In this document: in pieces, positions 1 through 54,840 of the stretch
Layout: each line of letters opens with the position of its first letter
Numbering within the stretch: position 1 is the first letter of the stretch
DNA from: Ilumatobacteraceae bacterium
GTDB taxonomy: Bacteria > Actinomycetota > Acidimicrobiia > Acidimicrobiales > Ilumatobacteraceae
Length of the DNA stretch: 54,840 nt
NCBI GenBank assembly: GCA_017859395.1
Contig: JAFMNE010000008.1
Span: 1 to 54,840, forward strand
Direction: 5' to 3'
Position numbers and translations under genes: made by a program
The notes under the pieces: model-generated
Seen by the model: the letters and a program-made list of their open reading frames with translations, nothing else
Told to the model about the DNA's origin: nothing
Databases searched by the model: none

Positions 1-54
1 AACCCCTATCGTCAGGATGGAAGCCTGAAGTTCTAGCCGTTGAACTACACCCGC
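1..54 (-). tRNA. tRNA-Gly (anticodon TCC), 3' end cut by window
   Basis: Read on the minus strand, the 5' acceptor arm GCGGGTG (48-54) is followed by a D arm and an anticodon stem TCAGG/CCTGA around loop CTTCCAT, giving anticodon TCC (19-21). The T arm and 3' acceptor lie outside the window. It reads glycine GGA codons. Confidence 0.9.
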
Positions 55-120
55 AGAACGCCGCGATTCTACTGCGCGATAACCCCGGCTCCATCTGGCG
101 TCTCGCGGTGCGTGGCGAAC

Positions 121-126
121 TACCGT
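121..126 (+). promoter_or_regulatory. -10 box TACCGT, leaderless start of nitroreductase
   Basis: TACCGT ends 6 bases before the ATG at 133, and no Shine-Dalgarno lies between. It is the first of a series of similarly placed hexamers in this window. Confidence 0.55.
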
Positions 127-132
127 ACCCTC

Positions 133-807
133 ATGGAACTCGATGAGGTCATGCGCACGACGTTTGCGTGTCGCGAATGGACTGACGAACCAGTTGCTGA
201 CGACCTCGTGTTCGACATCTTGGATGTTGCCCGTTTTGCGCCCAACGGAGGAAACCGCCAGGGCTGGCATGTAATCGTTCTGCGTGATCGGGCAACTCGT
301 GCAGCACTGGTGCCACTGGCTCGTCCGACGACGAACCAGTACGCGGCGCAGGTCGCAGCGGGGGAGGCGCCGTGGAACACCGTCGTGGCATCGGAGCTCG
401 ACCTGGTGGCGGAGCGCGACGTCGACCGGCCTTTTCCCGGCCTTGATGCCATGGTGGATGCGCCGGTGGTGCTGGTGATCACGGTCGATCTTGCGGTGGT
501 CGCGAGTTTCGACTCCGAACTCGCCCGGGTCGGTGTCATCAGTGGTGCATCGATCTACCCGTTCGTCTGGAACATCCTGCTGGCCGCTCGCGCCCGTGGC
601 CTCGGCGGTGTGCTCACCACCTATCTCGCTGGTCGTGAGTCAGACGTGCAAGATGTTTTGGGTATCCCACGACAACACGCCGTTGCGGCATTGGTGCCAC
701 TCGGTTATCCGGTGCGTCAACTCACCCGGCTCCGGCGTCGTGAGGTGCACGAGTTCACCACGATCGACCGCTTCGATGGGCCGGTCTTCGATGTTCCGGC
801 GCCGTAG
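133..807 (+). CDS. nitroreductase family protein
   Basis: Probable FMN-dependent nitroreductase-fold oxidoreductase of about 224 residues. The N-terminal pattern, an Arg-rich FACREW segment followed by APNGGNRQGW, is the phosphate- and FMN-contacting region of the family. The middle carries the hydrophobic segment of the dimer core and a glycine-rich RGLGGVLTT near residues 155-165, also typical. The reading frame is open back to position 40, inside the tRNA. The start at 133 is preferred because it begins at the conserved region and follows a -10 hexamer at the leaderless spacing. The substrate cannot be told; members act on nitroaromatics, quinones, enals or iodotyrosine. The gene is separated by about 40 bases from the hydrolase downstream. 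Confidence 0.8.
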   Translation: MELDEVMRTTFACREWTDEPVADDLVFDILDVARFAPNGGNRQGWHVIVLRDRATRAALVPLARPTTNQYAAQVAAGEAPWNTVVASELDLVAERDVDRPFPGLDAMVDAPVVLVITVDLAVVASFDSELARVGVISGASIYPFVWNILLAARARGLGGVLTTYLAGRESDVQDVLGIPRQHAVAALVPLGYPVRQLTRLRRREVHEFTTIDRFDGPVFDVPAP

Positions 808-837
808 GGCTCAACCGCACCGTTGGCAGCAGCATGC

Positions 838-843
838 GAGAAT
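838..843 (+). promoter_or_regulatory. possible -10 box GAGAAT
   Basis: GAGAAT, matching only A2 and T6 of TANNNT, ends 6 bases before the ATG at 850. Confidence 0.35.
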
Positions 844-849
844 GACGCG

Positions 850-1560
850 ATGACGTCGTTTGTGGTGGCTCATGGTGCCTGGTCTGCTGGGTGGGCGTGG
901 CGCAAAATGCACCCGATGCTCGGTCGCCTCGGCCACCAACTGTGGACGCCGACATGGACAGGAATCGGTGAGCGGCATCATCTGGCATCCCCGCAGGTGT
1001 GCCTTAGCACCCACATCGATGATCTGGTGCATCACATGGAAGTCGAGGACCATCGTGACGTCGTGCTCATCGCGCACAGTTACGGGGGCATGGTGGCCAC
1101 CGGGGCGATGCCGCGGTTGTCGTCGCGTGTGCGCAGCGTGATCTTCTTGGACGCCGTGCTGCCAGATGCCGGCTGTTCGATGTTGGACATGGTCGGTGCT
1201 GATGCAGCTGCACATATTCGCGCAGCTGCGGATGCCACCGGTGATGGGTGGCGAGTACCGGCCAACCCGATGCCACCAGACACCTCCGAGGATGACCTCG
1301 CCTGGATCGCATCGCGTCGTGTGACTCAGCCGTTGGCCACGTTCACCGACGCGGTAGCCACAGGTGTCGATGACATCAGTGTTCCACGGTCGTACATCTA
1401 TTGCTTGCGCGCTGGTCCGGGCGACATGTTCGGACCGTTTGCTGCGCGGGCGAAGGCCGACGCCACGTGGACGTACCGTGAGATCGATGCCAGCCACAGT
1501 CCGAACATCACGGCACCCGATGAATTGGCTGGGCTGCTTGTCGAACTAGCAGATCGATGA
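850..1560 (+). CDS. alpha/beta hydrolase (EstC / methylesterase-like)
   Basis: Alpha/beta hydrolase of 236 residues. The oxyanion-side motif VVAHGAWSAGWAW sits at residues 5-17, the nucleophile elbow AHSYGG near 75-80 with Ser as nucleophile, and the catalytic His in DASHSP near the C-terminus. This layout (HGAWHxAWxW, HSYGG, DHS) is that of the plant-methylesterase/EstC branch of the superfamily. A paralogue of the same type lies at 41540-42250. An upstream in-frame start at 823 exists, but the ATG at 850 starts directly before the first strand and has a -10-like hexamer at the right distance. The substrate is unknown. Confidence 0.8.
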   Translation: MTSFVVAHGAWSAGWAWRKMHPMLGRLGHQLWTPTWTGIGERHHLASPQVCLSTHIDDLVHHMEVEDHRDVVLIAHSYGGMVATGAMPRLSSRVRSVIFLDAVLPDAGCSMLDMVGADAAAHIRAAADATGDGWRVPANPMPPDTSEDDLAWIASRRVTQPLATFTDAVATGVDDISVPRSYIYCLRAGPGDMFGPFAARAKADATWTYREIDASHSPNITAPDELAGLLVELADR

Positions 1561-1615
1561 GAGGCGAGATCGCCCGCAGCGTCCGGCGACGGATGCTGTG
1601 CATATCCAGACGCGC

Positions 1616-2332
1616 ATGACCTCCAACGACGGTGCCTCAGCCTCTATTGCCGAACGGGTGCGGAAGCTCTTGGCGATGGCTGAGCGGACCACTAACCCTG
1701 ATGAAGCGGACGCCTTCTCGGCGAAAGCGGCTGAGTTGATCGCTCGTCACCGGCTCACCCCCGAGGCGCTGCGTCCTCCAGATCCAGATCAGCTGGCCTT
1801 GCGGGAGGTCGTCATCGGACGCGGTGCCTATGTCCGCGCCCGACTTGCGTTGCTCGTTGCGGTGGCGACTCCACACGGCGGTTTCGTGACCTTCAGGTCA
1901 ACCGATGCGGGCACCGTAGCCACCGTGTGCGGGCATCGCAGCGATCTCGATGCCATCGCGGTGCTGTACACCTCGCTGCTCGCACAGATGTCCGCCCGCG
2001 CCGCTCAGCAGCACCGGGCAACTGGTGCGGCGACTCAGCGCTGGCGCCGATCATTCATGTTCGGTTTCGCGCACCAGATCGAAGAGATGCTGCGCCGTGC
2101 TCATGCCAATGCGGTCGCCGACGCCTCCAGCGATGATCTGCTGCCTGCGCTGCGGGCGCGTGACGCCGCTGTGCGGGAGTTTGCATCTCACGAGCTCGGC
2201 CCGATCGTGACCGCACGTCGCGCTGCTCCGGTGGGCGCCGATGCGGTGCGGAGCGGTCGCGCGGCGGCCAATGACGTCGATATTGGGCGGTCGCGCCTGG
2301 GTGGTCGACATGCGATCGGATCGGGCCGGTGA
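1616..2332 (+). CDS. DUF2786 domain protein
   Basis: Conserved protein of unknown function, about 238 residues. Residues 8-50 match the DUF2786 pattern: a helical segment (ERVRKLLAMAERTTNPDEA) followed by AFSAKAAELIARH, which resembles a short helix-turn-helix. The middle part resembles the usual companion region, with a hydrophobic core and the WRRSFMFGFA stretch. An in-frame GTG lies at 1598, but ATG 1616 fits the domain start better and is 7 bases after TATCCA. The stop overlaps the next start as GTGA, so the two genes are translationally coupled. DUF2786 proteins are frequent in actinobacteria and their phages; no biochemical function is established to my knowledge. Confidence 0.75.
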   Translation: MTSNDGASASIAERVRKLLAMAERTTNPDEADAFSAKAAELIARHRLTPEALRPPDPDQLALREVVIGRGAYVRARLALLVAVATPHGGFVTFRSTDAGTVATVCGHRSDLDAIAVLYTSLLAQMSARAAQQHRATGAATQRWRRSFMFGFAHQIEEMLRRAHANAVADASSDDLLPALRARDAAVREFASHELGPIVTARRAAPVGADAVRSGRAAANDVDIGRSRLGGRHAIGSGR

Positions 2333-2802
2333 GTCGTGATGATGCGCGCAGCGAGGTGTACGCCGCGGAACTGTCCGCGACGGCGGGGACCAGCCTCGAG
2401 GTGACTCGAACGCTCGATGAATTACGCGCCGCCGCCACACGGATAACCCACTCACCGTGGTGGCCAGGTGTCGACGTTGCGGTGGTCGCTGCCCGCGCCG
2501 ATGCGCACAGTTCACGTGCGCGGTATCGGGAGGGAAGGATCGAAGTTCGCTTCGCTGCCGGCCAGAAGGATATGGCGACCCTGATCCACGAAATGGCCCA
2601 CGCCCTGGCGGGCCTCGATGCTGCTCACGGGGCGCTGTTCCGTCGAGCTCACATCGATATTGCCTCAGCCGCGGTCGGCGCGCAGGCCGCCACATGGGTG
2701 GAACGCGCGTATCGGGCTGCTCGTCTCGACATCGCCGAGCGGTGCTGGCCACAACCCAGTGCAGTCGGGGGGCGTGACGAACACGGACGTTTCGTCGTGT
2801 GA
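2329..2802 (+). CDS. small HExxH metalloprotein (TIGR04338-like metallohydrolase)
   Basis: Putative zinc metallohydrolase of 157 residues. The motif LIHEMAHAL near residues 85-93 is a clear HExxH zinc site, and a further His (HGALFRRAH) follows about 10-18 residues later as the likely third ligand region. Length and motif position recall the actinobacterial family TIGR04338, found next to DUF2786 genes; this match is from memory and untested. The protein has no signal peptide or membrane segment, so it should be cytoplasmic. It starts with GTG inside the stop of the DUF2786 gene (GTGA overlap), which argues for joint function. The substrate is unknown. Confidence 0.7.
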   Translation: MSRDDARSEVYAAELSATAGTSLEVTRTLDELRAAATRITHSPWWPGVDVAVVAARADAHSSRARYREGRIEVRFAAGQKDMATLIHEMAHALAGLDAAHGALFRRAHIDIASAAVGAQAATWVERAYRAARLDIAERCWPQPSAVGGRDEHGRFVV

Positions 2803-2803
2803 G

Positions 2804-2878
2804 TCGGGAAGGCGGGATTCGAACCCGCGACCCCCTGCTCCCAAAGCAGGTGCGCTAGCCAAGCTGCGCCACTTCCCG
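2804..2878 (-). tRNA. tRNA-Pro (anticodon TGG)
   Basis: Minus-strand cloverleaf: acceptor CGGGAAG pairs with CTTCCCG, the D arm is GCGC...GCGC, anticodon stem CCTGC/GCAGG surrounds loop TTTGGGA (anticodon TGG), and the T arm is GCGGG-TTCGAAT-CCCGC. Discriminator A is at 2804. CCA is not encoded. Confidence 0.95.
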
Positions 2879-2910
2879 TACCGATGACACTAGCGGCGTA
2901 TGGCGGTGTC

Positions 2911-3207
2911 TCAGCGGCGCTTGGCCAAGCGCTTGGCCGCACGACCGATTGGTTCGAGGTGGCGGTGATCGAGATCGCCAATCTCGACACCGTTGTCGAA
3001 CAGAATGCGGTGGCGCAGCCAGTTGAAACCGTTGGCGAGGAGCACAACCCCCTCCGTACCGGCCGGAACTCCGCGAAGGTCAACACTCGCACGCACCCGT
3101 TCCCCGATTTTCAGATCGAGTTGGCCTTCATGTGGCGTGGACAGCGAATGCGGTTTCCAGATCGGCACCCCTCCATCTTGCCCGATCGTGGTGCCTGGTT
3201 GCACCAT
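2911..3207 (-). CDS. small conserved hypothetical protein, SH3/KOW-like
   Basis: Hypothetical protein of about 98 residues transcribed away from tig. The C-terminal two thirds (GERVRASVDLRGVPAGTEG, then a valine-rich strand and LFDNGVEIGDLD) looks like a small all-beta barrel of the SH3 or KOW type, ending in a basic tail rich in Lys and Arg (GRAAKRLAKRR) that could bind nucleic acid. The frame is open upstream to 3321; the ATG at 3207 is chosen because the upstream part would overlap the tig promoter region. No Shine-Dalgarno is evident. I do not recognise a named family. The basic tail and the position beside trigger factor make a role near the ribosome or RNA possible, but this is a guess. 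Confidence 0.55.
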   Translation of the reverse strand: MVQPGTTIGQDGGVPIWKPHSLSTPHEGQLDLKIGERVRASVDLRGVPAGTEGVVLLANGFNWLRHRILFDNGVEIGDLDHRHLEPIGRAAKRLAKRR

Positions 3208-3265
3208 ATGCGCGCACACGACGAGCACGAATGCGTGCTCACGGGGCGCGACGACAGCCCAGCGG

Positions 3266-3271
3266 TACACT
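3266..3271 (+). promoter_or_regulatory. -10 box TACACT upstream of tig
   Basis: TACACT ends 9 bases before the GTG at 3281. No Shine-Dalgarno precedes the GTG, so the transcript is leaderless or has a leader of only 2-3 bases. Confidence 0.45.
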
Positions 3272-3280
3272 CGTTGCCCT

Positions 3281-4666
3281 GTGAAGAGCTCGGTGGAACC
3301 CCTCGAGGGGAACAAAGTCAAGGTCTATGTCGAGGTCGATGCGGCGGAGTTCGCCGGCGACATCGATGCGGCGTTCATCACGATCGCCAAGGAGGTGAAG
3401 TTGCCCGGTTTCCGCAACGGCAAGGTGCCGCGGCGGGTGCTCGAGTCACGCATCGGTCTCGCGCCGGCGCGCGAGCAGGCTTTGCGTGACGCGGTCCCGA
3501 GGTATCTCACCCAGGCCGTGCGCGAGCATGATGTTGATCTCGTGGCTACGCCACAGGTGGAGATCACCGCGGGCACCGACGACGGCGATGTTGAGTTCGA
3601 GGCCGAATGTGAGGTTCGTCCCGAGATCAGCATTCCTGGTTACGGCGGTCTCCGCGTCGAGATCGACTCCCCGGTGATCGATGAGTCTGCGATCGATGAG
3701 GCTGTCGACCAGCAGTTGCGTGCCCATGGCACCTTGGCCGATCTCGACCGCCCGATCGCCGACGGTGACATTGTCACGATCGATATGACGGCCACCCGCG
3801 ACGGTGAGGAACTTGCGGGCCTGAACATCGACGACTGGTCCTATGAGGTCGGCCAGGGATGGGTCGCGGAGGACTTCGATGAGCAGTTGCGCGGTGCCAG
3901 CAATGGCGACACATCGACCTTTACGACGACGCCTAAGGGAACCGATGCTCCCGCAGATTTCACAGTGAAGATCACCGCGGTATCAGAACTGGTGCTCCCC
4001 GAACTCACCGATGAGTGGGTGCAGGAAAATCTGATGGATGCCGAGGACGTCGCCTCATGGCGCGACTCGATCAGTGAGCGGCTCACCGAGGAACGGCTCG
4101 GCACGATCCGTCAGACCCTCGTCGGCAAGGTGACGGACTCACTGGTTGAACTCGTTGAGGAGGACGCACCCGAATCGATGGTGGCGGCCGAACAGCAACA
4201 ACGGGTCCAGAACCTGCTGCGTCAGTTCCAGGCGCAGGGAATGGATGTGGCGCAGTGGATGCAGGTCACAGGCCAGAGCGTCGAGGATTTGATGGAGTCG
4301 ATGCGTGAACAGGCAGTGACCGCGGTCAAGGCCGACTTGGCACTGCGCGCAATCGTTCGTGCTGAGTCGATCGAAGTCACAGGCGATGATCTCGACATTG
4401 AGTATCAGCGCATGGCCATGCAGTTCAACGAGAAGTCCGACGCGATCCGCAAGGCTTATGAGCGCAATGATGCGGTGCCCGAGTTGATCGCGCAGATCGC
4501 AAAGGGCAAAGCGGTCGACTGGCTATTGCACAACATCGAGATGGTCGATGCCGACGGAACAGCCGTCGACCGCGATCTGGTCCTTGGTCACGATCACGAC
4601 CACGATGACGACACCGACGCCGATGGCGGCGATGATGATGGCACAGCCATGGAGGAAGGAGCCTGA
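3281..4666 (+). CDS. tig: trigger factor
   Basis: Ribosome-bound chaperone and peptidyl-prolyl isomerase that meets nascent chains at the exit tunnel. The ribosome-docking signature GFRNGKVP is at residues 43-50. The FKBP-type domain follows (about 155-240), then the long helical C-terminal chaperone arms. Length is 461 residues, normal for actinobacteria. GTG 3281 is chosen because it starts directly before the conserved N-terminal strand; the frame is open further upstream but there is no homology there. The last 27 residues form an unusual acidic tail with a run HDHDHDDD, which could bind divalent metal. Two bases separate the stop from clpP, so tig-clpP-clpX form one unit, coupling folding with ClpXP degradation. 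Confidence 0.95.
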
Positions 4667-4667
4667 G

Positions 4668-5300
4668 ATGGACCTCGAGGCAACGAACTACCTCGTCCCG
4701 AACGTCGTCGAGCAGACCAGCCGCGGGGAACGGGCCTACGACCTGTACAGCCGCCTGCTCAAGGACAACATCATCTTCTTGCAGACCCCAGTCGATGATC
4801 AGATCGCCTCGCTTATCTGCGCGCAGTTGATTCACCTTGAGTCGGAGAACCCCGACAAGGACATCAACATTTACATCAACTCGCCCGGTGGCGACATCAC
4901 TGCGTTGTTCGCCATCTACGACACGATGCAGTTCATCCGTAACGACATCGCGACGATCTGTCTCGGACAGGCGGCGTCTGCAGCGGCGGTGCTGCTTGCT
5001 GCGGGTACCAAGGGTAAGCGCCTTGCCCTGCCACATAGTCGCGTTCTGTTGCACCAGCCGTACGGTCAGGTCGGCTACGGGCAGGTCACCGATCTCGAAC
5101 TGGCGGCGAAAGAAATCCTTCGGATGCGTGACATTCTCGAGGAGATTCTGTCGATGCACACCGGTCAGCCGCTCGAGCGAATTCACGCCGATACCGACCG
5201 CGATTTCGTTATGGAAGCTCCAGCGGCTCTCGAATATGGCATCATCGATGAGGTGATTCAGTCCCGGTCGGGCGTCGACCGCACCGGGCCTATCCGCTAG
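4668..5300 (+). CDS. clpP: ATP-dependent Clp protease proteolytic subunit
   Basis: Serine peptidase that forms the double heptameric barrel used by ClpX and ClpC. The catalytic triad is visible: Ser104 in GQAAS, His129 in LLHQP, and the Asp of the ADTDRD segment (about 175). The NSPGG oxyanion-hole motif is at 71-75. Length 210. The ATG at 4668 follows a strong GGAGGAAGGAG Shine-Dalgarno inside the end of tig, unlike the leaderless genes nearby. Actinobacteria often have two adjacent clpP genes; only one is present here. Directly upstream of clpX. Confidence 0.96.
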
Positions 5301-5341
5301 GGCACCCGTCCGAGCGGGCCAACGACGAATAGGGGACGCAC

Positions 5342-6616
5342 GTGGCGAAATTTGGAGAGGGCACAGAGTTACTGAAGTGCTCCTTCTGCGGCAAGTCCCA
5401 GAAGCAGGTCAAGAAGCTGATTGCCGGGCCCGGCGTGTACATCTGCGACGAGTGCATCGACCTGTGCAACGAGATCATCGAGGAGGAACTAACCGAGTCC
5501 TCAGAGGTCTCGTTCGAGCACCTGCCGACCCCCGGTGAAATCGCGTCCTTCCTCGACGAGTACGTGGTTGGCCAAGATCACGCGAAGCGCATTCTCGCGG
5601 TGGCGGTCTACAACCACTATCGCCGTATCCAGAATCAGCAGTCCACCCAGTTGGGCCGTCGCGACGATGTCGAGTTGTCGAAGGCGAACGTACTGCTACT
5701 GGGGCCGACAGGGTGCGGTAAGACACACCTCGCGCAGACCCTTGCCCGAATGCTGAATGTTCCCTTCGCGGTTGCCGACGCAACCGCGCTCACCGAAGCT
5801 GGGTACGTGGGCGAGGACGTCGAGAACATCCTGCTCAAGTTGATCCAAGCGGCCGATTTCGACATCAAGCGCGCGGAGACCGGCATCATCTACATCGACG
5901 AGATCGACAAGGTGGCGCGTAAGAGCGAGAACCCGTCGATCACCCGTGATGTGTCGGGTGAGGGTGTACAACAGGCGCTGTTGAAGATCCTCGAGGGCAC
6001 GCAGGCGTCGGTGCCACCCCAAGGTGGTCGCAAACACCCGCACCAGGAGTTCATCCAGATCGACACCACCAATGTGTTGTTCATTCTGGGTGGCGCCTTC
6101 GCTGGTCTCGAGGAGATCATCGAACGTCGGGTCGGCGAACAAGGGGTCGGTTTCCACGGTGTCGTGCGGTCTCGTTCTGAGCGTGACCCGGGGGAATTGT
6201 TTGCCAAGGTGCTCCCCGAAGATCTTGTGATGTTTGGGATGATCCCGGAGTTCATCGGACGCCTACCGATGACCGGAGTGGTCAACAGCCTTGATCGCGA
6301 AGCTTTGGTTCGTATTCTCACCGAGCCGCGTAACGCGCTGGTGAAACAGTTCCAGAAGGTCTTCGGCTTTGAAGATGTTGAGCTCACGTTCACGGCTGAG
6401 GGTTTGGATGCCATTGCCGATCAGGCCATCGGGCGCGGTACCGGTGCGCGTGGTCTTCGGGCGATTCTGGAGGACCTCCTTCTGGACATCATGTTTGAAC
6501 TTCCTGGTCGCGACGACGTGGCCGAGGTGGTGATCGGTGCCGAGACGGTGATCGATCGTGAGTCGCCCACGGTGGTGACACGCAAGCCCACCCGGCAGCG
6601 TCGCGCAGCGAGCTGA
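5342..6616 (+). CDS. clpX: ATP-dependent Clp protease ATP-binding subunit ClpX
   Basis: AAA+ unfoldase that delivers substrates to ClpP. The N-terminal zinc-binding domain has Cys13, Cys16, Cys35 and Cys38. Walker A GPTGCGKT is at 121-128, Walker [10 protein letters not shown] at about 182-190, and the sensor-2 region GTGARGLR is near residue 365. Length 424 is standard. It starts with GTG at 5342, preceded by AGGGGAC at Shine-Dalgarno distance. The 41-base gap from clpP holds no obvious terminator, so cotranscription is likely. Confidence 0.96.
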
Positions 6617-6625
6617 CCCGCCGAC

Positions 6626-7918
6626 GTGGATTTGTTGGCCGCGCTGGCCTACCTCGATGAACATGCGTCCTACGACGTCACGGGACGCATCGAATCGCCG
6701 ACCCTCGATCGGATCACGGCGCTTGCCCATGTTCTCGGCGACCCGCAGCATGCCGCACCGGTAATTCACGTCACCGGCACGAACGGCAAAGGATCGACGG
6801 CCCACATGATCTCGTCGTTGCTTGGTGAGTGCGGGTTGAGTGTCGGCACGTACACCAGCCCGCATCTCGAGTCGGTTAACGAGCGGATCAGGCGCAACGG
6901 GGTGCCGATTCCAGATGATGATCTGGCGGAACAGATTGCTGGTGTGGCGGCGGCTGAAGTGGTCGCAGGAGTACGACCGTCGTATTTCGAGGCGCTGACC
7001 GCCGCGGCGTTTCGCTGGTTTGCCGATGTTGCCGTCGACGTGATGGTTGTCGAAGTGGGTCTGCTGGGTCGTTGGGACGCAACGAACATTGCTGACGCGC
7101 AGGTCGCGGTGATCACCAACATCGGTCTGGACCATATGGAGTTTGCCGGCCCCACCAGAGCCCATATCGCGGCGGAGAAGGCGGGCATCATCACGGCACA
7201 GAGTGCGGTGATCGTGGGGGAGACCGACCCTGAGCTGGTGTCGATCATCGCGCGCGAGGAGCATGCGACGCTGCTGCGCCGTGGCGACGATTTCGATGTG
7301 AGCGACAACACGCTCGCTCTTGGTGGCCGTTCGGTCGATCTGCGCACTCCAACCTCGCTGTATCCAGCGGTACATCTGCCGCTTCACGGTGCGCACCAGG
7401 GTGATAACGCGGCGGTGGCGCTGTGTGCCGTTGAGACGTTCTTCGCTACTCCGCTCGGAGATGATGTGGTGCGTGAGGGCTTCGCCGCCTGCGACATACC
7501 TGGACGCTTCGAGGTGCTTGGAGTCCAGCCCCTCGTTGTGATCGATGGGGCACACAATCCAGCTGGGGCCGACACCTGCGCCGAAGTGTTCCACGGTGAT
7601 TTCCGTCCCGAGGGTCGTCGCGTCGTGGTCGTTGGCACACTGCGCGACCCTGCGGAAATGGTGGCGGCCCTACGTGTTGATGATGCCGATCTTGTCATCG
7701 CCTGTACTGCCCCCACTCCACGTGGTCGCCCAGCCGCCGATGTGGCTGCGGCGGCCGTAGCTGCCGGAGCGCCGGAGGTGATCGTCATCGATGATCCGAT
7801 GGCCGCATGTGAACACGCCATCAGAGGCGCCGATCCGGACGACGCCGTCCTGATCACCGGATCGCTCTATGTCATCGGGGGTGTGCGCGCAGGACTGCGA
7901 CGTCGTCTCGGCCGGTAG
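6626..7918 (+). CDS. folC: folylpolyglutamate synthase / dihydrofolate synthase
   Basis: Adds glutamate to dihydropteroate or reduced folates with ATP in the cytoplasm. The Mur-ligase-type P-loop GTNGKGS is at residues 51-57, the VVEVGLLGRWDATN segment supplies the Mg-binding Glu, and the C-terminal ligase domain contains DGAHNPAG. Length 430. It begins with GTG 9 bases after the clpX stop. In Streptomyces valS lies between clpX and folC (from memory); here it is absent. The TAG stop forms the first half of the ndk -10 box. Confidence 0.93.
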   Translation: MDLLAALAYLDEHASYDVTGRIESPTLDRITALAHVLGDPQHAAPVIHVTGTNGKGSTAHMISSLLGECGLSVGTYTSPHLESVNERIRRNGVPIPDDDLAEQIAGVAAAEVVAGVRPSYFEALTAAAFRWFADVAVDVMVVEVGLLGRWDATNIADAQVAVITNIGLDHMEFAGPTRAHIAAEKAGIITAQSAVIVGETDPELVSIIAREEHATLLRRGDDFDVSDNTLALGGRSVDLRTPTSLYPAVHLPLHGAHQGDNAAVALCAVETFFATPLGDDVVREGFAACDIPGRFEVLGVQPLVVIDGAHNPAGADTCAEVFHGDFRPEGRRVVVVGTLRDPAEMVAALRVDDADLVIACTAPTPRGRPAADVAAAAVAAGAPEVIVIDDPMAACEHAIRGADPDDAVLITGSLYVIGGVRAGLRRRLGR

Positions 7919-7921
7919 CCT
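7916..7921 (+). promoter_or_regulatory. -10 box TAGCCT made from the folC stop codon
   Basis: TAGCCT begins at the folC TAG stop and ends 7 bases before the ndk ATG at 7929. No Shine-Dalgarno is present. Confidence 0.55.
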
Positions 7922-7928
7922 CGCCCGC

Positions 7929-8339
7929 ATGGCTGACCGCACACTCGTCCTCTTGAAGCCCGACACCGTGGAGCGCAAGCTCGTTGGTGAGGTTCTCTCA
8001 CGATTTGAGGCTAAGAACCTTGACATTGTGGCGATGGAACTGCGCACGCTCGATGCCGACACGTTGGAACGCCACTACGCCGAACATGTCGGTAAGGGTT
8101 TCTACGCCGACCTTGTGGCGTTCATGAGCCGGGGACCGGTGGTGGCCATGGTCATCGAGGGCCCCGAAGACACCTGGGAAGTGGTTCGTCACATGATGGG
8201 TGCCACCAACCCGCGCTCTGCTACTGCCGGAACGATTCGGGGCGATCTCGGAATCTTGTTCACCGAGAACCTCGTGCATGGCAGTGATTCGCTGGAGAGC
8301 GCCGAGCGCGAAATCGGCATCTTCTTCCCGAATCTGTAA
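7929..8339 (+). CDS. ndk: nucleoside diphosphate kinase
   Basis: Transfers the gamma phosphate between NTPs and NDPs through a phosphohistidine. Catalytic His117 lies in NLVHGSDS, and the LLKPDTVER start and GATNP segment are diagnostic. Length 136, full. The start is fixed by the conserved N-terminus, 11 bases after the folC stop, apparently leaderless. The neighbours folC and mreB occur in the same order in Streptomyces. Confidence 0.96.
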   Translation: MADRTLVLLKPDTVERKLVGEVLSRFEAKNLDIVAMELRTLDADTLERHYAEHVGKGFYADLVAFMSRGPVVAMVIEGPEDTWEVVRHMMGATNPRSATAGTIRGDLGILFTENLVHGSDSLESAEREIGIFFPNL

Positions 8340-8403
8340 CATTCGACAACCGTGATCACCGGGCCATTCGGGCGCGGTGGGGTTTCTGTGGAGGGAGGAC
8401 AAC

Positions 8404-9435
8404 GTGAGGGGTAATCCGCTCGGCCTCGGCCGCGACCTCGCGATTGACCTCGGAACTGCGAACACGTTGATCTATGCCCGCGGCGTCGGAGTGGTGCTCG
8501 ACGAACCCTCCGTCGTGGCGATAAATGTCAACGACGGCCGTCCGGTGGCCGTCGGCACGGAAGCCAAGCGAATGATGGGGCGCACGCCGAACCACATTCG
8601 TGCGATCCGACCACTGAAAGACGGTGTGATCGCCGACTTTGAGGTGTGCGAGAAGATGCTGCGCTACTTCATCCAGAAAGTGCACGCATCGCGGTGGTCA
8701 AAGCCGCGGATGATCATCTGCGTGCCCTCGGGAATTACCGGGGTGGAGCAGCGTGCTGTGCAAGACGCCGCTGAATATGCCGGTGCGCGAAAGCCGGTGC
8801 ACATCATCGAAGAACCGATGGCTGCGGCGATCGGTGCGGACCTCCCGGTACATGCCCCGAGCGGGAACATGATTGTTGATATCGGTGGCGGCACAACTGA
8901 AGTAGCGGTGATTTCCCTCGGCGGCATCGTGACCGCGCAGTCGGTTCGCGTGGCCGGTGACGAGCTTGACGATGCCGTCGTGCAATACGTGAAGAAAGAG
9001 TTCTCCCTCGCGATCGGGGACCGGACGGCAGAGGAGATCAAGGTGCAGATGGGCTCCGCGTGGCCGCTCTCCGAAGAACTCACTGCTGACATCCGTGGAC
9101 GCGACCTGATCTCTGGTCTTCCTCGCACGATTCAACTCAGCACCGAACATGTGCGCGAAGCGCTTGCGGAACCGGTAAGCGCCATTGTCGATGCGGTGAA
9201 GACCGCCCTTGACCGCACGCCACCCGAGTTGGCGGCCGACATCATGGAGGACGGCATCATGGTCACCGGTGGTGGTGCGCTGCTGCGCGGCCTAGCCGAT
9301 CGGTTGGCTCATGAAACCGGCATGCCGATTCGCATTGCGGATGAGCCCCTGTTCTCGGTCGCCATCGGTTCAGGGCGAGCGCTCGAGAACATCGATGCGA
9401 TGCGTGGTCTGATGTCTCTGGGCGGCGACATCTAA
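8404..9435 (+). CDS. mreB: rod shape-determining protein MreB
   Basis: Bacterial actin that organises the elongasome at the membrane. The phosphate-1 motif IDLGTANT is near residues 15-22, phosphate-2 DIGGGTTE near 160, and adenosine-binding VTGGGALLRGL near 290. Length 343. The frame is open from 8377, but a GGAGG Shine-Dalgarno (8394-8398) five bases before GTG 8404 decides the start. The N-terminus NPLGLGRD could act as a short amphipathic anchor. It heads the mreB-mreC-mreD-mrdA-rodA cluster, which implies lateral-wall growth. Confidence 0.96.
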   Translation: MRGNPLGLGRDLAIDLGTANTLIYARGVGVVLDEPSVVAINVNDGRPVAVGTEAKRMMGRTPNHIRAIRPLKDGVIADFEVCEKMLRYFIQKVHASRWSKPRMIICVPSGITGVEQRAVQDAAEYAGARKPVHIIEEPMAAAIGADLPVHAPSGNMIVDIGGGTTEVAVISLGGIVTAQSVRVAGDELDDAVVQYVKKEFSLAIGDRTAEEIKVQMGSAWPLSEELTADIRGRDLISGLPRTIQLSTEHVREALAEPVSAIVDAVKTALDRTPPELAADIMEDGIMVTGGGALLRGLADRLAHETGMPIRIADEPLFSVAIGSGRALENIDAMRGLMSLGGDI

Positions 9436-9441
9436 GTCGGC

Positions 9442-10347
9442 ATGGCGCTGTACTCGCCCGGACGTCGCCGGGCCATCATCTTGTTGGCGGTCACGTCGGT
9501 GTTGCTGCTCACCCTCGATCTACGTGGGAACCGCCTGTTCGACGCGGTGCGCTCGGCAGCCGGTGCAGTTGCCGACCCATTTCAGACGGCTGCTGACGTC
9601 GTTACCTCGCCGATCAGTCGTGCAGTGCGCAGTTACCGCGATTACGACGACCTGCTTGCGGAAGTCACCGATCTCCGATCGCAGGTCGAGGCGCAGCGTG
9701 CCGCCGAGATCGCAGCTCAGAACGCCATCATCGAGAATCAGGACCTTTTGGCACTCGAAGGTTTGGAGAGTGTGGCCTCATATGACTCGGTGACGGCGCG
9801 TCTCGTCGGGCAATCGCCAACGAACTTCGACCAGCAAGTTGAGATCGACCGCGGCTCGGTGCACGGCATCCGGGTGGGAATGGCCGCCACCGGAACCGGC
9901 GTTGGGCTGGTGGGCAAGGTCACGCGGGTGTCACCACAGTCGAGCGTGATCATGCTGGTCACCGACCCGTCGTACGCAGTTCCGGTGAAGATCATCGCTG
10001 GTAACGATGAGGTTGGGGGCAGCACAATCGATGCAGACACGGCGGTGCCGGAGGTCATCCGTGAAACCGGCGTGCTCCGCGGGCGGGGCGACGATCGGCT
10101 GCCGCGGGTGAGCTTTGTCGCCGGCTCCGCCGGATTTGGTCGTATCAGCGCCGGCGACACGGTGTTCACCGCAGGTGGTTCCACATCGCTCGCACCACCG
10201 AATATTCCAGTCGGGACAGTCGCGAATGTCATCACGAGGCCGGGCACAGCCGGTCAAGAAGTGGAGGTTGAACTGGTCTCCGACCTCGAACGACTGCAGT
10301 TCGTCAGGATTATCTTGTATCAACCGCCGACGGAGTTGGCCGAGTGA
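9442..10347 (+). CDS. mreC: rod shape-determining protein MreC
   Basis: Bitopic periplasmic scaffold that links MreB/MreD to PBP2. There is one membrane helix at about residues 10-27 after a basic start, a coiled coil at about 64-100 (YDDLLAEVTDLRSQVEAQ), then two beta-barrel domains with VEIDRGSVHGIRVGM and the closing RLQFVRII. Length 301. Start ATG is 6 bases after the mreB stop. The stop overlaps mreD as GTGA. Confidence 0.93.
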   Translation: MALYSPGRRRAIILLAVTSVLLLTLDLRGNRLFDAVRSAAGAVADPFQTAADVVTSPISRAVRSYRDYDDLLAEVTDLRSQVEAQRAAEIAAQNAIIENQDLLALEGLESVASYDSVTARLVGQSPTNFDQQVEIDRGSVHGIRVGMAATGTGVGLVGKVTRVSPQSSVIMLVTDPSYAVPVKIIAGNDEVGGSTIDADTAVPEVIRETGVLRGRGDDRLPRVSFVAGSAGFGRISAGDTVFTAGGSTSLAPPNIPVGTVANVITRPGTAGQEVEVELVSDLERLQFVRIILYQPPTELAE

Positions 10348-10874
10348 TTAACGCGCTGCGGCATGGGTGGCTGCCTCGTGTGGTGTTGATCGGGTTCGTT
10401 CTCGTCGCCGTGCAGACCACATTGGCCGCTGATATGCGACCGTTCGGTGTGTCGGTGCAGGTGGTGTTGGCCTTCGCTGCCGCTGTAGGTGCCGCTAGCG
10501 ACGCGGACCGCGGTGCTGCAGCCGGCTTCGTTCTCGGCTTGCTGTACGACCTAGTCATCGGTACACCTGTTGGGGCGACCGCATTGACGATGGCGATGGC
10601 GGGTCATGTTGCCGGGCTCGGCCGCCGCTTTCGTGTGGAGCCGGTGTGGTGGATTCTCGCCGCGTTCACAGCGGGTGGAGCGTTGGTAGGGGAAGGGCTT
10701 GTGCCGGTTGTGCGCGTGTTCATCGGCGAAGCAGACCCTGTGGGTTGGCGGATTGCGGCGGTATTGCCGACGGTAACGGTGGCTGCCGCGTTGCTGTCAC
10801 CGGTGATGGTTCCGGTTGCGCGGTGGGCGTTGTCGGTGCGCGAGAGCGAACTCAAGGTGCCGGGTGATGCCTGA
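10344..10874 (+). CDS. mreD: rod shape-determining protein MreD
   Basis: Small polytopic membrane partner of MreC, 176 residues with about five hydrophobic segments; GFVLGLLYDLVIGTPVGATAL is the characteristic region of the family. It begins with GTG inside the mreC stop (GTGA overlap). A last cytoplasmic stretch RESELKVPGDA follows the final helix. 29 bases then separate it from the PBP2 gene. Confidence 0.88.
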   Translation: MINALRHGWLPRVVLIGFVLVAVQTTLAADMRPFGVSVQVVLAFAAAVGAASDADRGAAAGFVLGLLYDLVIGTPVGATALTMAMAGHVAGLGRRFRVEPVWWILAAFTAGGALVGEGLVPVVRVFIGEADPVGWRIAAVLPTVTVAAALLSPVMVPVARWALSVRESELKVPGDA

Positions 10875-10891
10875 CACGCCGTTCGATACGG

Positions 10892-10897
10892 CACAAT
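10892..10897 (+). promoter_or_regulatory. possible -10 box CACAAT upstream of mrdA
   Basis: CACAAT ends 6 bases before the ATG at 10904, suggesting an internal leaderless promoter in the mre cluster. Confidence 0.4.
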
Positions 10898-10903
10898 CGT
10901 GTT

Positions 10904-13120
10904 ATGTCCGGTGACCGACGAGCCATCCGGCTTGGCATCTTGGCCACGGTGGCCGTGATTCTTGTGTCACTGCTCGGCGTCCGGCTCTGGTTCTTGCAGA
11001 CCGTGCGAGCTGAGGAGCTGCAGGAGCGTGTCGACCGGTCAAAGACCCGCGTGGTCCAACTGGCGCCTGAGCGGGGACGCATATTTGACGCCGACGGTCG
11101 CATCCTCGCCGACAACCGGCGCATCCTGACCGTTGCCATCGACTGGAACTATCTGCAGCGCCGCAGCGAGCGCACCGAACTGTTCCGACGCTTGGAGGGA
11201 TGGGTCGGGGTGCCGGCCTCGGAAATGGAAGACCGCTACACCTCCGGGTACTACTCACCATTCCTGCCGCTACCCATCGCCGAGGATGTCGACGAGCAGA
11301 CGGCGATCGCCCTCCTCGAGCGCGTGGAGGACCTTTCCGGGGTGGAGATCGTCAACGGATGGGAACGCGTGTACCCCTATGCGCCACACGCCGCCCATGT
11401 CGTTGGCTACATGGGGGCCATTACCGCCGAGCAACTGGAGACGTACCTAACACGCGGCTACCTCCGTAACGAGCGGGTTGGCCAGTTCGGTGCGGAACGT
11501 TCCCTTGAGGAGATACTGCATGGCACGTGGGGGTATCGCGTTCTCGAAGTAGATGCCAGCAATCGTCCCGTGCGAGTGGTGGAAGAGGTTCCGCCGATCA
11601 ACGGGCACGACGTTCAACTCACCATCGACCTGGATGTGCAGGTGTACATCGAGCAGGCGCTGCAGACGTCGTTGGTGTCGCGACGCACCCAGTACACGTC
11701 CAATCCACTTGTGCGCCAACCCGACGGAACGCTGGGGCTGTTGGATCCTGACGAGCCTGAGCGTGTGCCGTATAAGGCGCCAGCAGGGGCAGCTCTGGTT
11801 ATGCGGTACGACACCGGTGACGTCGTCGCGATGGCGAGTTATCCCACCTTTGACAACCGCTGGTTCGAAGCTGATCTGACGGGAACGAAGTTCCGTCAGG
11901 TCTTTCCCTCGACTAAGCCCGATGGGTCACCGATTGATCCGGATGAATCGATTCTCGTGAATCGCGCAATCCAAGGGCGGTACAACCTCGGATCAACCTT
12001 CAAGCCGTTCACGGCGTACGCGGCGCTCACCACCGACCTGATCACCTCTGATGAACTCTTCACCGACACCGGGTACTACGAGTTGTATTCGGTGAACCCC
12101 GCACGGTGTGACGCAGGGTTGGTGCGGTGTAGTTACAAAAACGCCCTCTGTGGGACTGGCGCGCCGTGCGTGTACGGCGATGTCGATGTTGAAGATGCAC
12201 TTGCGGTGTCGTCGGACGCCTTCTTCTATCGCATCGGCGAGGACATTCTGGTGGAGAATGGTGGGGCGCCGGTCTTTCAGGAACAGGTGGGATTGTTCGG
12301 TTTTGGCGCCGACACCGGGATCGAACTTCCATTCGAATTTGATGGCACGGTGCCCGACCGTGAACTCAAGCGCATCTACGCCGAGCGTGGCGTCATCAGC
12401 GAGGATGAAGGACGAGGCTTTTACGTCGGTGACAGCATTCAGATGGCGATCGGTCAGGGCCTGTTGTCGGCGACGCCGCTGCAACTCGCAAACGGGTATG
12501 CCACCTTGGCCAATGGGGGCACGGTGCTGCAGCCAACGATTATTGACCGGATTTGGGAGCCCGGCACCCCGGATGGGTCCGTCGGATATGCCGATCTACG
12601 CCGTGGGGCGGTGGACACGGAAAGTTCGGCCCCGACGATCCTGCGCACTATCCCGATGGACCCTGAGGTGCGCGACCCGATTATCGCTGGGTTGACACGG
12701 GTGGTGACCACCGGCGCGGGCACCCCGGGTACCGATATTCCGTATCACTCCACAACCGGCGAAAAACTGTTCTACGACTATCCAGATGATGCGATCCCGT
12801 TGGCCGGCAAGACCGGCACTGCTCAGGGGGCAGGCAACTACCCATGGAATGACTCCTCGGCGTTCGCTGGGTTTTCCCTCGACCCGGCAGATCCGTACGT
12901 CGTGAGCGCCTACTTGGAAAAAGCCGGGTATGGCTCGATTGCTGCGGGCCCGGTGGTGAAGTGCACATTCATGATGTTGTCTGGCTCGATTGCTACTGAA
13001 CCGGTGGCCGTGTCAGAACCTCTGGACGAGTCCATGGCGGTCGCAGCCCGTGACGAGTACCTCGATGACGTGGCGTGCTTCAACCGGCGCGGAACCGGAA
13101 CGATCGGGCTGATCGAGTGA
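10904..13120 (+). CDS. mrdA: penicillin-binding protein 2 (elongasome transpeptidase)
   Basis: Class B PBP that cross-links peptidoglycan with RodA. One N-terminal membrane helix (about 9-29), a dimerisation/pedestal domain with PERGRIFDADGRILADN, then the transpeptidase: active Ser364 in STFK (364-367), SSD about 70 residues later as the SxN equivalent, and KTG at 636-638. Length 738 is rather long; an insertion between pedestal and active Ser (ending VNRAIQGRYNLG) carries most of the excess. Fourteen bases separate it from rodA. Confidence 0.94.
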   Translation: MSGDRRAIRLGILATVAVILVSLLGVRLWFLQTVRAEELQERVDRSKTRVVQLAPERGRIFDADGRILADNRRILTVAIDWNYLQRRSERTELFRRLEGWVGVPASEMEDRYTSGYYSPFLPLPIAEDVDEQTAIALLERVEDLSGVEIVNGWERVYPYAPHAAHVVGYMGAITAEQLETYLTRGYLRNERVGQFGAERSLEEILHGTWGYRVLEVDASNRPVRVVEEVPPINGHDVQLTIDLDVQVYIEQALQTSLVSRRTQYTSNPLVRQPDGTLGLLDPDEPERVPYKAPAGAALVMRYDTGDVVAMASYPTFDNRWFEADLTGTKFRQVFPSTKPDGSPIDPDESILVNRAIQGRYNLGSTFKPFTAYAALTTDLITSDELFTDTGYYELYSVNPARCDAGLVRCSYKNALCGTGAPCVYGDVDVEDALAVSSDAFFYRIGEDILVENGGAPVFQEQVGLFGFGADTGIELPFEFDGTVPDRELKRIYAERGVISEDEGRGFYVGDSIQMAIGQGLLSATPLQLANGYATLANGGTVLQPTIIDRIWEPGTPDGSVGYADLRRGAVDTESSAPTILRTIPMDPEVRDPIIAGLTRVVTTGAGTPGTDIPYHSTTGEKLFYDYPDDAIPLAGKTGTAQGAGNYPWNDSSAFAGFSLDPADPYVVSAYLEKAGYGSIAAGPVVKCTFMMLSGSIATEPVAVSEPLDESMAVAARDEYLDDVACFNRRGTGTIGLIE

Positions 13121-13133
13121 ACGGGCGGCGACG

Positions 13134-14297
13134 ATGGCGATGACATTTCTCAGTCGGCGCCCCGACAGCGGCCTCGGCAACATCCGGTCATCTCCGGGCG
13201 ATCCGAGCCGCAATATTGATTGGGTTCTGCTCGGGGTGCAGGCCATCTTGATGGTCATCGGGTGTTTTGTCGTGTTCTCAGCATCGCGCACCCGGATTCC
13301 CGGCGATCCGTACGCTTTCGCCAACAGGCAGGTGGTCTTCGCGATCGTTGGGGCAGTCGCGATGGTGGTTGTCATGTCGATCGACTACGAACGACTGCGC
13401 GAGCGAGCCCTCGGGTTGTACTCCGCAACGATTGCGCTGCTGCTCCTGCTCATCTTGCTCGGCCTTGCGCGCGGCCAAGACCGCATTTCGTTCGACTTCG
13501 GTCCGTTCAACCTGCAGCCCGCCGAACTCGCGAAGTTCACGACGCTGCTGCTGTTGGCGGCATATCTGGCAGAAGGGCGCAGTGACGAGGTGACTTACGC
13601 GCGCTTCCTCGGTGGTCTTGTGCTGGTGGGGATTCCCACGGTGCTCATCGTGGCTCAGCCCGACCTCGGGTCAGCGTCGGTGCTGGTCTCACTCGCCATG
13701 GGCACGTTGTTGGTGGCCGGTGCGCGCCCGAAGTACATCGCGGCGGTGAGCGTGCTGTCGTTGATGACGGTGGTGGCAGCGTTCGTGGGGCAATTGGTGA
13801 ACCGTTACCAGGTGCAACGCTTGCAGGTCTTTCTTGATCAAGAGACCACCGACCCCACCCTGCAAGACGCCGTCTACCAGGTGCGTAATGCAATCCGGGC
13901 CGTAGGCACTGGGGGAGTGTGGGGCAAGGGATGGCTCGAGGGCCCTCTCACCAACGGGCGTGACATTCCCGTGATGTGGGCCGATTTCCCATTTGCTGCG
14001 GTGGCCGAACAGTTCGGCATGGCCGGTTGCGCTGTCCTACTCGCCCTGTTCTGTGTGGCGTTGGTGCGCATCTGGCGAATCGCCAGCCTGTCGAAAGATC
14101 TGCTCGGTACGTACATCGCGGCTGGGGTGTTCACCATGTTGCTGTGGCAGGTGTTCCAGAACGTCGGCATGACGCTCGGCATCACGCCGGTGACCGGATT
14201 GCCAATGCCCTTTATTTCCTATGGTGGGTCCTCGCTCATCGTGTACTGCGCGCTCTTCGGACTTGTGCAGAGCGTGCATATGCGCCGTATGCGCTGA
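13134..14297 (+). CDS. rodA: rod shape-determining glycosyltransferase RodA
   Basis: SEDS-family peptidoglycan polymerase, partner of the preceding PBP2. It is polytopic with about ten membrane helices after a 25-residue cytoplasmic start. Family signatures present are FNLQPAELAKF, QPDLGSASV, PVMWADFPFAAVAEQFG and the C-terminal GLPMPFISYGGSSL. The Asp in the VMWADF loop is the expected catalytic region. Length 387. Two ATGs, 13134 and 13140, are both possible starts. Confidence 0.95.
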   Translation: MAMTFLSRRPDSGLGNIRSSPGDPSRNIDWVLLGVQAILMVIGCFVVFSASRTRIPGDPYAFANRQVVFAIVGAVAMVVVMSIDYERLRERALGLYSATIALLLLLILLGLARGQDRISFDFGPFNLQPAELAKFTTLLLLAAYLAEGRSDEVTYARFLGGLVLVGIPTVLIVAQPDLGSASVLVSLAMGTLLVAGARPKYIAAVSVLSLMTVVAAFVGQLVNRYQVQRLQVFLDQETTDPTLQDAVYQVRNAIRAVGTGGVWGKGWLEGPLTNGRDIPVMWADFPFAAVAEQFGMAGCAVLLALFCVALVRIWRIASLSKDLLGTYIAAGVFTMLLWQVFQNVGMTLGITPVTGLPMPFISYGGSSLIVYCALFGLVQSVHMRRMR

Positions 14298-14349
14298 GCT
14301 CTCGCCCAGTTGTGTACGGGCGGTCACGGTGTGCGACGTTGCTGGCGGG

Positions 14350-14355
14350 TAACAT
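14350..14355 (+). promoter_or_regulatory. -10 box TAACAT before small ORF and RNase E/G
   Basis: TAACAT ends 9 bases before ATG 14365 in the only sizeable gap after rodA. It is the best candidate promoter for the rng-rplU-rpmA group. Confidence 0.4.
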
Positions 14356-14364
14356 AGGCGGGTC

Positions 14365-14613
14365 ATGTTCGTCGCGCTCCTCGTCCTTGTCGCGGGTTTG
14401 AGTGTCGCGGGCATCACCAAATTCATCACACCCCCGCGTGCTGTGGGCCCCGACGACGTGGCCCCCGCGGAGGTCCGCCGCCAGACGTGCGGCCGCACAC
14501 TGAAGGATTCCACCGATGGACGATCGAACTCTCCCCTCCGAGAGCACCGGGGCGACCCCCGGAGCCTCTGCCTCTTCCGCCGACAACTCGTCGTCGCCCT
14601 CATCACCCACTGA
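14365..14613 (+). CDS. possible small membrane protein upstream of RNase E/G
   Basis: Small frame of 82 codons starting at an ATG just after a -10-like box. Residues 1-20 form one hydrophobic helix, followed by a polar stretch. Third codon positions in the first 50 codons are strongly G or C, as in the real genes here, which favours coding. The last 98 bases overlap the start of rng in another frame, so the distal part may be non-functional, or translation may run into rng and couple the two. I recognise no family. It could instead be an upstream regulatory frame or chance. Confidence 0.35.
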   Translation: MFVALLVLVAGLSVAGITKFITPPRAVGPDDVAPAEVRRQTCGRTLKDSTDGRSNSPLREHRGDPRSLCLFRRQLVVALITH

Positions 14614-16294
14614 CGGCGGCGCGAATCGCCGCCGCCGGCGTGGGTCCCGTGGGGGGCAGGGCCGCCAACGTTCTGCTTCGCCAGCGTCTGATGGCGCCAC
14701 CGGTGACTCATCGGCTGCGCCGCCGGCACCTCGCATTGGCGACACCATGCCCATCCCAACGGTGCCGCCGCCCGGGCCGGCACGGCAATCTGACGCACCT
14801 TCAGCGGGGGCGGGCGCCGGTGGAGGTCAGTCGAAATCTTCGCGCAACCGTCGTCGTCGCTCGCGCGGTGGCGGTGGTGGTGGCTCCGGTGGTGCTGCAG
14901 GTCAACAGCAACAAGGTGCGAAGAATGGTTCCTCTTCCAGCCGTCGACGGCAGCGTGGCGGCCAGAACCAGGAGTTGACCCCAGAGACCCTTGAGCGTCG
15001 GCGTGGGCGGGAGCGTGACGGCAAGCCGCTCGGTCGGTATGTGATGTGTGTGCAGGTGCGCGACGGCATCACCCAGGTGGGCGTTCTTGAGGGACGCAAC
15101 TTGATCGAGCACTACGTGTCACGTCCAGCCGATGATGTTTCACAAATTCACGGCAACATCTATCTCGGGCGCGTGCAAAACGTGTTGCCCGGTATGGAGG
15201 CGGCGTTTGTTGATATCGCGACGCCGAAGAATGCGGTGCTGTATCGCGGTGACGTGCAGTTCGATCCCGATGATGTCGACAGCGGCGGTGAGGCGCGAAT
15301 CGAAGAGATACTCAAGAACAAACAGATGATTCTGTGTCAGGTGACGAAGAACCCGATTGGGGCCAAGGGGGCGCGCCTCACCCAAGAGGTGTCGTTGCCG
15401 GGTCGATTTGTGGTTCTTATCCCGAACTCCTCAACCTATGGGATTTCCAAGCGCCTGCCCGACGATGTCCGTCGACGTCTGCGATCGATCCTCGATCGGG
15501 TCAAGCCAGACCAGCACGGTCTCATTGTGCGCACGGCGGCTGAACATGCGACCGAGGCCGAACTCACTGCCGATATGGAGCTCTTGCTCGCCGAGTGGGC
15601 CAGAATTGAAGCGCGTGCGTCGGAAGCAAAACGTCCGGCTTTGCTGCATCGCGAACCAGAGTTGGCGGTGCGCGTGATCCGCGAGGAATTTAATGCCGAT
15701 TATCGGCGTGTCGTGATCGACGATGAGCGTCTGTACAACGACGTCCGCGAGTACGTCGGGGCGTTTAATCCAGAACTCGTTGATCGCATCGAGTTCTACA
15801 ACCGTGCGACAGAGCAACTGTCGCTCTTCGAGGAGTACCACATTCACGAACAGGTCCATAAGGCGCTCGATCGCAAGGTATGGCTCCCATCTGGTGGGTC
15901 GTTGATCATCGAGCACACCGAGGCCCTCACGGTGATTGACGTGAACACCGGAAAGAATGTGGGCAAGGACAATCTCGAAGCGACAGTGTTTGCGAACAAC
16001 TTGGAGGCGGCAGCCGAAATCGCGCATCAGTTACGCCTTCGCGATATCGGTGGCATCATCGTGATCGATTTCATCGACATGGAGATCAAGCAGAACCGCG
16101 CTGCGGTTGTCGATGCATTCCGTGAGGCGTTGTCGCGGGATAAGACCCGCACCCAGGTGTTCGATATCTCTGAACTTGGCCTTGTGGAGATGACGCGCAA
16201 ACGCATCGGGGAGGGGCTCCTCACCGAGTTTTCCACCGAGTGCCCAGACTGCGCAGGGCGCGGTCTCATCGTTGATCACGGCCTGCTCAACTGA
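14516..16294 (+). CDS. rng: ribonuclease E/G family protein
   Basis: Endoribonuclease of mRNA decay and rRNA processing, 592 residues. Residues 1-150 are low complexity: Ser/Pro/Gly stretches with Arg-rich patches (NRRRRRG, NRRRRSRGG) and a Gln run, likely an RNA-binding disordered arm. From about 175 the catalytic core begins: S1 domain (HGNIYLGRVQNVLPGMEAAFVDI), the 5'-sensor region, and the DNase I-like domain with catalytic Asp in TVIDVNTGKN and in IIVIDFIDM. The zinc-link motif CPDCAGRG lies near the end. It stops soon after the zinc link and so lacks a C-terminal degradosome arm; the disordered arm is N-terminal, as is common in actinobacteria. The start is uncertain because the N-terminus is not conserved. 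Confidence 0.92.
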   Translation: MDDRTLPSESTGATPGASASSADNSSSPSSPTDGGANRRRRRGSRGGQGRQRSASPASDGATGDSSAAPPAPRIGDTMPIPTVPPPGPARQSDAPSAGAGAGGGQSKSSRNRRRRSRGGGGGGSGGAAGQQQQGAKNGSSSSRRRQRGGQNQELTPETLERRRGRERDGKPLGRYVMCVQVRDGITQVGVLEGRNLIEHYVSRPADDVSQIHGNIYLGRVQNVLPGMEAAFVDIATPKNAVLYRGDVQFDPDDVDSGGEARIEEILKNKQMILCQVTKNPIGAKGARLTQEVSLPGRFVVLIPNSSTYGISKRLPDDVRRRLRSILDRVKPDQHGLIVRTAAEHATEAELTADMELLLAEWARIEARASEAKRPALLHREPELAVRVIREEFNADYRRVVIDDERLYNDVREYVGAFNPELVDRIEFYNRATEQLSLFEEYHIHEQVHKALDRKVWLPSGGSLIIEHTEALTVIDVNTGKNVGKDNLEATVFANNLEAAAEIAHQLRLRDIGGIIVIDFIDMEIKQNRAAVVDAFREALSRDKTRTQVFDISELGLVEMTRKRIGEGLLTEFSTECPDCAGRGLIVDHGLLN

Positions 16295-16357
16295 GCGCCG
16301 GCATATCGCAGATGACAGTTGATGCATGCCGATGGCGGCGATAGCGTCCGGATAGTT

Positions 16358-16663
16358 ATGTACGCAGTGATCGCCACAGGTGGAAAGCAAGAAAAGGTCG
16401 TCGAAGGGCAGCGGCTCCGTGTTGAGCTGCTCGGTGTCGACGATGGCTCTGACGTGTCGTTCACGCCCGTTCTGGTCGTTGACGGCGACCGTGTGCTCAC
16501 CGGCTCCGACGCGGCTTTGGCCTCGGTGGCAGCCAAGGTTGTGGGTACGGAGCGTGGCGAGAAGATCGACGGGTTCACCTACAAGCGCCGCACGAATCAG
16601 CGACGCCGCTACGGACATCGTCAGAACTACAACGTGATCGAGATCACCTCGATCACCGCCTGA
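16358..16663 (+). CDS. rplU: 50S ribosomal protein L21
   Basis: Ribosomal protein of 101 residues. MYAVIATGGKQ at the start and the RRRYGHRQ segment near residue 85 are diagnostic. The ATG at 16358 matches the universal start MYA. A TAGCGT hexamer (16342-16347) lies 10 bases upstream and could supply a short-leader promoter. Fifteen bases separate it from rpmA, the usual partner. Confidence 0.97.
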   Translation: MYAVIATGGKQEKVVEGQRLRVELLGVDDGSDVSFTPVLVVDGDRVLTGSDAALASVAAKVVGTERGEKIDGFTYKRRTNQRRRYGHRQNYNVIEITSITA

Positions 16664-16678
16664 ACCGAGGAGTCAGAG

Positions 16679-16930
16679 ATGTCGAAGACCAAGGGCGGCG
16701 GTTCCACCCGGAACGGCCGCGACTCAAATGCACAGCGCCTCGGGGTGAAGGTGTTCGATGGCACCAAGATCACTGCCGGCACGATCATCGTGCGTCAGCG
16801 TGGTACGCGGTTCCATCCGGGCCGCAATGTGGGCATCGGTGGCGACGACACGTTGTTTGCCCTCGCCGACGGCTCGGTGAAGTTCGGCCAGCGTAAGGGC
16901 CGCAAAGTCGTCGATGTTGTCGACGCCTGA
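16679..16930 (+). CDS. rpmA: 50S ribosomal protein L27
   Basis: Ribosomal protein of 83 residues near the peptidyl transferase centre. The conserved [12 protein letters not shown] and QRGTRFHPG segments are present. The N-terminus starts MSKTKGGG, with no cleaved extension of the Firmicutes type. A GAGGAG Shine-Dalgarno precedes the ATG by about 7 bases, in contrast to the leaderless genes around. Confidence 0.97.
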
Positions 16931-16996
16931 CCCCAACTGCACGTCTCGTCATTTTCTAGACCGCGTGTGCGCAGGCGGCTGCTAGCTGTTCATTCG

Positions 16997-18151
16997 CTAG
17001 ACGTCGATACCCGCGGGTAGACGGTCGCGCTCCCAGCCGAGCAGGCTCACGGCACGGCCACAGGCATAGCGGTCCGTCATGCCGCTGACCCATGCGACGG
17101 CCATACGGACAGCCTCGGGTGACCCTGCATCAAGATCGCGGGCGATGTCGTCGCGTTCGTTCGCTAATTCATGGGGCCGGTCGGCGTAGTGCTCGACGAG
17201 GGCGCGCAACATGCCGATCACTGCATCGGCCTGGCGACGTGATGCTGGTCGTAGGTAGACCTGGTCGTAGTTGAAGCGTCGGAAGGCCCCGAGCGCCTCC
17301 GCGATGTCGGGGTGCATGCCAATGCGCCCGGTTGTGGCCGCGGTGTCGATCATCGATCGCACGAATGTGCCCAATTGGCTGCTGCGGTCAGATCCGCAGC
17401 GACGAGCAACAATCTCGGGCAGCATGTGCGATGCCACAATGCCGGCGGCAACAGCATCCTCGAAGTCATGGCAGACATAGGCAATGCGATCAGCCCATGA
17501 GACAACTTCGCCCTCTGGGGTGCTCGGCGCCGGTCGACTCCACGAGTGATTGCGAATGCCGTCAAGGGTCTCGATGCAGAGGTTCAGCGGAGAAAGGGTT
17601 TCATCAGCTCCCCAGACGGCATGGTCGTATCCCTCCGCGAGATACGGGCTGAACGCGTCTTCGCTCGCGTGGCCTCCTGGACCGTGACCGCAGTCGTGGC
17701 CCACCGCGATGGCCTCGGTGAGCGCCACATTGAGCCCGAGCGGGCCGGCCACCGACCGGGCCACTTGAGCAACCTCTAATGCATGAGTCATGCGGGTGCG
17801 CTGGTGATCGTCCGGGAACACAAAGACCTGCGTCTTGCCGGCCAAGCGGCGAAATGCGCTGGCGTGGAGAATGCGGTCGCGGTCGCGCTCGAAACAGGTA
17901 CGCACCGGGTCGGGTTCCTCGTCAGTACCGCGATTGCCCGCTCCCCAGGAGCGGGTCGCGGTCGGCGACAAATGGGCATGCTCGAACTCTTCGCGCTGAT
18001 GTCGCAATACGCGGTCAGCGTGGGCAACGGCGTGGGAATCAGCGTGGGCAACCGCGACATCATCGATGTGATGAGCGTGCATCGTGGCCGCCCACCGAGC
18101 TGCACGCTCGGCCATTGCCTCATCGTCAGGGAGTGAGCTGAAGGGTGCCAC
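16997..18151 (-). CDS. dgt: dGTPase-like HD-domain triphosphohydrolase
   Basis: Probable dNTP triphosphohydrolase that cleaves dGTP to deoxyguanosine and triphosphate. HD-domain metal ligands are visible: His in RMTHALEV, His-Asp in GHDCGHGPGGH, and Asp in SWADRIAY. The segment FRRLAGKTQVFVFP before them is the family signature. Length 384. The first 65 residues are unusual: a His- and Ala-rich stretch (nine His between about residues 24 and 61) not typical of the family. The GTG at 18151 is placed exactly 6 bases after TAGGCT. It lies inverted between rpmA and obgE, which are normally adjacent. Confidence 0.85.
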   Translation of the reverse strand: MAPFSSLPDDEAMAERAARWAATMHAHHIDDVAVAHADSHAVAHADRVLRHQREEFEHAHLSPTATRSWGAGNRGTDEEPDPVRTCFERDRDRILHASAFRRLAGKTQVFVFPDDHQRTRMTHALEVAQVARSVAGPLGLNVALTEAIAVGHDCGHGPGGHASEDAFSPYLAEGYDHAVWGADETLSPLNLCIETLDGIRNHSWSRPAPSTPEGEVVSWADRIAYVCHDFEDAVAAGIVASHMLPEIVARRCGSDRSSQLGTFVRSMIDTAATTGRIGMHPDIAEALGAFRRFNYDQVYLRPASRRQADAVIGMLRALVEHYADRPHELANERDDIARDLDAGSPEAVRMAVAWVSGMTDRYACGRAVSLLGWERDRLPAGIDV

Positions 18152-18157
18152 ATGCCC

Positions 18158-18163
18158 AGCCTA
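18158..18163 (-). promoter_or_regulatory. -10 box TAGGCT of dgt (leaderless)
   Basis: On the minus strand TAGGCT ends 6 bases before the GTG at 18151. It is divergent from the obgE box at 18209. Confidence 0.5.
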
Positions 18164-18208
18164 CGATCCCGGTGTCGCACCCTCCCGTCGTGCAGGGTCG
18201 CTGATCGG

Positions 18209-18214
18209 TAGCGT
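18209..18214 (+). promoter_or_regulatory. -10 box TAGCGT of obgE (leaderless)
   Basis: TAGCGT ends 6 bases before GTG 18221; no Shine-Dalgarno. The same hexamer precedes panB, marR and an MFS gene. Confidence 0.55.
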
Positions 18215-18220
18215 GTCGAC

Positions 18221-19474
18221 GTGTCGCAGTTCGTCGACGAATGTCAGCTGAACCTCCGCGGAGGTGACGGAGGGGCCGGATGCGTGTCATTCCGGCGTGA
18301 GGGGCCTGTGGTGAACGGTGGCCCAAATGGCGGCGACGGCGGCAATGGTGGGGACATCTGGTTGGTTGCCGACCACAATGTGGCCTCTTTGCTCGCCTTC
18401 CGAGATCACCCGCACCGACGTGCTGGTGATGGTGTGCATGGAAAGGGAAAGGATCTCCACGGCCGACGTGGAGAGAGCCTCGAGGTAACGGTGCCCGAGG
18501 GCACGGTGGTGAGCGATTTGTACACCGGTGAGGTCCTTGCCGAGCTGAACAATCACGGTGATCGATGGATGGCAGTCGCGGGTGGCCGTGGCGGTCGTGG
18601 TAACGCCCGTTTCTTGTCGAATCGTCGCCGTGCGCCGACCTTTGCGGAGCAGGGCGAGCACGGCGAGGAGCGGTGGTTCCGACTGGAGATCCGCCTCATG
18701 GCCGATGTCGCCCTGGTCGGGTTTCCAAATGTGGGTAAGAGCACCCTGATCAGCGTGATTTCCGCCGCGCGTCCCCGAATTGCGGACTACCCCTTCACCA
18801 CGCTTGAGCCCAATCTCGGAGTGGTCAGCATCGACGACGACACCTCGTTCACGGTTGCCGACATACCCGGGCTCATCGAAGGGGCCTCGGAGGGGCGCGG
18901 GCTCGGCCACCGCTTCTTGCGTCATGTCGAGCGTGCCCGGGTGCTGTGCATCATGGTCGACCTGGCTCCGCTCGACGGCGTTGGGCCGGTGGAGCAAGAA
19001 GAAGTTCTGTTGCGCGAGCTGGGACAGTACCGCCCAGAGTTGCTTGAACGCCCGCGCATCCTGGTCGGCACAAAAGCTGACTTGGTGCCGACCGAGGCAG
19101 TAGACAGCAGCCACTTCGACGCCGTCATCTCGGCGGTCACCCGCGACGGTGTACGTGACCTCGTGGGGCAGATGGCATCGATGGTGCACACGTCGCGCGC
19201 CGATGAACCGGCCGTTGACGGGATGGTGGTGCTGCGGCCCGAACCCACCGGAGCGGTCGTCGAGCGCACCGACGACGGCGAGTACGTGGTCCTCGGCCGT
19301 GACGTTGAGCGGGTTGTGGCGCTGAACGATGTCACCACCCCCGAAGCCCTTGCCTATATCGATCAACGCCTTGAACGTCTCGGTGTCCTGCGCCTGCTGG
19401 CACGTGCAGGCGTGGCCGACGGAGACGTGGTGCACATTGGCGAGTTCTCCTTCGAATATCGGAGCCCACGCTGA
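18221..19474 (+). CDS. obgE: GTPase Obg (ribosome assembly)
   Basis: Essential GTPase of 50S assembly and stress signalling. The N-terminal glycine-rich Obg domain spans 1-158, with GGDGGAG and NGGDGGNGGD repeats. The G domain starts at about 165: G1 GFPNVGKST (167-175), G3 DIPGLIEG, G4 as TKAD in VGTKADL. A C-terminal OCT domain follows from about 330. Length 417. It starts with GTG after a -10 box and ends as TGATG, sharing one base with proB. Confidence 0.96.
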   Translation: MSQFVDECQLNLRGGDGGAGCVSFRREGPVVNGGPNGGDGGNGGDIWLVADHNVASLLAFRDHPHRRAGDGVHGKGKDLHGRRGESLEVTVPEGTVVSDLYTGEVLAELNNHGDRWMAVAGGRGGRGNARFLSNRRRAPTFAEQGEHGEERWFRLEIRLMADVALVGFPNVGKSTLISVISAARPRIADYPFTTLEPNLGVVSIDDDTSFTVADIPGLIEGASEGRGLGHRFLRHVERARVLCIMVDLAPLDGVGPVEQEEVLLRELGQYRPELLERPRILVGTKADLVPTEAVDSSHFDAVISAVTRDGVRDLVGQMASMVHTSRADEPAVDGMVVLRPEPTGAVVERTDDGEYVVLGRDVERVVALNDVTTPEALAYIDQRLERLGVLRLLARAGVADGDVVHIGEFSFEYRSPR

Positions 19475-20547
19475 TGCGCATCGTTGTCAAGATTGGTACT
19501 GCGTCGCTCACCGATGAACGTGGTGGCATTGTTCGTTCCGCAATCGAGGACCTATGTGCCGAGGTTGTATGCGCGGTGGGGGAGGGACACGACGTACTCG
19601 TCGTGTCATCCGGCGCGGTCGCCGCTGGTGTGGCTGCGGTGGGTCTTGACCAGCGGCCCACAGACATGACTACCCTGCAGGCGGTCTCGGCGGCCGGCCA
19701 GAGCCGCCTCATGGAGGTGTACAACGCAGCACTTGGAGCTGGAGGGTTGGTCGCCGCCCAGGTGTTGCTCGACCCACACGATTTTGTGGATCGCAGCCAG
19801 TACCTCCATGCGCGACGCACCCTCGAGCGGTTGCTTGAACTCGGCTGTGTGCCGGTGATCAACGAAAATGACGCCATTGCGAGCGAAGAACTTCGCTATG
19901 GCGACAATGACCGGCTGGCCGCTCTCGTTGCGCATGCGCTGCGCGCGGATCTGTTGGTGTTGCTCACCGACGCCGACGGTCTGCTAACCGCAGATCCCCG
20001 CAGTGACCCAGCCGCGACATTGATTCAGTTGGTGACTGCCGACGACCCGTTGCTGGCCATCGATGTCACCGCCGCTGGGTCGGGTCGTGGATCTGGCGGG
20101 ATGGCGTCGAAGCTGGCCGCTGCTCGAATCGCCTCATGGTCAGGTATTCGCACGGTCATAGCGCGCGCCGCCACCGCCGGCGTGCTCGGGGCTGCGATAC
20201 GTGGTGATGGCATTGGGACCACCTTCGCGGCCCATACGCGCCGGTTGACGGCACGGCGACTCTGGATTGCATTTGCGGCGGAGGTGTCTGGATGCATCAC
20301 CGTCGACGACGGCGCGCATGCAGCACTCATCGACAACGGGCGCAGCCTCTTAGCAGCAGGAGTTACCGCCGTCGACGGCGATTTCGCCGCTGGTGACACG
20401 GTGGAGGTCCGCGATACGAGCGGCAGGGTATTTGCGCGAGGTCTGGTGACTTGCGCGGCTGCCGAACTGTCGGGTGACGCGGGAAATGGTTCTGCGCGGC
20501 CTCCCGAGGTCATTCACCGTGATGATCTGGTGATCGTCCCCGGTTGA
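19474..20547 (+). CDS. proB: glutamate 5-kinase
   Basis: First enzyme of proline synthesis, phosphorylating glutamate. The amino-acid kinase domain occupies 1-255, with VVKIGTASL, VSSGAVAAG, the NENDAIA motif and TDADGL; a C-terminal PUA domain follows (about 270-357). Length 357. Start ATG overlaps the obgE stop by one base. proA is not adjacent. The last 38 bases overlap the 3' end of murJ on the other strand. Confidence 0.95.
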   Translation: MRIVVKIGTASLTDERGGIVRSAIEDLCAEVVCAVGEGHDVLVVSSGAVAAGVAAVGLDQRPTDMTTLQAVSAAGQSRLMEVYNAALGAGGLVAAQVLLDPHDFVDRSQYLHARRTLERLLELGCVPVINENDAIASEELRYGDNDRLAALVAHALRADLLVLLTDADGLLTADPRSDPAATLIQLVTADDPLLAIDVTAAGSGRGSGGMASKLAAARIASWSGIRTVIARAATAGVLGAAIRGDGIGTTFAAHTRRLTARRLWIAFAAEVSGCITVDDGAHAALIDNGRSLLAAGVTAVDGDFAAGDTVEVRDTSGRVFARGLVTCAAAELSGDAGNGSARPPEVIHRDDLVIVPG

Positions 20548-22138
20548 TACCGCGCAGTACCGAGCGCAGCCCCACAAGATCGGTGAGAAGGGCACTGGCT
20601 ACGGCGCAGGCGACACCGCCAATTCCGCCGATGAGTAACGTGACACCGGTGCTGTCGAACATCGCCAGAGACAGAAGTGCCGGCACAGCCGCTGCAATCG
20701 TGACAGTGACCAGGGGCCCGAGGGTTGTCGCGAGGGCTGACCTCTCCACAGCTCCAAGTCGCTGTTGCGCAATGACCAGCGCGATCACTGCTGTGATGAG
20801 GTAGGCGATCGCGAGCGAGAGACCGAGGCCAAAGACACCTAGCGGGCCGACCAACAGCACTGCTAGCACGATATTGAGCGTGTTCTCGGTGGCGTTCAGC
20901 ACGAACGGTGTGCGCGTGTCACCGTGTGCGTAGAAACCTCGGAGGCTGAACAAGTACACGCTGAACCCGCTGAGGCCGATGGCCAGGCCGCGCAGCGCGT
21001 CGGCAGTGTTGGCAGTCGCAGAGGCGTCAAACAGGCCTCGCTCCATCGTCGCAGCGATCAAGGGGTCGGCGAGAACGACGAGGAGAAGCGACGCCGGCAG
21101 AGTGAGCGCGGCCACGGCGCGGACGCCGAGGGTGAAGTGGTGCCGGAATGCCGCGGGGTCCGCCGCGGTCACCGCGCGCGCTAGTTCTGGTTGGAACGTT
21201 GTGGCGACCGACACTGCGAGAAGCCCATGTGGCAACACGAACCATGTGAAAGCGTCAAAGTACGCCGAGGCCAGCGATGAGCCGGGTTCGGCCAAATTGC
21301 GGATCACGATGAGCGCAATCTGGTTGGCCGCCACGAATCCGATCGTCCATCCACCCATGGCGAGGATGCGGCGAACTTCAGGGTCGTGAGGCCGCCATCG
21401 TGGCCGCACACCGCCCACGTGACGCAGTGCAACTGCAGCGACGATGAGCGCCATGACGGCGATCCCACCCGTGGCGCCGCCAGCGAGCAACCACCGAACC
21501 TGCGTGTTGTCGATGACATCGCCGAGGCCTCGGGCTGTGGCGCCCGCACCGGGTAATGCCAGTAATGCTGCGACGATGACGAGATTGGCGGCGGCGGGTG
21601 ACCATGCAGCAGCAGCGAAGCGGCGGCGGGCCTGCAACGCGGCCGCGGCGATGCCGGAGATGCCGTAGAACAAGATCTGCACACAGAACACTCGAGTGAG
21701 CAGAACACCGACCTCACGGAATGCCGCAATGTCGACATCGGGCGATGGGGTGAGTGAATAGACCGCAAAAATTGCGGGTGCAGCGATCACGGCGAGCATG
21801 GTGACCACCGCAATGGCGCTGAGCGCCATGGTGATCACCGCATCGCGTGACTCCCGAATCCGTTGACGTTCTGCTGAGTCGTACGCCGACGATTCCTGGT
21901 GCGCCAAGCGAGTGAAGACCGGCACCAACGTTGCCGAGAGCACACCACCGATGAGGAGGTCATAGATGATGTTCGGCGTCTCATTGGCCAGCTTGTAGGC
22001 GTCAGACAACGAGTTTTGACCCACCACCCATGCGAGTACGAGCACGCGACCAAGCCCGGTGATCCGGGAGACCGCGGTACCCGATGCAACCACCAGGTTC
22101 GAGCGCACAAGGCCGCTCACCCGCCGCAGGCTAGCCAT
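20510..22138 (-). CDS. murJ: lipid II flippase MurJ
   Basis: MATE-like flippase that moves lipid II across the membrane. It is polytopic with about 14 helices over 542 residues. Family features include the start SNLVVASGTAVSRITGLGRVLVLAW, the PNIIYDLLIGG loop with conserved residues, and the RGFYAHGDTRTPF segment. The ATG at 22138 is chosen at the conserved N-terminus; longer in-frame extensions have no homology. It lacks the kinase-like extension of mycobacterial MviN. It is divergent from ddaH with only 16 bases between the starts. Confidence 0.93.
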   Translation of the reverse strand: MASLRRVSGLVRSNLVVASGTAVSRITGLGRVLVLAWVVGQNSLSDAYKLANETPNIIYDLLIGGVLSATLVPVFTRLAHQESSAYDSAERQRIRESRDAVITMALSAIAVVTMLAVIAAPAIFAVYSLTPSPDVDIAAFREVGVLLTRVFCVQILFYGISGIAAAALQARRRFAAAAWSPAAANLVIVAALLALPGAGATARGLGDVIDNTQVRWLLAGGATGGIAVMALIVAAVALRHVGGVRPRWRPHDPEVRRILAMGGWTIGFVAANQIALIVIRNLAEPGSSLASAYFDAFTWFVLPHGLLAVSVATTFQPELARAVTAADPAAFRHHFTLGVRAVAALTLPASLLLVVLADPLIAATMERGLFDASATANTADALRGLAIGLSGFSVYLFSLRGFYAHGDTRTPFVLNATENTLNIVLAVLLVGPLGVFGLGLSLAIAYLITAVIALVIAQQRLGAVERSALATTLGPLVTVTIAAAVPALLSLAMFDSTGVTLLIGGIGGVACAVASALLTDLVGLRSVLRGINRGRSPDHHGE

Positions 22139-22153
22139 CGGGCATACTGCCCG
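22139..22153. promoter_or_regulatory. palindrome between murJ and ddaH, possible operator with shared -10 region
   Basis: CGGGCA-TAC-TGCCCG is a perfect 6+3+6 inverted repeat filling nearly all of the 16-base gap between the two start codons. It contains CATACT (22143-22148), 6 bases before the ddaH GTG; the reverse complement offers a weaker -10 for murJ at 4-5 bases. A protein bound here would cover both start sites. Confidence 0.4.
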
Positions 22154-22154
22154 G

Positions 22155-22934
22155 GTGGTCACCCCTCGAACCGCCATTGTCCGACGTCCCGGTCCGCGCT
22201 TGGCTGAGGGGCTGGTTACCCATATCGACCGTACGCAAATCGACCTTGCGCTGGCACGGTCACAGTGGGATCGATATGTTGAGGTCTTCCGCGAGCGCGG
22301 GTGGCGCATTGTGGAAGTTCCTGGCGCCGATGACTGCCCGGATGCGGTATTTGTCGAAGACACTGCTGTCGTTGCTGGGGATATGGCTGTGGTCTGTCGA
22401 CCCGGTGCGCCCGAACGTGTTCCCGAGGTGGTGGCTGTCCCCGACGTGTTGTCGGCGGTGGGGCTTGACGTGGTGCACCTGCCCGACGGCTGCCTGGATG
22501 GCGGCGATGTGTTGAAAGTTGCTGACACTGTGTACGTCGGTGTCGGTGGCCGCACGGACACCGCAGGAGCCAGTGCTTTTGGCGAACTCGTGTCATCGCG
22601 TGGGTTTTGCACGGTGCAGGTACCCACGACCAGGGTCTTGCATCTCAAGTCGGCCGTGACCGCCTTGCCCGACGGAACGATCATTGGATACCCGCCCGAT
22701 GTGGACTCGGTCGACGCGTTCGAGAGATTTCTCGCCGTGCCCGAACCCGACGGCGCGCACGTGGTTGTGCTCGACGATCACTCGGTGTTGATGGCTGCAT
22801 CCGCTCCGGACACCGCAGATCTCTTGCGATCGCGCGGACTTGATGTCGTCATGGTCGACATTTCCGAGTTCATTCGCCTTGAGGGTTGCGTGACTTGCTT
22901 GTCGATCCGGGTGCGCGGCGGCAATCCACTGTGA
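22155..22934 (+). CDS. ddaH: dimethylarginine dimethylaminohydrolase-type amidinotransferase-fold enzyme
   Basis: Hydrolyses N-omega-methylated arginines to citrulline and methylamines, or a related guanidino substrate. The pentein fold shows VFVEDTAVV, CLDGGDVL, a His in LHLKSAVT (catalytic region) and the nucleophile Cys248 in VTCLS near the C-terminus, as in the Pseudomonas enzyme (Cys249). Length 259. The frame is open from 22059, but GTG 22155 follows the CATACT hexamer at the leaderless spacing and starts at the conserved TPRTAIVRRP. The stop overlaps an MFS gene as GTGA, so export and hydrolysis may be linked. Confidence 0.85.
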   Translation: MVTPRTAIVRRPGPRLAEGLVTHIDRTQIDLALARSQWDRYVEVFRERGWRIVEVPGADDCPDAVFVEDTAVVAGDMAVVCRPGAPERVPEVVAVPDVLSAVGLDVVHLPDGCLDGGDVLKVADTVYVGVGGRTDTAGASAFGELVSSRGFCTVQVPTTRVLHLKSAVTALPDGTIIGYPPDVDSVDAFERFLAVPEPDGAHVVVLDDHSVLMAASAPDTADLLRSRGLDVVMVDISEFIRLEGCVTCLSIRVRGGNPL

Positions 22935-24118
22935 TATCGACGTCTACCCAGCGGCCCGCGGGCATGACCCGGGGGAGGGTCATGACATTGGCGCTCCTCG
23001 GTGCCCTCTCCGCCATGGGGTATGGCGTGATGTTCACCGTTCTTGACGACTACCGCGATGAATTCGGTATTCCGGCGGCGCAGCTCGGGTTCATCGTCGG
23101 TCTTGGATTTGTGGCGGCATTCGTCGCGCAGGTCGTGCTGGCACCGATTGCCGATCGTGGACATGCACGACGGTTGATGGTGGTCGGTGTCGCTATCGAT
23201 GTAGTCGGCCTGCTGGTGCTCGGTTTCGGCACCACCATTTGGGTGCTCATTTTGGGCCGGGCTCTGTCGGGCCTCGGCGCTGGAATGACAATGCCCGCAC
23301 TTCGTCGGTTGGTCATCGTTGGCGACCCCGATCGTCTGGGAGACAATCTCGGGCTGCTGCTCGCATGCGATGTTGCTGGTTTCGCTGCTGGGCCGCTGCT
23401 GTCGGCATTGTTGGTGGGTCCGTTCGGCTTGCCGGCGCCATACATCGTGGTGGCGGTTGCCGCTTCGGTGTGTTTGCCCATTGTCTTACGTCAACGAGTT
23501 CACGATCCGGGTGTTGAGACGGTCTCGGCGACATCGTTCGATCTCCTCCGGTCTCCTCACTTCCGCGCAGCGGTCTCGATGGGAGTTGCCATGTGGATGA
23601 TGATCGGCACCTTCGATGCGCTCTGGGTAGTGGTGCTCGACGACCTCGGCGCCGATGAATGGATCGCAAATATCGGCATCACCGTGTTTGTGGTGCCATT
23701 GATCATCCTCGGTGAGCGCGGTGGTCGACTTGCACAGCGACTCGGACCGTTTCGCCTCGGCCCGATCGGACTTGGTATCGGTGCGGTGGCGATGTTCGCC
23801 TACGGGTTGATGCCCACCGGCATTGCGATGCTCGCCGTCGGCGTTGTCCACGCCGTCAACGATGGCATCACGGTGTCGTCGACTTCGGTCGCCGTTGGCC
23901 TTGTGACGCCCGAGGGCCGCCACGCCAGCGCGCAGGGCCTGCTCGGCGGCGCGCAGACGCTGATGGCAGGTGTCGCCGCTGTGGTTGCTGGCGTGGTGTA
24001 CGACACCGCAGGGCGCACCACCGCCTACGCGGTGTGTTCGGTGGTGATGCTTGTATTGATTGGGTACACCGTGTCGGTGACCCGTCTACGGTCCGCCGAT
24101 GGCGGCTTCAGCGGCTGA
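22931..24118 (+). CDS. MFS transporter
   Basis: Major facilitator protein of 395 residues with about 12 helices. The loop 2-3 motif appears as APIADRGHARRLM (compare GxLaDrxGrkxxl), and helix 4 has GRALSGLGAGMTMPA. The GTG at 22931 overlaps the ddaH stop (GTGA). Substrate unknown; coupling to ddaH suggests a guanidino compound or amine, which is inference. It ends 11 bases inside the convergent YeeE/YedE gene. Confidence 0.85.
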   Translation: MISTSTQRPAGMTRGRVMTLALLGALSAMGYGVMFTVLDDYRDEFGIPAAQLGFIVGLGFVAAFVAQVVLAPIADRGHARRLMVVGVAIDVVGLLVLGFGTTIWVLILGRALSGLGAGMTMPALRRLVIVGDPDRLGDNLGLLLACDVAGFAAGPLLSALLVGPFGLPAPYIVVAVAASVCLPIVLRQRVHDPGVETVSATSFDLLRSPHFRAAVSMGVAMWMMIGTFDALWVVVLDDLGADEWIANIGITVFVVPLIILGERGGRLAQRLGPFRLGPIGLGIGAVAMFAYGLMPTGIAMLAVGVVHAVNDGITVSSTSVAVGLVTPEGRHASAQGLLGGAQTLMAGVAAVVAGVVYDTAGRTTAYAVCSVVMLVLIGYTVSVTRLRSADGGFSG

Positions 24119-24569
24119 GGACGCGGTGTTCGCCATCGCCTTCGGGCACGCTGACCGCCGCACGCTCGACCTGGCGGTCGCGGAGCCAGAGCCCGATGAA
24201 CAGCCCGGTCACGGCGATGGTGCCGTACATGGCGCCACTGCTGATCATGGCCAGGGCGGGCGCGGGGCAGGTGCCCGCCAGCGCCCATCCAGTACCGAAC
24301 AGCGCGCCGCCGACGATGTGGTGCCGTTCGATACGTGACCGTGAGAGCGAGAGGCGCCCACCGAACACGGTGGTCGTGCCGCGGCGTTCCAACACCCACA
24401 GCAATGGCAGGGATACTCCAATGGCAAGTCCCATCAGCAAGAACACGTCCCATTCGGCGAATCGGAGGGTCTTGTGGATCGTGTCGTACTCGTTCAACTG
24501 GGCAGCGGCGAGAACGAAGCCGAAGCCGGCACCGAACAGACCGCCGATGACGTTCATCGGGTTTTTCAT
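24108..24569 (-). CDS. YeeE/YedE family protein, second half of a split transporter
   Basis: Membrane protein of 153 residues with four hydrophobic segments. The motif GTGWALAGTCPAPAL is the half-transporter signature with a central Cys. It resembles PmpB-type proteins of the YeeE/YedE (DUF395) family, which take up thiosulfate or related sulfur species through relayed Cys residues. It starts with ATG inside the stop of the upstream half (ATGA overlap). The two-gene form is common; single-chain YeeE carries both halves. Confidence 0.75.
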   Translation of the reverse strand: MKNPMNVIGGLFGAGFGFVLAAAQLNEYDTIHKTLRFAEWDVFLLMGLAIGVSLPLLWVLERRGTTTVFGGRLSLSRSRIERHHIVGGALFGTGWALAGTCPAPALAMISSGAMYGTIAVTGLFIGLWLRDRQVERAAVSVPEGDGEHRVLSR

Positions 24570-25078
24570 GGCTGCACTCCCAGAGATCCATCGGACATGA
24601 CCAGATCGCCAAGGCCGGTGAGTGATGTGAGGATGAATGTGACCACGATGGCGGTCCCGACGAATGTGGCCGTCGTGGCCCAACTGGCGGGGGAGCGCTG
24701 AGCGGTGCCGCAGATGCCGTGACCGGAGGTGCACCCACCGGCCATCCGCGCGCCGTATCCCATGATGATCGCGGCGAGGAAGACCACGACGGCCATCACA
24801 CCGGGCGACCAACCCGCAGCCGACATTGCGTCGTAGCCGCGGCGCCATTCGAAGCCGCGCCCGAGCACGGTCGCGAGCAGACCACCCACGAAGATTCCGC
24901 CGAAGTACCACACGCGCCACCCGACGGTGTCGGTATCGCGTCGGGCAGCTTTCATGGTCTGCACGTAGGCGCCGGATGCACCGAGTGGCTGATTGGCGAT
25001 GAGGAACAGGCCAACCACCAGCACACCAAGTGCGGGGCCGGTGATGTACCAGGGAAGGCGGTCAGGGAGGATGTCCAT
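24566..25078 (-). CDS. YeeE/YedE family protein, first half of a split transporter
   Basis: Membrane protein of 170 residues with about four helices. The motif GARMAGGCTSGHGICG (about residues 108-123) is the clearest signature of the YeeE/YedE family, with the conserved Cys of the sulfur relay. It pairs with the next gene through an ATGA overlap. No rhodanese or TusA gene, frequent partners, is next to it. Sulfur uptake would suit the methionine genes further right, but they are not cotranscribed. A GAGCAT hexamer (25085-25090) lies 6 bases upstream of the ATG. Confidence 0.8.
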   Translation of the reverse strand: MDILPDRLPWYITGPALGVLVVGLFLIANQPLGASGAYVQTMKAARRDTDTVGWRVWYFGGIFVGGLLATVLGRGFEWRRGYDAMSAAGWSPGVMAVVVFLAAIIMGYGARMAGGCTSGHGICGTAQRSPASWATTATFVGTAIVVTFILTSLTGLGDLVMSDGSLGVQP

Positions 25079-25151
25079 ACATTTATGCTCGCCGACCCGT
25101 CACCAAGATGCAACCACCCTCGAGAACTGCGGGTGTGGCGGTGCTGCTCGC

Positions 25152-25157
25152 TAGCGT
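25152..25157 (+). promoter_or_regulatory. -10 box TAGCGT of panB (leaderless)
   Basis: TAGCGT ends 6 bases before ATG 25164. Confidence 0.55.
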
Positions 25158-25163
25158 GGGCCC

Positions 25164-26045
25164 ATGGTCGACTCCGATGGCGGTGCACCTAGTGCTGACG
25201 ATGAGATTCGCTCGTACGGCGGTACACCGGATGATCCAGCGGTTCGTAAACGGGTCCGCATCCGGCATTTCCGGCGCGCGAAGGAGCAGGGTATTCGGAT
25301 TACCGGCCTCACCAGTTACGACTATCTGACGGCGTCGATCTTCGATGCCGCTGGGGTGGACTTCCTCCTTGTGGGTGACTCAGCGGGTAACACGGTGTTT
25401 GGCTACGACACGACTTTGCCGGTGACCGTGGAGGAGCTGATCCCGTTGACCCGAGCGGTCGCGCGAGCGGCACAGCGCGCGTTGGTGATCGCTGATCTTC
25501 CCTTCGGATCGTATGAGAACGGCCCAGATATGGCATTGGCCACCGCGATTCGATTCATGAAAGAGACCAACGCCCATGCGGTCAAGATGGAAGGTGGTGT
25601 GCGCTCCGCTAAGCAAATCCGCAGGATTGTCGGCGCAGGAATTCCGGTGATGGGCCATGTTGGCTTCACCCCGCAGAGCGAGCATGGCCTGGGAGGCCAC
25701 CTCATCCAAGGGCGCGGCGATGCCGCGGAGAATCTCATCGCGGATGCTCGTGCTGTGGCGGAGGCCGGAGCGTTTGCGGTGGTTCTCGAAATGGTTCCAT
25801 CCGCCGTTGCCGCACGGGTGACCGCAGAACTGGACATCCCGACCATCAGCGTGGGGGCCGGCCCGCACTGTGACGGCCAACTCCTCGTTTGGACCGATTG
25901 GGCGGGGCTCACCACTGGTCGCATCCCGAAGTTCGTACGACAGTATGCCGACGTTGCCGGGGTGTTGCGCAGCGCGACCGAGGCCTACATCGCCGACGTC
26001 ACCAATGGCGTGTACCCCGCGTCGGAGCACGAATACTTGGAGTGA
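25164..26045 (+). CDS. panB: 3-methyl-2-oxobutanoate hydroxymethyltransferase
   Basis: Transfers a hydroxymethyl group from methylene-THF to ketoisovalerate to make ketopantoate for CoA. The core motifs are TSYDYLTA, VGDSAG (metal-binding Asp), KMEGG, GHVGFTPQ, the catalytic Glu in LEMVP and ISVGAGP. Length 293. The first 25 residues are a polar extension not in the core family, but the ATG at 25164 is favoured by its -10 box. It stands alone; panC and panD are not nearby. Confidence 0.95.
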   Translation: MVDSDGGAPSADDEIRSYGGTPDDPAVRKRVRIRHFRRAKEQGIRITGLTSYDYLTASIFDAAGVDFLLVGDSAGNTVFGYDTTLPVTVEELIPLTRAVARAAQRALVIADLPFGSYENGPDMALATAIRFMKETNAHAVKMEGGVRSAKQIRRIVGAGIPVMGHVGFTPQSEHGLGGHLIQGRGDAAENLIADARAVAEAGAFAVVLEMVPSAVAARVTAELDIPTISVGAGPHCDGQLLVWTDWAGLTTGRIPKFVRQYADVAGVLRSATEAYIADVTNGVYPASEHEYLE

Positions 26046-26054
26046 CCCTGGTGC

Positions 26055-26072
26055 ACTGACCCTGTAGTCAGT
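26055..26072. terminator. possible bidirectional terminator between panB and metH
   Basis: Perfect inverted repeat ACTGAC-CCTGTA-GTCAGT between two convergent genes; its right arm includes the metH stop. There is no U-tract, so its activity is doubtful. Confidence 0.3.
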
Positions 26073-29000
26073 TGGGCTCGTATGCGAGATTCGGTGCAAG
26101 AAGCCGCTCGGCATCGGCCGTAGTGATGCCTTTGCGTTGGGCGTACGACTCCACCTGGTCGCGAAGAATCCGTCCAACACCGAAGTATGTTGCGCTGGGG
26201 TGGGCGAGATAGAGCCCACACACCGATGACGCGGGTTGCATCGCCCACGACTCGGTCAGCGTCATCTGCAGGCTGTCGCCGGCACCGATGATGTCGATGA
26301 TCGTGGCCTTCTCGGAGTGGTCAGGCTGTGCCGGGTAGCCCGGCGCCGGGCGGATACCCCGATAGTCCTCAGCGATCAACCGTTGAGGGTTGTCATCCTC
26401 GGCGGGGGAGTAGCCCCAGATCTTGGTACGCACCACATAGTGGGCGTATTCGGCGAACGCCTCGGCAAGGCGATCGGCGAGGGCTTTCAGCATGATCGAT
26501 GAGTAGTCGTCGCCGGCGTCAGTGAAACGTGTGGCGCGGGCGTCCTCTTCGACTCCGGCCGTCACAGCAAACAGGCCGATGTGGTCGTTGACGCCGGCAT
26601 CGGCCGGGGCAATGAAATCACTGAGGCACATGTTGGCCCGGTTGGAGACGTCCGATTTTGCGAGTTGTTGGCGTAGGCCGTGAAGGACACGGGAGCCACT
26701 GGCGGTGCTCACCATGATGTCGTCGCCGTCGGCGTGCGCCGGCAGGATCGCGACCACGCCGCGGGGAGTCAACCATGCCTCGTTATGCATCTGATCCAGC
26801 ATCCGAGCGGCGTCGTCCATTAGGCCCTGCGCTGTCGCGGCCAGATTCGGATCTTCGAGCACCTGTGGGTAGCGGGCACGCACGCCCCAGGTGGCAAGAA
26901 ACGGCGTCCAGTCGATGAGCGGCCGCAGCGTGGCGATGTCGGGTGCTAATTCATGGATACCTGGCTCGCGCGGAGCAGTCACCGTGGTGCTGTCGAATGT
27001 GGCGCGGTGGCGAGCCTCGCGGGCCACTGGCAATGGCAGCCGGGTGCGGTCGCGTTCGGCTTCGGCATATCGGGCGGTGATGCGTTCGTAATCGGTATGG
27101 GTGTTGGCCATAAACGAGTCGCGGTCATGATCGGAGGTGACGGCGGCGATCACGCCGGAGGCACGACTCGCATCGCTGACGTGGACCACCGGCCCGCTGT
27201 AGGCCGGGTCGATGCGCAGCGCCGTGTGCAGCTTCGACGTTGTCGCGCCCCCGATCAACAGCGGGATTTGCAACTCACGGCGCTCCATTTCACGGGCGAC
27301 GATCACCATCTGGTCGAGTGATGGGGTGATCAGACCCGAGAGCCCGACAATGTCGACATCGTTCTCGACGGCTGCATCGACGATGACATCGGCGGGCTGC
27401 ATCACGCCGAGATCAATGATCTCATGATCGGCGCAGCCGAGGACGACACCGACGATGTTCTTACCGATGTCATGGACATCGCCAGCGACGGTGGCCAGTA
27501 GCACCCGGGCGCCCGAGTGGGTCGATGACTGGGCGGTCCCTCGTTCGGCTTCGATGTACGGGGTGAGGGTGGCGACGGCCTGTTTCATCACCCGGGCGGA
27601 CTTCACGACCTGTGGGAGGAACATCTTTCCGTCGGCGAAGAGATCGCCGACGGTGTTCATGCCCTGCATGAGCGGCCCCTCGATGACCTCTACTGCCGCC
27701 GCGCACTGCTGGCGTGCCTCTTCAACATCAGCATCGATGTGGTCGCCAACACCATGAATCAGGGCGTATTCGATGCGCGCCACCACGTCGGTCTGGCGCC
27801 AGGAGTCGTCGGCTGCTGCTGTTGCGGTGCCTGATGCGCCGGTGAAACCGGATGCGGCAGCGAGAAGGCGTTCCGCGGCGTCGGGTCGGCGTGCCAGCAC
27901 GACGTCGGTGCAGAGTTCGCGCAGTTCTGGATCGAGGTGGTCGTGAACGGCGAGTTGCCCCGCGTTGACAATGCCGATGCGCATGCCCGCACGAATCGCG
28001 TGAAAGAGGAACACCGAGTGCAGAGCCTCGCGGACCCGGTTGTTGCCCTGGAAGGCGAACGAGAGGTTCGAGACGCCACCGGAGATGTTGGTCAGCGGGA
28101 ATTCTTTACGCAGAGCCGCGGTGGCCTCAATCATGTCGAGGCCGTAGCGGTCGTGTTCGGGAATGCCGGTGGCCACAGCGAAGATGTTCGGGTCGAAGAT
28201 GATGTCCTCAGGTGGTATCTGCACCTCGTCGACCAGAATGCGGAACGCCCGACGACAGATCTCAATGCGGCGTTCAACCGTGTCGGCCTGGCCCTGCTCA
28301 TCAAAGGCCATGACGATGACCGCCGCACCGTGGTCGCGGCACACGGTCGCCTGCTCGCGGAACTCCTCCTCGCCAGCCTTCAGCGAGATTGAATTGACGA
28401 CCGATTTACCCTGGAGGCAGCCGAGACCAGCTTCGATGACCTCGAAACGGGAGGAGTCAACAACGACTGGAACGCGGGAGATATCGGGTTCCGCTGCGAG
28501 AAGTCGCAGAAATCGGGTCATCTCAACGGCCGAGTCGAGAAGGCCCTCGTCCATGTTGATATCGATGGCCTGTGCGCCTGCCGCAACCTGTTCGCGCGCG
28601 ATATCGAGCGCCTCGGTGTGGTTCCCCTCGGTGATCAGGCGGCGAAATTTTGCCGAACCAAAGACGTTCGTACGTTCACCGATATTGACGAACGGGATCT
28701 CATCGGTGAGGCGTAGTGGTTCAAGACCCGACAGTTCTAATAGCGGGCGGCGTTCAGGAACCGGCCGTGGCCGAGCACTATGCACGGCATCGGCAATCGC
28801 GGCGATATGCGCGGGGGTGGTTCCGCAGCAGCCACCGACAATGTTGAGTAGACCATCGGCAGCAAACTCTGCCAAGAGTGCGGCCATGTGCTCTGGGCTC
28901 TCGTCATAGCCACCGAGTTCATTCGGTAGACCCGCATTCGGGTACGCACACACCAACGTGTCGGCGACATCGGCGATGTCGCGCAGGTGGGGTCGCATAT

Positions 29001-29760
29001 CGGCTGCACCGAGCGCGCAATTCAAGCCGATGGTGATTGGCGCAGCATGTCGGACCGAATGCCAGAACGCTGTTGCTGTCTGTCCCGACAGTGTGCGGCC
29101 GGACCGGTCCGTGATCGTGCCGGAGATCATGATGGGTAGGTCGATGCCGTGGCGTCGATGGAGTCGGCGGGCGGCGACGATGGCGGCCTTTGCATTCAAT
29201 GTGTCGAATACCGTTTCGATGAGCAGCAGATCAGCGCCACCCTCATGCAGCCCGCGAATCTGTTCGTCGTATGCCGCGACGAGATCTTCGAAATCAAGGG
29301 TGCGGAAACCGGGGTCCTCCACCCGAGGTGACATTGACAAGGTCTGGTTCGTGGGGCCAATGGCACCGGCAACGAATCGGGGTCGGTCACCACCCACCGC
29401 ATCGATCGCTTGGCGTGCGAGGCTCGCAGCAGCACGGTTCATATCGCTGACTAGTGATTCGCACCCATAGTCGGCCTGCGCAATCGACGTCGACGAGAAT
29501 GTGTTGGTGCAGATGATGTCGGCACCTGCGCGCAGATAGTCCTTGTGAATATCAACGATGACGTCCGGTCGGCTGAGCACCAGCAGGTCGTTGTTGCCGG
29601 CCAGAGCATTTGCCCGATCTGACAGTCCGTCCGGAGCGAAATCGTCCGGGGTCAGTTGCCGCTCCTGAATCTGGGTGCCCATGGCACCATCGATGATCAG
29701 GATTCGCTCACGGGCCTGCTCGTTGAGCAGATGTCGGGTTGCGGTGCCGGTGGTGGTCAT
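26068..29760 (-). CDS. metH: cobalamin-dependent methionine synthase
   Basis: Makes methionine from homocysteine using methyl-THF and cobalamin. All four modules are present in 1230 residues: homocysteine-binding (about 1-325) with zinc ligands Cys311-Cys312 in VGGCCGTTP, pterin-binding (about 350-610), the cobalamin domain with DVHDIGKNI (axial His763), and the AdoMet reactivation domain at the C-terminus ([12 protein letters not shown]). The start at 29760 overlaps the metF stop (ATGA). It is the last gene of the ArsR-metF-metH operon. B12 dependence agrees with the mutase at 35226-37293. Confidence 0.97.
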
Positions 29761-30605
29761 CGGTTCTCCAATGAGGTGACGATGTCGCTGACGAGGCCAG
29801 CGCGGTTCAAGGTGTAGAGGTGGAACCGGCTGTGACCGAGTTCGTGCAGGGCGGTGATCTGCTCGGTTGCACACGCCACTGCTTCGGCCCTGCTGTCGAC
29901 GGCAGTGTGAATGCGATCGGTCAGAGAGGCGGGTACGTGGGCACCGCAGCGGGCGGCAAAGCCGGTGATGCGCTCGATCGGGTGGAGGGCCATGATGCCA
30001 GCGATCACGTCAATGTCGATATCGCGGGCACGCGCCGCGGCGATGTACCGATCGAACAGCATTGGTTCGAAGAACATCTGGGTGATCGCGCATGTGGCTC
30101 CGGCGTCGATTTTGGAAGCCAGAACACCGAGGTCATGGCCCAGGTTCGGTGACTGCGGGTGCACCTCGGGGTAGGCGGATACGGTCACGTCGACTGGAGT
30201 TGAACGCGCGGCGGCGCGTGCGCAGATGACGGCGACCAATTCGGCGGTGCTGGCAAAGCCATCAGGGTGTTGGACGTAGGGTTGATCGATGCCCTCTGGC
30301 GGATCTCCACGCAGCGCCACGATGTGGGTGACTCCGAGGTCGAGATAGCGATCGATCACGGCCGTGGCGTCGTCACGGCTCACTCCCACACAAGTCAAGT
30401 GCGCGGCAACGGGGCAATCGGCGTGTTCGGCCACTGTTTCGATTGCGGCGAATGAACGGTCGCGTTGGCCCCCGCCAGCGCCATAGGTGACGGACACGAA
30501 TTCGAACCCGCGACCGTTCAGAGCGCGCACGGTGTCGGCGAGTCGTGCGCGGCCGTCGTCATCGGCGGGTGGAAAGACCTCATAGGAGAGACGAAGAGGG
30601 GTCAT
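29757..30605 (-). CDS. metF: methylenetetrahydrofolate reductase
   Basis: Reduces 5,10-methylene-THF to 5-methyl-THF, the methyl donor of the downstream metH. TIM-barrel flavoprotein of 282 residues: [11 protein letters not shown] at the N-terminus with the Glu of the active site, [22 protein letters not shown] and the FEPMLF segment are all family signatures. ATG 30605 has GAGGAACC upstream and overlaps the stop of the regulator gene (ATGA). Confidence 0.95.
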
Positions 30606-31558
30606 TGGTTCCTCGTAGTTGTGGTGGCTTGCCAGATGCAGACCGGTAAAAGGTCGCCAGCAGAATGATCGATGCGGTGCTCGGTGAGGCCGTCGAAACC
30701 CACCCCGTCGCACCACCGTTCGATTTGCTCGCTGGTGAAACCCAATCGTCGGTGGGCGTGTTCGGTGCGCAGGGTCTCGTCTTGGTGCGCGAGGAGGTCG
30801 ACGATGATCAGTGTGCCGCCCGGTTTCAATATGCGTGCAGCCTCGCGCAGTGCCGTGTCCGGCGAGTCGAGAAAGTGCAGAAGTTGATGCGCCACGGCCA
30901 AGTCGAATGTGTGATCGGGCAGGCCGGTCGCGGCGACATCGGCTTGACGAAGCTCGATTGCCGCACCGTCAGTGCGCTCCACTGCGGTCCGGGCGTGTCG
31001 GAGCATCGTGTGATTTGAGTCGATGCCCACGGCACGCGTCGCCAACGGCGTCAGCAGCGACAGGATGCGACCGGTTCCTGTACCGAGATCGACGACCGCA
31101 TCGCGGGTGATGTTGCTCGCCATCACAATGTCCAACAGCCGGGATTCCACGCCGGCATCTGGTGTGATGCGGGAGCGTTCCCGGTCCCAGGTCGGAGCAA
31201 GACGAGAGAAGTGTTCGTCGGCTTCGCGCCGCCGACGGTGACGCTCTGCGTCCAACCGGGCGGCATCGGCGCTCATCTGGTGATCGCTGTCGTCGATGCC
31301 ATCGACGACAGCGAGAACCGCCGCGGGGATCTGCGGTGCTCGGTGGTAATAGACCCACGATCCTTCGCGATGCCGCGACAGCAGTCCGGCATCGATGAGG
31401 ATGCGCAGATGCCGAGAGATGCGTGGCTGCGAGTGACCGGTGATGGCGCAGATATCAGACACCGTGAGTTCGCCCTGTTGCAGCAGGCGCAGCACGCGAA
31501 CCCGTGTGGGTTCGGCGACGGCGCGCAGCACGGTGACGACGTCATCGAGTGCGGCCAT
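30602..31558 (-). CDS. ArsR-family regulator fused to a SAM-dependent methyltransferase domain
   Basis: Two-domain protein of 318 residues. Residues 1-95 are an ArsR winged helix (VAEPTRVRVLRLL, then TVSDICAITGHSQPRISRHLRIL as recognition region). Residues about 130-300 are a class I methyltransferase with VVDLGTGTGRILSLL and the acidic end of strand 2 (VGIDSN). Such fusions beside methionine-cycle genes recall SahR-type regulators that sense S-adenosylhomocysteine; here the fold may serve as sensor, enzyme or both. It overlaps metF (ATGA) and so controls its own operon. The ATG at 31558 is 6 bases after a TATCCT -10 box. Confidence 0.85.
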   Translation of the reverse strand: MAALDDVVTVLRAVAEPTRVRVLRLLQQGELTVSDICAITGHSQPRISRHLRILIDAGLLSRHREGSWVYYHRAPQIPAAVLAVVDGIDDSDHQMSADAARLDAERHRRRREADEHFSRLAPTWDRERSRITPDAGVESRLLDIVMASNITRDAVVDLGTGTGRILSLLTPLATRAVGIDSNHTMLRHARTAVERTDGAAIELRQADVAATGLPDHTFDLAVAHQLLHFLDSPDTALREAARILKPGGTLIIVDLLAHQDETLRTEHAHRRLGFTSEQIERWCDGVGFDGLTEHRIDHSAGDLLPVCIWQATTTTRNQ

Positions 31559-31564
31559 GGCATA

Positions 31565-31595
31565 AGGATATAACGACATCGTTATGTGCTGTCAA
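31565..31595 (-). promoter_or_regulatory. promoter and palindromic operator of the arsR-metF-metH operon
   Basis: On the minus strand there is TTGACA (31590-31595), a 19-base spacer, and TATCCT (31565-31570) ending 6 bases before the ATG. The spacer holds the perfect inverted repeat ATAACGA-CA-TCGTTAT (31570-31585). This is where an ArsR dimer would block RNA polymerase. Confidence 0.65.
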
Positions 31596-31635
31596 GCAGC
31601 GTGATGTGGATAGTCAATCCCGTAGCCGTTTTTGG

Positions 31636-31641
31636 GAGACT
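31636..31641 (+). promoter_or_regulatory. possible -10 box GAGACT
   Basis: GAGACT ends 6 bases before GTG 31648. It matches only A2 and T6 of the pattern. Confidence 0.3.
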
Positions 31642-31647
31642 CTGCGG

Positions 31648-33060
31648 GTGGCACTGCTGAGCGCACTGGTCGGTGAGACCGAGATTGGAATTGATCGTGA
31701 CGACCCTGCGGGAATCACCGTGGATGACGTCACGATGTCCTACGACGATCTACTGGCGCACGCGGCTGGCCTCGTCGGCCATATCCACGGGGCACGTGCC
31801 CTCGCGGTGTGTGCCGATGCGCATATGGACACCCTGATCGGTGTGGTCGCTGGTCTGCTGGCCGGAGTGCCAGTGGTGCCGATCGCTCACGACGCCGGCC
31901 CTGGTGAACGCGGTCATATCCTGCGCGATTCCGCCGCAGAGATGGTGCTCGGTACACATGATTGGGGTGAGGTCGATCTACCCACCGTTGACGTGCACGC
32001 CCCGCCAGCATCGATGGTGCCCGCGAGCGGTGTGCCCGGCAGGCTCATCATGTACACCTCCGGTACGACCGGTGCCCCCAAAGGAGTCGTGCTTCCCGAC
32101 ACCGCACTCGCAGCCTGTCTCGACGGCTTGGCCGATGCATGGCAATGGAGCCCCGACGACCATCTGGTGCACGGACTTCCGCTCTTCCACGTTCACGGTC
32201 TCGTGCTCGGCATGTTGGGCGGACTGCGTCGGGGGTGTCGCATCACCCACACCGGGCGACCTCACCCGGATCGATATGCAGCTGCTGCAGCACGAGGCGG
32301 AAGCTTGTTCTTTGGGGTCCCGACCGTGTGGGGGCGCATCGTCGCCGAGCCGACGATTGCGCGCAGTTTGTCGCGTGCGCGGGCGATCGTGTCCGGGTCC
32401 GCAGCGTTGCCGGTCAGCACATTCGCTGCATTGACGGACCTGACTGGTGTCACGCCGCTCGAGCGGTACGGGATGACCGAAACCCTGATCACCTTGTCGA
32501 CACGAATCGATGGTGAGCGTCGACCCGGTCATGTTGGATGGCCCTTGGCGGGGGTAGAGACGCGGTTGCGCGGCGATGATGGCACCGAGGCGGCGAACGA
32601 TGCCACCACCATCGGAACGCTGGAGGTACGTGGGGCCACCATCGGCGATGGCTATCTGAATCGCGATGACGCCACCGCCGCAGCAACAACGTCCGATGGG
32701 TGGTTCATCACCGGTGACTCGGCCACTATTGGTTCAGATGGGATGCATCGCATCGTGGGGCGCACATCGGTGGACATCATCAAATCGGGTGGCTACAAGG
32801 TCGGCGCAGGCGAAGTAGAGGCAGCGGTGGCTGAGGTACCGGGAGTGCACGAGGTCGCCGTCGTCGGAATACCCGATGCCGACCTCGGCGAAAGGATTGT
32901 GGCATTCGTGGTCGGCGACGGCGTCGACGAAGCCGGTGTCATTGCGCATGTCGCCGCGACCTTGTCGGTTCACAAGCGGCCGCGGGAAGTGCGCCGCGTC
33001 GACACCTTGCCGCGTAATGCGCTCGGAAAGGTACAAAAGGCGCAGCTACGCGACAGTTGA
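31648..33060 (+). CDS. AMP-dependent acyl-CoA synthetase, MatB-like
   Basis: Adenylate-forming enzyme that activates a carboxylic acid to its CoA thioester. The P-loop-like MYTSGTTGAPKG, the A5 motif RYGMTET, the hinge FITGDSATIG...RIVGRTS and catalytic Lys in LPRNALGKVQK are all present. The segment DIIKSGGYKVGAGEVE and overall size (470 residues) resemble malonyl-CoA synthetase MatB more than fatty-acyl ligases; methylmalonate or malonate are plausible substrates. The frame is open to 31549; GTG 31648 begins at the conserved region. It overlaps the convergent permease gene by 15 bases at the 3' end. Confidence 0.82.
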   Translation: MALLSALVGETEIGIDRDDPAGITVDDVTMSYDDLLAHAAGLVGHIHGARALAVCADAHMDTLIGVVAGLLAGVPVVPIAHDAGPGERGHILRDSAAEMVLGTHDWGEVDLPTVDVHAPPASMVPASGVPGRLIMYTSGTTGAPKGVVLPDTALAACLDGLADAWQWSPDDHLVHGLPLFHVHGLVLGMLGGLRRGCRITHTGRPHPDRYAAAAARGGSLFFGVPTVWGRIVAEPTIARSLSRARAIVSGSAALPVSTFAALTDLTGVTPLERYGMTETLITLSTRIDGERRPGHVGWPLAGVETRLRGDDGTEAANDATTIGTLEVRGATIGDGYLNRDDATAAATTSDGWFITGDSATIGSDGMHRIVGRTSVDIIKSGGYKVGAGEVEAAVAEVPGVHEVAVVGIPDADLGERIVAFVVGDGVDEAGVIAHVAATLSVHKRPREVRRVDTLPRNALGKVQKAQLRDS

Positions 33061-34293
33061 CGTGCGCCGTCGCACAGCGAGGAATCGAACACCGATGCCG
33101 CTGACAAGAACCGCGCCGCCACCGATTAGTGACGACGTCGGCAACGAGACGATGAGGCCGACGCACCCCAACAGGCCGAGCCGGGCGACCCACCGCGGCC
33201 ACAACAACTCCGATGGTTGCAATTTCAGTGCTGCGGCATTCGTGAGGGCGTAGTAGGTCAGGACCGCCACACCCGACACTGCAATCGACGAGGTGAGCGA
33301 CACAGCGTTGACGACGATGATGGCGACAACCGCCACCGTGAACTCGGCTCGCAGCGGCAGTGATCGGCAGGTGTCGATGTGCGCGAGTATGCGGGGCATG
33401 TCGCCACGTCGCGCCATTGCGACGACTGTACGGGCAACACCTGGCACCAGATTAAGCATCACGCCCGCGGAGGCAACGGTGGCGCCGGCGGCCACGATCG
33501 GTTCAGCCCAACGCCACCCACGAGTAGCGACAACATCGGCAACCGGAGTGGCCGACGCAGCAAGTCCGGTCGAGCCGAGATGAGAGATGACGACGGCACC
33601 AACCACGGCGTATAACGCGAGGATGGCACCCAACGCCCGAGGAACCGCACGCGGGATGGTCCGTGCTGGGTCGATGACCTCCTCGCCGAGAGTGGCGATG
33701 CGTGCATAACCGGCGAAGGCAAAAAAGAGCAGACCAGCGCTGCGGATGACCCCGAACACGCCGCCGTCGATGTTGATGTCGACAGCCATGGTGGTTGCTG
33801 GTCCACCGGTGAGTCCGGCAGCGACGCAGATCCCGATGGTCGCCAATGCCACGACGAGGAGAATCCGTGTGACGCCCACGGTTCGTTCGAGCCCGCCGAT
33901 GTTGATGACCATGACGATGACGATCGAGATGGATGCAACAAGGTCCGCGCGGTCAGCCCAGATGTGCGCACCCACAACACTGGCCATCGCCGCAATCGAT
34001 GCCGTCTTCCCCACGACGAAGCCCCAACCCGCAACATGGCCCCACGACGGCCCGAGGCGGATCGAGGCGTAGACGTATGTGCCCCCGGACTCGGGGTGAC
34101 GAGCTGCGAGTTGCGCCGATGATGTGGCGTTGCAGGTGGCGACGATGCCGGCGATCAGTAGCCCGACGAGTAGCCAGTTGCCTGCGGCCGCGGCAGCCGG
34201 AGCCCACACAGCGAAGACCCCAGCACCAACCATGGATCCGGCGCCGACCACCACCGCGTCGCGGACGTCAAGGCGACGTATGAGTTCAGCCAT
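33046..34293 (-). CDS. APC-family amino acid permease
   Basis: Amino acid/polyamine/organocation transporter of 415 residues with about 12 helices. GAGSMVGAGVFAVWAPAA in helix 1 is the substrate-binding GxGIG-like segment, and helix 6 has FFAFAGYARIATLGEEVIDP, the usual FxGfExxxxxaEE pattern. The ATG at 34293 overlaps the esterase stop by 8 bases. Last gene of the icmA-icmB-esterase-permease run, which suggests import of a branched-chain amino acid or similar feed for the mutase; this is inference. Confidence 0.82.
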   Translation of the reverse strand: MAELIRRLDVRDAVVVGAGSMVGAGVFAVWAPAAAAAGNWLLVGLLIAGIVATCNATSSAQLAARHPESGGTYVYASIRLGPSWGHVAGWGFVVGKTASIAAMASVVGAHIWADRADLVASISIVIVMVINIGGLERTVGVTRILLVVALATIGICVAAGLTGGPATTMAVDINIDGGVFGVIRSAGLLFFAFAGYARIATLGEEVIDPARTIPRAVPRALGAILALYAVVGAVVISHLGSTGLAASATPVADVVATRGWRWAEPIVAAGATVASAGVMLNLVPGVARTVVAMARRGDMPRILAHIDTCRSLPLRAEFTVAVVAIIVVNAVSLTSSIAVSGVAVLTYYALTNAAALKLQPSELLWPRWVARLGLLGCVGLIVSLPTSSLIGGGAVLVSGIGVRFLAVRRRTSTVA

Positions 34294-35221
34294 TGCCAAC
34301 CACGTCGACAAACCATGTGCCGATGAGTTGGTGCACATCGGTGGCGCGACGCATCTGGTGCCAGCGGGCAATGAACCCGTGAACGACCCCGGGGATCCGA
34401 TGGCAGGTCGTCGTGACACCATCCATTGCCAAACGTGATGCGTAGGCCTCTCCTTCATCGCGAAGCGGATCGAATTCGGCAGTGATGACCAGGCTCGGGG
34501 GAAGCCCACTCAGAGTACTTGCGCGGGCGGGGACGGCGCGGGGGTCGAATCGTGCGTCCGGCGAAGCCCCGAGGTACTGCGACCAGAACCATGCCATGTC
34601 GTCGGCACCGAGGAAGTATCCGCTCGCGTTGTCCACCATGGAGCGATACGGCGTCGGATCGTCATCGATGCAGGGGTAAACCAGCACTTGGGCGCACGGC
34701 GTGGGACCATCGCTGAGCGAACGAAGAGCGACACCGGCTGCGAGATTGGCCCCAGCGGAATCGCCTGCGACGGCGACACGCGTGGGGTCGCCACCCCACG
34801 CTGCGCCGTCGGTCCGCAACATCTCAAATACGTCCCAGCAGTCATCGTGGGCAGCGGGAAAGGGATGCTCCGGAGCGCGACGGTAGTCCACAGACACGAC
34901 GAGTGAGCCGGTGACAAGCGCGAGCCGGCGCGCGAGGTGATCATGGCCATCCACACTGCTGAGGACCCAGCCGCCACCGTGAGCGAACATGATGATCGGC
35001 CGGCCGCTCGGCGTGCTGTCGACGCAGTAGCAGCGCACCGATATCGACCGATCATTCGTCGCGACCCGGCGGTCAACGACATGGGCCATTTCGTCCGCTG
35101 GGGGGCGAGGAGCGGCGTCGTAGTTCTTACGTGCTGTGGCGATATCGCCATCGGTCAGTGCGGGAGCTGCCCCGTCGGCTATCGCCGCGACCAGCACGGC
35201 GACATCGGGGTCCAGCGGCAT
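34286..35221 (-). CDS. alpha/beta hydrolase, hormone-sensitive-lipase family
   Basis: Carboxylesterase-like enzyme of 311 residues. The HSL family oxyanion motif HGGGW is near residue 81, nucleophile elbow GDSAGAN near 154 with Ser catalytic, Asp in EFDPLRDEG and His in GVVHGF. No signal peptide, so cytoplasmic. It follows the mutase small subunit by four bases, so it should be cotranscribed. The substrate is unknown; short acyl esters are typical of the family. Confidence 0.87.
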   Translation of the reverse strand: MPLDPDVAVLVAAIADGAAPALTDGDIATARKNYDAAPRPPADEMAHVVDRRVATNDRSISVRCYCVDSTPSGRPIIMFAHGGGWVLSSVDGHDHLARRLALVTGSLVVSVDYRRAPEHPFPAAHDDCWDVFEMLRTDGAAWGGDPTRVAVAGDSAGANLAAGVALRSLSDGPTPCAQVLVYPCIDDDPTPYRSMVDNASGYFLGADDMAWFWSQYLGASPDARFDPRAVPARASTLSGLPPSLVITAEFDPLRDEGEAYASRLAMDGVTTTCHRIPGVVHGFIARWHQMRRATDVHQLIGTWFVDVVGNG

Positions 35222-35225
35222 TGCC

Positions 35226-35630
35226 TCAGCTGGTCATCGGGGCACCGTCGAGAACACGTCGTACCTCGGCGACGATTTTCTCGGCGGTAGCGCCCGGGGT
35301 CAACACTGCAGCAACTCCGGCGTCGGAGAGTTCTTGAAGGTCATGATCGGGCACAGTGCCGCCGACGATTACCGGAATGTCCACACCGCGGGCCCGCACA
35401 GCCTGAACAACGAGGGGAGCGAGGGTCATATGGGCGCCGGACAGCATCGACAAACCAATGGCGTCGACATCCTCATCGACCGCGGCTGCAGCCACGGTCT
35501 CTGGGGTCTGGAACAGACCGGTGTACACCACCTCAAAACCAGCATCGCGCAGAATTCGCGCCACAACCTTCACGCCACGATCGTGGCCGTCGAGGCCAAC
35601 TTTGGCCACGAGGATGCGTTCTCCGCTCAT
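35226..35630 (-). CDS. icmB: cobalamin-binding small subunit of acyl-CoA mutase (IcmB/McmA2 type)
   Basis: Free-standing B12-binding domain of 134 residues. KVGLDGHDRG (about 11-20) contains the DxHxxG motif whose His ligates cobalt, followed by GLFQTPE, GLSMLSGAH and VGGTVP of the Rossmann-like fold. The ATG at 35630 has a clear GGAGGAAG Shine-Dalgarno. It lies 16 bases after the large subunit. Separate large and small chains match isobutyryl-CoA mutase of Streptomyces and also archaeal methylmalonyl-CoA mutase; specificity is set by the large chain. Confidence 0.88.
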   Translation of the reverse strand: MSGERILVAKVGLDGHDRGVKVVARILRDAGFEVVYTGLFQTPETVAAAAVDEDVDAIGLSMLSGAHMTLAPLVVQAVRARGVDIPVIVGGTVPDHDLQELSDAGVAAVLTPGATAEKIVAEVRRVLDGAPMTS

Positions 35631-35646
35631 CTCTTCCTCCGATGTA

Positions 35647-37293
35647 TCAGATGGTGGGCACTTCGACGTGACGTCCGAAGACCCCGCCGAGTGTGGACAT
35701 GATCTCGCCAACCGAAGCGTACGCCTCCGCAGCCGCGATCAGCGTCGGCATGAGGTTGATCTCGGGATCGGTAGCTTGCGTGGCCAACTCGGCCAAGACG
35801 GCGTCAACAGCAGCCTGGTCGCGGCGACCGCGCACATCGGCAAGCCGCTTGCGCTGGCGCTGCTCGTCCTCATTGGTGATGCGCAGCAGCGGAATCTGAT
35901 CTTCTTCGTTGCCCTCGGTGAAGGCGTTCACCCCAACGGTGATCCGACGCCCATCGTTCAGGGCGCGCTCCAATTCGAATGCCGAATCGGCGATGCGACC
36001 CTGGAACCAGTTCTCCTCGATACCGCGGATCGTTCCCTCCAACATTGAGCCATCACCGAATTCGGCGATCTTGGCAAAGATCTCCTCTGCCTGACGTTCC
36101 ACCTCATCGGTGAGCGCCTCGACGAAGTGGGAACCGCCAAGTGGGTCCGCGACATGAGCGACGTTCGTCTCGTGAGCGATCACCTGCTGGGTGCGCAGCG
36201 CAATGCGGGCGGCCTTCTCGGTGGGAAGGGCCAGAGCCTCGTCCATTGAGTTGGTGTGCAGGCTCTGCGTGCCACCGAGCACGGCGGCCATGGCCTCGAT
36301 CGCGGTACGCGCGATATTGATCTCAGGCTGTTGAGCCGTGAGCGACACTCCAGCGGTCTGGGCGTGGAAACGACACTGCATCGACCGGGGATCGGTCGCG
36401 CCGTACCGATCCTTCATCCACCGTGCCCAGATGCGTCGCGCCGCACGGTACTTAGCGATCTCTTCGAAGAAATCGATGTGCGCGTTGAAGAAGAAACTGA
36501 GCCGCGGTGCAAACGCATCGATTGGCAGTCCGGCCTGTAGGGCGAGCTCCACGTAGGCAAAGCCGTTTGCCAACGTGAATGCGAGCTCCTCGACCGCGGT
36601 CGACCCGGCCTCGCGGATGTGGTACCCCGAGATCGACACCGAATGCCAGCGCGGCATCTCTGCAGCGGTGAACGCAATCGAATCGCGCACGAGGCGCATC
36701 GACTGGCGCGGCGGGAACACGAACTCCTTCTGCGCCTGGTACTCCTTCAAGATGTCGTTCTGCAAAGTGCCGCCGAGGCGGGAGCGCGGTACGCCGGCTT
36801 TCTCGGCCTGCGCGATGTACATCGACAAGATCACCGCAGCGGGGGAGTTGATGGTCATCGACGTGGTGACCTCACCAAGGTCGATGTCGCGATACAGGTC
36901 CTCCATGTCAGCCAACGTGTCGACGGCGACACCGCAGCGTCCCACCTCGCCAAGGGCCATGGGGTCGTCGGAGTCGAGACCGAGCAGGGTCGGCATATCG
37001 AACGCAGTCGACAGACCGCCACCGCCTGCCCGGATGATTTCCTTGAACCTCCAGTTGGTGTCTTCGGCGGTGCCGAATCCAGCGAACATGCGCATCGTCC
37101 ACGGCTTGGAGCGGTACATCGAGGCGTAAGGGCCACGCGTGTACGGGTATTGGCCGGGGAAGTCCCCGTCGTCGGGGCCGTAGACCGACTCGAGCGGAAT
37201 ACCCGACATCGTCGTGAACTGGGCGTCGCGCATCGACGACGCGGCCATTGCCTCGTCGTAGCGCTGGCGGGGGGTGGCTGACTCGTTCTCCAT
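35647..37293 (-). CDS. icmA: acyl-CoA mutase large subunit, isobutyryl-CoA mutase-like
   Basis: B12-dependent carbon-skeleton mutase, TIM-barrel chain of 548 residues. Family motifs: YPYTRGPYASMYR, MRMFAGFGTAEDTN, SMTINSPA, SGYHIREAG (His225), SFFFNAH and LGGTQSLHTN. By hand alignment the two residues that separate mutase types are Phe70 (Tyr89 in Propionibacterium methylmalonyl-CoA mutase) and Gln188 (Arg207 there). Phe plus Gln is the isobutyryl-CoA mutase combination; the Arg that holds the methylmalonyl carboxylate is missing. So methylmalonyl-CoA is an unlikely substrate and isobutyryl/butyryl-CoA is favoured. ATG 37293 follows TACTGT at 6 bases. No MeaB/ArgK-type chaperone gene is in the window. 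Confidence 0.85.
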   Translation of the reverse strand: MENESATPRQRYDEAMAASSMRDAQFTTMSGIPLESVYGPDDGDFPGQYPYTRGPYASMYRSKPWTMRMFAGFGTAEDTNWRFKEIIRAGGGGLSTAFDMPTLLGLDSDDPMALGEVGRCGVAVDTLADMEDLYRDIDLGEVTTSMTINSPAAVILSMYIAQAEKAGVPRSRLGGTLQNDILKEYQAQKEFVFPPRQSMRLVRDSIAFTAAEMPRWHSVSISGYHIREAGSTAVEELAFTLANGFAYVELALQAGLPIDAFAPRLSFFFNAHIDFFEEIAKYRAARRIWARWMKDRYGATDPRSMQCRFHAQTAGVSLTAQQPEINIARTAIEAMAAVLGGTQSLHTNSMDEALALPTEKAARIALRTQQVIAHETNVAHVADPLGGSHFVEALTDEVERQAEEIFAKIAEFGDGSMLEGTIRGIEENWFQGRIADSAFELERALNDGRRITVGVNAFTEGNEEDQIPLLRITNEDEQRQRKRLADVRGRRDQAAVDAVLAELATQATDPEINLMPTLIAAAEAYASVGEIMSTLGGVFGRHVEVPTI

Positions 37294-37299
37294 GCCCAC

Positions 37300-37305
37300 A
37301 CAGTA
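37300..37305 (-). promoter_or_regulatory. -10 box TACTGT of icmA (leaderless)
   Basis: On the minus strand TACTGT ends 6 bases before the ATG at 37293. The divergent marR box lies 30 bases away. Confidence 0.55.
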
Positions 37306-37335
37306 CTTTGATTTCCAATGATCTGCGAGACGGCG

Positions 37336-37341
37336 TAGCGT
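37336..37341 (+). promoter_or_regulatory. -10 box TAGCGT of marR gene (leaderless)
   Basis: TAGCGT ends 7 bases before ATG 37349. Confidence 0.55.
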
Positions 37342-37348
37342 TCGGGCG

Positions 37349-37858
37349 ATGACCGCTCTGGACCATCGCAGCGCCGATCCGATTGAGATTGCGACGCGCA
37401 ACTGGCGCGAGGCGGGCTGGTCCGACGCGGCCGATGGCATGGCTCTCATCACCGGAGTCGTGCGAGCTCAACAGATTCTGGTGGCAGCGGTTGAACGACG
37501 GTTGCGTCCGCTCGGGCTGACATTCGCCCGTTTTGAGGTGCTGCGACTGCTGGCGTTCAGCCGTCGTGAAGCCCTGCCGATGGGCGTCGTCGGTCGCCGG
37601 TTGCAGGTGCACCCCGCGAGCGTCACAAGCGCCGTCGACCGACTCGAGGCCGATGGGTGGGTGCACCGAACGCGTAGTGCTGATGACGGTCGCATGGTTC
37701 TCGTTGGCCTCACAACGCAGGGTCGCTCGATCGTCGACGAGGCGACAGCGCGGTTGAACGAGTTGTTTGCGTCACTTCCCATCGACGAGGCCAACGTGGC
37801 TGCCGCGAACCACGCCCTCGCGGTGATCCGAGGTGCCGCTGGTTTGGAGGAGCTCTGA
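37349..37858 (+). CDS. MarR-family transcriptional regulator
   Basis: Winged-helix regulator of 169 residues. The N-terminal dimer helix is followed by FEVLRLLAFSRREALPMGVVGRRLQVHPASVTSAVDRLEADGWV, that is helix-turn-helix plus recognition helix, and the wing with TRSADDGRMVLVGLT, the DxRxxxv motif. It is divergent from icmA with 55 bases between starts, which makes icmA the likely target and an acyl-CoA or carboxylate the likely ligand (inference). The stop TGA overlaps the proposed CTG start of tag. Confidence 0.88.
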   Translation: MTALDHRSADPIEIATRNWREAGWSDAADGMALITGVVRAQQILVAAVERRLRPLGLTFARFEVLRLLAFSRREALPMGVVGRRLQVHPASVTSAVDRLEADGWVHRTRSADDGRMVLVGLTTQGRSIVDEATARLNELFASLPIDEANVAAANHALAVIRGAAGLEEL

Positions 37859-38460
37859 CCGTCGATTCGGGGCTTGCGATCGGGGCTGATGGGCGCGCTC
37901 GGTGTGCCTGGTGTTGCCCGCATGAGGACTACATCGCCTATCACGACCACGAATGGGGTCGGCGCCCAGCCGCCGATGATCTGTGGTTCGAGAAGGTGTG
38001 TCTTGAGGGTTTCCAGGCAGGACTGTCGTGGTTGATCGTGTTGCGGCGTCGTGACCACTTGCGAACGGTCTTTTCTGGCTTCACCCCCGAGGTGGTGGCC
38101 GCAATGACCGATGTGGATGTTGAGCGCATCGTGGCCGATCCCGGGGTGATTCGCCATCGCGGCAAAATCGCGTCGGTGATCAACAACGCCCGTCGAGCGG
38201 TGGAGCTGCGTGACGAATTCGGTCGGCTCGGCGCCTTCTTCGAGCGGTTTGCCTGTGACCGGCCGCGGCCGCTCTCATCTCGCGACGTGCCGACAGCCAC
38301 CGACGAGTCGCGGGCGATGTCGCGTGAACTTCGCGCTCGTGGGTGGTCGTTCGTGGGGCCGACCACGATGTACGCGCTGTCGCAGGCCTACGGGCTCGTT
38401 GACGACCACCTCGGCGGCTGCTGGGTGGACGACACGCCGGCAACTGCTCCTCGATCCTGA
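37855..38460 (+). CDS. tag: DNA-3-methyladenine glycosylase I, apparent CTG start
   Basis: Removes 3-methyladenine from DNA. Zinc ligands by analogy with E. coli Tag: Cys17 in RCAWC, His30 in YHDHEWG, and the C-terminal His and Cys in DDHLGGC. The core LEGFQAGLSW and AMSRELRARGWSFVGPTTMYAL are diagnostic. No ATG, GTG or TTG exists in this frame between the stop at 37681 and GTG 37996, and starting at 37996 would delete the first zinc ligands. CTG 37855 overlaps the marR stop as CTGA and follows GGAGG by four bases, mirroring the ATGA and GTGA couplings elsewhere. Length 201 with that start. A sequencing error is the alternative. Confidence 0.85.
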   Translation: MTVDSGLAIGADGRARCAWCCPHEDYIAYHDHEWGRRPAADDLWFEKVCLEGFQAGLSWLIVLRRRDHLRTVFSGFTPEVVAAMTDVDVERIVADPGVIRHRGKIASVINNARRAVELRDEFGRLGAFFERFACDRPRPLSSRDVPTATDESRAMSRELRARGWSFVGPTTMYALSQAYGLVDDHLGGCWVDDTPATAPRS

Positions 38461-38503
38461 ATTGGTTTGCCTCCGTCGTGCTGCAGGTAGCGCGCAGGTG
38501 ACG

Positions 38504-39352
38504 TCAACCGAGAGCAATCCCGGGGTGCGAACCAGCCAGTGCACGGATGCGGTCAACATCGACCGTGGTGGCTGTGAGTGGCTGGCATGTGGCGCAGAGC
38601 GTGACGATCCGACCCCATTTGACGTCGTTTTCATCGTGTCCCACCAGCCGGTCGCCACAGTGACGGCAGAGTTGGCCGCGCCGGCCCTGCACCCAGGCAA
38701 CAGATCTATCCATCTCGCGTCCGAGGGTGTTCTGGGGTCCGCGACGCGCGTTTTCCCGGATCAGGCCGATCCCGGTGGTGACGAGGTGCTGTAGTCCATT
38801 GATCTCACCGACCGGTGTCGTTGGGTGCACGCCCGAGAGAAATGGCAAGTCGACCGCGTAGACATTGCCGAACCCGGCAACACGCCGCTGGTCCAACAAC
38901 GCAGCGGTGAGCGCGGTGTCGGGTGTTTCCCTCAATCTCGCGGTGATAACGGTTGGGTCGGGTGGGCCAGAACGCGCGCAGAGATCTGGCCCGAGGCGGG
39001 CGGTGATGAAGCGTTCGTGACGCGTGGGCATGAACTCGGCGATGGGAATGTCCACGCCAACGATCGGTCCGTGCTCGGTGTGGAGATCGATCCGCCGCCG
39101 CCAAGCCGACACCGTGTCCGCACGATCAAATATCCATCGCCCGGTCATAAGTAGATGACAGTGCAACGTGGTGCTCTCGTCGAAACGGATGAACAGATGT
39201 TTGCCGTATGCGTCACAGGACGTCATCGTGGTACCGACAAGGTCCGCGCCAGCGATGCGGGGATGACGAAGATGGCAGGCCGTGACCCGCGCGCCGACGC
39301 GTAACCGTTGGATGCGGTCGGCGAGGACCCTGAGGGTGTCGCCTTCTGGCAC
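38504..39352 (-). CDS. Fpg/Nei-family DNA glycosylase (Nei2-like)
   Basis: Bifunctional base-excision glycosylase/AP lyase of 282 residues. After Met removal the N-terminus is Pro-Glu-Gly-Asp, with catalytic Pro2 and Glu3; PEGDT rather than PELPE points to the Nei (endonuclease VIII) branch that removes oxidised pyrimidines, close to mycobacterial Nei2. Lys in GKHLFIRF and HLLMTGRW follow; the zinc finger is CRHCG...CATCQ near the C-terminus. Seven bases separate it from the upstream dienelactone hydrolase, and it converges on tag, another repair glycosylase. Confidence 0.9.
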   Translation of the reverse strand: MPEGDTLRVLADRIQRLRVGARVTACHLRHPRIAGADLVGTTMTSCDAYGKHLFIRFDESTTLHCHLLMTGRWIFDRADTVSAWRRRIDLHTEHGPIVGVDIPIAEFMPTRHERFITARLGPDLCARSGPPDPTVITARLRETPDTALTAALLDQRRVAGFGNVYAVDLPFLSGVHPTTPVGEINGLQHLVTTGIGLIRENARRGPQNTLGREMDRSVAWVQGRRGQLCRHCGDRLVGHDENDVKWGRIVTLCATCQPLTATTVDVDRIRALAGSHPGIALG

Positions 39353-39358
39353 CGCTGC

Positions 39359-40039
39359 TCAGTTCAGGGTGCTGCGAAGAATGCTGTGCACCTCGGGCCA
39401 GATGCTGGCCGCCAGTTCGGCATCGCGGGTGCCGAGGGCGTTGTGCGGGGCCATGAACGCGTGGCCTGTGCCGGAGTGAACACGTAGTTCGGCATCCACC
39501 CCAAGTTCGGTGAGTCGGTCCTGAAGGGCGACAGCAGCGTCTGGTGGGAAGAAATCATCGTGTTCTGCCATGTGCCCCCGCACGACGGCCGTGATCGCGG
39601 CGTAGTCGGGTTGATCGTCTCCGCTCGGAAACCCGTAGAAGGGGACCGCAACGCGTACAACGTCCGGACGCGTGGCAGCCAGCGCGAAGGTGAGCATGCC
39701 GCCCATGCAGAAGCCGATCACGCCAACACCGTCACCGGTGACCTCGGGTCGGGACAGCAGATGGTCAACAGCGGCGCTCATGTCGTGGGCCGCTCGGTCC
39801 ATCGGTAGCGCAGTCATCAACTCTGCCGCGCGGTCCATTTCGGTGTGCCCCGCCAATTCGCCGTGGTATAGATCGGGTGCGAGGGCGACGAAGCCGGCAT
39901 CGGCGAGTTCATCGCAGATGGTGAGGATGCCGCTGTCGAGGCCCCACCATTCCTGGACGACGATGACACCTGGTCCCTCACCACTTGCGGGTATCGCGAG
40001 GTAGCCGGAACGGTCGTCGAAGGTAATCGTGTTGCCCAT
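39359..40039 (-). CDS. dienelactone hydrolase family protein
   Basis: Alpha/beta hydrolase with a Cys nucleophile, 226 residues. VVQEWWGLDSG carries the family Glu and Trp, the nucleophile elbow is IGFCMGG, Asp is expected around residue 170, and His is in SGTGHAF. Dienelactone hydrolases open lactones from catechol degradation, but most genomic members have unknown substrates and no such pathway is seen here. The ATG at 40039 follows TAGTCT (40047-40052) at 7 bases; longer in-frame starts have no support. Confidence 0.87.
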   Translation of the reverse strand: MGNTITFDDRSGYLAIPASGEGPGVIVVQEWWGLDSGILTICDELADAGFVALAPDLYHGELAGHTEMDRAAELMTALPMDRAAHDMSAAVDHLLSRPEVTGDGVGVIGFCMGGMLTFALAATRPDVVRVAVPFYGFPSGDDQPDYAAITAVVRGHMAEHDDFFPPDAAVALQDRLTELGVDAELRVHSGTGHAFMAPHNALGTRDAELAASIWPEVHSILRSTLN

Positions 40040-40046
40040 GTGGCCG

Positions 40047-40052
40047 AGACTA
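40047..40052 (-). promoter_or_regulatory. -10 box TAGTCT of dienelactone hydrolase gene
   Basis: On the minus strand TAGTCT ends 7 bases before ATG 40039. Confidence 0.5.
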
Positions 40053-40142
40053 ACCAACACCGGGAACTGGGTCATCTGCAGCGGCGGTGTCTCGGCGTTC
40101 AATGGTGCTGTCTCCGGTCATTTGGCGTGTCACCGGGCGGAG

Positions 40143-40148
40143 TAACGT
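40143..40148 (+). promoter_or_regulatory. -10 box TAACGT of GFA gene
   Basis: TAACGT ends 7 bases before ATG 40156. Confidence 0.5.
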
Positions 40149-40155
40149 CGACATC

Positions 40156-40563
40156 ATGTCGATGACGGGACGTTGTTTGTGCGGTGCGGTGACGTGGGAG
40201 TTGTCCGGCGACATCATCGCCACCGCTGTCTGCCACTGTGAACACTGCCAACGCCAGAGCGGTGGCGCGTTTTCGGTCAACCTCGTGGCTCACGAGTCGC
40301 AGTTGAGCGTGGATGGTGACCTGTCTGTGTATGGCGATCCGGGTAACGACCCCACCGGCACCGTGCATGTCGAGCGTCGTTTCTGCGGCACCTGTGGGTC
40401 GCCGATCGTGTCGGCGCTCACCGGCACCGAGGGTGTGATTGCGGTGAAGGCTGGCACGCTGAATGATCGCTCCACGGTGCGGCCCAATGTGCAGGCGTGG
40501 TGCGTCGACCGCCAGCCATGGGTTGAACTCGATGGTATGGACGTGTCGCTCGATCGCGAGTGA
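40156..40563 (+). CDS. GFA-family zinc protein
   Basis: Small protein of 135 residues of the family named for glutathione-dependent formaldehyde-activating enzyme. Zinc-binding Cys are in RCLCGAV, CHCEHCQRQSGGAF and FCGTCGSP, the complete family set. In actinobacteria, which lack glutathione, the biochemical role is unknown. ATG 40156 starts right before the first Cys pair and follows a -10 box. It is followed after 71 bases by the convergent LLM gene. Confidence 0.88.
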   Translation: MSMTGRCLCGAVTWELSGDIIATAVCHCEHCQRQSGGAFSVNLVAHESQLSVDGDLSVYGDPGNDPTGTVHVERRFCGTCGSPIVSALTGTEGVIAVKAGTLNDRSTVRPNVQAWCVDRQPWVELDGMDVSLDRE

Positions 40564-40617
40564 CACAACATCGGTGAATTCTGGGCCCCCGCTGGCCGCG
40601 GCGACGGCTTCCGCTGA

Positions 40618-40638
40618 CTGACGGCTTTGTTACGTCAG
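40618..40638. terminator. possible bidirectional terminator between GFA and LLM genes
   Basis: Perfect inverted repeat CTGACG...CGTCAG with a 9-base loop, the right arm covering the LLM stop. No U-tract; similar in form to the repeat between panB and metH. Confidence 0.3.
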
Positions 40639-41543
40639 GCGTCGTCGCGCTCCATGACGAGCACTTCATCGGCGACTGATGCGAGCATTTGTGACCAACC
40701 GTCCACATCACTTGGCTCTTCCACCGGCAAGATCACGAACTTCGTGGTGCCCACGTCGACGAATTCGGCGATGAGGGTGCGCAATTGTTCCCAGCCATCG
40801 GGGACGAGCACGGTGGGATCATCAAGGTCTGGTCGACGGCGTGCGAGCGCATCGAGAAGCGCAGCAGGCACCGAGCCCAGAGAGAAGGGGATGAGAACTC
40901 CGTAATGGTCCTCGTCGATCTGGCGTCCTTCCCGTGCGGTGGCCTCCTCGATCATCTGGCGGCCACGTCGTGCGTCGCTGGGGGTGATGAATGAGGGGAG
41001 CCATCCGTCGCCGAAGCGACCGACGCGACGTAATTCGCTGTCGGCAATGCCACCGAGCCACACCTCCAGTCGTTCGGGAACCGGTCCCACACGGACACCC
41101 TCCACTCGGTAGTGCGTGCCGACATGATTGACCTCGTCACCGGTCCAACATTGGCGCATGACGTGAAGGGCTTCGTCGAACATGGCGGCGCGTTCCCCAC
41201 GACGTACCCCGAAGGCGGCCTGCTCTGCGGGGTCGACCGCTCCCAGGCCGATCGCTGGTAGCAACCGTCCGCCCGACAAGGTGGAGAGGGAGGCGAGCTG
41301 GGTGGCGGCAATGACCGGGTTTCGTCCCGGTAGCACCATGACGCTGGTGCCGAGTTTCAGCGACTGTGTTCGACCAGCGATGTAACCGAGTGCCATCAGC
41401 GGGTCGGGGGCTTGGGAATTGATGCGCTCGCTCAACCAAATCGAATCAACACCGCGCGCGTCCATATCCATTGCGAGATCACCAAGTTCGCCAGTGTTGA
41501 AGCGGGTGCGGGTGCCGAGGCCAAGCCCGATGCGTACCTTCAT
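40635..41543 (-). CDS. LLM-class flavin-dependent oxidoreductase (probably F420)
   Basis: Luciferase-like monooxygenase fold, 302 residues. IGLGLGTRT at the start, GVDSIWLSERI, LGTSVMVLPGRNP, LSGGRLLPAIGLG and the VWLGGIADSELRRVGRFGDGWLP region are typical of the actinobacterial F420-dependent branch. The substrate is unknown. The ATG at 41543 overlaps the stop of the upstream hydrolase (ATGA), so the two products probably act on one pathway. No F420 biosynthesis gene is present in the window. Confidence 0.88.
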   Translation of the reverse strand: MKVRIGLGLGTRTRFNTGELGDLAMDMDARGVDSIWLSERINSQAPDPLMALGYIAGRTQSLKLGTSVMVLPGRNPVIAATQLASLSTLSGGRLLPAIGLGAVDPAEQAAFGVRRGERAAMFDEALHVMRQCWTGDEVNHVGTHYRVEGVRVGPVPERLEVWLGGIADSELRRVGRFGDGWLPSFITPSDARRGRQMIEEATAREGRQIDEDHYGVLIPFSLGSVPAALLDALARRRPDLDDPTVLVPDGWEQLRTLIAEFVDVGTTKFVILPVEEPSDVDGWSQMLASVADEVLVMERDDA

Positions 41544-42250
41544 GCGGTGGCCAGAGAGCGGAGAATCTCAACGATCGTGTCAGGTGCGCTGAGGAATGGT
41601 GAATGATCCTCATCGACCGCGATCGTGTCGTCACAGCGCGCAGCCATGATCCGTTGATGTTCAGGGTGCACGCAACGATCGCGCTCACACAGAATGTAGG
41701 TACTCGGCACCGCACCCAGACCGGAGGCCTCGATAGGAGTGGTCATCGTCGCATGGGGTTGGGGGCCGAGTCGGGTCACATGACTGGCAATGAGGGCGGG
41801 GTCGAGCCCCCGGTACAGCAAGTCGCCAGCGGCATCCGGGTTGATCGTGCTTGCCTCGTCCCCGGGTTGCATGGCGTCGGCAAGTTCGACGTGATGGCGG
41901 GGGGCAGCGCGTAAGAAACCATTCACGCTCTCTCGCGATTCAAGAGCGAACGCCGCGATATACACAAGGTGTGCGGCCGGCGCGAGCGCAGATGCCGCGC
42001 TGATCACCGCGCCACCGTACGAATGGCCAACCCAGATTGCGTCGGGCCCCACTCGCTGGGCCACGCGCGCCAGCGCGTCGGCATCGCCGTTGACATCGCT
42101 CGGAGGCAGCGGTGACATGCCATGGCCGGGCAGGTCGATCGCTTGGGCTGGAATCTCGACTGCTGCAAGTCGGGTGATGAGATCTGACCAGATCCACGCG
42201 CCATGCCAGGCGCCGTGGACCAACACGATGGGGCGAGGGTTGGTTGCCAT
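41540..42250 (-). CDS. alpha/beta hydrolase (EstC / methylesterase-like)
   Basis: Hydrolase of 236 residues, same length and layout as the one at 850-1560. VLVHGAWHGAWIW, nucleophile elbow GHSYGG (Ser near residue 74), and His in DEDHSPF. It is coupled to the LLM oxidoreductase (ATGA overlap), pointing to a two-step oxidation and hydrolysis, unproven. GAGCAT (42257-42262) ends 6 bases upstream of the ATG on the minus strand and may be the -10 box. Confidence 0.85.
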   Translation of the reverse strand: MATNPRPIVLVHGAWHGAWIWSDLITRLAAVEIPAQAIDLPGHGMSPLPPSDVNGDADALARVAQRVGPDAIWVGHSYGGAVISAASALAPAAHLVYIAAFALESRESVNGFLRAAPRHHVELADAMQPGDEASTINPDAAGDLLYRGLDPALIASHVTRLGPQPHATMTTPIEASGLGAVPSTYILCERDRCVHPEHQRIMAARCDDTIAVDEDHSPFLSAPDTIVEILRSLATA

Positions 42251-42318
42251 TCAGCGATGCTCGCACAGCAGCCGCGTCGAGCAGGAGACGTGCCGCGGTG
42301 ATGATGTGGCGTGACCGC

Positions 42319-42324
42319 TAGCGT
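42319..42324 (+). promoter_or_regulatory. -10 box TAGCGT of MFS gene
   Basis: TAGCGT ends 7 bases before ATG 42332 and lies inside the longer reading frame that starts at 42311, which argues for the downstream start. Confidence 0.5.
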
Positions 42325-42331
42325 CGCCGCG

Positions 42332-43618
42332 ATGTCATCTGCGGTGGGGGTTCTTCGGGTGCCGGCTGTCCGGCGGTACCTCTTGTCGACCGCCTGCGCA
42401 GCCATTGGGATCAACATCGTCATCACTGTGCTGTTCAAACAGATCTACGACCGCACCGGTGACGTGTTCGATATTGGGTTAGTGGGCTTGGCGCAGTTCC
42501 TTCCCGGGTTGCTGCTGGCCCTGCCCAGCGGCCTGGTCGCCGACCGTTTCGATCGTCGGCGTGTCAGCGCATCATTTCTCAGTCTGCGTCTTGGATGCAT
42601 CATCGCGCTCGCTCTCTTCTCACGCCTGAGCGATGCCGGCGGGGTGTGGCTGATCTTCGTGGCGGCGGCGGGGATTGGAACCGCGGATGCGATGATTTCG
42701 CCCAGCCGTCGGGCGATCATGCCTCTGATGGCCGCACCTTCTGATCTGCCGCGCGTCGTCGCGCTGTGGACGGCCACCTTTACGTCGTGCACGATCATTG
42801 GCCCCGCACTTGGCGGATTTCTCTACAGCATCAGTGCAGAGCTGGCATACACCACGGCGGCCGCGTTGACTGCCGCATCGATTCCCGCGATCCTGTCGGT
42901 GACCTATCGCCCAGGGGTGGCTGCGGTGGCTGACTCCGCACCCGAACGTCCCACCTTGCGCAGCGCCCTTGAGGGGCTGTGGTTCATTCGGCGCACACCC
43001 ATTGTGTTGGCCGCGATCAGCCTCGATCTCTTTGCGGTGTTGTTTGGGGGCGCGGTGGCGCTCATTCCGGTCGTTGCAACAGATCGTCTTGGAGTGGGTG
43101 ATGTCGCATACGGCTGGCTGCGCGCTGCACCGGGTGTGGGTGCCGCGGCGATGGCCATCGTCTTGGCTGTGGCGCCGGTACGCCGACGCGTGGGTCCCAC
43201 TCTGCTCGGTGTGGTTGCCGTGTTCGGGGTAGGCACGATCGTGTTTGGGGTGACGTCGAACTACGCAGTTGCGTTCGTATCACTTGTCGTGCTCTCGGGT
43301 GCCGACATGGTGTCAATGTTCATCCGTGGCGCATTGGTGCCACTCGCGACACCCCCGGAACAACTCGGTCGCGTGAGTGCGGTCGAAGGGGTGTTTATCG
43401 GGGCGTCAAATGAACTCGGCGCGTTCGAAAGTGGGCTGGCAGCGAGGTATCTCGGCGTGACGTGGGCGATCGTCGGAGGCGGCATCGCCACGGTGGCGAT
43501 TGCGGGCATGTTCGCGGTGGTGTTTCCGTCGTTGCGTCGTATCGACACGTTCGATGACGTCCACGTCGTGGAGGGTGACCCCAGCGCGGGCGATGCCTTC
43601 AGCCCGACCAGCGACTGA
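42332..43618 (+). CDS. MFS transporter (MFS_3 / enterobactin-exporter-like)
   Basis: Major facilitator of 428 residues with about 12 helices. LALPSGLVADRFDRRRVSASF is the loop 2-3 motif, and LRSALEGLWFIRRTPIV in the central loop with the following SLDLFAVLFGGAVALIPV is typical of the EntS-like MFS_3 subfamily. ATG 42332 is preferred over GTG 42311 because of the -10 box. Substrate unknown; no siderophore genes are near. The last 20 bases overlap the convergent flavoprotein gene. Confidence 0.85.
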   Translation: MSSAVGVLRVPAVRRYLLSTACAAIGINIVITVLFKQIYDRTGDVFDIGLVGLAQFLPGLLLALPSGLVADRFDRRRVSASFLSLRLGCIIALALFSRLSDAGGVWLIFVAAAGIGTADAMISPSRRAIMPLMAAPSDLPRVVALWTATFTSCTIIGPALGGFLYSISAELAYTTAAALTAASIPAILSVTYRPGVAAVADSAPERPTLRSALEGLWFIRRTPIVLAAISLDLFAVLFGGAVALIPVVATDRLGVGDVAYGWLRAAPGVGAAAMAIVLAVAPVRRRVGPTLLGVVAVFGVGTIVFGVTSNYAVAFVSLVVLSGADMVSMFIRGALVPLATPPEQLGRVSAVEGVFIGASNELGAFESGLAARYLGVTWAIVGGGIATVAIAGMFAVVFPSLRRIDTFDDVHVVEGDPSAGDAFSPTSD

Positions 43619-45035
43619 GGCGGGCCAACTGGCGAAGACGCCGAACACGTGCGAATTCGTTCTCGGCCGAGATTCTTGATATCGCGGTGGACAGGGTTGG
43701 GTAGACCATTGGCACCAAACCGAGTTCTCGGAGTGACATCGAGAACCGAACCGCGATGGCGAGAGCAGAGATAATGTCGCCGGCGTCGGGTGCGAGCACA
43801 TGGGCTCCCACAATTTTGGATCGAGCGGTGATGATGCGAACCACTCCAGAGGTCGATCGGTCGATCCGCGCACGGTCCTCATGGGCCAGTTCATGGTCGT
43901 GCACCTTGACCACGCGTTCACCGTGACGATCGATGGCTTCGGCGGTGGTGAGCCCCACTCTGGCAAGTTCCGGATCGGTGAAGACCGTCACGGGCGCAAG
44001 GGTCACGGCATGTCCGCGCCCTGGAAGGAACATGTCGCGCACCGCTATAGCTGCATCGTGTGCGGCCACATTCGTGTGGCGAGGTCGGCCCGCAACAGCA
44101 TCGCCGACGGCGTAGATCGTGGGAACTGTCGTTCGTGATCGAGCGTCGACGTTGATGCCCGATGCGGTGGCGATCACTCCGAGGCGGTCGAGACCTAGGC
44201 CGGTCACATCTGCTGTCCGACCGGTCGCACTGATCAGCGCCTCCGCACCGATTGTCCGTTCGCCGATATCGATCGATACGGCGTAATCACCCTCGGCGGA
44301 GCGCCCGTTGATGGCGTCGATGGTGGTTCCCGTGATGACGTCGACGCCTTCAGCACGCAGAGTCTGCGCGACACGGTCGGCCAGGTCCGGTTCTTCGCGA
44401 CGCAGGATGCGATCGGCGGATTCCACGAGGGTGACGGCGACGCCAAGTCGTCGCAGCGCCTGCGAGGTCTCCACGCCCATCGGGCCGGCGCCGATGATGA
44501 TGGCTGACTGCGGTGCGCGGTCGAGATCGAACAGGGTGTCGTTGGTGAGCGCGGTGACGTCGGAGATGCCGCTGATGTTGGGAACCGACGGCCGTGAACC
44601 GGTGCACACGAGAATGAACCGCGTCGTGAGTACCGTGGTGCCGTCGTCGTCGCTGACGGTGACCTCCCGAGGGCCGGTGATCGTTGCCTGGCCGACAAGG
44701 TGTTCGGCACCCCATCCGGTGACGGTGTCGGCATTGTCGTCGGCGGCAGCGATGTCGTTGCGAACATCGCGAAGGCGACTCCATACCGCAGCATTGTCGA
44801 CGGTGACTTGCGCGGGAAAGACCCCGAATTGGTGTGCGCGTCCCACAAGGTGAGCCGCGCGCGCCGATGCGGTGAGCGTCTTTGAGGGCACACACCCTGT
44901 CCATAGGCAGTCGCCGCCAATACGGGCGCGCTCCACCGCTGCGACGCGCAGTCCCAGCTCGGCTGCAGCCACCCGCGTGGCGGTGAGGCCGGCAGTTCCC
45001 AGTCCGATCACGACGAGATCGAAGGGTCGGGCCAC
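43599..45035 (-). CDS. pyridine nucleotide-disulfide oxidoreductase, class I, MerA-like branch
   Basis: FAD flavoprotein of 478 residues. FAD-binding VIGLGTAGLTATRVAA, redox disulfide CLWTGCVPSK, NAD(P)-binding IIIGAGPMGVETSQAL and second FAD motif TIYAVGDAVAG are all intact. The dimerisation domain ends YPTLSTAI where lipoamide dehydrogenase and glutathione reductase have HPTxxE; both His and Glu of the catalytic dyad are replaced. Tyr at the His position occurs in mercuric-reductase relatives, but no heavy-metal domain, terminal Cys pair or mer gene is present. Not lipoamide dehydrogenase; substrate unknown. GTG 45035 follows TACGGT at 6 bases. Confidence 0.85.
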   Translation of the reverse strand: MARPFDLVVIGLGTAGLTATRVAAAELGLRVAAVERARIGGDCLWTGCVPSKTLTASARAAHLVGRAHQFGVFPAQVTVDNAAVWSRLRDVRNDIAAADDNADTVTGWGAEHLVGQATITGPREVTVSDDDGTTVLTTRFILVCTGSRPSVPNISGISDVTALTNDTLFDLDRAPQSAIIIGAGPMGVETSQALRRLGVAVTLVESADRILRREEPDLADRVAQTLRAEGVDVITGTTIDAINGRSAEGDYAVSIDIGERTIGAEALISATGRTADVTGLGLDRLGVIATASGINVDARSRTTVPTIYAVGDAVAGRPRHTNVAAHDAAIAVRDMFLPGRGHAVTLAPVTVFTDPELARVGLTTAEAIDRHGERVVKVHDHELAHEDRARIDRSTSGVVRIITARSKIVGAHVLAPDAGDIISALAIAVRFSMSLRELGLVPMVYPTLSTAISRISAENEFARVRRLRQLARLSRWSG

Positions 45036-45041
45036 GGCCAC

Positions 45042-45047
45042 ACCGTA
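45042..45047 (-). promoter_or_regulatory. -10 box TACGGT of flavoprotein gene
   Basis: On the minus strand TACGGT ends 6 bases before GTG 45035; an in-frame GTG at 45041 would abut the box and is less likely. Confidence 0.5.
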
Positions 45048-45134
45048 GTTCTCCGCAACCGCGCCGACGTCGTCGGCGAGACGTGTCGACTCGGTGGAGC
45101 ACCGTGGTGCCTGCCCGATTGACCGGCGATCGGC

Positions 45135-45140
45135 GATGAT
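45135..45140 (+). promoter_or_regulatory. possible -10 box GATGAT of SGNH gene
   Basis: GATGAT ends 6 bases before GTG 45147. Confidence 0.35.
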
Positions 45141-45146
45141 GGTGGA

Positions 45147-45962
45147 GTGAAGTCGCTCCGAAACGCGGTCCTGGCGTTGGTGACGTTGTCGGCGTGCGCG
45201 TCGAATGTCGATGCGGTGCCGGCAACCGTGGCCGGTGTCGGTGAGATTCCCGGCGTGATCGGCACCGTCGTGGTGCCGGTTGAGGCGACAGCATCAACGA
45301 CCAGCCTGCCCGCCGGTCCGGTGCCGGTCCGCCCTGCGGACCTTGGCGAACCGACCGTGGCTCAGGTGGCCGCGGGTAACCGGGTGATGCTCATCGGTGA
45401 TTCGATCACGGCCGCGACAGCGCCCAGGTTCGGCGGGAGCATGTGTGACCAGCTCACCGACGTCGGGTGGTACGTCGAGATCAACGCAGAACCGGGTCGT
45501 TTTGTGTCCTTCGCTGATGTCGTTCTCGATCGACGGCTCAATCCCGGAGGGGATTCAGACTGGGATGCAGCCGTGATCTTCCTGGGGTCGAATCATGACG
45601 GTGATCTTGCGAGGTTCACCAGTCGCTATGTGGATGCTCTCGACCGTTTGGCTCCGCGACCGGTCGTGGTTCTGACCGTGACCGAAATCGCCGCGAACCG
45701 GTCTGATCTCAACGATGTGATCCGAGCCGAGGTGGCGGCCCGCGACAATGTGCAACTGATCGATTGGGCCGTGATCACGGCCGCCGAATCAGGTTTGTTG
45801 GCCCGTGATGGCCTGCATCTGTCGTCCGCCGGTGGGAACCGGTTGGTCACCGAAGTTGCGCTGGCGCTCGGACCAGCGATGGTGCAGGTTGTGGATGCTG
45901 AGTGTGCCCCGACGCTGTTCACCGATGATGTGGTCGGCTCGGGCTCCGACGACGACCTCTAG
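45147..45962 (+). CDS. SGNH-hydrolase-like lipoprotein
   Basis: Exported protein of 271 residues. The first 17 residues form a lipoprotein signal ending in the lipobox LSAC, so Cys17 should be lipidated. A Pro/Val/Thr-rich linker to about residue 75 follows, then an SGNH/GDSL domain: block I MLIGDSIT with nucleophile Ser, Asn in FLGSNHDGD, and the Asp-x-x-His pair in RDGLHLSSAGG. Such domains are esterases or O-acetyl-carbohydrate deacetylases, or the acetyl-acceptor part of OafA-type acyltransferases. Substrate unknown. Its TAG stop is the start of the -10 box of the next gene. Confidence 0.8.
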   Translation: MKSLRNAVLALVTLSACASNVDAVPATVAGVGEIPGVIGTVVVPVEATASTTSLPAGPVPVRPADLGEPTVAQVAAGNRVMLIGDSITAATAPRFGGSMCDQLTDVGWYVEINAEPGRFVSFADVVLDRRLNPGGDSDWDAAVIFLGSNHDGDLARFTSRYVDALDRLAPRPVVVLTVTEIAANRSDLNDVIRAEVAARDNVQLIDWAVITAAESGLLARDGLHLSSAGGNRLVTEVALALGPAMVQVVDAECAPTLFTDDVVGSGSDDDL

Positions 45963-45965
45963 CCT
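45960..45965 (+). promoter_or_regulatory. -10 box TAGCCT made from the SGNH-gene stop codon
   Basis: TAGCCT begins at the TAG stop (45960-45962) and ends 6 bases before ATG 45972. The same arrangement occurs at folC/ndk. Confidence 0.55.
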
Positions 45966-45971
45966 GCGAGC

Positions 45972-47579
45972 ATGCTGCGCGCCCAGGGCCTGTGTGTTGA
46001 GATCGGCGGCCGCACTGTTGTGCGCGACGCCACCTTCACCGTCGCTGCGCGCGACAAGGTAGGTGTTGTCGGCCGTAACGGCGCCGGCAAGACAACCCTG
46101 ATGAAGGTGCTCGGTGGCGAGTTGGAGCCGCATGGCGGTGCCGTGCGCGCAACGGGGGCCTACGGATATCTCCCTCAAGATCCGCGCATTCCGGGCGTAT
46201 TTGATGCACGTCCTGCAATCTCACACATCCTCACGGGGCGTGGCGTCGATGCCGAGAGAGAGCGCATCGAAAAGCTCAGGGTGGCGATGGAGAGTGACCC
46301 ATCCGAACGAAATATCACGAGGTACACCCAGGCCGAGGAGTCGTTCAGAGTGTCGGGTGGCTACGCAGCGGAATCGGAGGCGCGATCAATTGCCGCCGGA
46401 CTGGGTCTTGATGACGTCAGGTTGACGCTTGCTATCGGTTCCATGTCGGGCGGTGAGCGTCGACGGGTGGAACTCGCGAGGATTCTCTTTGCCGGCAGTG
46501 ATGTGTTGTGCCTCGATGAACCAACAAACCATCTCGATGTCGACGCACGAGATTGGTTGCTGCAGTTCCTTCGGCAATACCGGGGCGCGCTCATCGTGAT
46601 CAGTCATGACCTCGAACTGCTCGATGAAGCCATTACTCGGGTTTTGCACCTCGATCGACCCGACGAGGAGGATGAGGGTTCTGTGGTGGAGTACCGCGGT
46701 TCCTACAGCCAATATCAGCGAGCGCGTGCTGCTGATGAGGAACGAGCGGCCAAGGAGGCGCGGACTCGTCAACGCGAGATCGATCGGCTGCAGCGGGTGG
46801 TCGACCGTTTCGGGGCGAAAGCGACCAAGGCGGCAATGGCTCACAACGTTGAACGTCGTATCTCGCGTCTGGAGTCGGCCCAGTCGGATCGTTCGACACG
46901 CAACGACCGGGCGTTGCAGTTACGCCTTCCCGACCCGCCACCGTCGGGTCGCACCGTGGTCGAGGTGTCGTCATTGTGCATGGCCTACGACACCCATCAC
47001 GTGTTCGACGATGTTGCGTTCAGTGTTGGCCGCAGCCAACGTCTGCTGGTGTTGGGGCTGAACGGTGCCGGCAAGACCACCCTGCTGCGGGTGTTGGCCG
47101 GTGAGTTATCGGCCGTGTTGGGTGATGTGCGTTTCGGGCATCAGGTAGAGGTCGGGTATTTCGCCCAGGAGCACGACAATCTGGTGCCCGATATGTCGGT
47201 CCTTGATAATCAGCGAAGTGCGACCGGCGCCGATGACGGCATGTGTCGGTCGGTGCTGGGAATGTTCGGATTGCGTGGCGACAAGGTGCATCAGCCGGCG
47301 GGTTCGCTCTCTGGCGGGGAACGCACCAAGTTGTCGCTGGCGATGCTGGCCGGCGGACGTCACAACCTGTTGCTGCTCGATGAGCCGACGAACAACCTCG
47401 ATCCATCATCGCGCCAGGCGGTTGCCGACGTGTTGAGGGATTGGGCGGGAACAATGATCTTGGTGAGCCACGACACCTGGTTTGTAGAACAACTCGAACC
47501 AACCCATGTGCTCGTGCTGCCTGAGGGTGATGTTGATCATTGGGGGCGTGATTGGCTGGGCGTCGTGGGGCTGTCGTAG
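45972..47579 (+). CDS. ABC-F family ATPase
   Basis: Soluble protein with two ABC domains and no membrane part, 535 residues, of the group that binds the ribosomal E site. Domain 1: Walker A GRNGAGKTT (about 35-43), signature MSGGERRRVELA, Walker B LCLDEPTNHLD. Domain 2: GLNGAGKTT, LSGGERTKLSLA, LLLDEPTNNLD. The charged linker between them (RERQREIDRLQRVVDRFG type, about 250-310) includes GAKATKAAMAHNVERR, common in Uup/YheS-like members. It could be a translation factor or an antibiotic-protection protein; the sequence does not decide. Confidence 0.92.
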   Translation: MLRAQGLCVEIGGRTVVRDATFTVAARDKVGVVGRNGAGKTTLMKVLGGELEPHGGAVRATGAYGYLPQDPRIPGVFDARPAISHILTGRGVDAERERIEKLRVAMESDPSERNITRYTQAEESFRVSGGYAAESEARSIAAGLGLDDVRLTLAIGSMSGGERRRVELARILFAGSDVLCLDEPTNHLDVDARDWLLQFLRQYRGALIVISHDLELLDEAITRVLHLDRPDEEDEGSVVEYRGSYSQYQRARAADEERAAKEARTRQREIDRLQRVVDRFGAKATKAAMAHNVERRISRLESAQSDRSTRNDRALQLRLPDPPPSGRTVVEVSSLCMAYDTHHVFDDVAFSVGRSQRLLVLGLNGAGKTTLLRVLAGELSAVLGDVRFGHQVEVGYFAQEHDNLVPDMSVLDNQRSATGADDGMCRSVLGMFGLRGDKVHQPAGSLSGGERTKLSLAMLAGGRHNLLLLDEPTNNLDPSSRQAVADVLRDWAGTMILVSHDTWFVEQLEPTHVLVLPEGDVDHWGRDWLGVVGLS

Positions 47580-47619
47580 TCCCCATCACCAGCGCTACGC
47601 GCCGTATACCGATGCGTTA

Positions 47620-49275
47620 TCAGCTCAGGCGTACCTGGGTCGGGCGGGCAGCTGCGTCGGCGCGTACCTGCTGGAAGAAGTCATTGCCCTTGTCGTCGAC
47701 GACGATGAATGCAGGGAAGTCCTTCACCTCGATGCACCAGACGGCTTCCATCCCGAGTTCGGGATACTCGAGCACCTCGACCGAGGTGATGTTGTCCTGA
47801 GCGAGTCGTGCGGCGGGGCCTCCGATCGAGCCAAGATAGAAACCTCCGTGGTCGCGGCACGAGTCGGTGACCTGCTGCGAACGGTTTCCCTTGGCGAGCA
47901 TGATCATCGAGCCGCCTGCAGCCTGGAAGCGTTCGACATAGGAATCCATACGACCCGCAGTTGTCGGGCCGAACGATCCTGACGCCATGCCCTCGGGTGT
48001 CTTGGCCGGACCGGCGTAGTACACGCAGTGATCTTTCATGTACTGCGGCATCTCTTCGCCGGCATCGAGTCGTTCGGCGATTTTGGCGTGGGCAATATCG
48101 CGAGCGACCACCATTGGTCCGCTCAGCATCACCCGAGTGCGCACCGGATGTTGTGACAGTTCGGCTCGGATCTCGTCCATTGGACGGGCGAGGTCGATGC
48201 GGACCACGGGGGTATCCGGGAGGTCGTTATCAGACGTGTCAGGCAGGAAACGTGCCGGATCGTGTTCGAGTTGTTCCAAGAAGATGCCGTCAGCGGTGAT
48301 CTTGCCCAGAGCCTGGCGATCTGCCGAGCATGACACCGCGATCGCGACTGGGCATGACGCACCGTGGCGGGGAAGTCGGATGACGCGAACGTCGTGACAG
48401 AAGTACTTGCCACCGAACTGGGCGCCGATACCGGTGGCTTGGCTCAATTCGAGCAGTCGGTCCTCCAGATCGAGGTCACGGAATCCGTGACCGGCTTCAC
48501 TGCCTGCGGTGGGAAGCGCATCGAGGTACCGGGCCGATGCCAATTTTGCGGTCTCCACCGCGAACTCTGCCGATGTGCCACCGATGACTATGGCAAGGTG
48601 ATACGGCGGGCAGGCTGCGGTGCCGAGGGACTGCATCTTGTCGAAGACCCACGGCAACAGCGTGGCTTCATTGAGTAGGGCCTTGGTCTCTTGGAAGAGG
48701 TAGCTCTTGTTCGCGGAACCACCGCCTTTGGCCATGAACAAGAACTTGTACTCAGAGCCGTCGGTGGCCGCGATCTTGATTTCAGCAGGAAGGTTCGTGC
48801 CGGTGTTGCGCTCGGTGTACATGTCGATGGGTGCCATCTGTGAGTACCGAAGATTTGAGGTGGCATAGGTGTCCTGGACACCCGCAGCGATGGCCGCTTC
48901 GTCGCCACCCCCGGTCATCACGAGCTGCCCCTTCTTGCCCTTGACGATCGCGGTACCGGTGTCTTGACACATCGGAAGGACCCCTCCGGCTGCAACGGCC
49001 GCGTTCTTCAAGAGGTCGAGTGCAACGAAACGATCGTTCTCACTCGCTTCTGGGTCGTCGAGGATGTCGCGCAGTTGCTGCAGGTGACCGGGTCGGAGAA
49101 AGTGCGCAATCTCCCGCATGGCTTCCGCGGTGAGCAACCGGATTGCCGCCGGATCAACCTCGAGCATCGTGCCAAAAGGGGTGTCGACGGTGCGCACCCC
49201 TTCGGTCGAGATGCAGCGGTACTCGGTGGTGTCGGGCCCGAGGGGAAGGAGTTCGGTGAATGTGGGGTCACTCAT
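47620..49275 (-). CDS. fumA: class I fumarate hydratase (iron-sulfur)
   Basis: Interconverts fumarate and malate in the TCA cycle with an oxygen-sensitive 4Fe-4S cluster. Single chain of 551 residues with the N-terminal alpha part ([16 protein letters not shown] holds one cluster Cys; others lie in [19 protein letters not shown]) and the C-terminal beta part ([31 protein letters not shown]). The start at 49275 follows TATCGT at 7 bases; the in-frame GTG at 49284 is less likely. Actinobacteria often use the class II enzyme instead; whether one exists elsewhere in the genome cannot be seen. Confidence 0.93.
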
Positions 49276-49282
49276 GTCGGCC

Positions 49283-49288
49283 ACGATA
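49283..49288 (-). promoter_or_regulatory. -10 box TATCGT of fumarase gene
   Basis: On the minus strand TATCGT ends 7 bases before ATG 49275. Confidence 0.5.
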
Positions 49289-49319
49289 CGCCCGGGTGTC
49301 CGCAGCGGCCCACATGGCC

Positions 49320-50063
49320 TCAGCCGATGATGCCCCGAATTCCGAGGGCAAGCGCCGACACGGTGCAGAGCACCAGGATGCCGGTTCTCACGGCGCGTTG
49401 AGGAAGGCGAGCAATGACAGGGCCAGACAGTACGAGGCCGGCGATGACCGCCGGAAGCATGAGTGCTCCGAGGGCCATGCGGTGGCGGTCGATCTCTCCG
49501 GCGACCCCCAGCGCGGTGAGCGACATGACCGATCCAATTGTGAAGAAGGCGGCCAAGGTGGGTCGCAACACCGCGGGGTCGGAGCGCTGGTACGTCAGTG
49601 CAATCGGTGGGCCACCCACACCCGCCGCGGTGCCGAAGAGCCCGGATGCAGTACCGGCGATCAGGAGGTTGCGGCGCGTGGTGCGAAAGCGCAGGCGGCC
49701 GCTGGTGGCGTAGACCGCAGCGAGCACCAGGACTGCAACGATGAGTTGCAGCGCCCTGGTACTGATCACGCTCAGCACGAGTGCGCCCAACGTGACGCCG
49801 GGGATGCGGCCGATGAATGCCACCCCGACGTCATCCCACGCGATCCCGTGTCGTTCACGCCACGCAACCGCGGCGCTCAAGGGAATCACCACGATGATGA
49901 TCACCGTTGGCAAGAAAGCCTCGTCGATCAAGCCGAGCACCGGCGCTGCGAGCATGCCCAGGCCGATCCCCACGGTTGCTTGGACGGCGGCACCGATCAT
50001 CACCACCAACGCGGCGACCACGAGTAGGCGCCAGTCGATGCCAGCCACGGCCCAGGCGATCAT
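49320..50063 (-). CDS. TauE/SafE family permease (TSUP)
   Basis: Membrane protein of 247 residues with about eight helices in two repeats. Repeat 1 has [17 protein letters not shown] and repeat 2 [20 protein letters not shown], the paired family signatures. Members export sulfite or sulfonates or carry other small anions; the substrate is not deducible. The ATG at 50063 overlaps the hrpB stop (ATGA); the frame continues upstream only over hrpB. Last gene of the operon. Confidence 0.85.
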
Positions 50064-52540
50064 GAGTCGTCGCGGCCCAGGCGACCGGGGGAGGCGGCAG
50101 CCGGGTCGGCAGGCCACCGATGTTTGGGGTAGCGGCCGCGCATCTCGCGCCGCACCGCTTCCCACGACCCGCTCCAGAAGCCAGGCAGATCAGATGTCAC
50201 TTGGATGGGTCGGTCGGCAGGGCTCAAGAGATGCAGCACGACTGGCGCTCTGGCAACAATCGGGTGCGCAGCCGTGCCGAATAGGTCCTGAACGCGAACC
50301 CGTGCGGTGACCTCTGGCGGATCATCGTGGTAGTCCAGATGGAGAGTCGTGCCGTTCGACAGCGTCAACAGTGCGGGTGCGATCGTGTCGAGGTCTGCTC
50401 CTTCGGGCCATGGCAGCAGGGCACGCAGCAAAAGTCCGGGATCGATCGATTCGAGATCATGACGTGATGTGGCGGTGATGAGGTAGGGGGCCAGCCAGTC
50501 GTCGAGATTCGCGACGAGCGAACTGATGTCGGCCGATGGCCACGGTGATCCCATTGCGGCGTGGCAGAACGACATGCGGCGGCGAAGGTTGACACTCGCC
50601 GAGGTCCAGCCCAACACAGCAAGGCCGGTATCGCGGACGCGTGCGAGCAGAGCGTCGGCGGTCGCGGGGCCCGGCTCGGCGCGTTCATCCCTGCTGCCCA
50701 GTCGCAATGCGCCAAGTCGGCGCTCGACAGTCCGCACAAGGTCGTCGCGGTCATCGTCCCACGACAAGCGTTCGGTCACCGAGAACACCTCGGGACGTGT
50801 GGCGAAATGCTCGATGACGTCATCGCTGCTTACGTCAGCAGCGAGGCGAATTCTGGCGCGGTCACGGCGACCATCGAGGTCGATGGCCACGAGGAACTCC
50901 ACATCGGCGAGGTCGTCGTCGGCGGGCATCCAGCATCCCGTTCCCGTGGTGGCCTGGAAACGTCCCCGGTTACGACGCATGGCGATCCGATCGGCGAATG
51001 CGCTGAGCAGCAGGGCGCCGGCACGCTGTGGGGCGACGGGACCTGACGTGGCGATGCCGAGTCGACGACCGAGGGTGACGATGCGGTCCTGCGCGCGACG
51101 CATCGCGCGCCGGTCAAATCGTGGGTCGTCGCTGTTGAGTGCGGCCAGGCGTTCGGCGATATCTGCCGGTCGTTGCTCCACCGGGCCGCGATATGGGTCA
51201 CGGTCGTCGATGAGGACGGCAAGGGCCACGCTGGTGTGCTCGGGGTGATCCACAATCATTCGAGCAAGGCGAGGGTGCAAAGGAATATCCGCCATCGCAC
51301 GACCTACATCGGTGACGCTGCCGGTGTCGTCGATGGCCCCGAGCGAGCGAAGAAGCTCGCCTGCCGCGCGAACTGACGATGGCGGCGGTGCTGTGGGCAG
51401 GCGAAGCTCGTCCAGCGGCGTTCCCCAGCGATGGACATCGAGCATGAACCCGGCGAGATCGACGTCGGTGATCTCTGGGTCGGTGTGGGCCGGTCGGGCG
51501 CCGTGGTCGACCTGCGACCAGAGGCGGTACGCGGTTCCCGGTCGCGTGCGGCCGGCCCGGCCGGCGCGTTGGTCGGCGCTTGCTCGACTGATCGCCACCG
51601 TCACCAGTCGGGTCATGCCGGTACGAGTGTCGAGTCGCGGGCGTCGGCACAGGCCCGAATCGACGACGGCGGTCACATTGGGCACGGTGAGTGAACTCTC
51701 GGCGATGTCGGTGGCGAGAACAATGCGCCGCTGCCCGTCATCGGCGAGGGCAGCATCGTTGCTCTCACTGCCGAATGCCCCGGCAAGTTTCACCACCGTG
51801 ACGCCTGCGGGGAGCCGGTCCGGGGTCAGGCGATCGGCGACACGATGAATCTCGCCAACACCGGGGAGGAACACGAGAAGAGAGCCATCGGTGTTGTGCA
51901 CCGCTTCAATCGTGACGTCAGCTGTTGCCGCAGCGATGTCAGCGCGTGCTGGGGCAGGGCGCCACTGGGTCTCAACGGTGTGGAGGCGGCCATCGCTGAA
52001 CAGCACGGGGGCATCGTCGAGAAGGCGCTTCAAACGGTCGGTGTCGGGTGTGGCGCTCATGGCAACGATCGCCAGATCTGTGCGCAACACGGCGGCGGTC
52101 TCGAGCGTGAGTGCGAGGCCGAGGTCCGTGCTGAGATGGCGTTCGTGCACTTCGTCGAAGATGACAACGGCCACGCCATCCAAACCGGGATCGTTGTGGA
52201 GCCGGCGAGTGAGAATGCCTTCGGTGATGACCTCGATACGCGTCGCGTTGCTCACCACTGCCTCGTCGCGGGTGCGGTAACCGACGATGCCGCCGACTTG
52301 CTGACCGATGAGATCGGACATGCGTCGGGCAGCGGCACGTGCGGCAAGGCGCCGGGGCTCAAGCACCAAGATCGTGTCGTCGTTGATGGCATCGGCGAGG
52401 GCGAGGGGAACCACCGTGGTCTTGCCAGCTCCTGGTGGGGCCACCACCACACATCGGCGCTCGCGCAGAGTCGCACCGACAACGTCGTCGATGATCTCAG
52501 AGATCGGGAGGTGTCCCGCGGAATCGGGGGTGAGGGTCAA
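50060..52540 (-). CDS. hrpB: ATP-dependent helicase HrpB, TTG start
   Basis: DExH-box helicase of 826 residues, the usual HrpB size. Motif I APPGAGKTT near residue 34, motif II DEVHERH, motif III SATPD, motif Ia EPRRLAAR and motif VI QRAGRAGR, followed by the HrpB-specific C-terminal domain (DLPGFWSGSWEAVRREMRGRYPKHRWP is its hallmark, here near the end). TTG 52540 is chosen because it overlaps the preceding stop as TTGA and gives the family length; the frame is open to 52660 without homology. Cellular role of HrpB is poorly known. Confidence 0.93.
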   Translation of the reverse strand: MTLTPDSAGHLPISEIIDDVVGATLRERRCVVVAPPGAGKTTVVPLALADAINDDTILVLEPRRLAARAAARRMSDLIGQQVGGIVGYRTRDEAVVSNATRIEVITEGILTRRLHNDPGLDGVAVVIFDEVHERHLSTDLGLALTLETAAVLRTDLAIVAMSATPDTDRLKRLLDDAPVLFSDGRLHTVETQWRPAPARADIAAATADVTIEAVHNTDGSLLVFLPGVGEIHRVADRLTPDRLPAGVTVVKLAGAFGSESNDAALADDGQRRIVLATDIAESSLTVPNVTAVVDSGLCRRPRLDTRTGMTRLVTVAISRASADQRAGRAGRTRPGTAYRLWSQVDHGARPAHTDPEITDVDLAGFMLDVHRWGTPLDELRLPTAPPPSSVRAAGELLRSLGAIDDTGSVTDVGRAMADIPLHPRLARMIVDHPEHTSVALAVLIDDRDPYRGPVEQRPADIAERLAALNSDDPRFDRRAMRRAQDRIVTLGRRLGIATSGPVAPQRAGALLLSAFADRIAMRRNRGRFQATTGTGCWMPADDDLADVEFLVAIDLDGRRDRARIRLAADVSSDDVIEHFATRPEVFSVTERLSWDDDRDDLVRTVERRLGALRLGSRDERAEPGPATADALLARVRDTGLAVLGWTSASVNLRRRMSFCHAAMGSPWPSADISSLVANLDDWLAPYLITATSRHDLESIDPGLLLRALLPWPEGADLDTIAPALLTLSNGTTLHLDYHDDPPEVTARVRVQDLFGTAAHPIVARAPVVLHLLSPADRPIQVTSDLPGFWSGSWEAVRREMRGRYPKHRWPADPAAASPGRLGRDDS

Positions 52541-53025
52541 CCCTGTGCCGGGGTTCCCGCGAAGGCGACCGGATCGCCCGCGACAGGGATCGTGGGCGCC
52601 AACCATGACGTCGCCTTCACGATCTCGTCCGCAACGGCCCGCCATTCGGCAGGGCTCCATCCCTGCGCGCTCGCGGCGACGGCGCCATCCACCCTGACGA
52701 ACGCAAAAGCGGGCACAGATGTCAGACCGAGTGCCGACACCATTGTTCGATCTGGATCGCAGAACACCAAGAAGTCATCAGCGATCGGACCAAGGAAGCG
52801 GCGAGTATCGTCAGCATCTGCGGTCACGATGAAGTTCACGCGCGCATGGCAACCTCGAAGAGCTTCAAGGATGCGAACGGCGGTCTTCAGAACCCAGGAA
52901 CTCTCGTTGGTGTACGGGTCGAGAACCACGGATGCCATATGGAACGTCGTGAGCCACTCCGGTAGTGGGCGCGGTTGAGCGCCCAACGGTGTGAGCACGA
53001 GATCATCGGGGAGCTGGGTGGTCAC
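52537..53025 (-). CDS. thioredoxin-fold protein without CxxC
   Basis: Protein of 162 residues with a probable thioredoxin-like fold: a beta strand MASVVLDPYTNESS where CxxC would follow, a helix with LEALRG, strand VNFIVTADADD, and the cis-Pro loop SVPAFAFVRVDG. The active-site Cys pair is absent (PYTNES stands in place), so it is not a classical disulfide reductase. GTG 53025 follows TACCAT at 7 bases; an ATG upstream at 53043 is less likely. It is coupled to hrpB by the TTGA overlap and so probably shares a function with the helicase, an association I cannot explain. Confidence 0.65.
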   Translation of the reverse strand: MTTQLPDDLVLTPLGAQPRPLPEWLTTFHMASVVLDPYTNESSWVLKTAVRILEALRGCHARVNFIVTADADDTRRFLGPIADDFLVFCDPDRTMVSALGLTSVPAFAFVRVDGAVAASAQGWSPAEWRAVADEIVKATSWLAPTIPVAGDPVAFAGTPAQG

Positions 53026-53032
53026 AGCCCAG

Positions 53033-53038
53033 ATGGTA
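53033..53038 (-). promoter_or_regulatory. -10 box TACCAT of the thioredoxin-fold/hrpB/tauE operon
   Basis: On the minus strand TACCAT ends 7 bases before GTG 53025. Confidence 0.5.
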
Positions 53039-53131
53039 GCCATCGACATGCAAGGTCACCCCATATCGCCAACAAGTCCCATCGCGTCCAGGTGAGTTGT
53101 GAACGACAGGACACGACGCCGGCTGCACCGG

Positions 53132-53137
53132 TACCGT
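53132..53137 (+). promoter_or_regulatory. -10 box TACCGT of hypothetical gene
   Basis: TACCGT ends 6 bases before GTG 53144. Confidence 0.5.
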
Positions 53138-53143
53138 GACGGT

Positions 53144-53731
53144 GTGCATCCGCTCGAATACTTGCGTGCCATCGCGCGGCATCACGGAGGCGATGGCCGA
53201 CGCGAAGCGTGGGATCTGCTGTCGATGATCGCAGACGGCCATTTCGCACCGGCAGAAATCCTGGTGGTGGGGCGACGAGTGGTGGAGCACCGTGGTGATG
53301 CCGCCATGCTGCGATGGGTGTGTGCCCAACTCGTTGGGGCGATCGATCCGCAATCCCTCGCACTGGATCTGTTGGAACTGATCGCGGCAGCTGAGCGTGG
53401 TACCCACGACAGCATGAACGGGTCATCCACGGAGGACGACAGTGATGCCATTGTCGTGCTCGCGGTGTCGTCTGGTGGCGCCGCGCTGGCGGCTGCCGAG
53501 CCCATTGAGGAGGGGGCGGTGGTTCTCTGTATGCCGTTCACCCACCTTGATGAGGTCAGCTTCATCGAATGTGTTCGTTCGCGTCGATCAGCGGGATCTC
53601 AATGCGAGGTCTACGGCATCGCCGATCCTGATGACGGGAGCTTTCGGCAGCTGCCGAACATCACGAAGGTGGGTGATCCGGGGAAATGCTGTCGTCCGGC
53701 ACCTGAGTTACTTCGTCGCTCGGCGGTGTAA
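53144..53731 (+). CDS. hypothetical protein
   Basis: Unrecognised protein of 195 residues. The N-terminal half (about 1-85) is mostly helical with HPLEYLRAIARHHGG and LLSMIADGHF; a Ser/Asp-rich linker around 90-105 follows, then a second part with VVLAVSSGGAALAAAEP and CMPFTHLDEVSF that reads like alternating strands and helices. No signal peptide or transmembrane helix. The start at 53144 is chosen from the -10 box; GTG 53099 is in frame. The last 71 bases overlap the 3' end of the convergent DUF2007 gene. Function unknown. Confidence 0.55.
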   Translation: MHPLEYLRAIARHHGGDGRREAWDLLSMIADGHFAPAEILVVGRRVVEHRGDAAMLRWVCAQLVGAIDPQSLALDLLELIAAAERGTHDSMNGSSTEDDSDAIVVLAVSSGGAALAAAEPIEEGAVVLCMPFTHLDEVSFIECVRSRRSAGSQCEVYGIADPDDGSFRQLPNITKVGDPGKCCRPAPELLRRSAV

Positions 53732-54044
53732 TCCGGTGTCGCACCCAGCCTGGCCAGTCGTGGCCGTGGAGGGTGGCTGGCTCTTCGCCGATCACCCCGG
53801 TGATGATGTCGATGGCCTCGCTCAGCCTTGGCTCCATCACAAAGATGCGCGCCATCGGCTCACGCGCACCGAACCGTAGGTGCGAGGTGAAGTCCTCGGC
53901 CATCACTGCTGGGATGTCGGCTTCCCAGAGTTCGTGTAAGACGAGTTGCGCCTGCCATAGGGGCAGCCATGCGGCTTCGCAGGTGCGCTCGGCATCTGGA
54001 CCTCGAACCTCATGACGGCCAAAGGCCCACTTCCAGAACCCCAT
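53661..54044 (-). CDS. DUF2007-like putative signal-transducing protein
   Basis: Protein of 127 residues. The central part (AQLVLHELWEADIPAVMAE, then ARIFVMEPRLSEAIDII) matches the DUF2007 pattern: a strand, a helix with a short sequence on a second chain-type ligand, and a closing helix, as in PII-like small domains. It begins with MGFWKWAFG, possibly a short amphipathic membrane anchor. The acidic/Pro tail is likely disordered. ATG 54044 follows TACCGT at 7 bases. Divergent from the dihydropyrimidinase gene. Confidence 0.65.
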   Translation of the reverse strand: MGFWKWAFGRHEVRGPDAERTCEAAWLPLWQAQLVLHELWEADIPAVMAEDFTSHLRFGAREPMARIFVMEPRLSEAIDIITGVIGEEPATLHGHDWPGWVRHRITPPSDEVTQVPDDSISPDHPPS

Positions 54045-54051
54045 AGCGATG

Positions 54052-54057
54052 ACGGTA
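54052..54057 (-). promoter_or_regulatory. -10 box TACCGT of DUF2007 gene
   Basis: On the minus strand TACCGT ends 7 bases before ATG 54044. Only four bases separate it from the opposite -10 at 54062, so the two promoters should exclude each other. Confidence 0.5.
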
Positions 54058-54061
54058 CCGG

Positions 54062-54067
54062 TACTGT
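54062..54067 (+). promoter_or_regulatory. -10 box TACTGT of dihydropyrimidinase gene
   Basis: TACTGT ends 6 bases before ATG 54074. It lies in a GTACCGGTAC palindrome (54055-54064) shared with the divergent box. Confidence 0.5.
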
Positions 54068-54073
54068 GCGCCT

Positions 54074-54840
54074 ATGGGTCGGATCGTGGTTCGCGGTGGG
54101 ACGGTGGTCTCGCCATCGGGACGCTGGCGCGCCGATGTGCTCATTGACGATGAGTGCATCGTGGCAGTAGCGGCGCCGGATGCTGCGGTACTGCCCGCCG
54201 CTGGTGAGGTCGCAGAGGTCGATGCGACGGGGTGTTACGTGATCCCGGGTGGTGTGGATGTGCACACTCACATGCAGTTGCCCATGGGCGACCTGACATC
54301 GTCAGACACGTTTGCGAGCGGGACCGCAGCGGCAGCGTGGGGCGGGGTCACCACCATTGTCGACTTTGCGTCGCAGCAGGTGGGTGAACGAGTGCTCGAC
54401 GGCCTGGAGGCGCGCCATGCGGAGGCAGAGGGCCAATGCGTCATCGATTACGCCTTTCATCAGACGATCGGCGGCGTCGACGACGAATCGCTGGCCGCCA
54501 TTCCGACCTTGATCGAACGCGAGGGCATCTCGTCGATCAAATTGTTCATGGCCTACCCGGGCACCTACTACTCCGATGACGGTCAGATCCTGCGTGCCAT
54601 GCAGGTGGCAGGAGAGGCCGGCATGCTCACGATGATGCACGCCGAGAATGGCATCGCGATTGATGTGTTGCGCGCACAGGCCATGGCCGCTGGTGATACC
54701 GACGCCATTCACCATGGGCTCACCCGTCCGCCAGAGTTGGAAGCCGAGGCAACCCATCGCGCAGTGCAGTTGGCGAAGGTGGCCGGCAACGTCCCGCTGT
54801 ACATCGTGCACCTGTCGGCATCACAGGCGCTGGAGGAGGT
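54074..54840 (+). CDS. dihydropyrimidinase / D-hydantoinase, 3' end cut by window
   Basis: Amidohydrolase that opens dihydropyrimidines or hydantoins; 255 residues are visible of a usual 450-480. Metal-site residues: His-x-His in DVHTHMQLP (about 60-62), the Lys to be carboxylated in SIKLFMAYPGTYY (about 157), His in MMHAENG and the start of IVHLSAS. Length of spacing matches hydantoinase/dihydropyrimidinase rather than allantoinase or dihydroorotase, which is supported by GTYYSDD. In Acidimicrobiia-type genomes this usually belongs to reductive pyrimidine catabolism; the partner genes would lie beyond the window. Confidence 0.9.
   Translation, partial: MGRIVVRGGTVVSPSGRWRADVLIDDECIVAVAAPDAAVLPAAGEVAEVDATGCYVIPGGVDVHTHMQLPMGDLTSSDTFASGTAAAAWGGVTTIVDFASQQVGERVLDGLEARHAEAEGQCVIDYAFHQTIGGVDDESLAAIPTLIEREGISSIKLFMAYPGTYYSDDGQILRAMQVAGEAGMLTMMHAENGIAIDVLRAQAMAAGDTDAIHHGLTRPPELEAEATHRAVQLAKVAGNVPLYIVHLSASQALEE

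What the first reader, a model, noticed from the sequence alone, without database searches (positions are those of the whole stretch)
1616..2802. Coupled DUF2786 and HExxH protein of unknown function
The two genes overlap as GTGA and together look like a conserved two-component unit: a small putative DNA/RNA-binding domain protein and a cytoplasmic zinc metalloprotein with an intact HExxH. The pairing recalls ImmA/IrrE-type regulator-peptidase pairs in which a small HExxH protease cleaves a DNA-binding repressor, though no sequence similarity to those is claimed. Both families are found in actinobacteria and phages.
Basis: inference. Interest (0 to 1): 0.5.

Follow-up and report, generated by a model that had tools for sequence, protein, structure and literature searches.

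The report
Tiny Spartan-like protease with nucleic-acid-binding partner
Two overlapping genes, a basic protein that may bind nucleic acid and a very small zinc protease resembling the human DNA-repair protease Spartan, travel together across actinobacteria and in mycobacteria usually sit behind a DNA-damage-type promoter, so they may be an unstudied DNA-repair pair.

Summary
Window 1616-2332 encodes a DUF2786+DUF7168 protein. Window 2329-2802 encodes a 157-aa HExxH protein that starts inside the first gene's stop (GTGA). Both are under purifying selection.

The pair is real and deeply conserved. In 396 phylum genomes, 25 of 28 short-type DUF2786 genes have the HExxH gene just downstream, against 0 of 34 evaluable N-extended ones. 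In named genomes, 21 of 21 evaluable loci are paired. The HExxH and a third His are invariant.

The ImmA/IrrE analogy is not favoured. The protease model's best PDB match is the SPRTN (Spartan) SprT domain; Wss1 is also near, and IrrE ranks far lower. The partner is basic, has a weakly KH-like core and no HTH hit.

New here: 11 of 14 mycobacterial-family pairs carry a PafBC/RecA-NDp-like DNA-damage promoter sequence just upstream (0.02 expected). It was not found in the window's own class. A related branch without DUF2786 often lies beside Ku/LigD.

Best reading: a two-protein, Spartan-like protease for protein trapped on nucleic acid, with DUF2786 as targeting subunit. Function is inferred; no catalysis, binding or confident complex is shown.

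The parts
1616..2332 (+). Short-type DUF2786 + DUF7168 protein, 238 aa, basic (pI 10.8)
   Evidence: Pfam PF10979 E 2.4e-15 and PF23771 E 2.5e-8; alignment of 22 sequences; pI
2329..2802 (+). HExxH zinc-metalloprotease-like protein, 157 aa, SprT/Wss1-like predicted fold; GTG start overlaps the stop of gene 1
   Evidence: HExxH...H invariant in 26 of 26 aligned sequences, window included; AF2 pLDDT 91.8, pTM 0.86; top PDB match SPRTN 6mdw, prob 0.98
2329..2332 (+). GTGA stop-start overlap (likely translational coupling)
   Evidence: sequence; 13 of 21 relatives have a clear 4-nt overlap and 18 of 21 some overlap
2587..2601 (+). HExxH codons (residues 87-91, HEMAH)
2626..2628 (+). third putative zinc ligand H100 (AHG, SprT-type HG..F context)
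   Evidence: invariant column H100

Best explanation
A two-protein genome-maintenance protease. The small HExxH protein is a minimal SprT/Wss1-type zinc protease (fold and ligands predicted). The probably translationally coupled, basic DUF2786-DUF7168 protein binds it and brings it to DNA or a DNA-protein complex, so that it clips protein stuck on nucleic acid, as the DNA-binding regions of SPRTN or Wss1 do within one chain. In mycobacteria the pair is probably switched on by the PafBC DNA-damage activator. Shown here: conserved pairing, invariant ligands, predicted folds, promoter-like sites in mycobacterial relatives. Inferred: DNA binding, complex formation, proteolysis, DNA-damage role; for the window's own lineage the damage link is by homology only.
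For: Pairing: 25 of 28 short-type DUF2786 genes paired against 0 of 34 evaluable long-type; 21 of 21 evaluable named loci. Fold: protease model pLDDT 91.8; Foldseek rank 1 SPRTN 6mdw (prob 0.98, E 0.018), rank 3 6mdx; VIA Z 5.4 with 24% identity over 101 residues for 6mdw, Wss1 Z 5.5, abylysin Z 6.3. Partner: mean pI 10.1 in 22 sequences; DUF7168 part weakly resembles KH domains. Promoter: TGTCR-N11-TANNNT upstream of 11 of 14 Mycobacteriaceae pairs, 0.02 expected from genome density; it fits the published PafBC/RecA-NDp consensus. Solo branch: Ku and LigD polymerase within 6 kb in 12 of 22 loci fetched.
Against: No catalysis or binding data. SprT-like Pfam match is below cut-off (17.7 v 25.6 bits). 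VIA Z of 5-6 is middling and shared with unrelated zincins such as a cold aminopeptidase (5.9) and LTA4 hydrolase (5.7). KH likeness is weak (Foldseek E about 1), ferredoxin-type designs score the same Z, and the model lacks the KH GXXG helix pair. Fused-model pTM 0.60 gives no confident interface. The promoter site is absent upstream of the window and 20 named relatives, and the full motif is absent from 8 class genomes. The mycobacterial loci are related (9 of the 11 sites in one genus), only 5 of 14 match the three published M. tuberculosis variants exactly, and genome-wide the pattern is only 406 against 274 for its reversed control. LexA boxes are not enriched. The Ku link runs through a conserved block with SDR and thiolase genes.
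Confidence: 0.42

Rival explanations
1. Regulator-protease pair (works like ImmA/ImmR or IrrE/DdrO): the DUF2786 protein represses genes and the HExxH protein cleaves it on a signal.
For: Two overlapping genes, one basic protein and one HExxH protein; strict pairing of the short type.
Against: No HTH match in the DUF2786 protein; fold nearer SPRTN/Wss1 than IrrE; solo protease branch in 24 of 148 genomes with no DUF2786 beside it in the 20 loci checked; long-type DUF2786 without protease.
Confidence: 0.12
2. RNA-directed protease: the KH-like DUF7168 protein binds RNA or ribosomal particles and the protease acts on trapped ribonucleoproteins.
For: Many structural matches of residues 63-133 are KH RNA-binding domains; the pair sits near tig in 6 of 25 named loci.
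Against: No GXXG loop; weak Z; the damage-type promoter in mycobacteria points to DNA.
Confidence: 0.13
3. The protease works with DUF2786 in a process unrelated to nucleic acid (for example envelope or lipid metabolism), DUF2786 being a chaperone or inhibitor.
For: Solo branch is beside SDR (14 of 22) and thiolase (11 of 22) genes; in the one mycobacterial locus read widely the pair lies near a lipase-like gene (my reading, L135); KH likeness is weak.
Against: Damage-type promoter; basic partner; SPRTN/Wss1-like fold.
Confidence: 0.2
4. Toxin-antitoxin or phage-derived module.
For: Short overlapping genes; DUF2786 relatives are common in phages (327 records with a Gordonia phage query).
Against: Single copy in the genome beside what I read as core genes, purifying selection, no PADLOC match; window's protease not found in phage or plasmid records.
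Confidence: 0.05

Closest known systems
TIGR04338 family metallohydrolase (HEXXH_Rv0185)
   Same: Same gene pairing with DUF2786 (14 of 14 over-cut-off members in 396 genomes); HExxH...HG..F-type core
   Different: Window protein scores 18.4 bits against a cut-off of 90; different middle region
SPRTN / SprT domain (6mdw, 6mdx) and Wss1 (5xbn, 5xbv)
   Same: Predicted fold, HExxH plus downstream HG..F
   Different: Single chain with its own DNA-binding parts in the eukaryotic proteins (recalled); here a 157-aa core and a separate partner; below the SprT-like Pfam cut-off
Minigluzincins (abylysin, jannalysin, selecase; group name recalled)
   Same: Small single-domain zincin; VIA Z 6.3 for abylysin
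   Different: No nucleic-acid-binding partner known to me (recalled)
ImmA/IrrE regulator-peptidase systems
   Same: Small HExxH protein beside a putative nucleic-acid-binding protein
   Different: No HTH partner found; IrrE 3dti ranks 33rd, prob 0.07
phrog_421 / phage DUF2786 proteins
   Same: Homologous to gene 1 over its length (E 5.3e-28)
   Different: No annotated HExxH gene seen beside it in seven phage loci checked

Membership tests
DUF2786 (PF10979) | Pfam score over cut-off | tested here: met
   56.6 v 23.9 bits
DUF7168 (PF23771) | Pfam score over cut-off | tested here: met
   34.1 v 25.5 bits
TIGR04338 | NCBIfam score over cut-off | tested here: not met
   18.4 v 90 bits; 18 of 26 aligned proteins match at E<=0.01
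TIGR04338 | Adjacent DUF2786 gene (a feature found here, not a curated one) | tested here: met
   window, and 14 of 14 over-cut-off members in 396 genomes; about 1.1 kb between the genes in G419
SprT-like (PF10263) | Pfam score over cut-off | tested here: not met
   17.7 v 25.6 bits; 5 of 12 members of A1 match at E<=0.01
SprT-like (PF10263) | HExxH with downstream HG..F | tested here: met
   HEMAH...AHGALF; H87, E88, H91, H100 invariant in 26 of 26
SprT-like (PF10263) | SprT/SPRTN fold | tested here: inconclusive
   rank 1 in Foldseek with prob 0.98 but VIA Z only 5.4, tied with other zincins
SprT-like (PF10263) | C-terminal Cys4 zinc ribbon of bacterial SprT (recalled) | tested here: not met
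   one Cys in the 157-aa protein
DNA-protein-crosslink protease | DNA-dependent proteolysis | not testable with these tools
   needs biochemistry
ImmA/IrrE pair | HTH repressor partner | tested here: not met
   no HTH family among Pfam, NCBIfam or PHROGs matches of gene 1 at E<=10
ImmA/IrrE pair | IrrE-type peptidase | tested here: inconclusive
   no Pfam IrrE match at E<=10; 3dti at rank 33, prob 0.07
PafBC regulon | TGTCR-N11-TANNNT promoter upstream of the pair in Mycobacteriaceae | tested here: met
   11 of 14; 5 of 14 exact published M. tuberculosis variants
PafBC regulon | same site upstream of the window pair | tested here: not met
   0 of 21 upstream regions, window included; 0 of 8 class genomes hold the full motif
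PafBC regulon | PafBC-dependent induction | not testable with these tools
   needs expression data; supplements were not open

The most novel reading that the evidence does not exclude
A split bacterial Spartan: a minimal SprT-type zinc protease that, unlike SPRTN or Wss1, takes its nucleic-acid targeting from a separate, translationally coupled DUF2786-DUF7168 subunit, forms part of the PafBC DNA-damage response in mycobacteria, and has a sister branch next to bacterial NHEJ genes. It would be the missing dedicated DNA-protein-crosslink protease of Actinobacteria.
Probability: 0.33. Interest if true: 0.78.

Novelty: new variant of a known kind. Interest (0 to 1): 0.52.

Why it matters
How bacteria, and actinobacteria in particular, remove protein crosslinked to DNA with a dedicated protease is little worked out (recalled). 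If right, two families of unknown function, one of them named after a tuberculosis protein, become a testable DNA-repair pair, with laboratory Mycobacterium smegmatis as host. In the held library the terms DUF2786 (5 papers), DUF7168 (0), TIGR04338 (1), Rv0184 (0), Rv0185 (1, which is Rv0185A) and Rv0184 with Rv0185 (0) gave no paper on the pair that I saw. Of the five DUF2786 papers I read passages of one and saw the other four only in the listing.

Tried and rejected
Natural fusion of the two proteins: BFVD matches spanning much of the fused model suggested one, but Mycobacterium phage Hawkeye gp51 (362 aa) has no HExxH. The other long BFVD matches were not looked at. No annotated HExxH gene beside DUF2786 in six other phage loci, nor any HExxH frame over 70 codons in three plasmid loci.

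DUF2786 scan of IMG/VR: no relative confirmed. LexA-box search upstream of 35 pairs: no enrichment over 350 random windows, though L115 has a site with one mismatch, which no random window had. Other shared upstream dyads in the window's relatives: the one 6-of-20 dyad comes from coding sequence of the neighbouring hydrolase gene (inference). Sigma-70 and terminator scans: none found.

Ku/LigD linkage of the solo branch was first taken as strong evidence. It is weakened because an SDR gene is beside 14 of 22 and a thiolase near 11 of 22 of the same loci, so a conserved gene block explains it in part.

Profile comparison with PF10263-type proteins of the order: hhalign prob 92.8, but over 37 columns around the HExxH only, and those are YgjP-like (my label). 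Complex: the fused model gave pTM 0.60, so no interface is claimed. PADLOC: none. Weak profile hits in 12 other phylum genomes (of 32 of 392 with a hit) were not examined.

Full report
WHAT IS THERE. Window 1616-2332 (+) encodes a 238-aa protein with DUF2786 (E 2.4e-15) and DUF7168 (E 2.5e-8), both over the Pfam cut-off. Window 2329-2802 (+) encodes a 157-aa protein with HEMAH at residues 87-91. Its GTG start shares four bases with the first gene's stop. A tRNA-Pro (2803-2878, minus) follows at once, then tig, clpP and clpX (my reading of the ORFs). Against the nearest relative, L094, dN/dS is 0.066 and 0.135, and 47 of 58 and 39 of 57 changes are at third codon positions. One copy of the protease was found in the window's genome, which is 95% complete.

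THE PAIR IS CONSERVED. A draw of 396 phylum genomes gave 63 PF10979 matches in 59 genomes. Sorted by locus: 25 short-type genes have the HExxH gene just downstream on the same strand (in G419 with about 1.1 kb between); 3 short ones have none (one in G334, two in G307; L126 was not recognised by my DUF2786 profile); 35 genes carry a long N-terminal extension and none shows it, one of them (G460, L048) being cut at the contig end, so 0 of 34. Most long-type loci leave about 0.9 kb beyond the gene's end to look at. One of the 35 (G343) was called long by its reading frame and not by my extension profile, and 14 loci seeded that profile. All 14 genomes with an over-cut-off TIGR04338 protein have it within 2 kb of a DUF2786 gene. 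TIGR04338 rang in 33 of 396 at E<=0.01; the 19 below cut-off include 7 window-type pairs (G000, G002, G008, G031, G087, G095, G114), three unpaired genes that I looked at (G003, G009, G083), and weak hits that I did not follow. In the class draw (148 genomes) 21 have DUF2786: 12 short, all paired; 9 long, none paired.

A scan of named genomes returned 25 loci, titled Actinomycetota/Actinobacteria, Acidimicrobiia-type, Ilumatobacter or Desertimonas. Four start so near a contig end that no upstream gene is held; the other 21 have DUF2786 directly upstream (in L105 only its end is held). This scan started from close relatives of the window's protease. At the junction, 13 of 21 have a 4-nt overlap, 18 of 21 some overlap (L097 has no usual start codon in my reading), and 3 have gaps of 3, 49 and 80 nt. 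Neighbouring genes differ: an alpha/beta hydrolase gene recurs in 6 and tig in 6 of the 25 loci (gene names are mine). So the two genes travel as a unit.

THE PROTEASE. H87, E88, H91 and H100 are invariant in 26 of 26 aligned proteins, and in the 12-member set reaching other families. The AF2 model has pLDDT 91.8 and pTM 0.86. Foldseek against the PDB puts SPRTN first (6mdw, prob 0.98, E 0.018) and third (6mdx, 0.91), abylysin second, IrrE at rank 33 (prob 0.07). No match reaches E 0.001. VIA gives abylysin Z 6.3 (rmsd 4.1, 89 residues), Wss1 5.5 (3.3, 88) and SPRTN 5.4 (4.2, 101, 24% identity), but a cold aminopeptidase scores 5.9 and LTA4 hydrolase 5.7. So a small zincin is sure and the SprT/Wss1 group is the likeliest. 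By sequence, SprT-like (17.7 v 25.6 bits) and TIGR04338 (18.4 v 90) are both below cut-off. The protein is therefore filed as SprT-like in kind, not as a curated member.

THE PARTNER. Folded together with the protease by reading through the in-frame TGA of locus L115, the DUF2786 protein is well predicted (whole model pLDDT 86.1), but pTM is 0.60 with a disordered joint (residues 235-249), so the relative placement is not to be used. Residues 63-133 form a beta-alpha-beta-beta-alpha core. Of 50 VIA rows 8 name a KH domain (MEX-3C with RNA Z 5.2, rmsd 2.8, 70 residues; FMRP, Nova-2, hnRNP K, FUBP1 and others), and some 20 more are pre-ribosome chains that I take for KH proteins (recalled); ferredoxin-type designs score the same (Z 5.1). 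BICC1 KH has Foldseek prob 0.84, E near 1. The helix pair with GXXG that KH domains use to hold nucleic acid (recalled) is not in the model. The proteins are basic (window pI 10.8; mean 10.1, range 7.0-11.6, n = 22), the proteases neutral to acidic (mean 6.0, n = 26). No HTH family was matched.

PROMOTER. Upstream of the Mycobacteriaceae pairs, 11 of 14 genomes carry TGTCR-N11-TANNNT in the sense direction shortly before the DUF2786 start (about 30-130 nt, depending on the start chosen). The three without it are G194, G410 and G419. The loci scanned hold 13 matches in 135,528 strand positions, 12 of which are these sites (one genome is present twice). The density in five of the genomes (406 matches) predicts 0.019 of 14 loci; the reversed control pattern had 274 in the same genomes, so most genome-wide matches are chance. 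The published consensus is tTGTCRgtg-8 nt-TannnT (PMC5656591, passage seen); for M. tuberculosis TGTCGG, TGTCAG or TGTCAC-N10-TA-N3-T (PMC8151990, passages seen). Five of 14 match those three variants exactly. The genomes are related (nine of the sites are in one genus), so the 11 are not independent, and I noticed the pattern before I tested it (scan, then 105). PafBC's use of this kind of promoter and its role in DNA damage are from PMC6789036 and PMC8223512 (passages seen). In the window's own lineage the site was not found: 0 of 21 upstream regions (window plus 20 of 21 named pairs; L105 dropped because its upstream is cut off), and the full motif is absent from 8 of 8 class genomes, so control by PafBC in this form is unlikely there.

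SOLO BRANCH. 24 of 148 class genomes have a related protease (E 1.4e-50 or better to the solo profile, which was built from 6 of them); the 20 loci fetched have the same HExxH...HG..F and no DUF2786 within about 1.5 kb or the contig end. None of the 12 paired class genomes is among the 24. Ku occurs in 64 of 148 genomes. Of the 24, 15 have Ku, and in 12 it lies within 5.3 kb of the protease; in the other 3 it is on another contig. In those 12 the LigD polymerase gene is there too. But in the 22 solo loci that I fetched more widely, an SDR gene is beside the protease in 14 and a thiolase near it in 11, so this may be a conserved block and not a functional link.

LITERATURE. DUF2786 appears in 5 held papers; in PMC10433963 (passage) a DUF2786 protein, MSMEG_0222, is listed among ClpC1 interactors. 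TIGR04338 is in one, as a core gene of M. avium linear plasmids (PMC12803027, passages). Rv0185 is in one, as Rv0185A, a metallothionein (passage). PMC12363180 (passages) reports SprT-like proteins in mycobacteriophages resembling 6MDX; PMC7824862 (passages) SprT-like peptidases in jumbo phages. None of the passages I saw treats the pair. That Rv0184 is the DUF2786 neighbour of Rv0185 is recalled, not from a call.

MECHANISM AND VERDICT. Shown: a conserved, mostly overlapping two-gene unit; invariant putative zinc ligands; a small zincin fold nearest SPRTN/Wss1; a basic partner; a damage-type promoter sequence in mycobacterial relatives. Inferred: the partner targets the protease to nucleic acid; the substrate is protein trapped on DNA; induction by PafBC. 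I put 0.42 on the repair reading as a class, 0.33 on its full 'split Spartan' form. The ImmA/IrrE-like reading keeps 0.12.

Noticed in passing
window 2785-2799 (C-terminus of the protease); alignment A4: Most Ilumatobacteraceae relatives end in a conserved hydrophobic C-terminal tail (GPIAL or like; window GRFVV, low confidence in the model). It could be a degron or a self-binding peptide; clpP and clpX (my reading) lie close by in the window.
   Followed up: no
L166-L175, L128, L130: Solo relatives of the protease lie near Ku and LigD polymerase in 12 of 22 loci fetched, often with SDR, thiolase and a CDF-like gene in the same block.
   Followed up: partly
L014-L019, L038-L063: A long DUF2786 type with a roughly 200-aa N-terminal extension (WQP motif) has no protease beside it (0 of 34 evaluable in the phylum draw).
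   Followed up: partly
H30-H89 records (phages): DUF2786 relatives of a Gordonia phage protein occur in 327 phage records, 280 of them mycobacteriophages; most of the 60 listed are annotated only as hypothetical proteins.
   Followed up: partly
L182 4001-4396: An IMG/VR viral contig encodes a solo-type relative of the protease with the same N-terminal motif.
   Followed up: no
L115 upstream of the pair: A LexA-box-like site with one mismatch (TCGAAC-N4-GTTCGA, consensus recalled) lies upstream of this one pair.
   Followed up: no
window 1-54: Cut tRNA gene at the window's left end, minus strand (Rfam tRNA 36.6 bits).
   Followed up: no
L065-L073, L076, L077 upstream regions: In the mycobacterial loci the PafBC-like site varies at the base after TGTCR (T, C or G), a looser form than the published variants.
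   Followed up: partly
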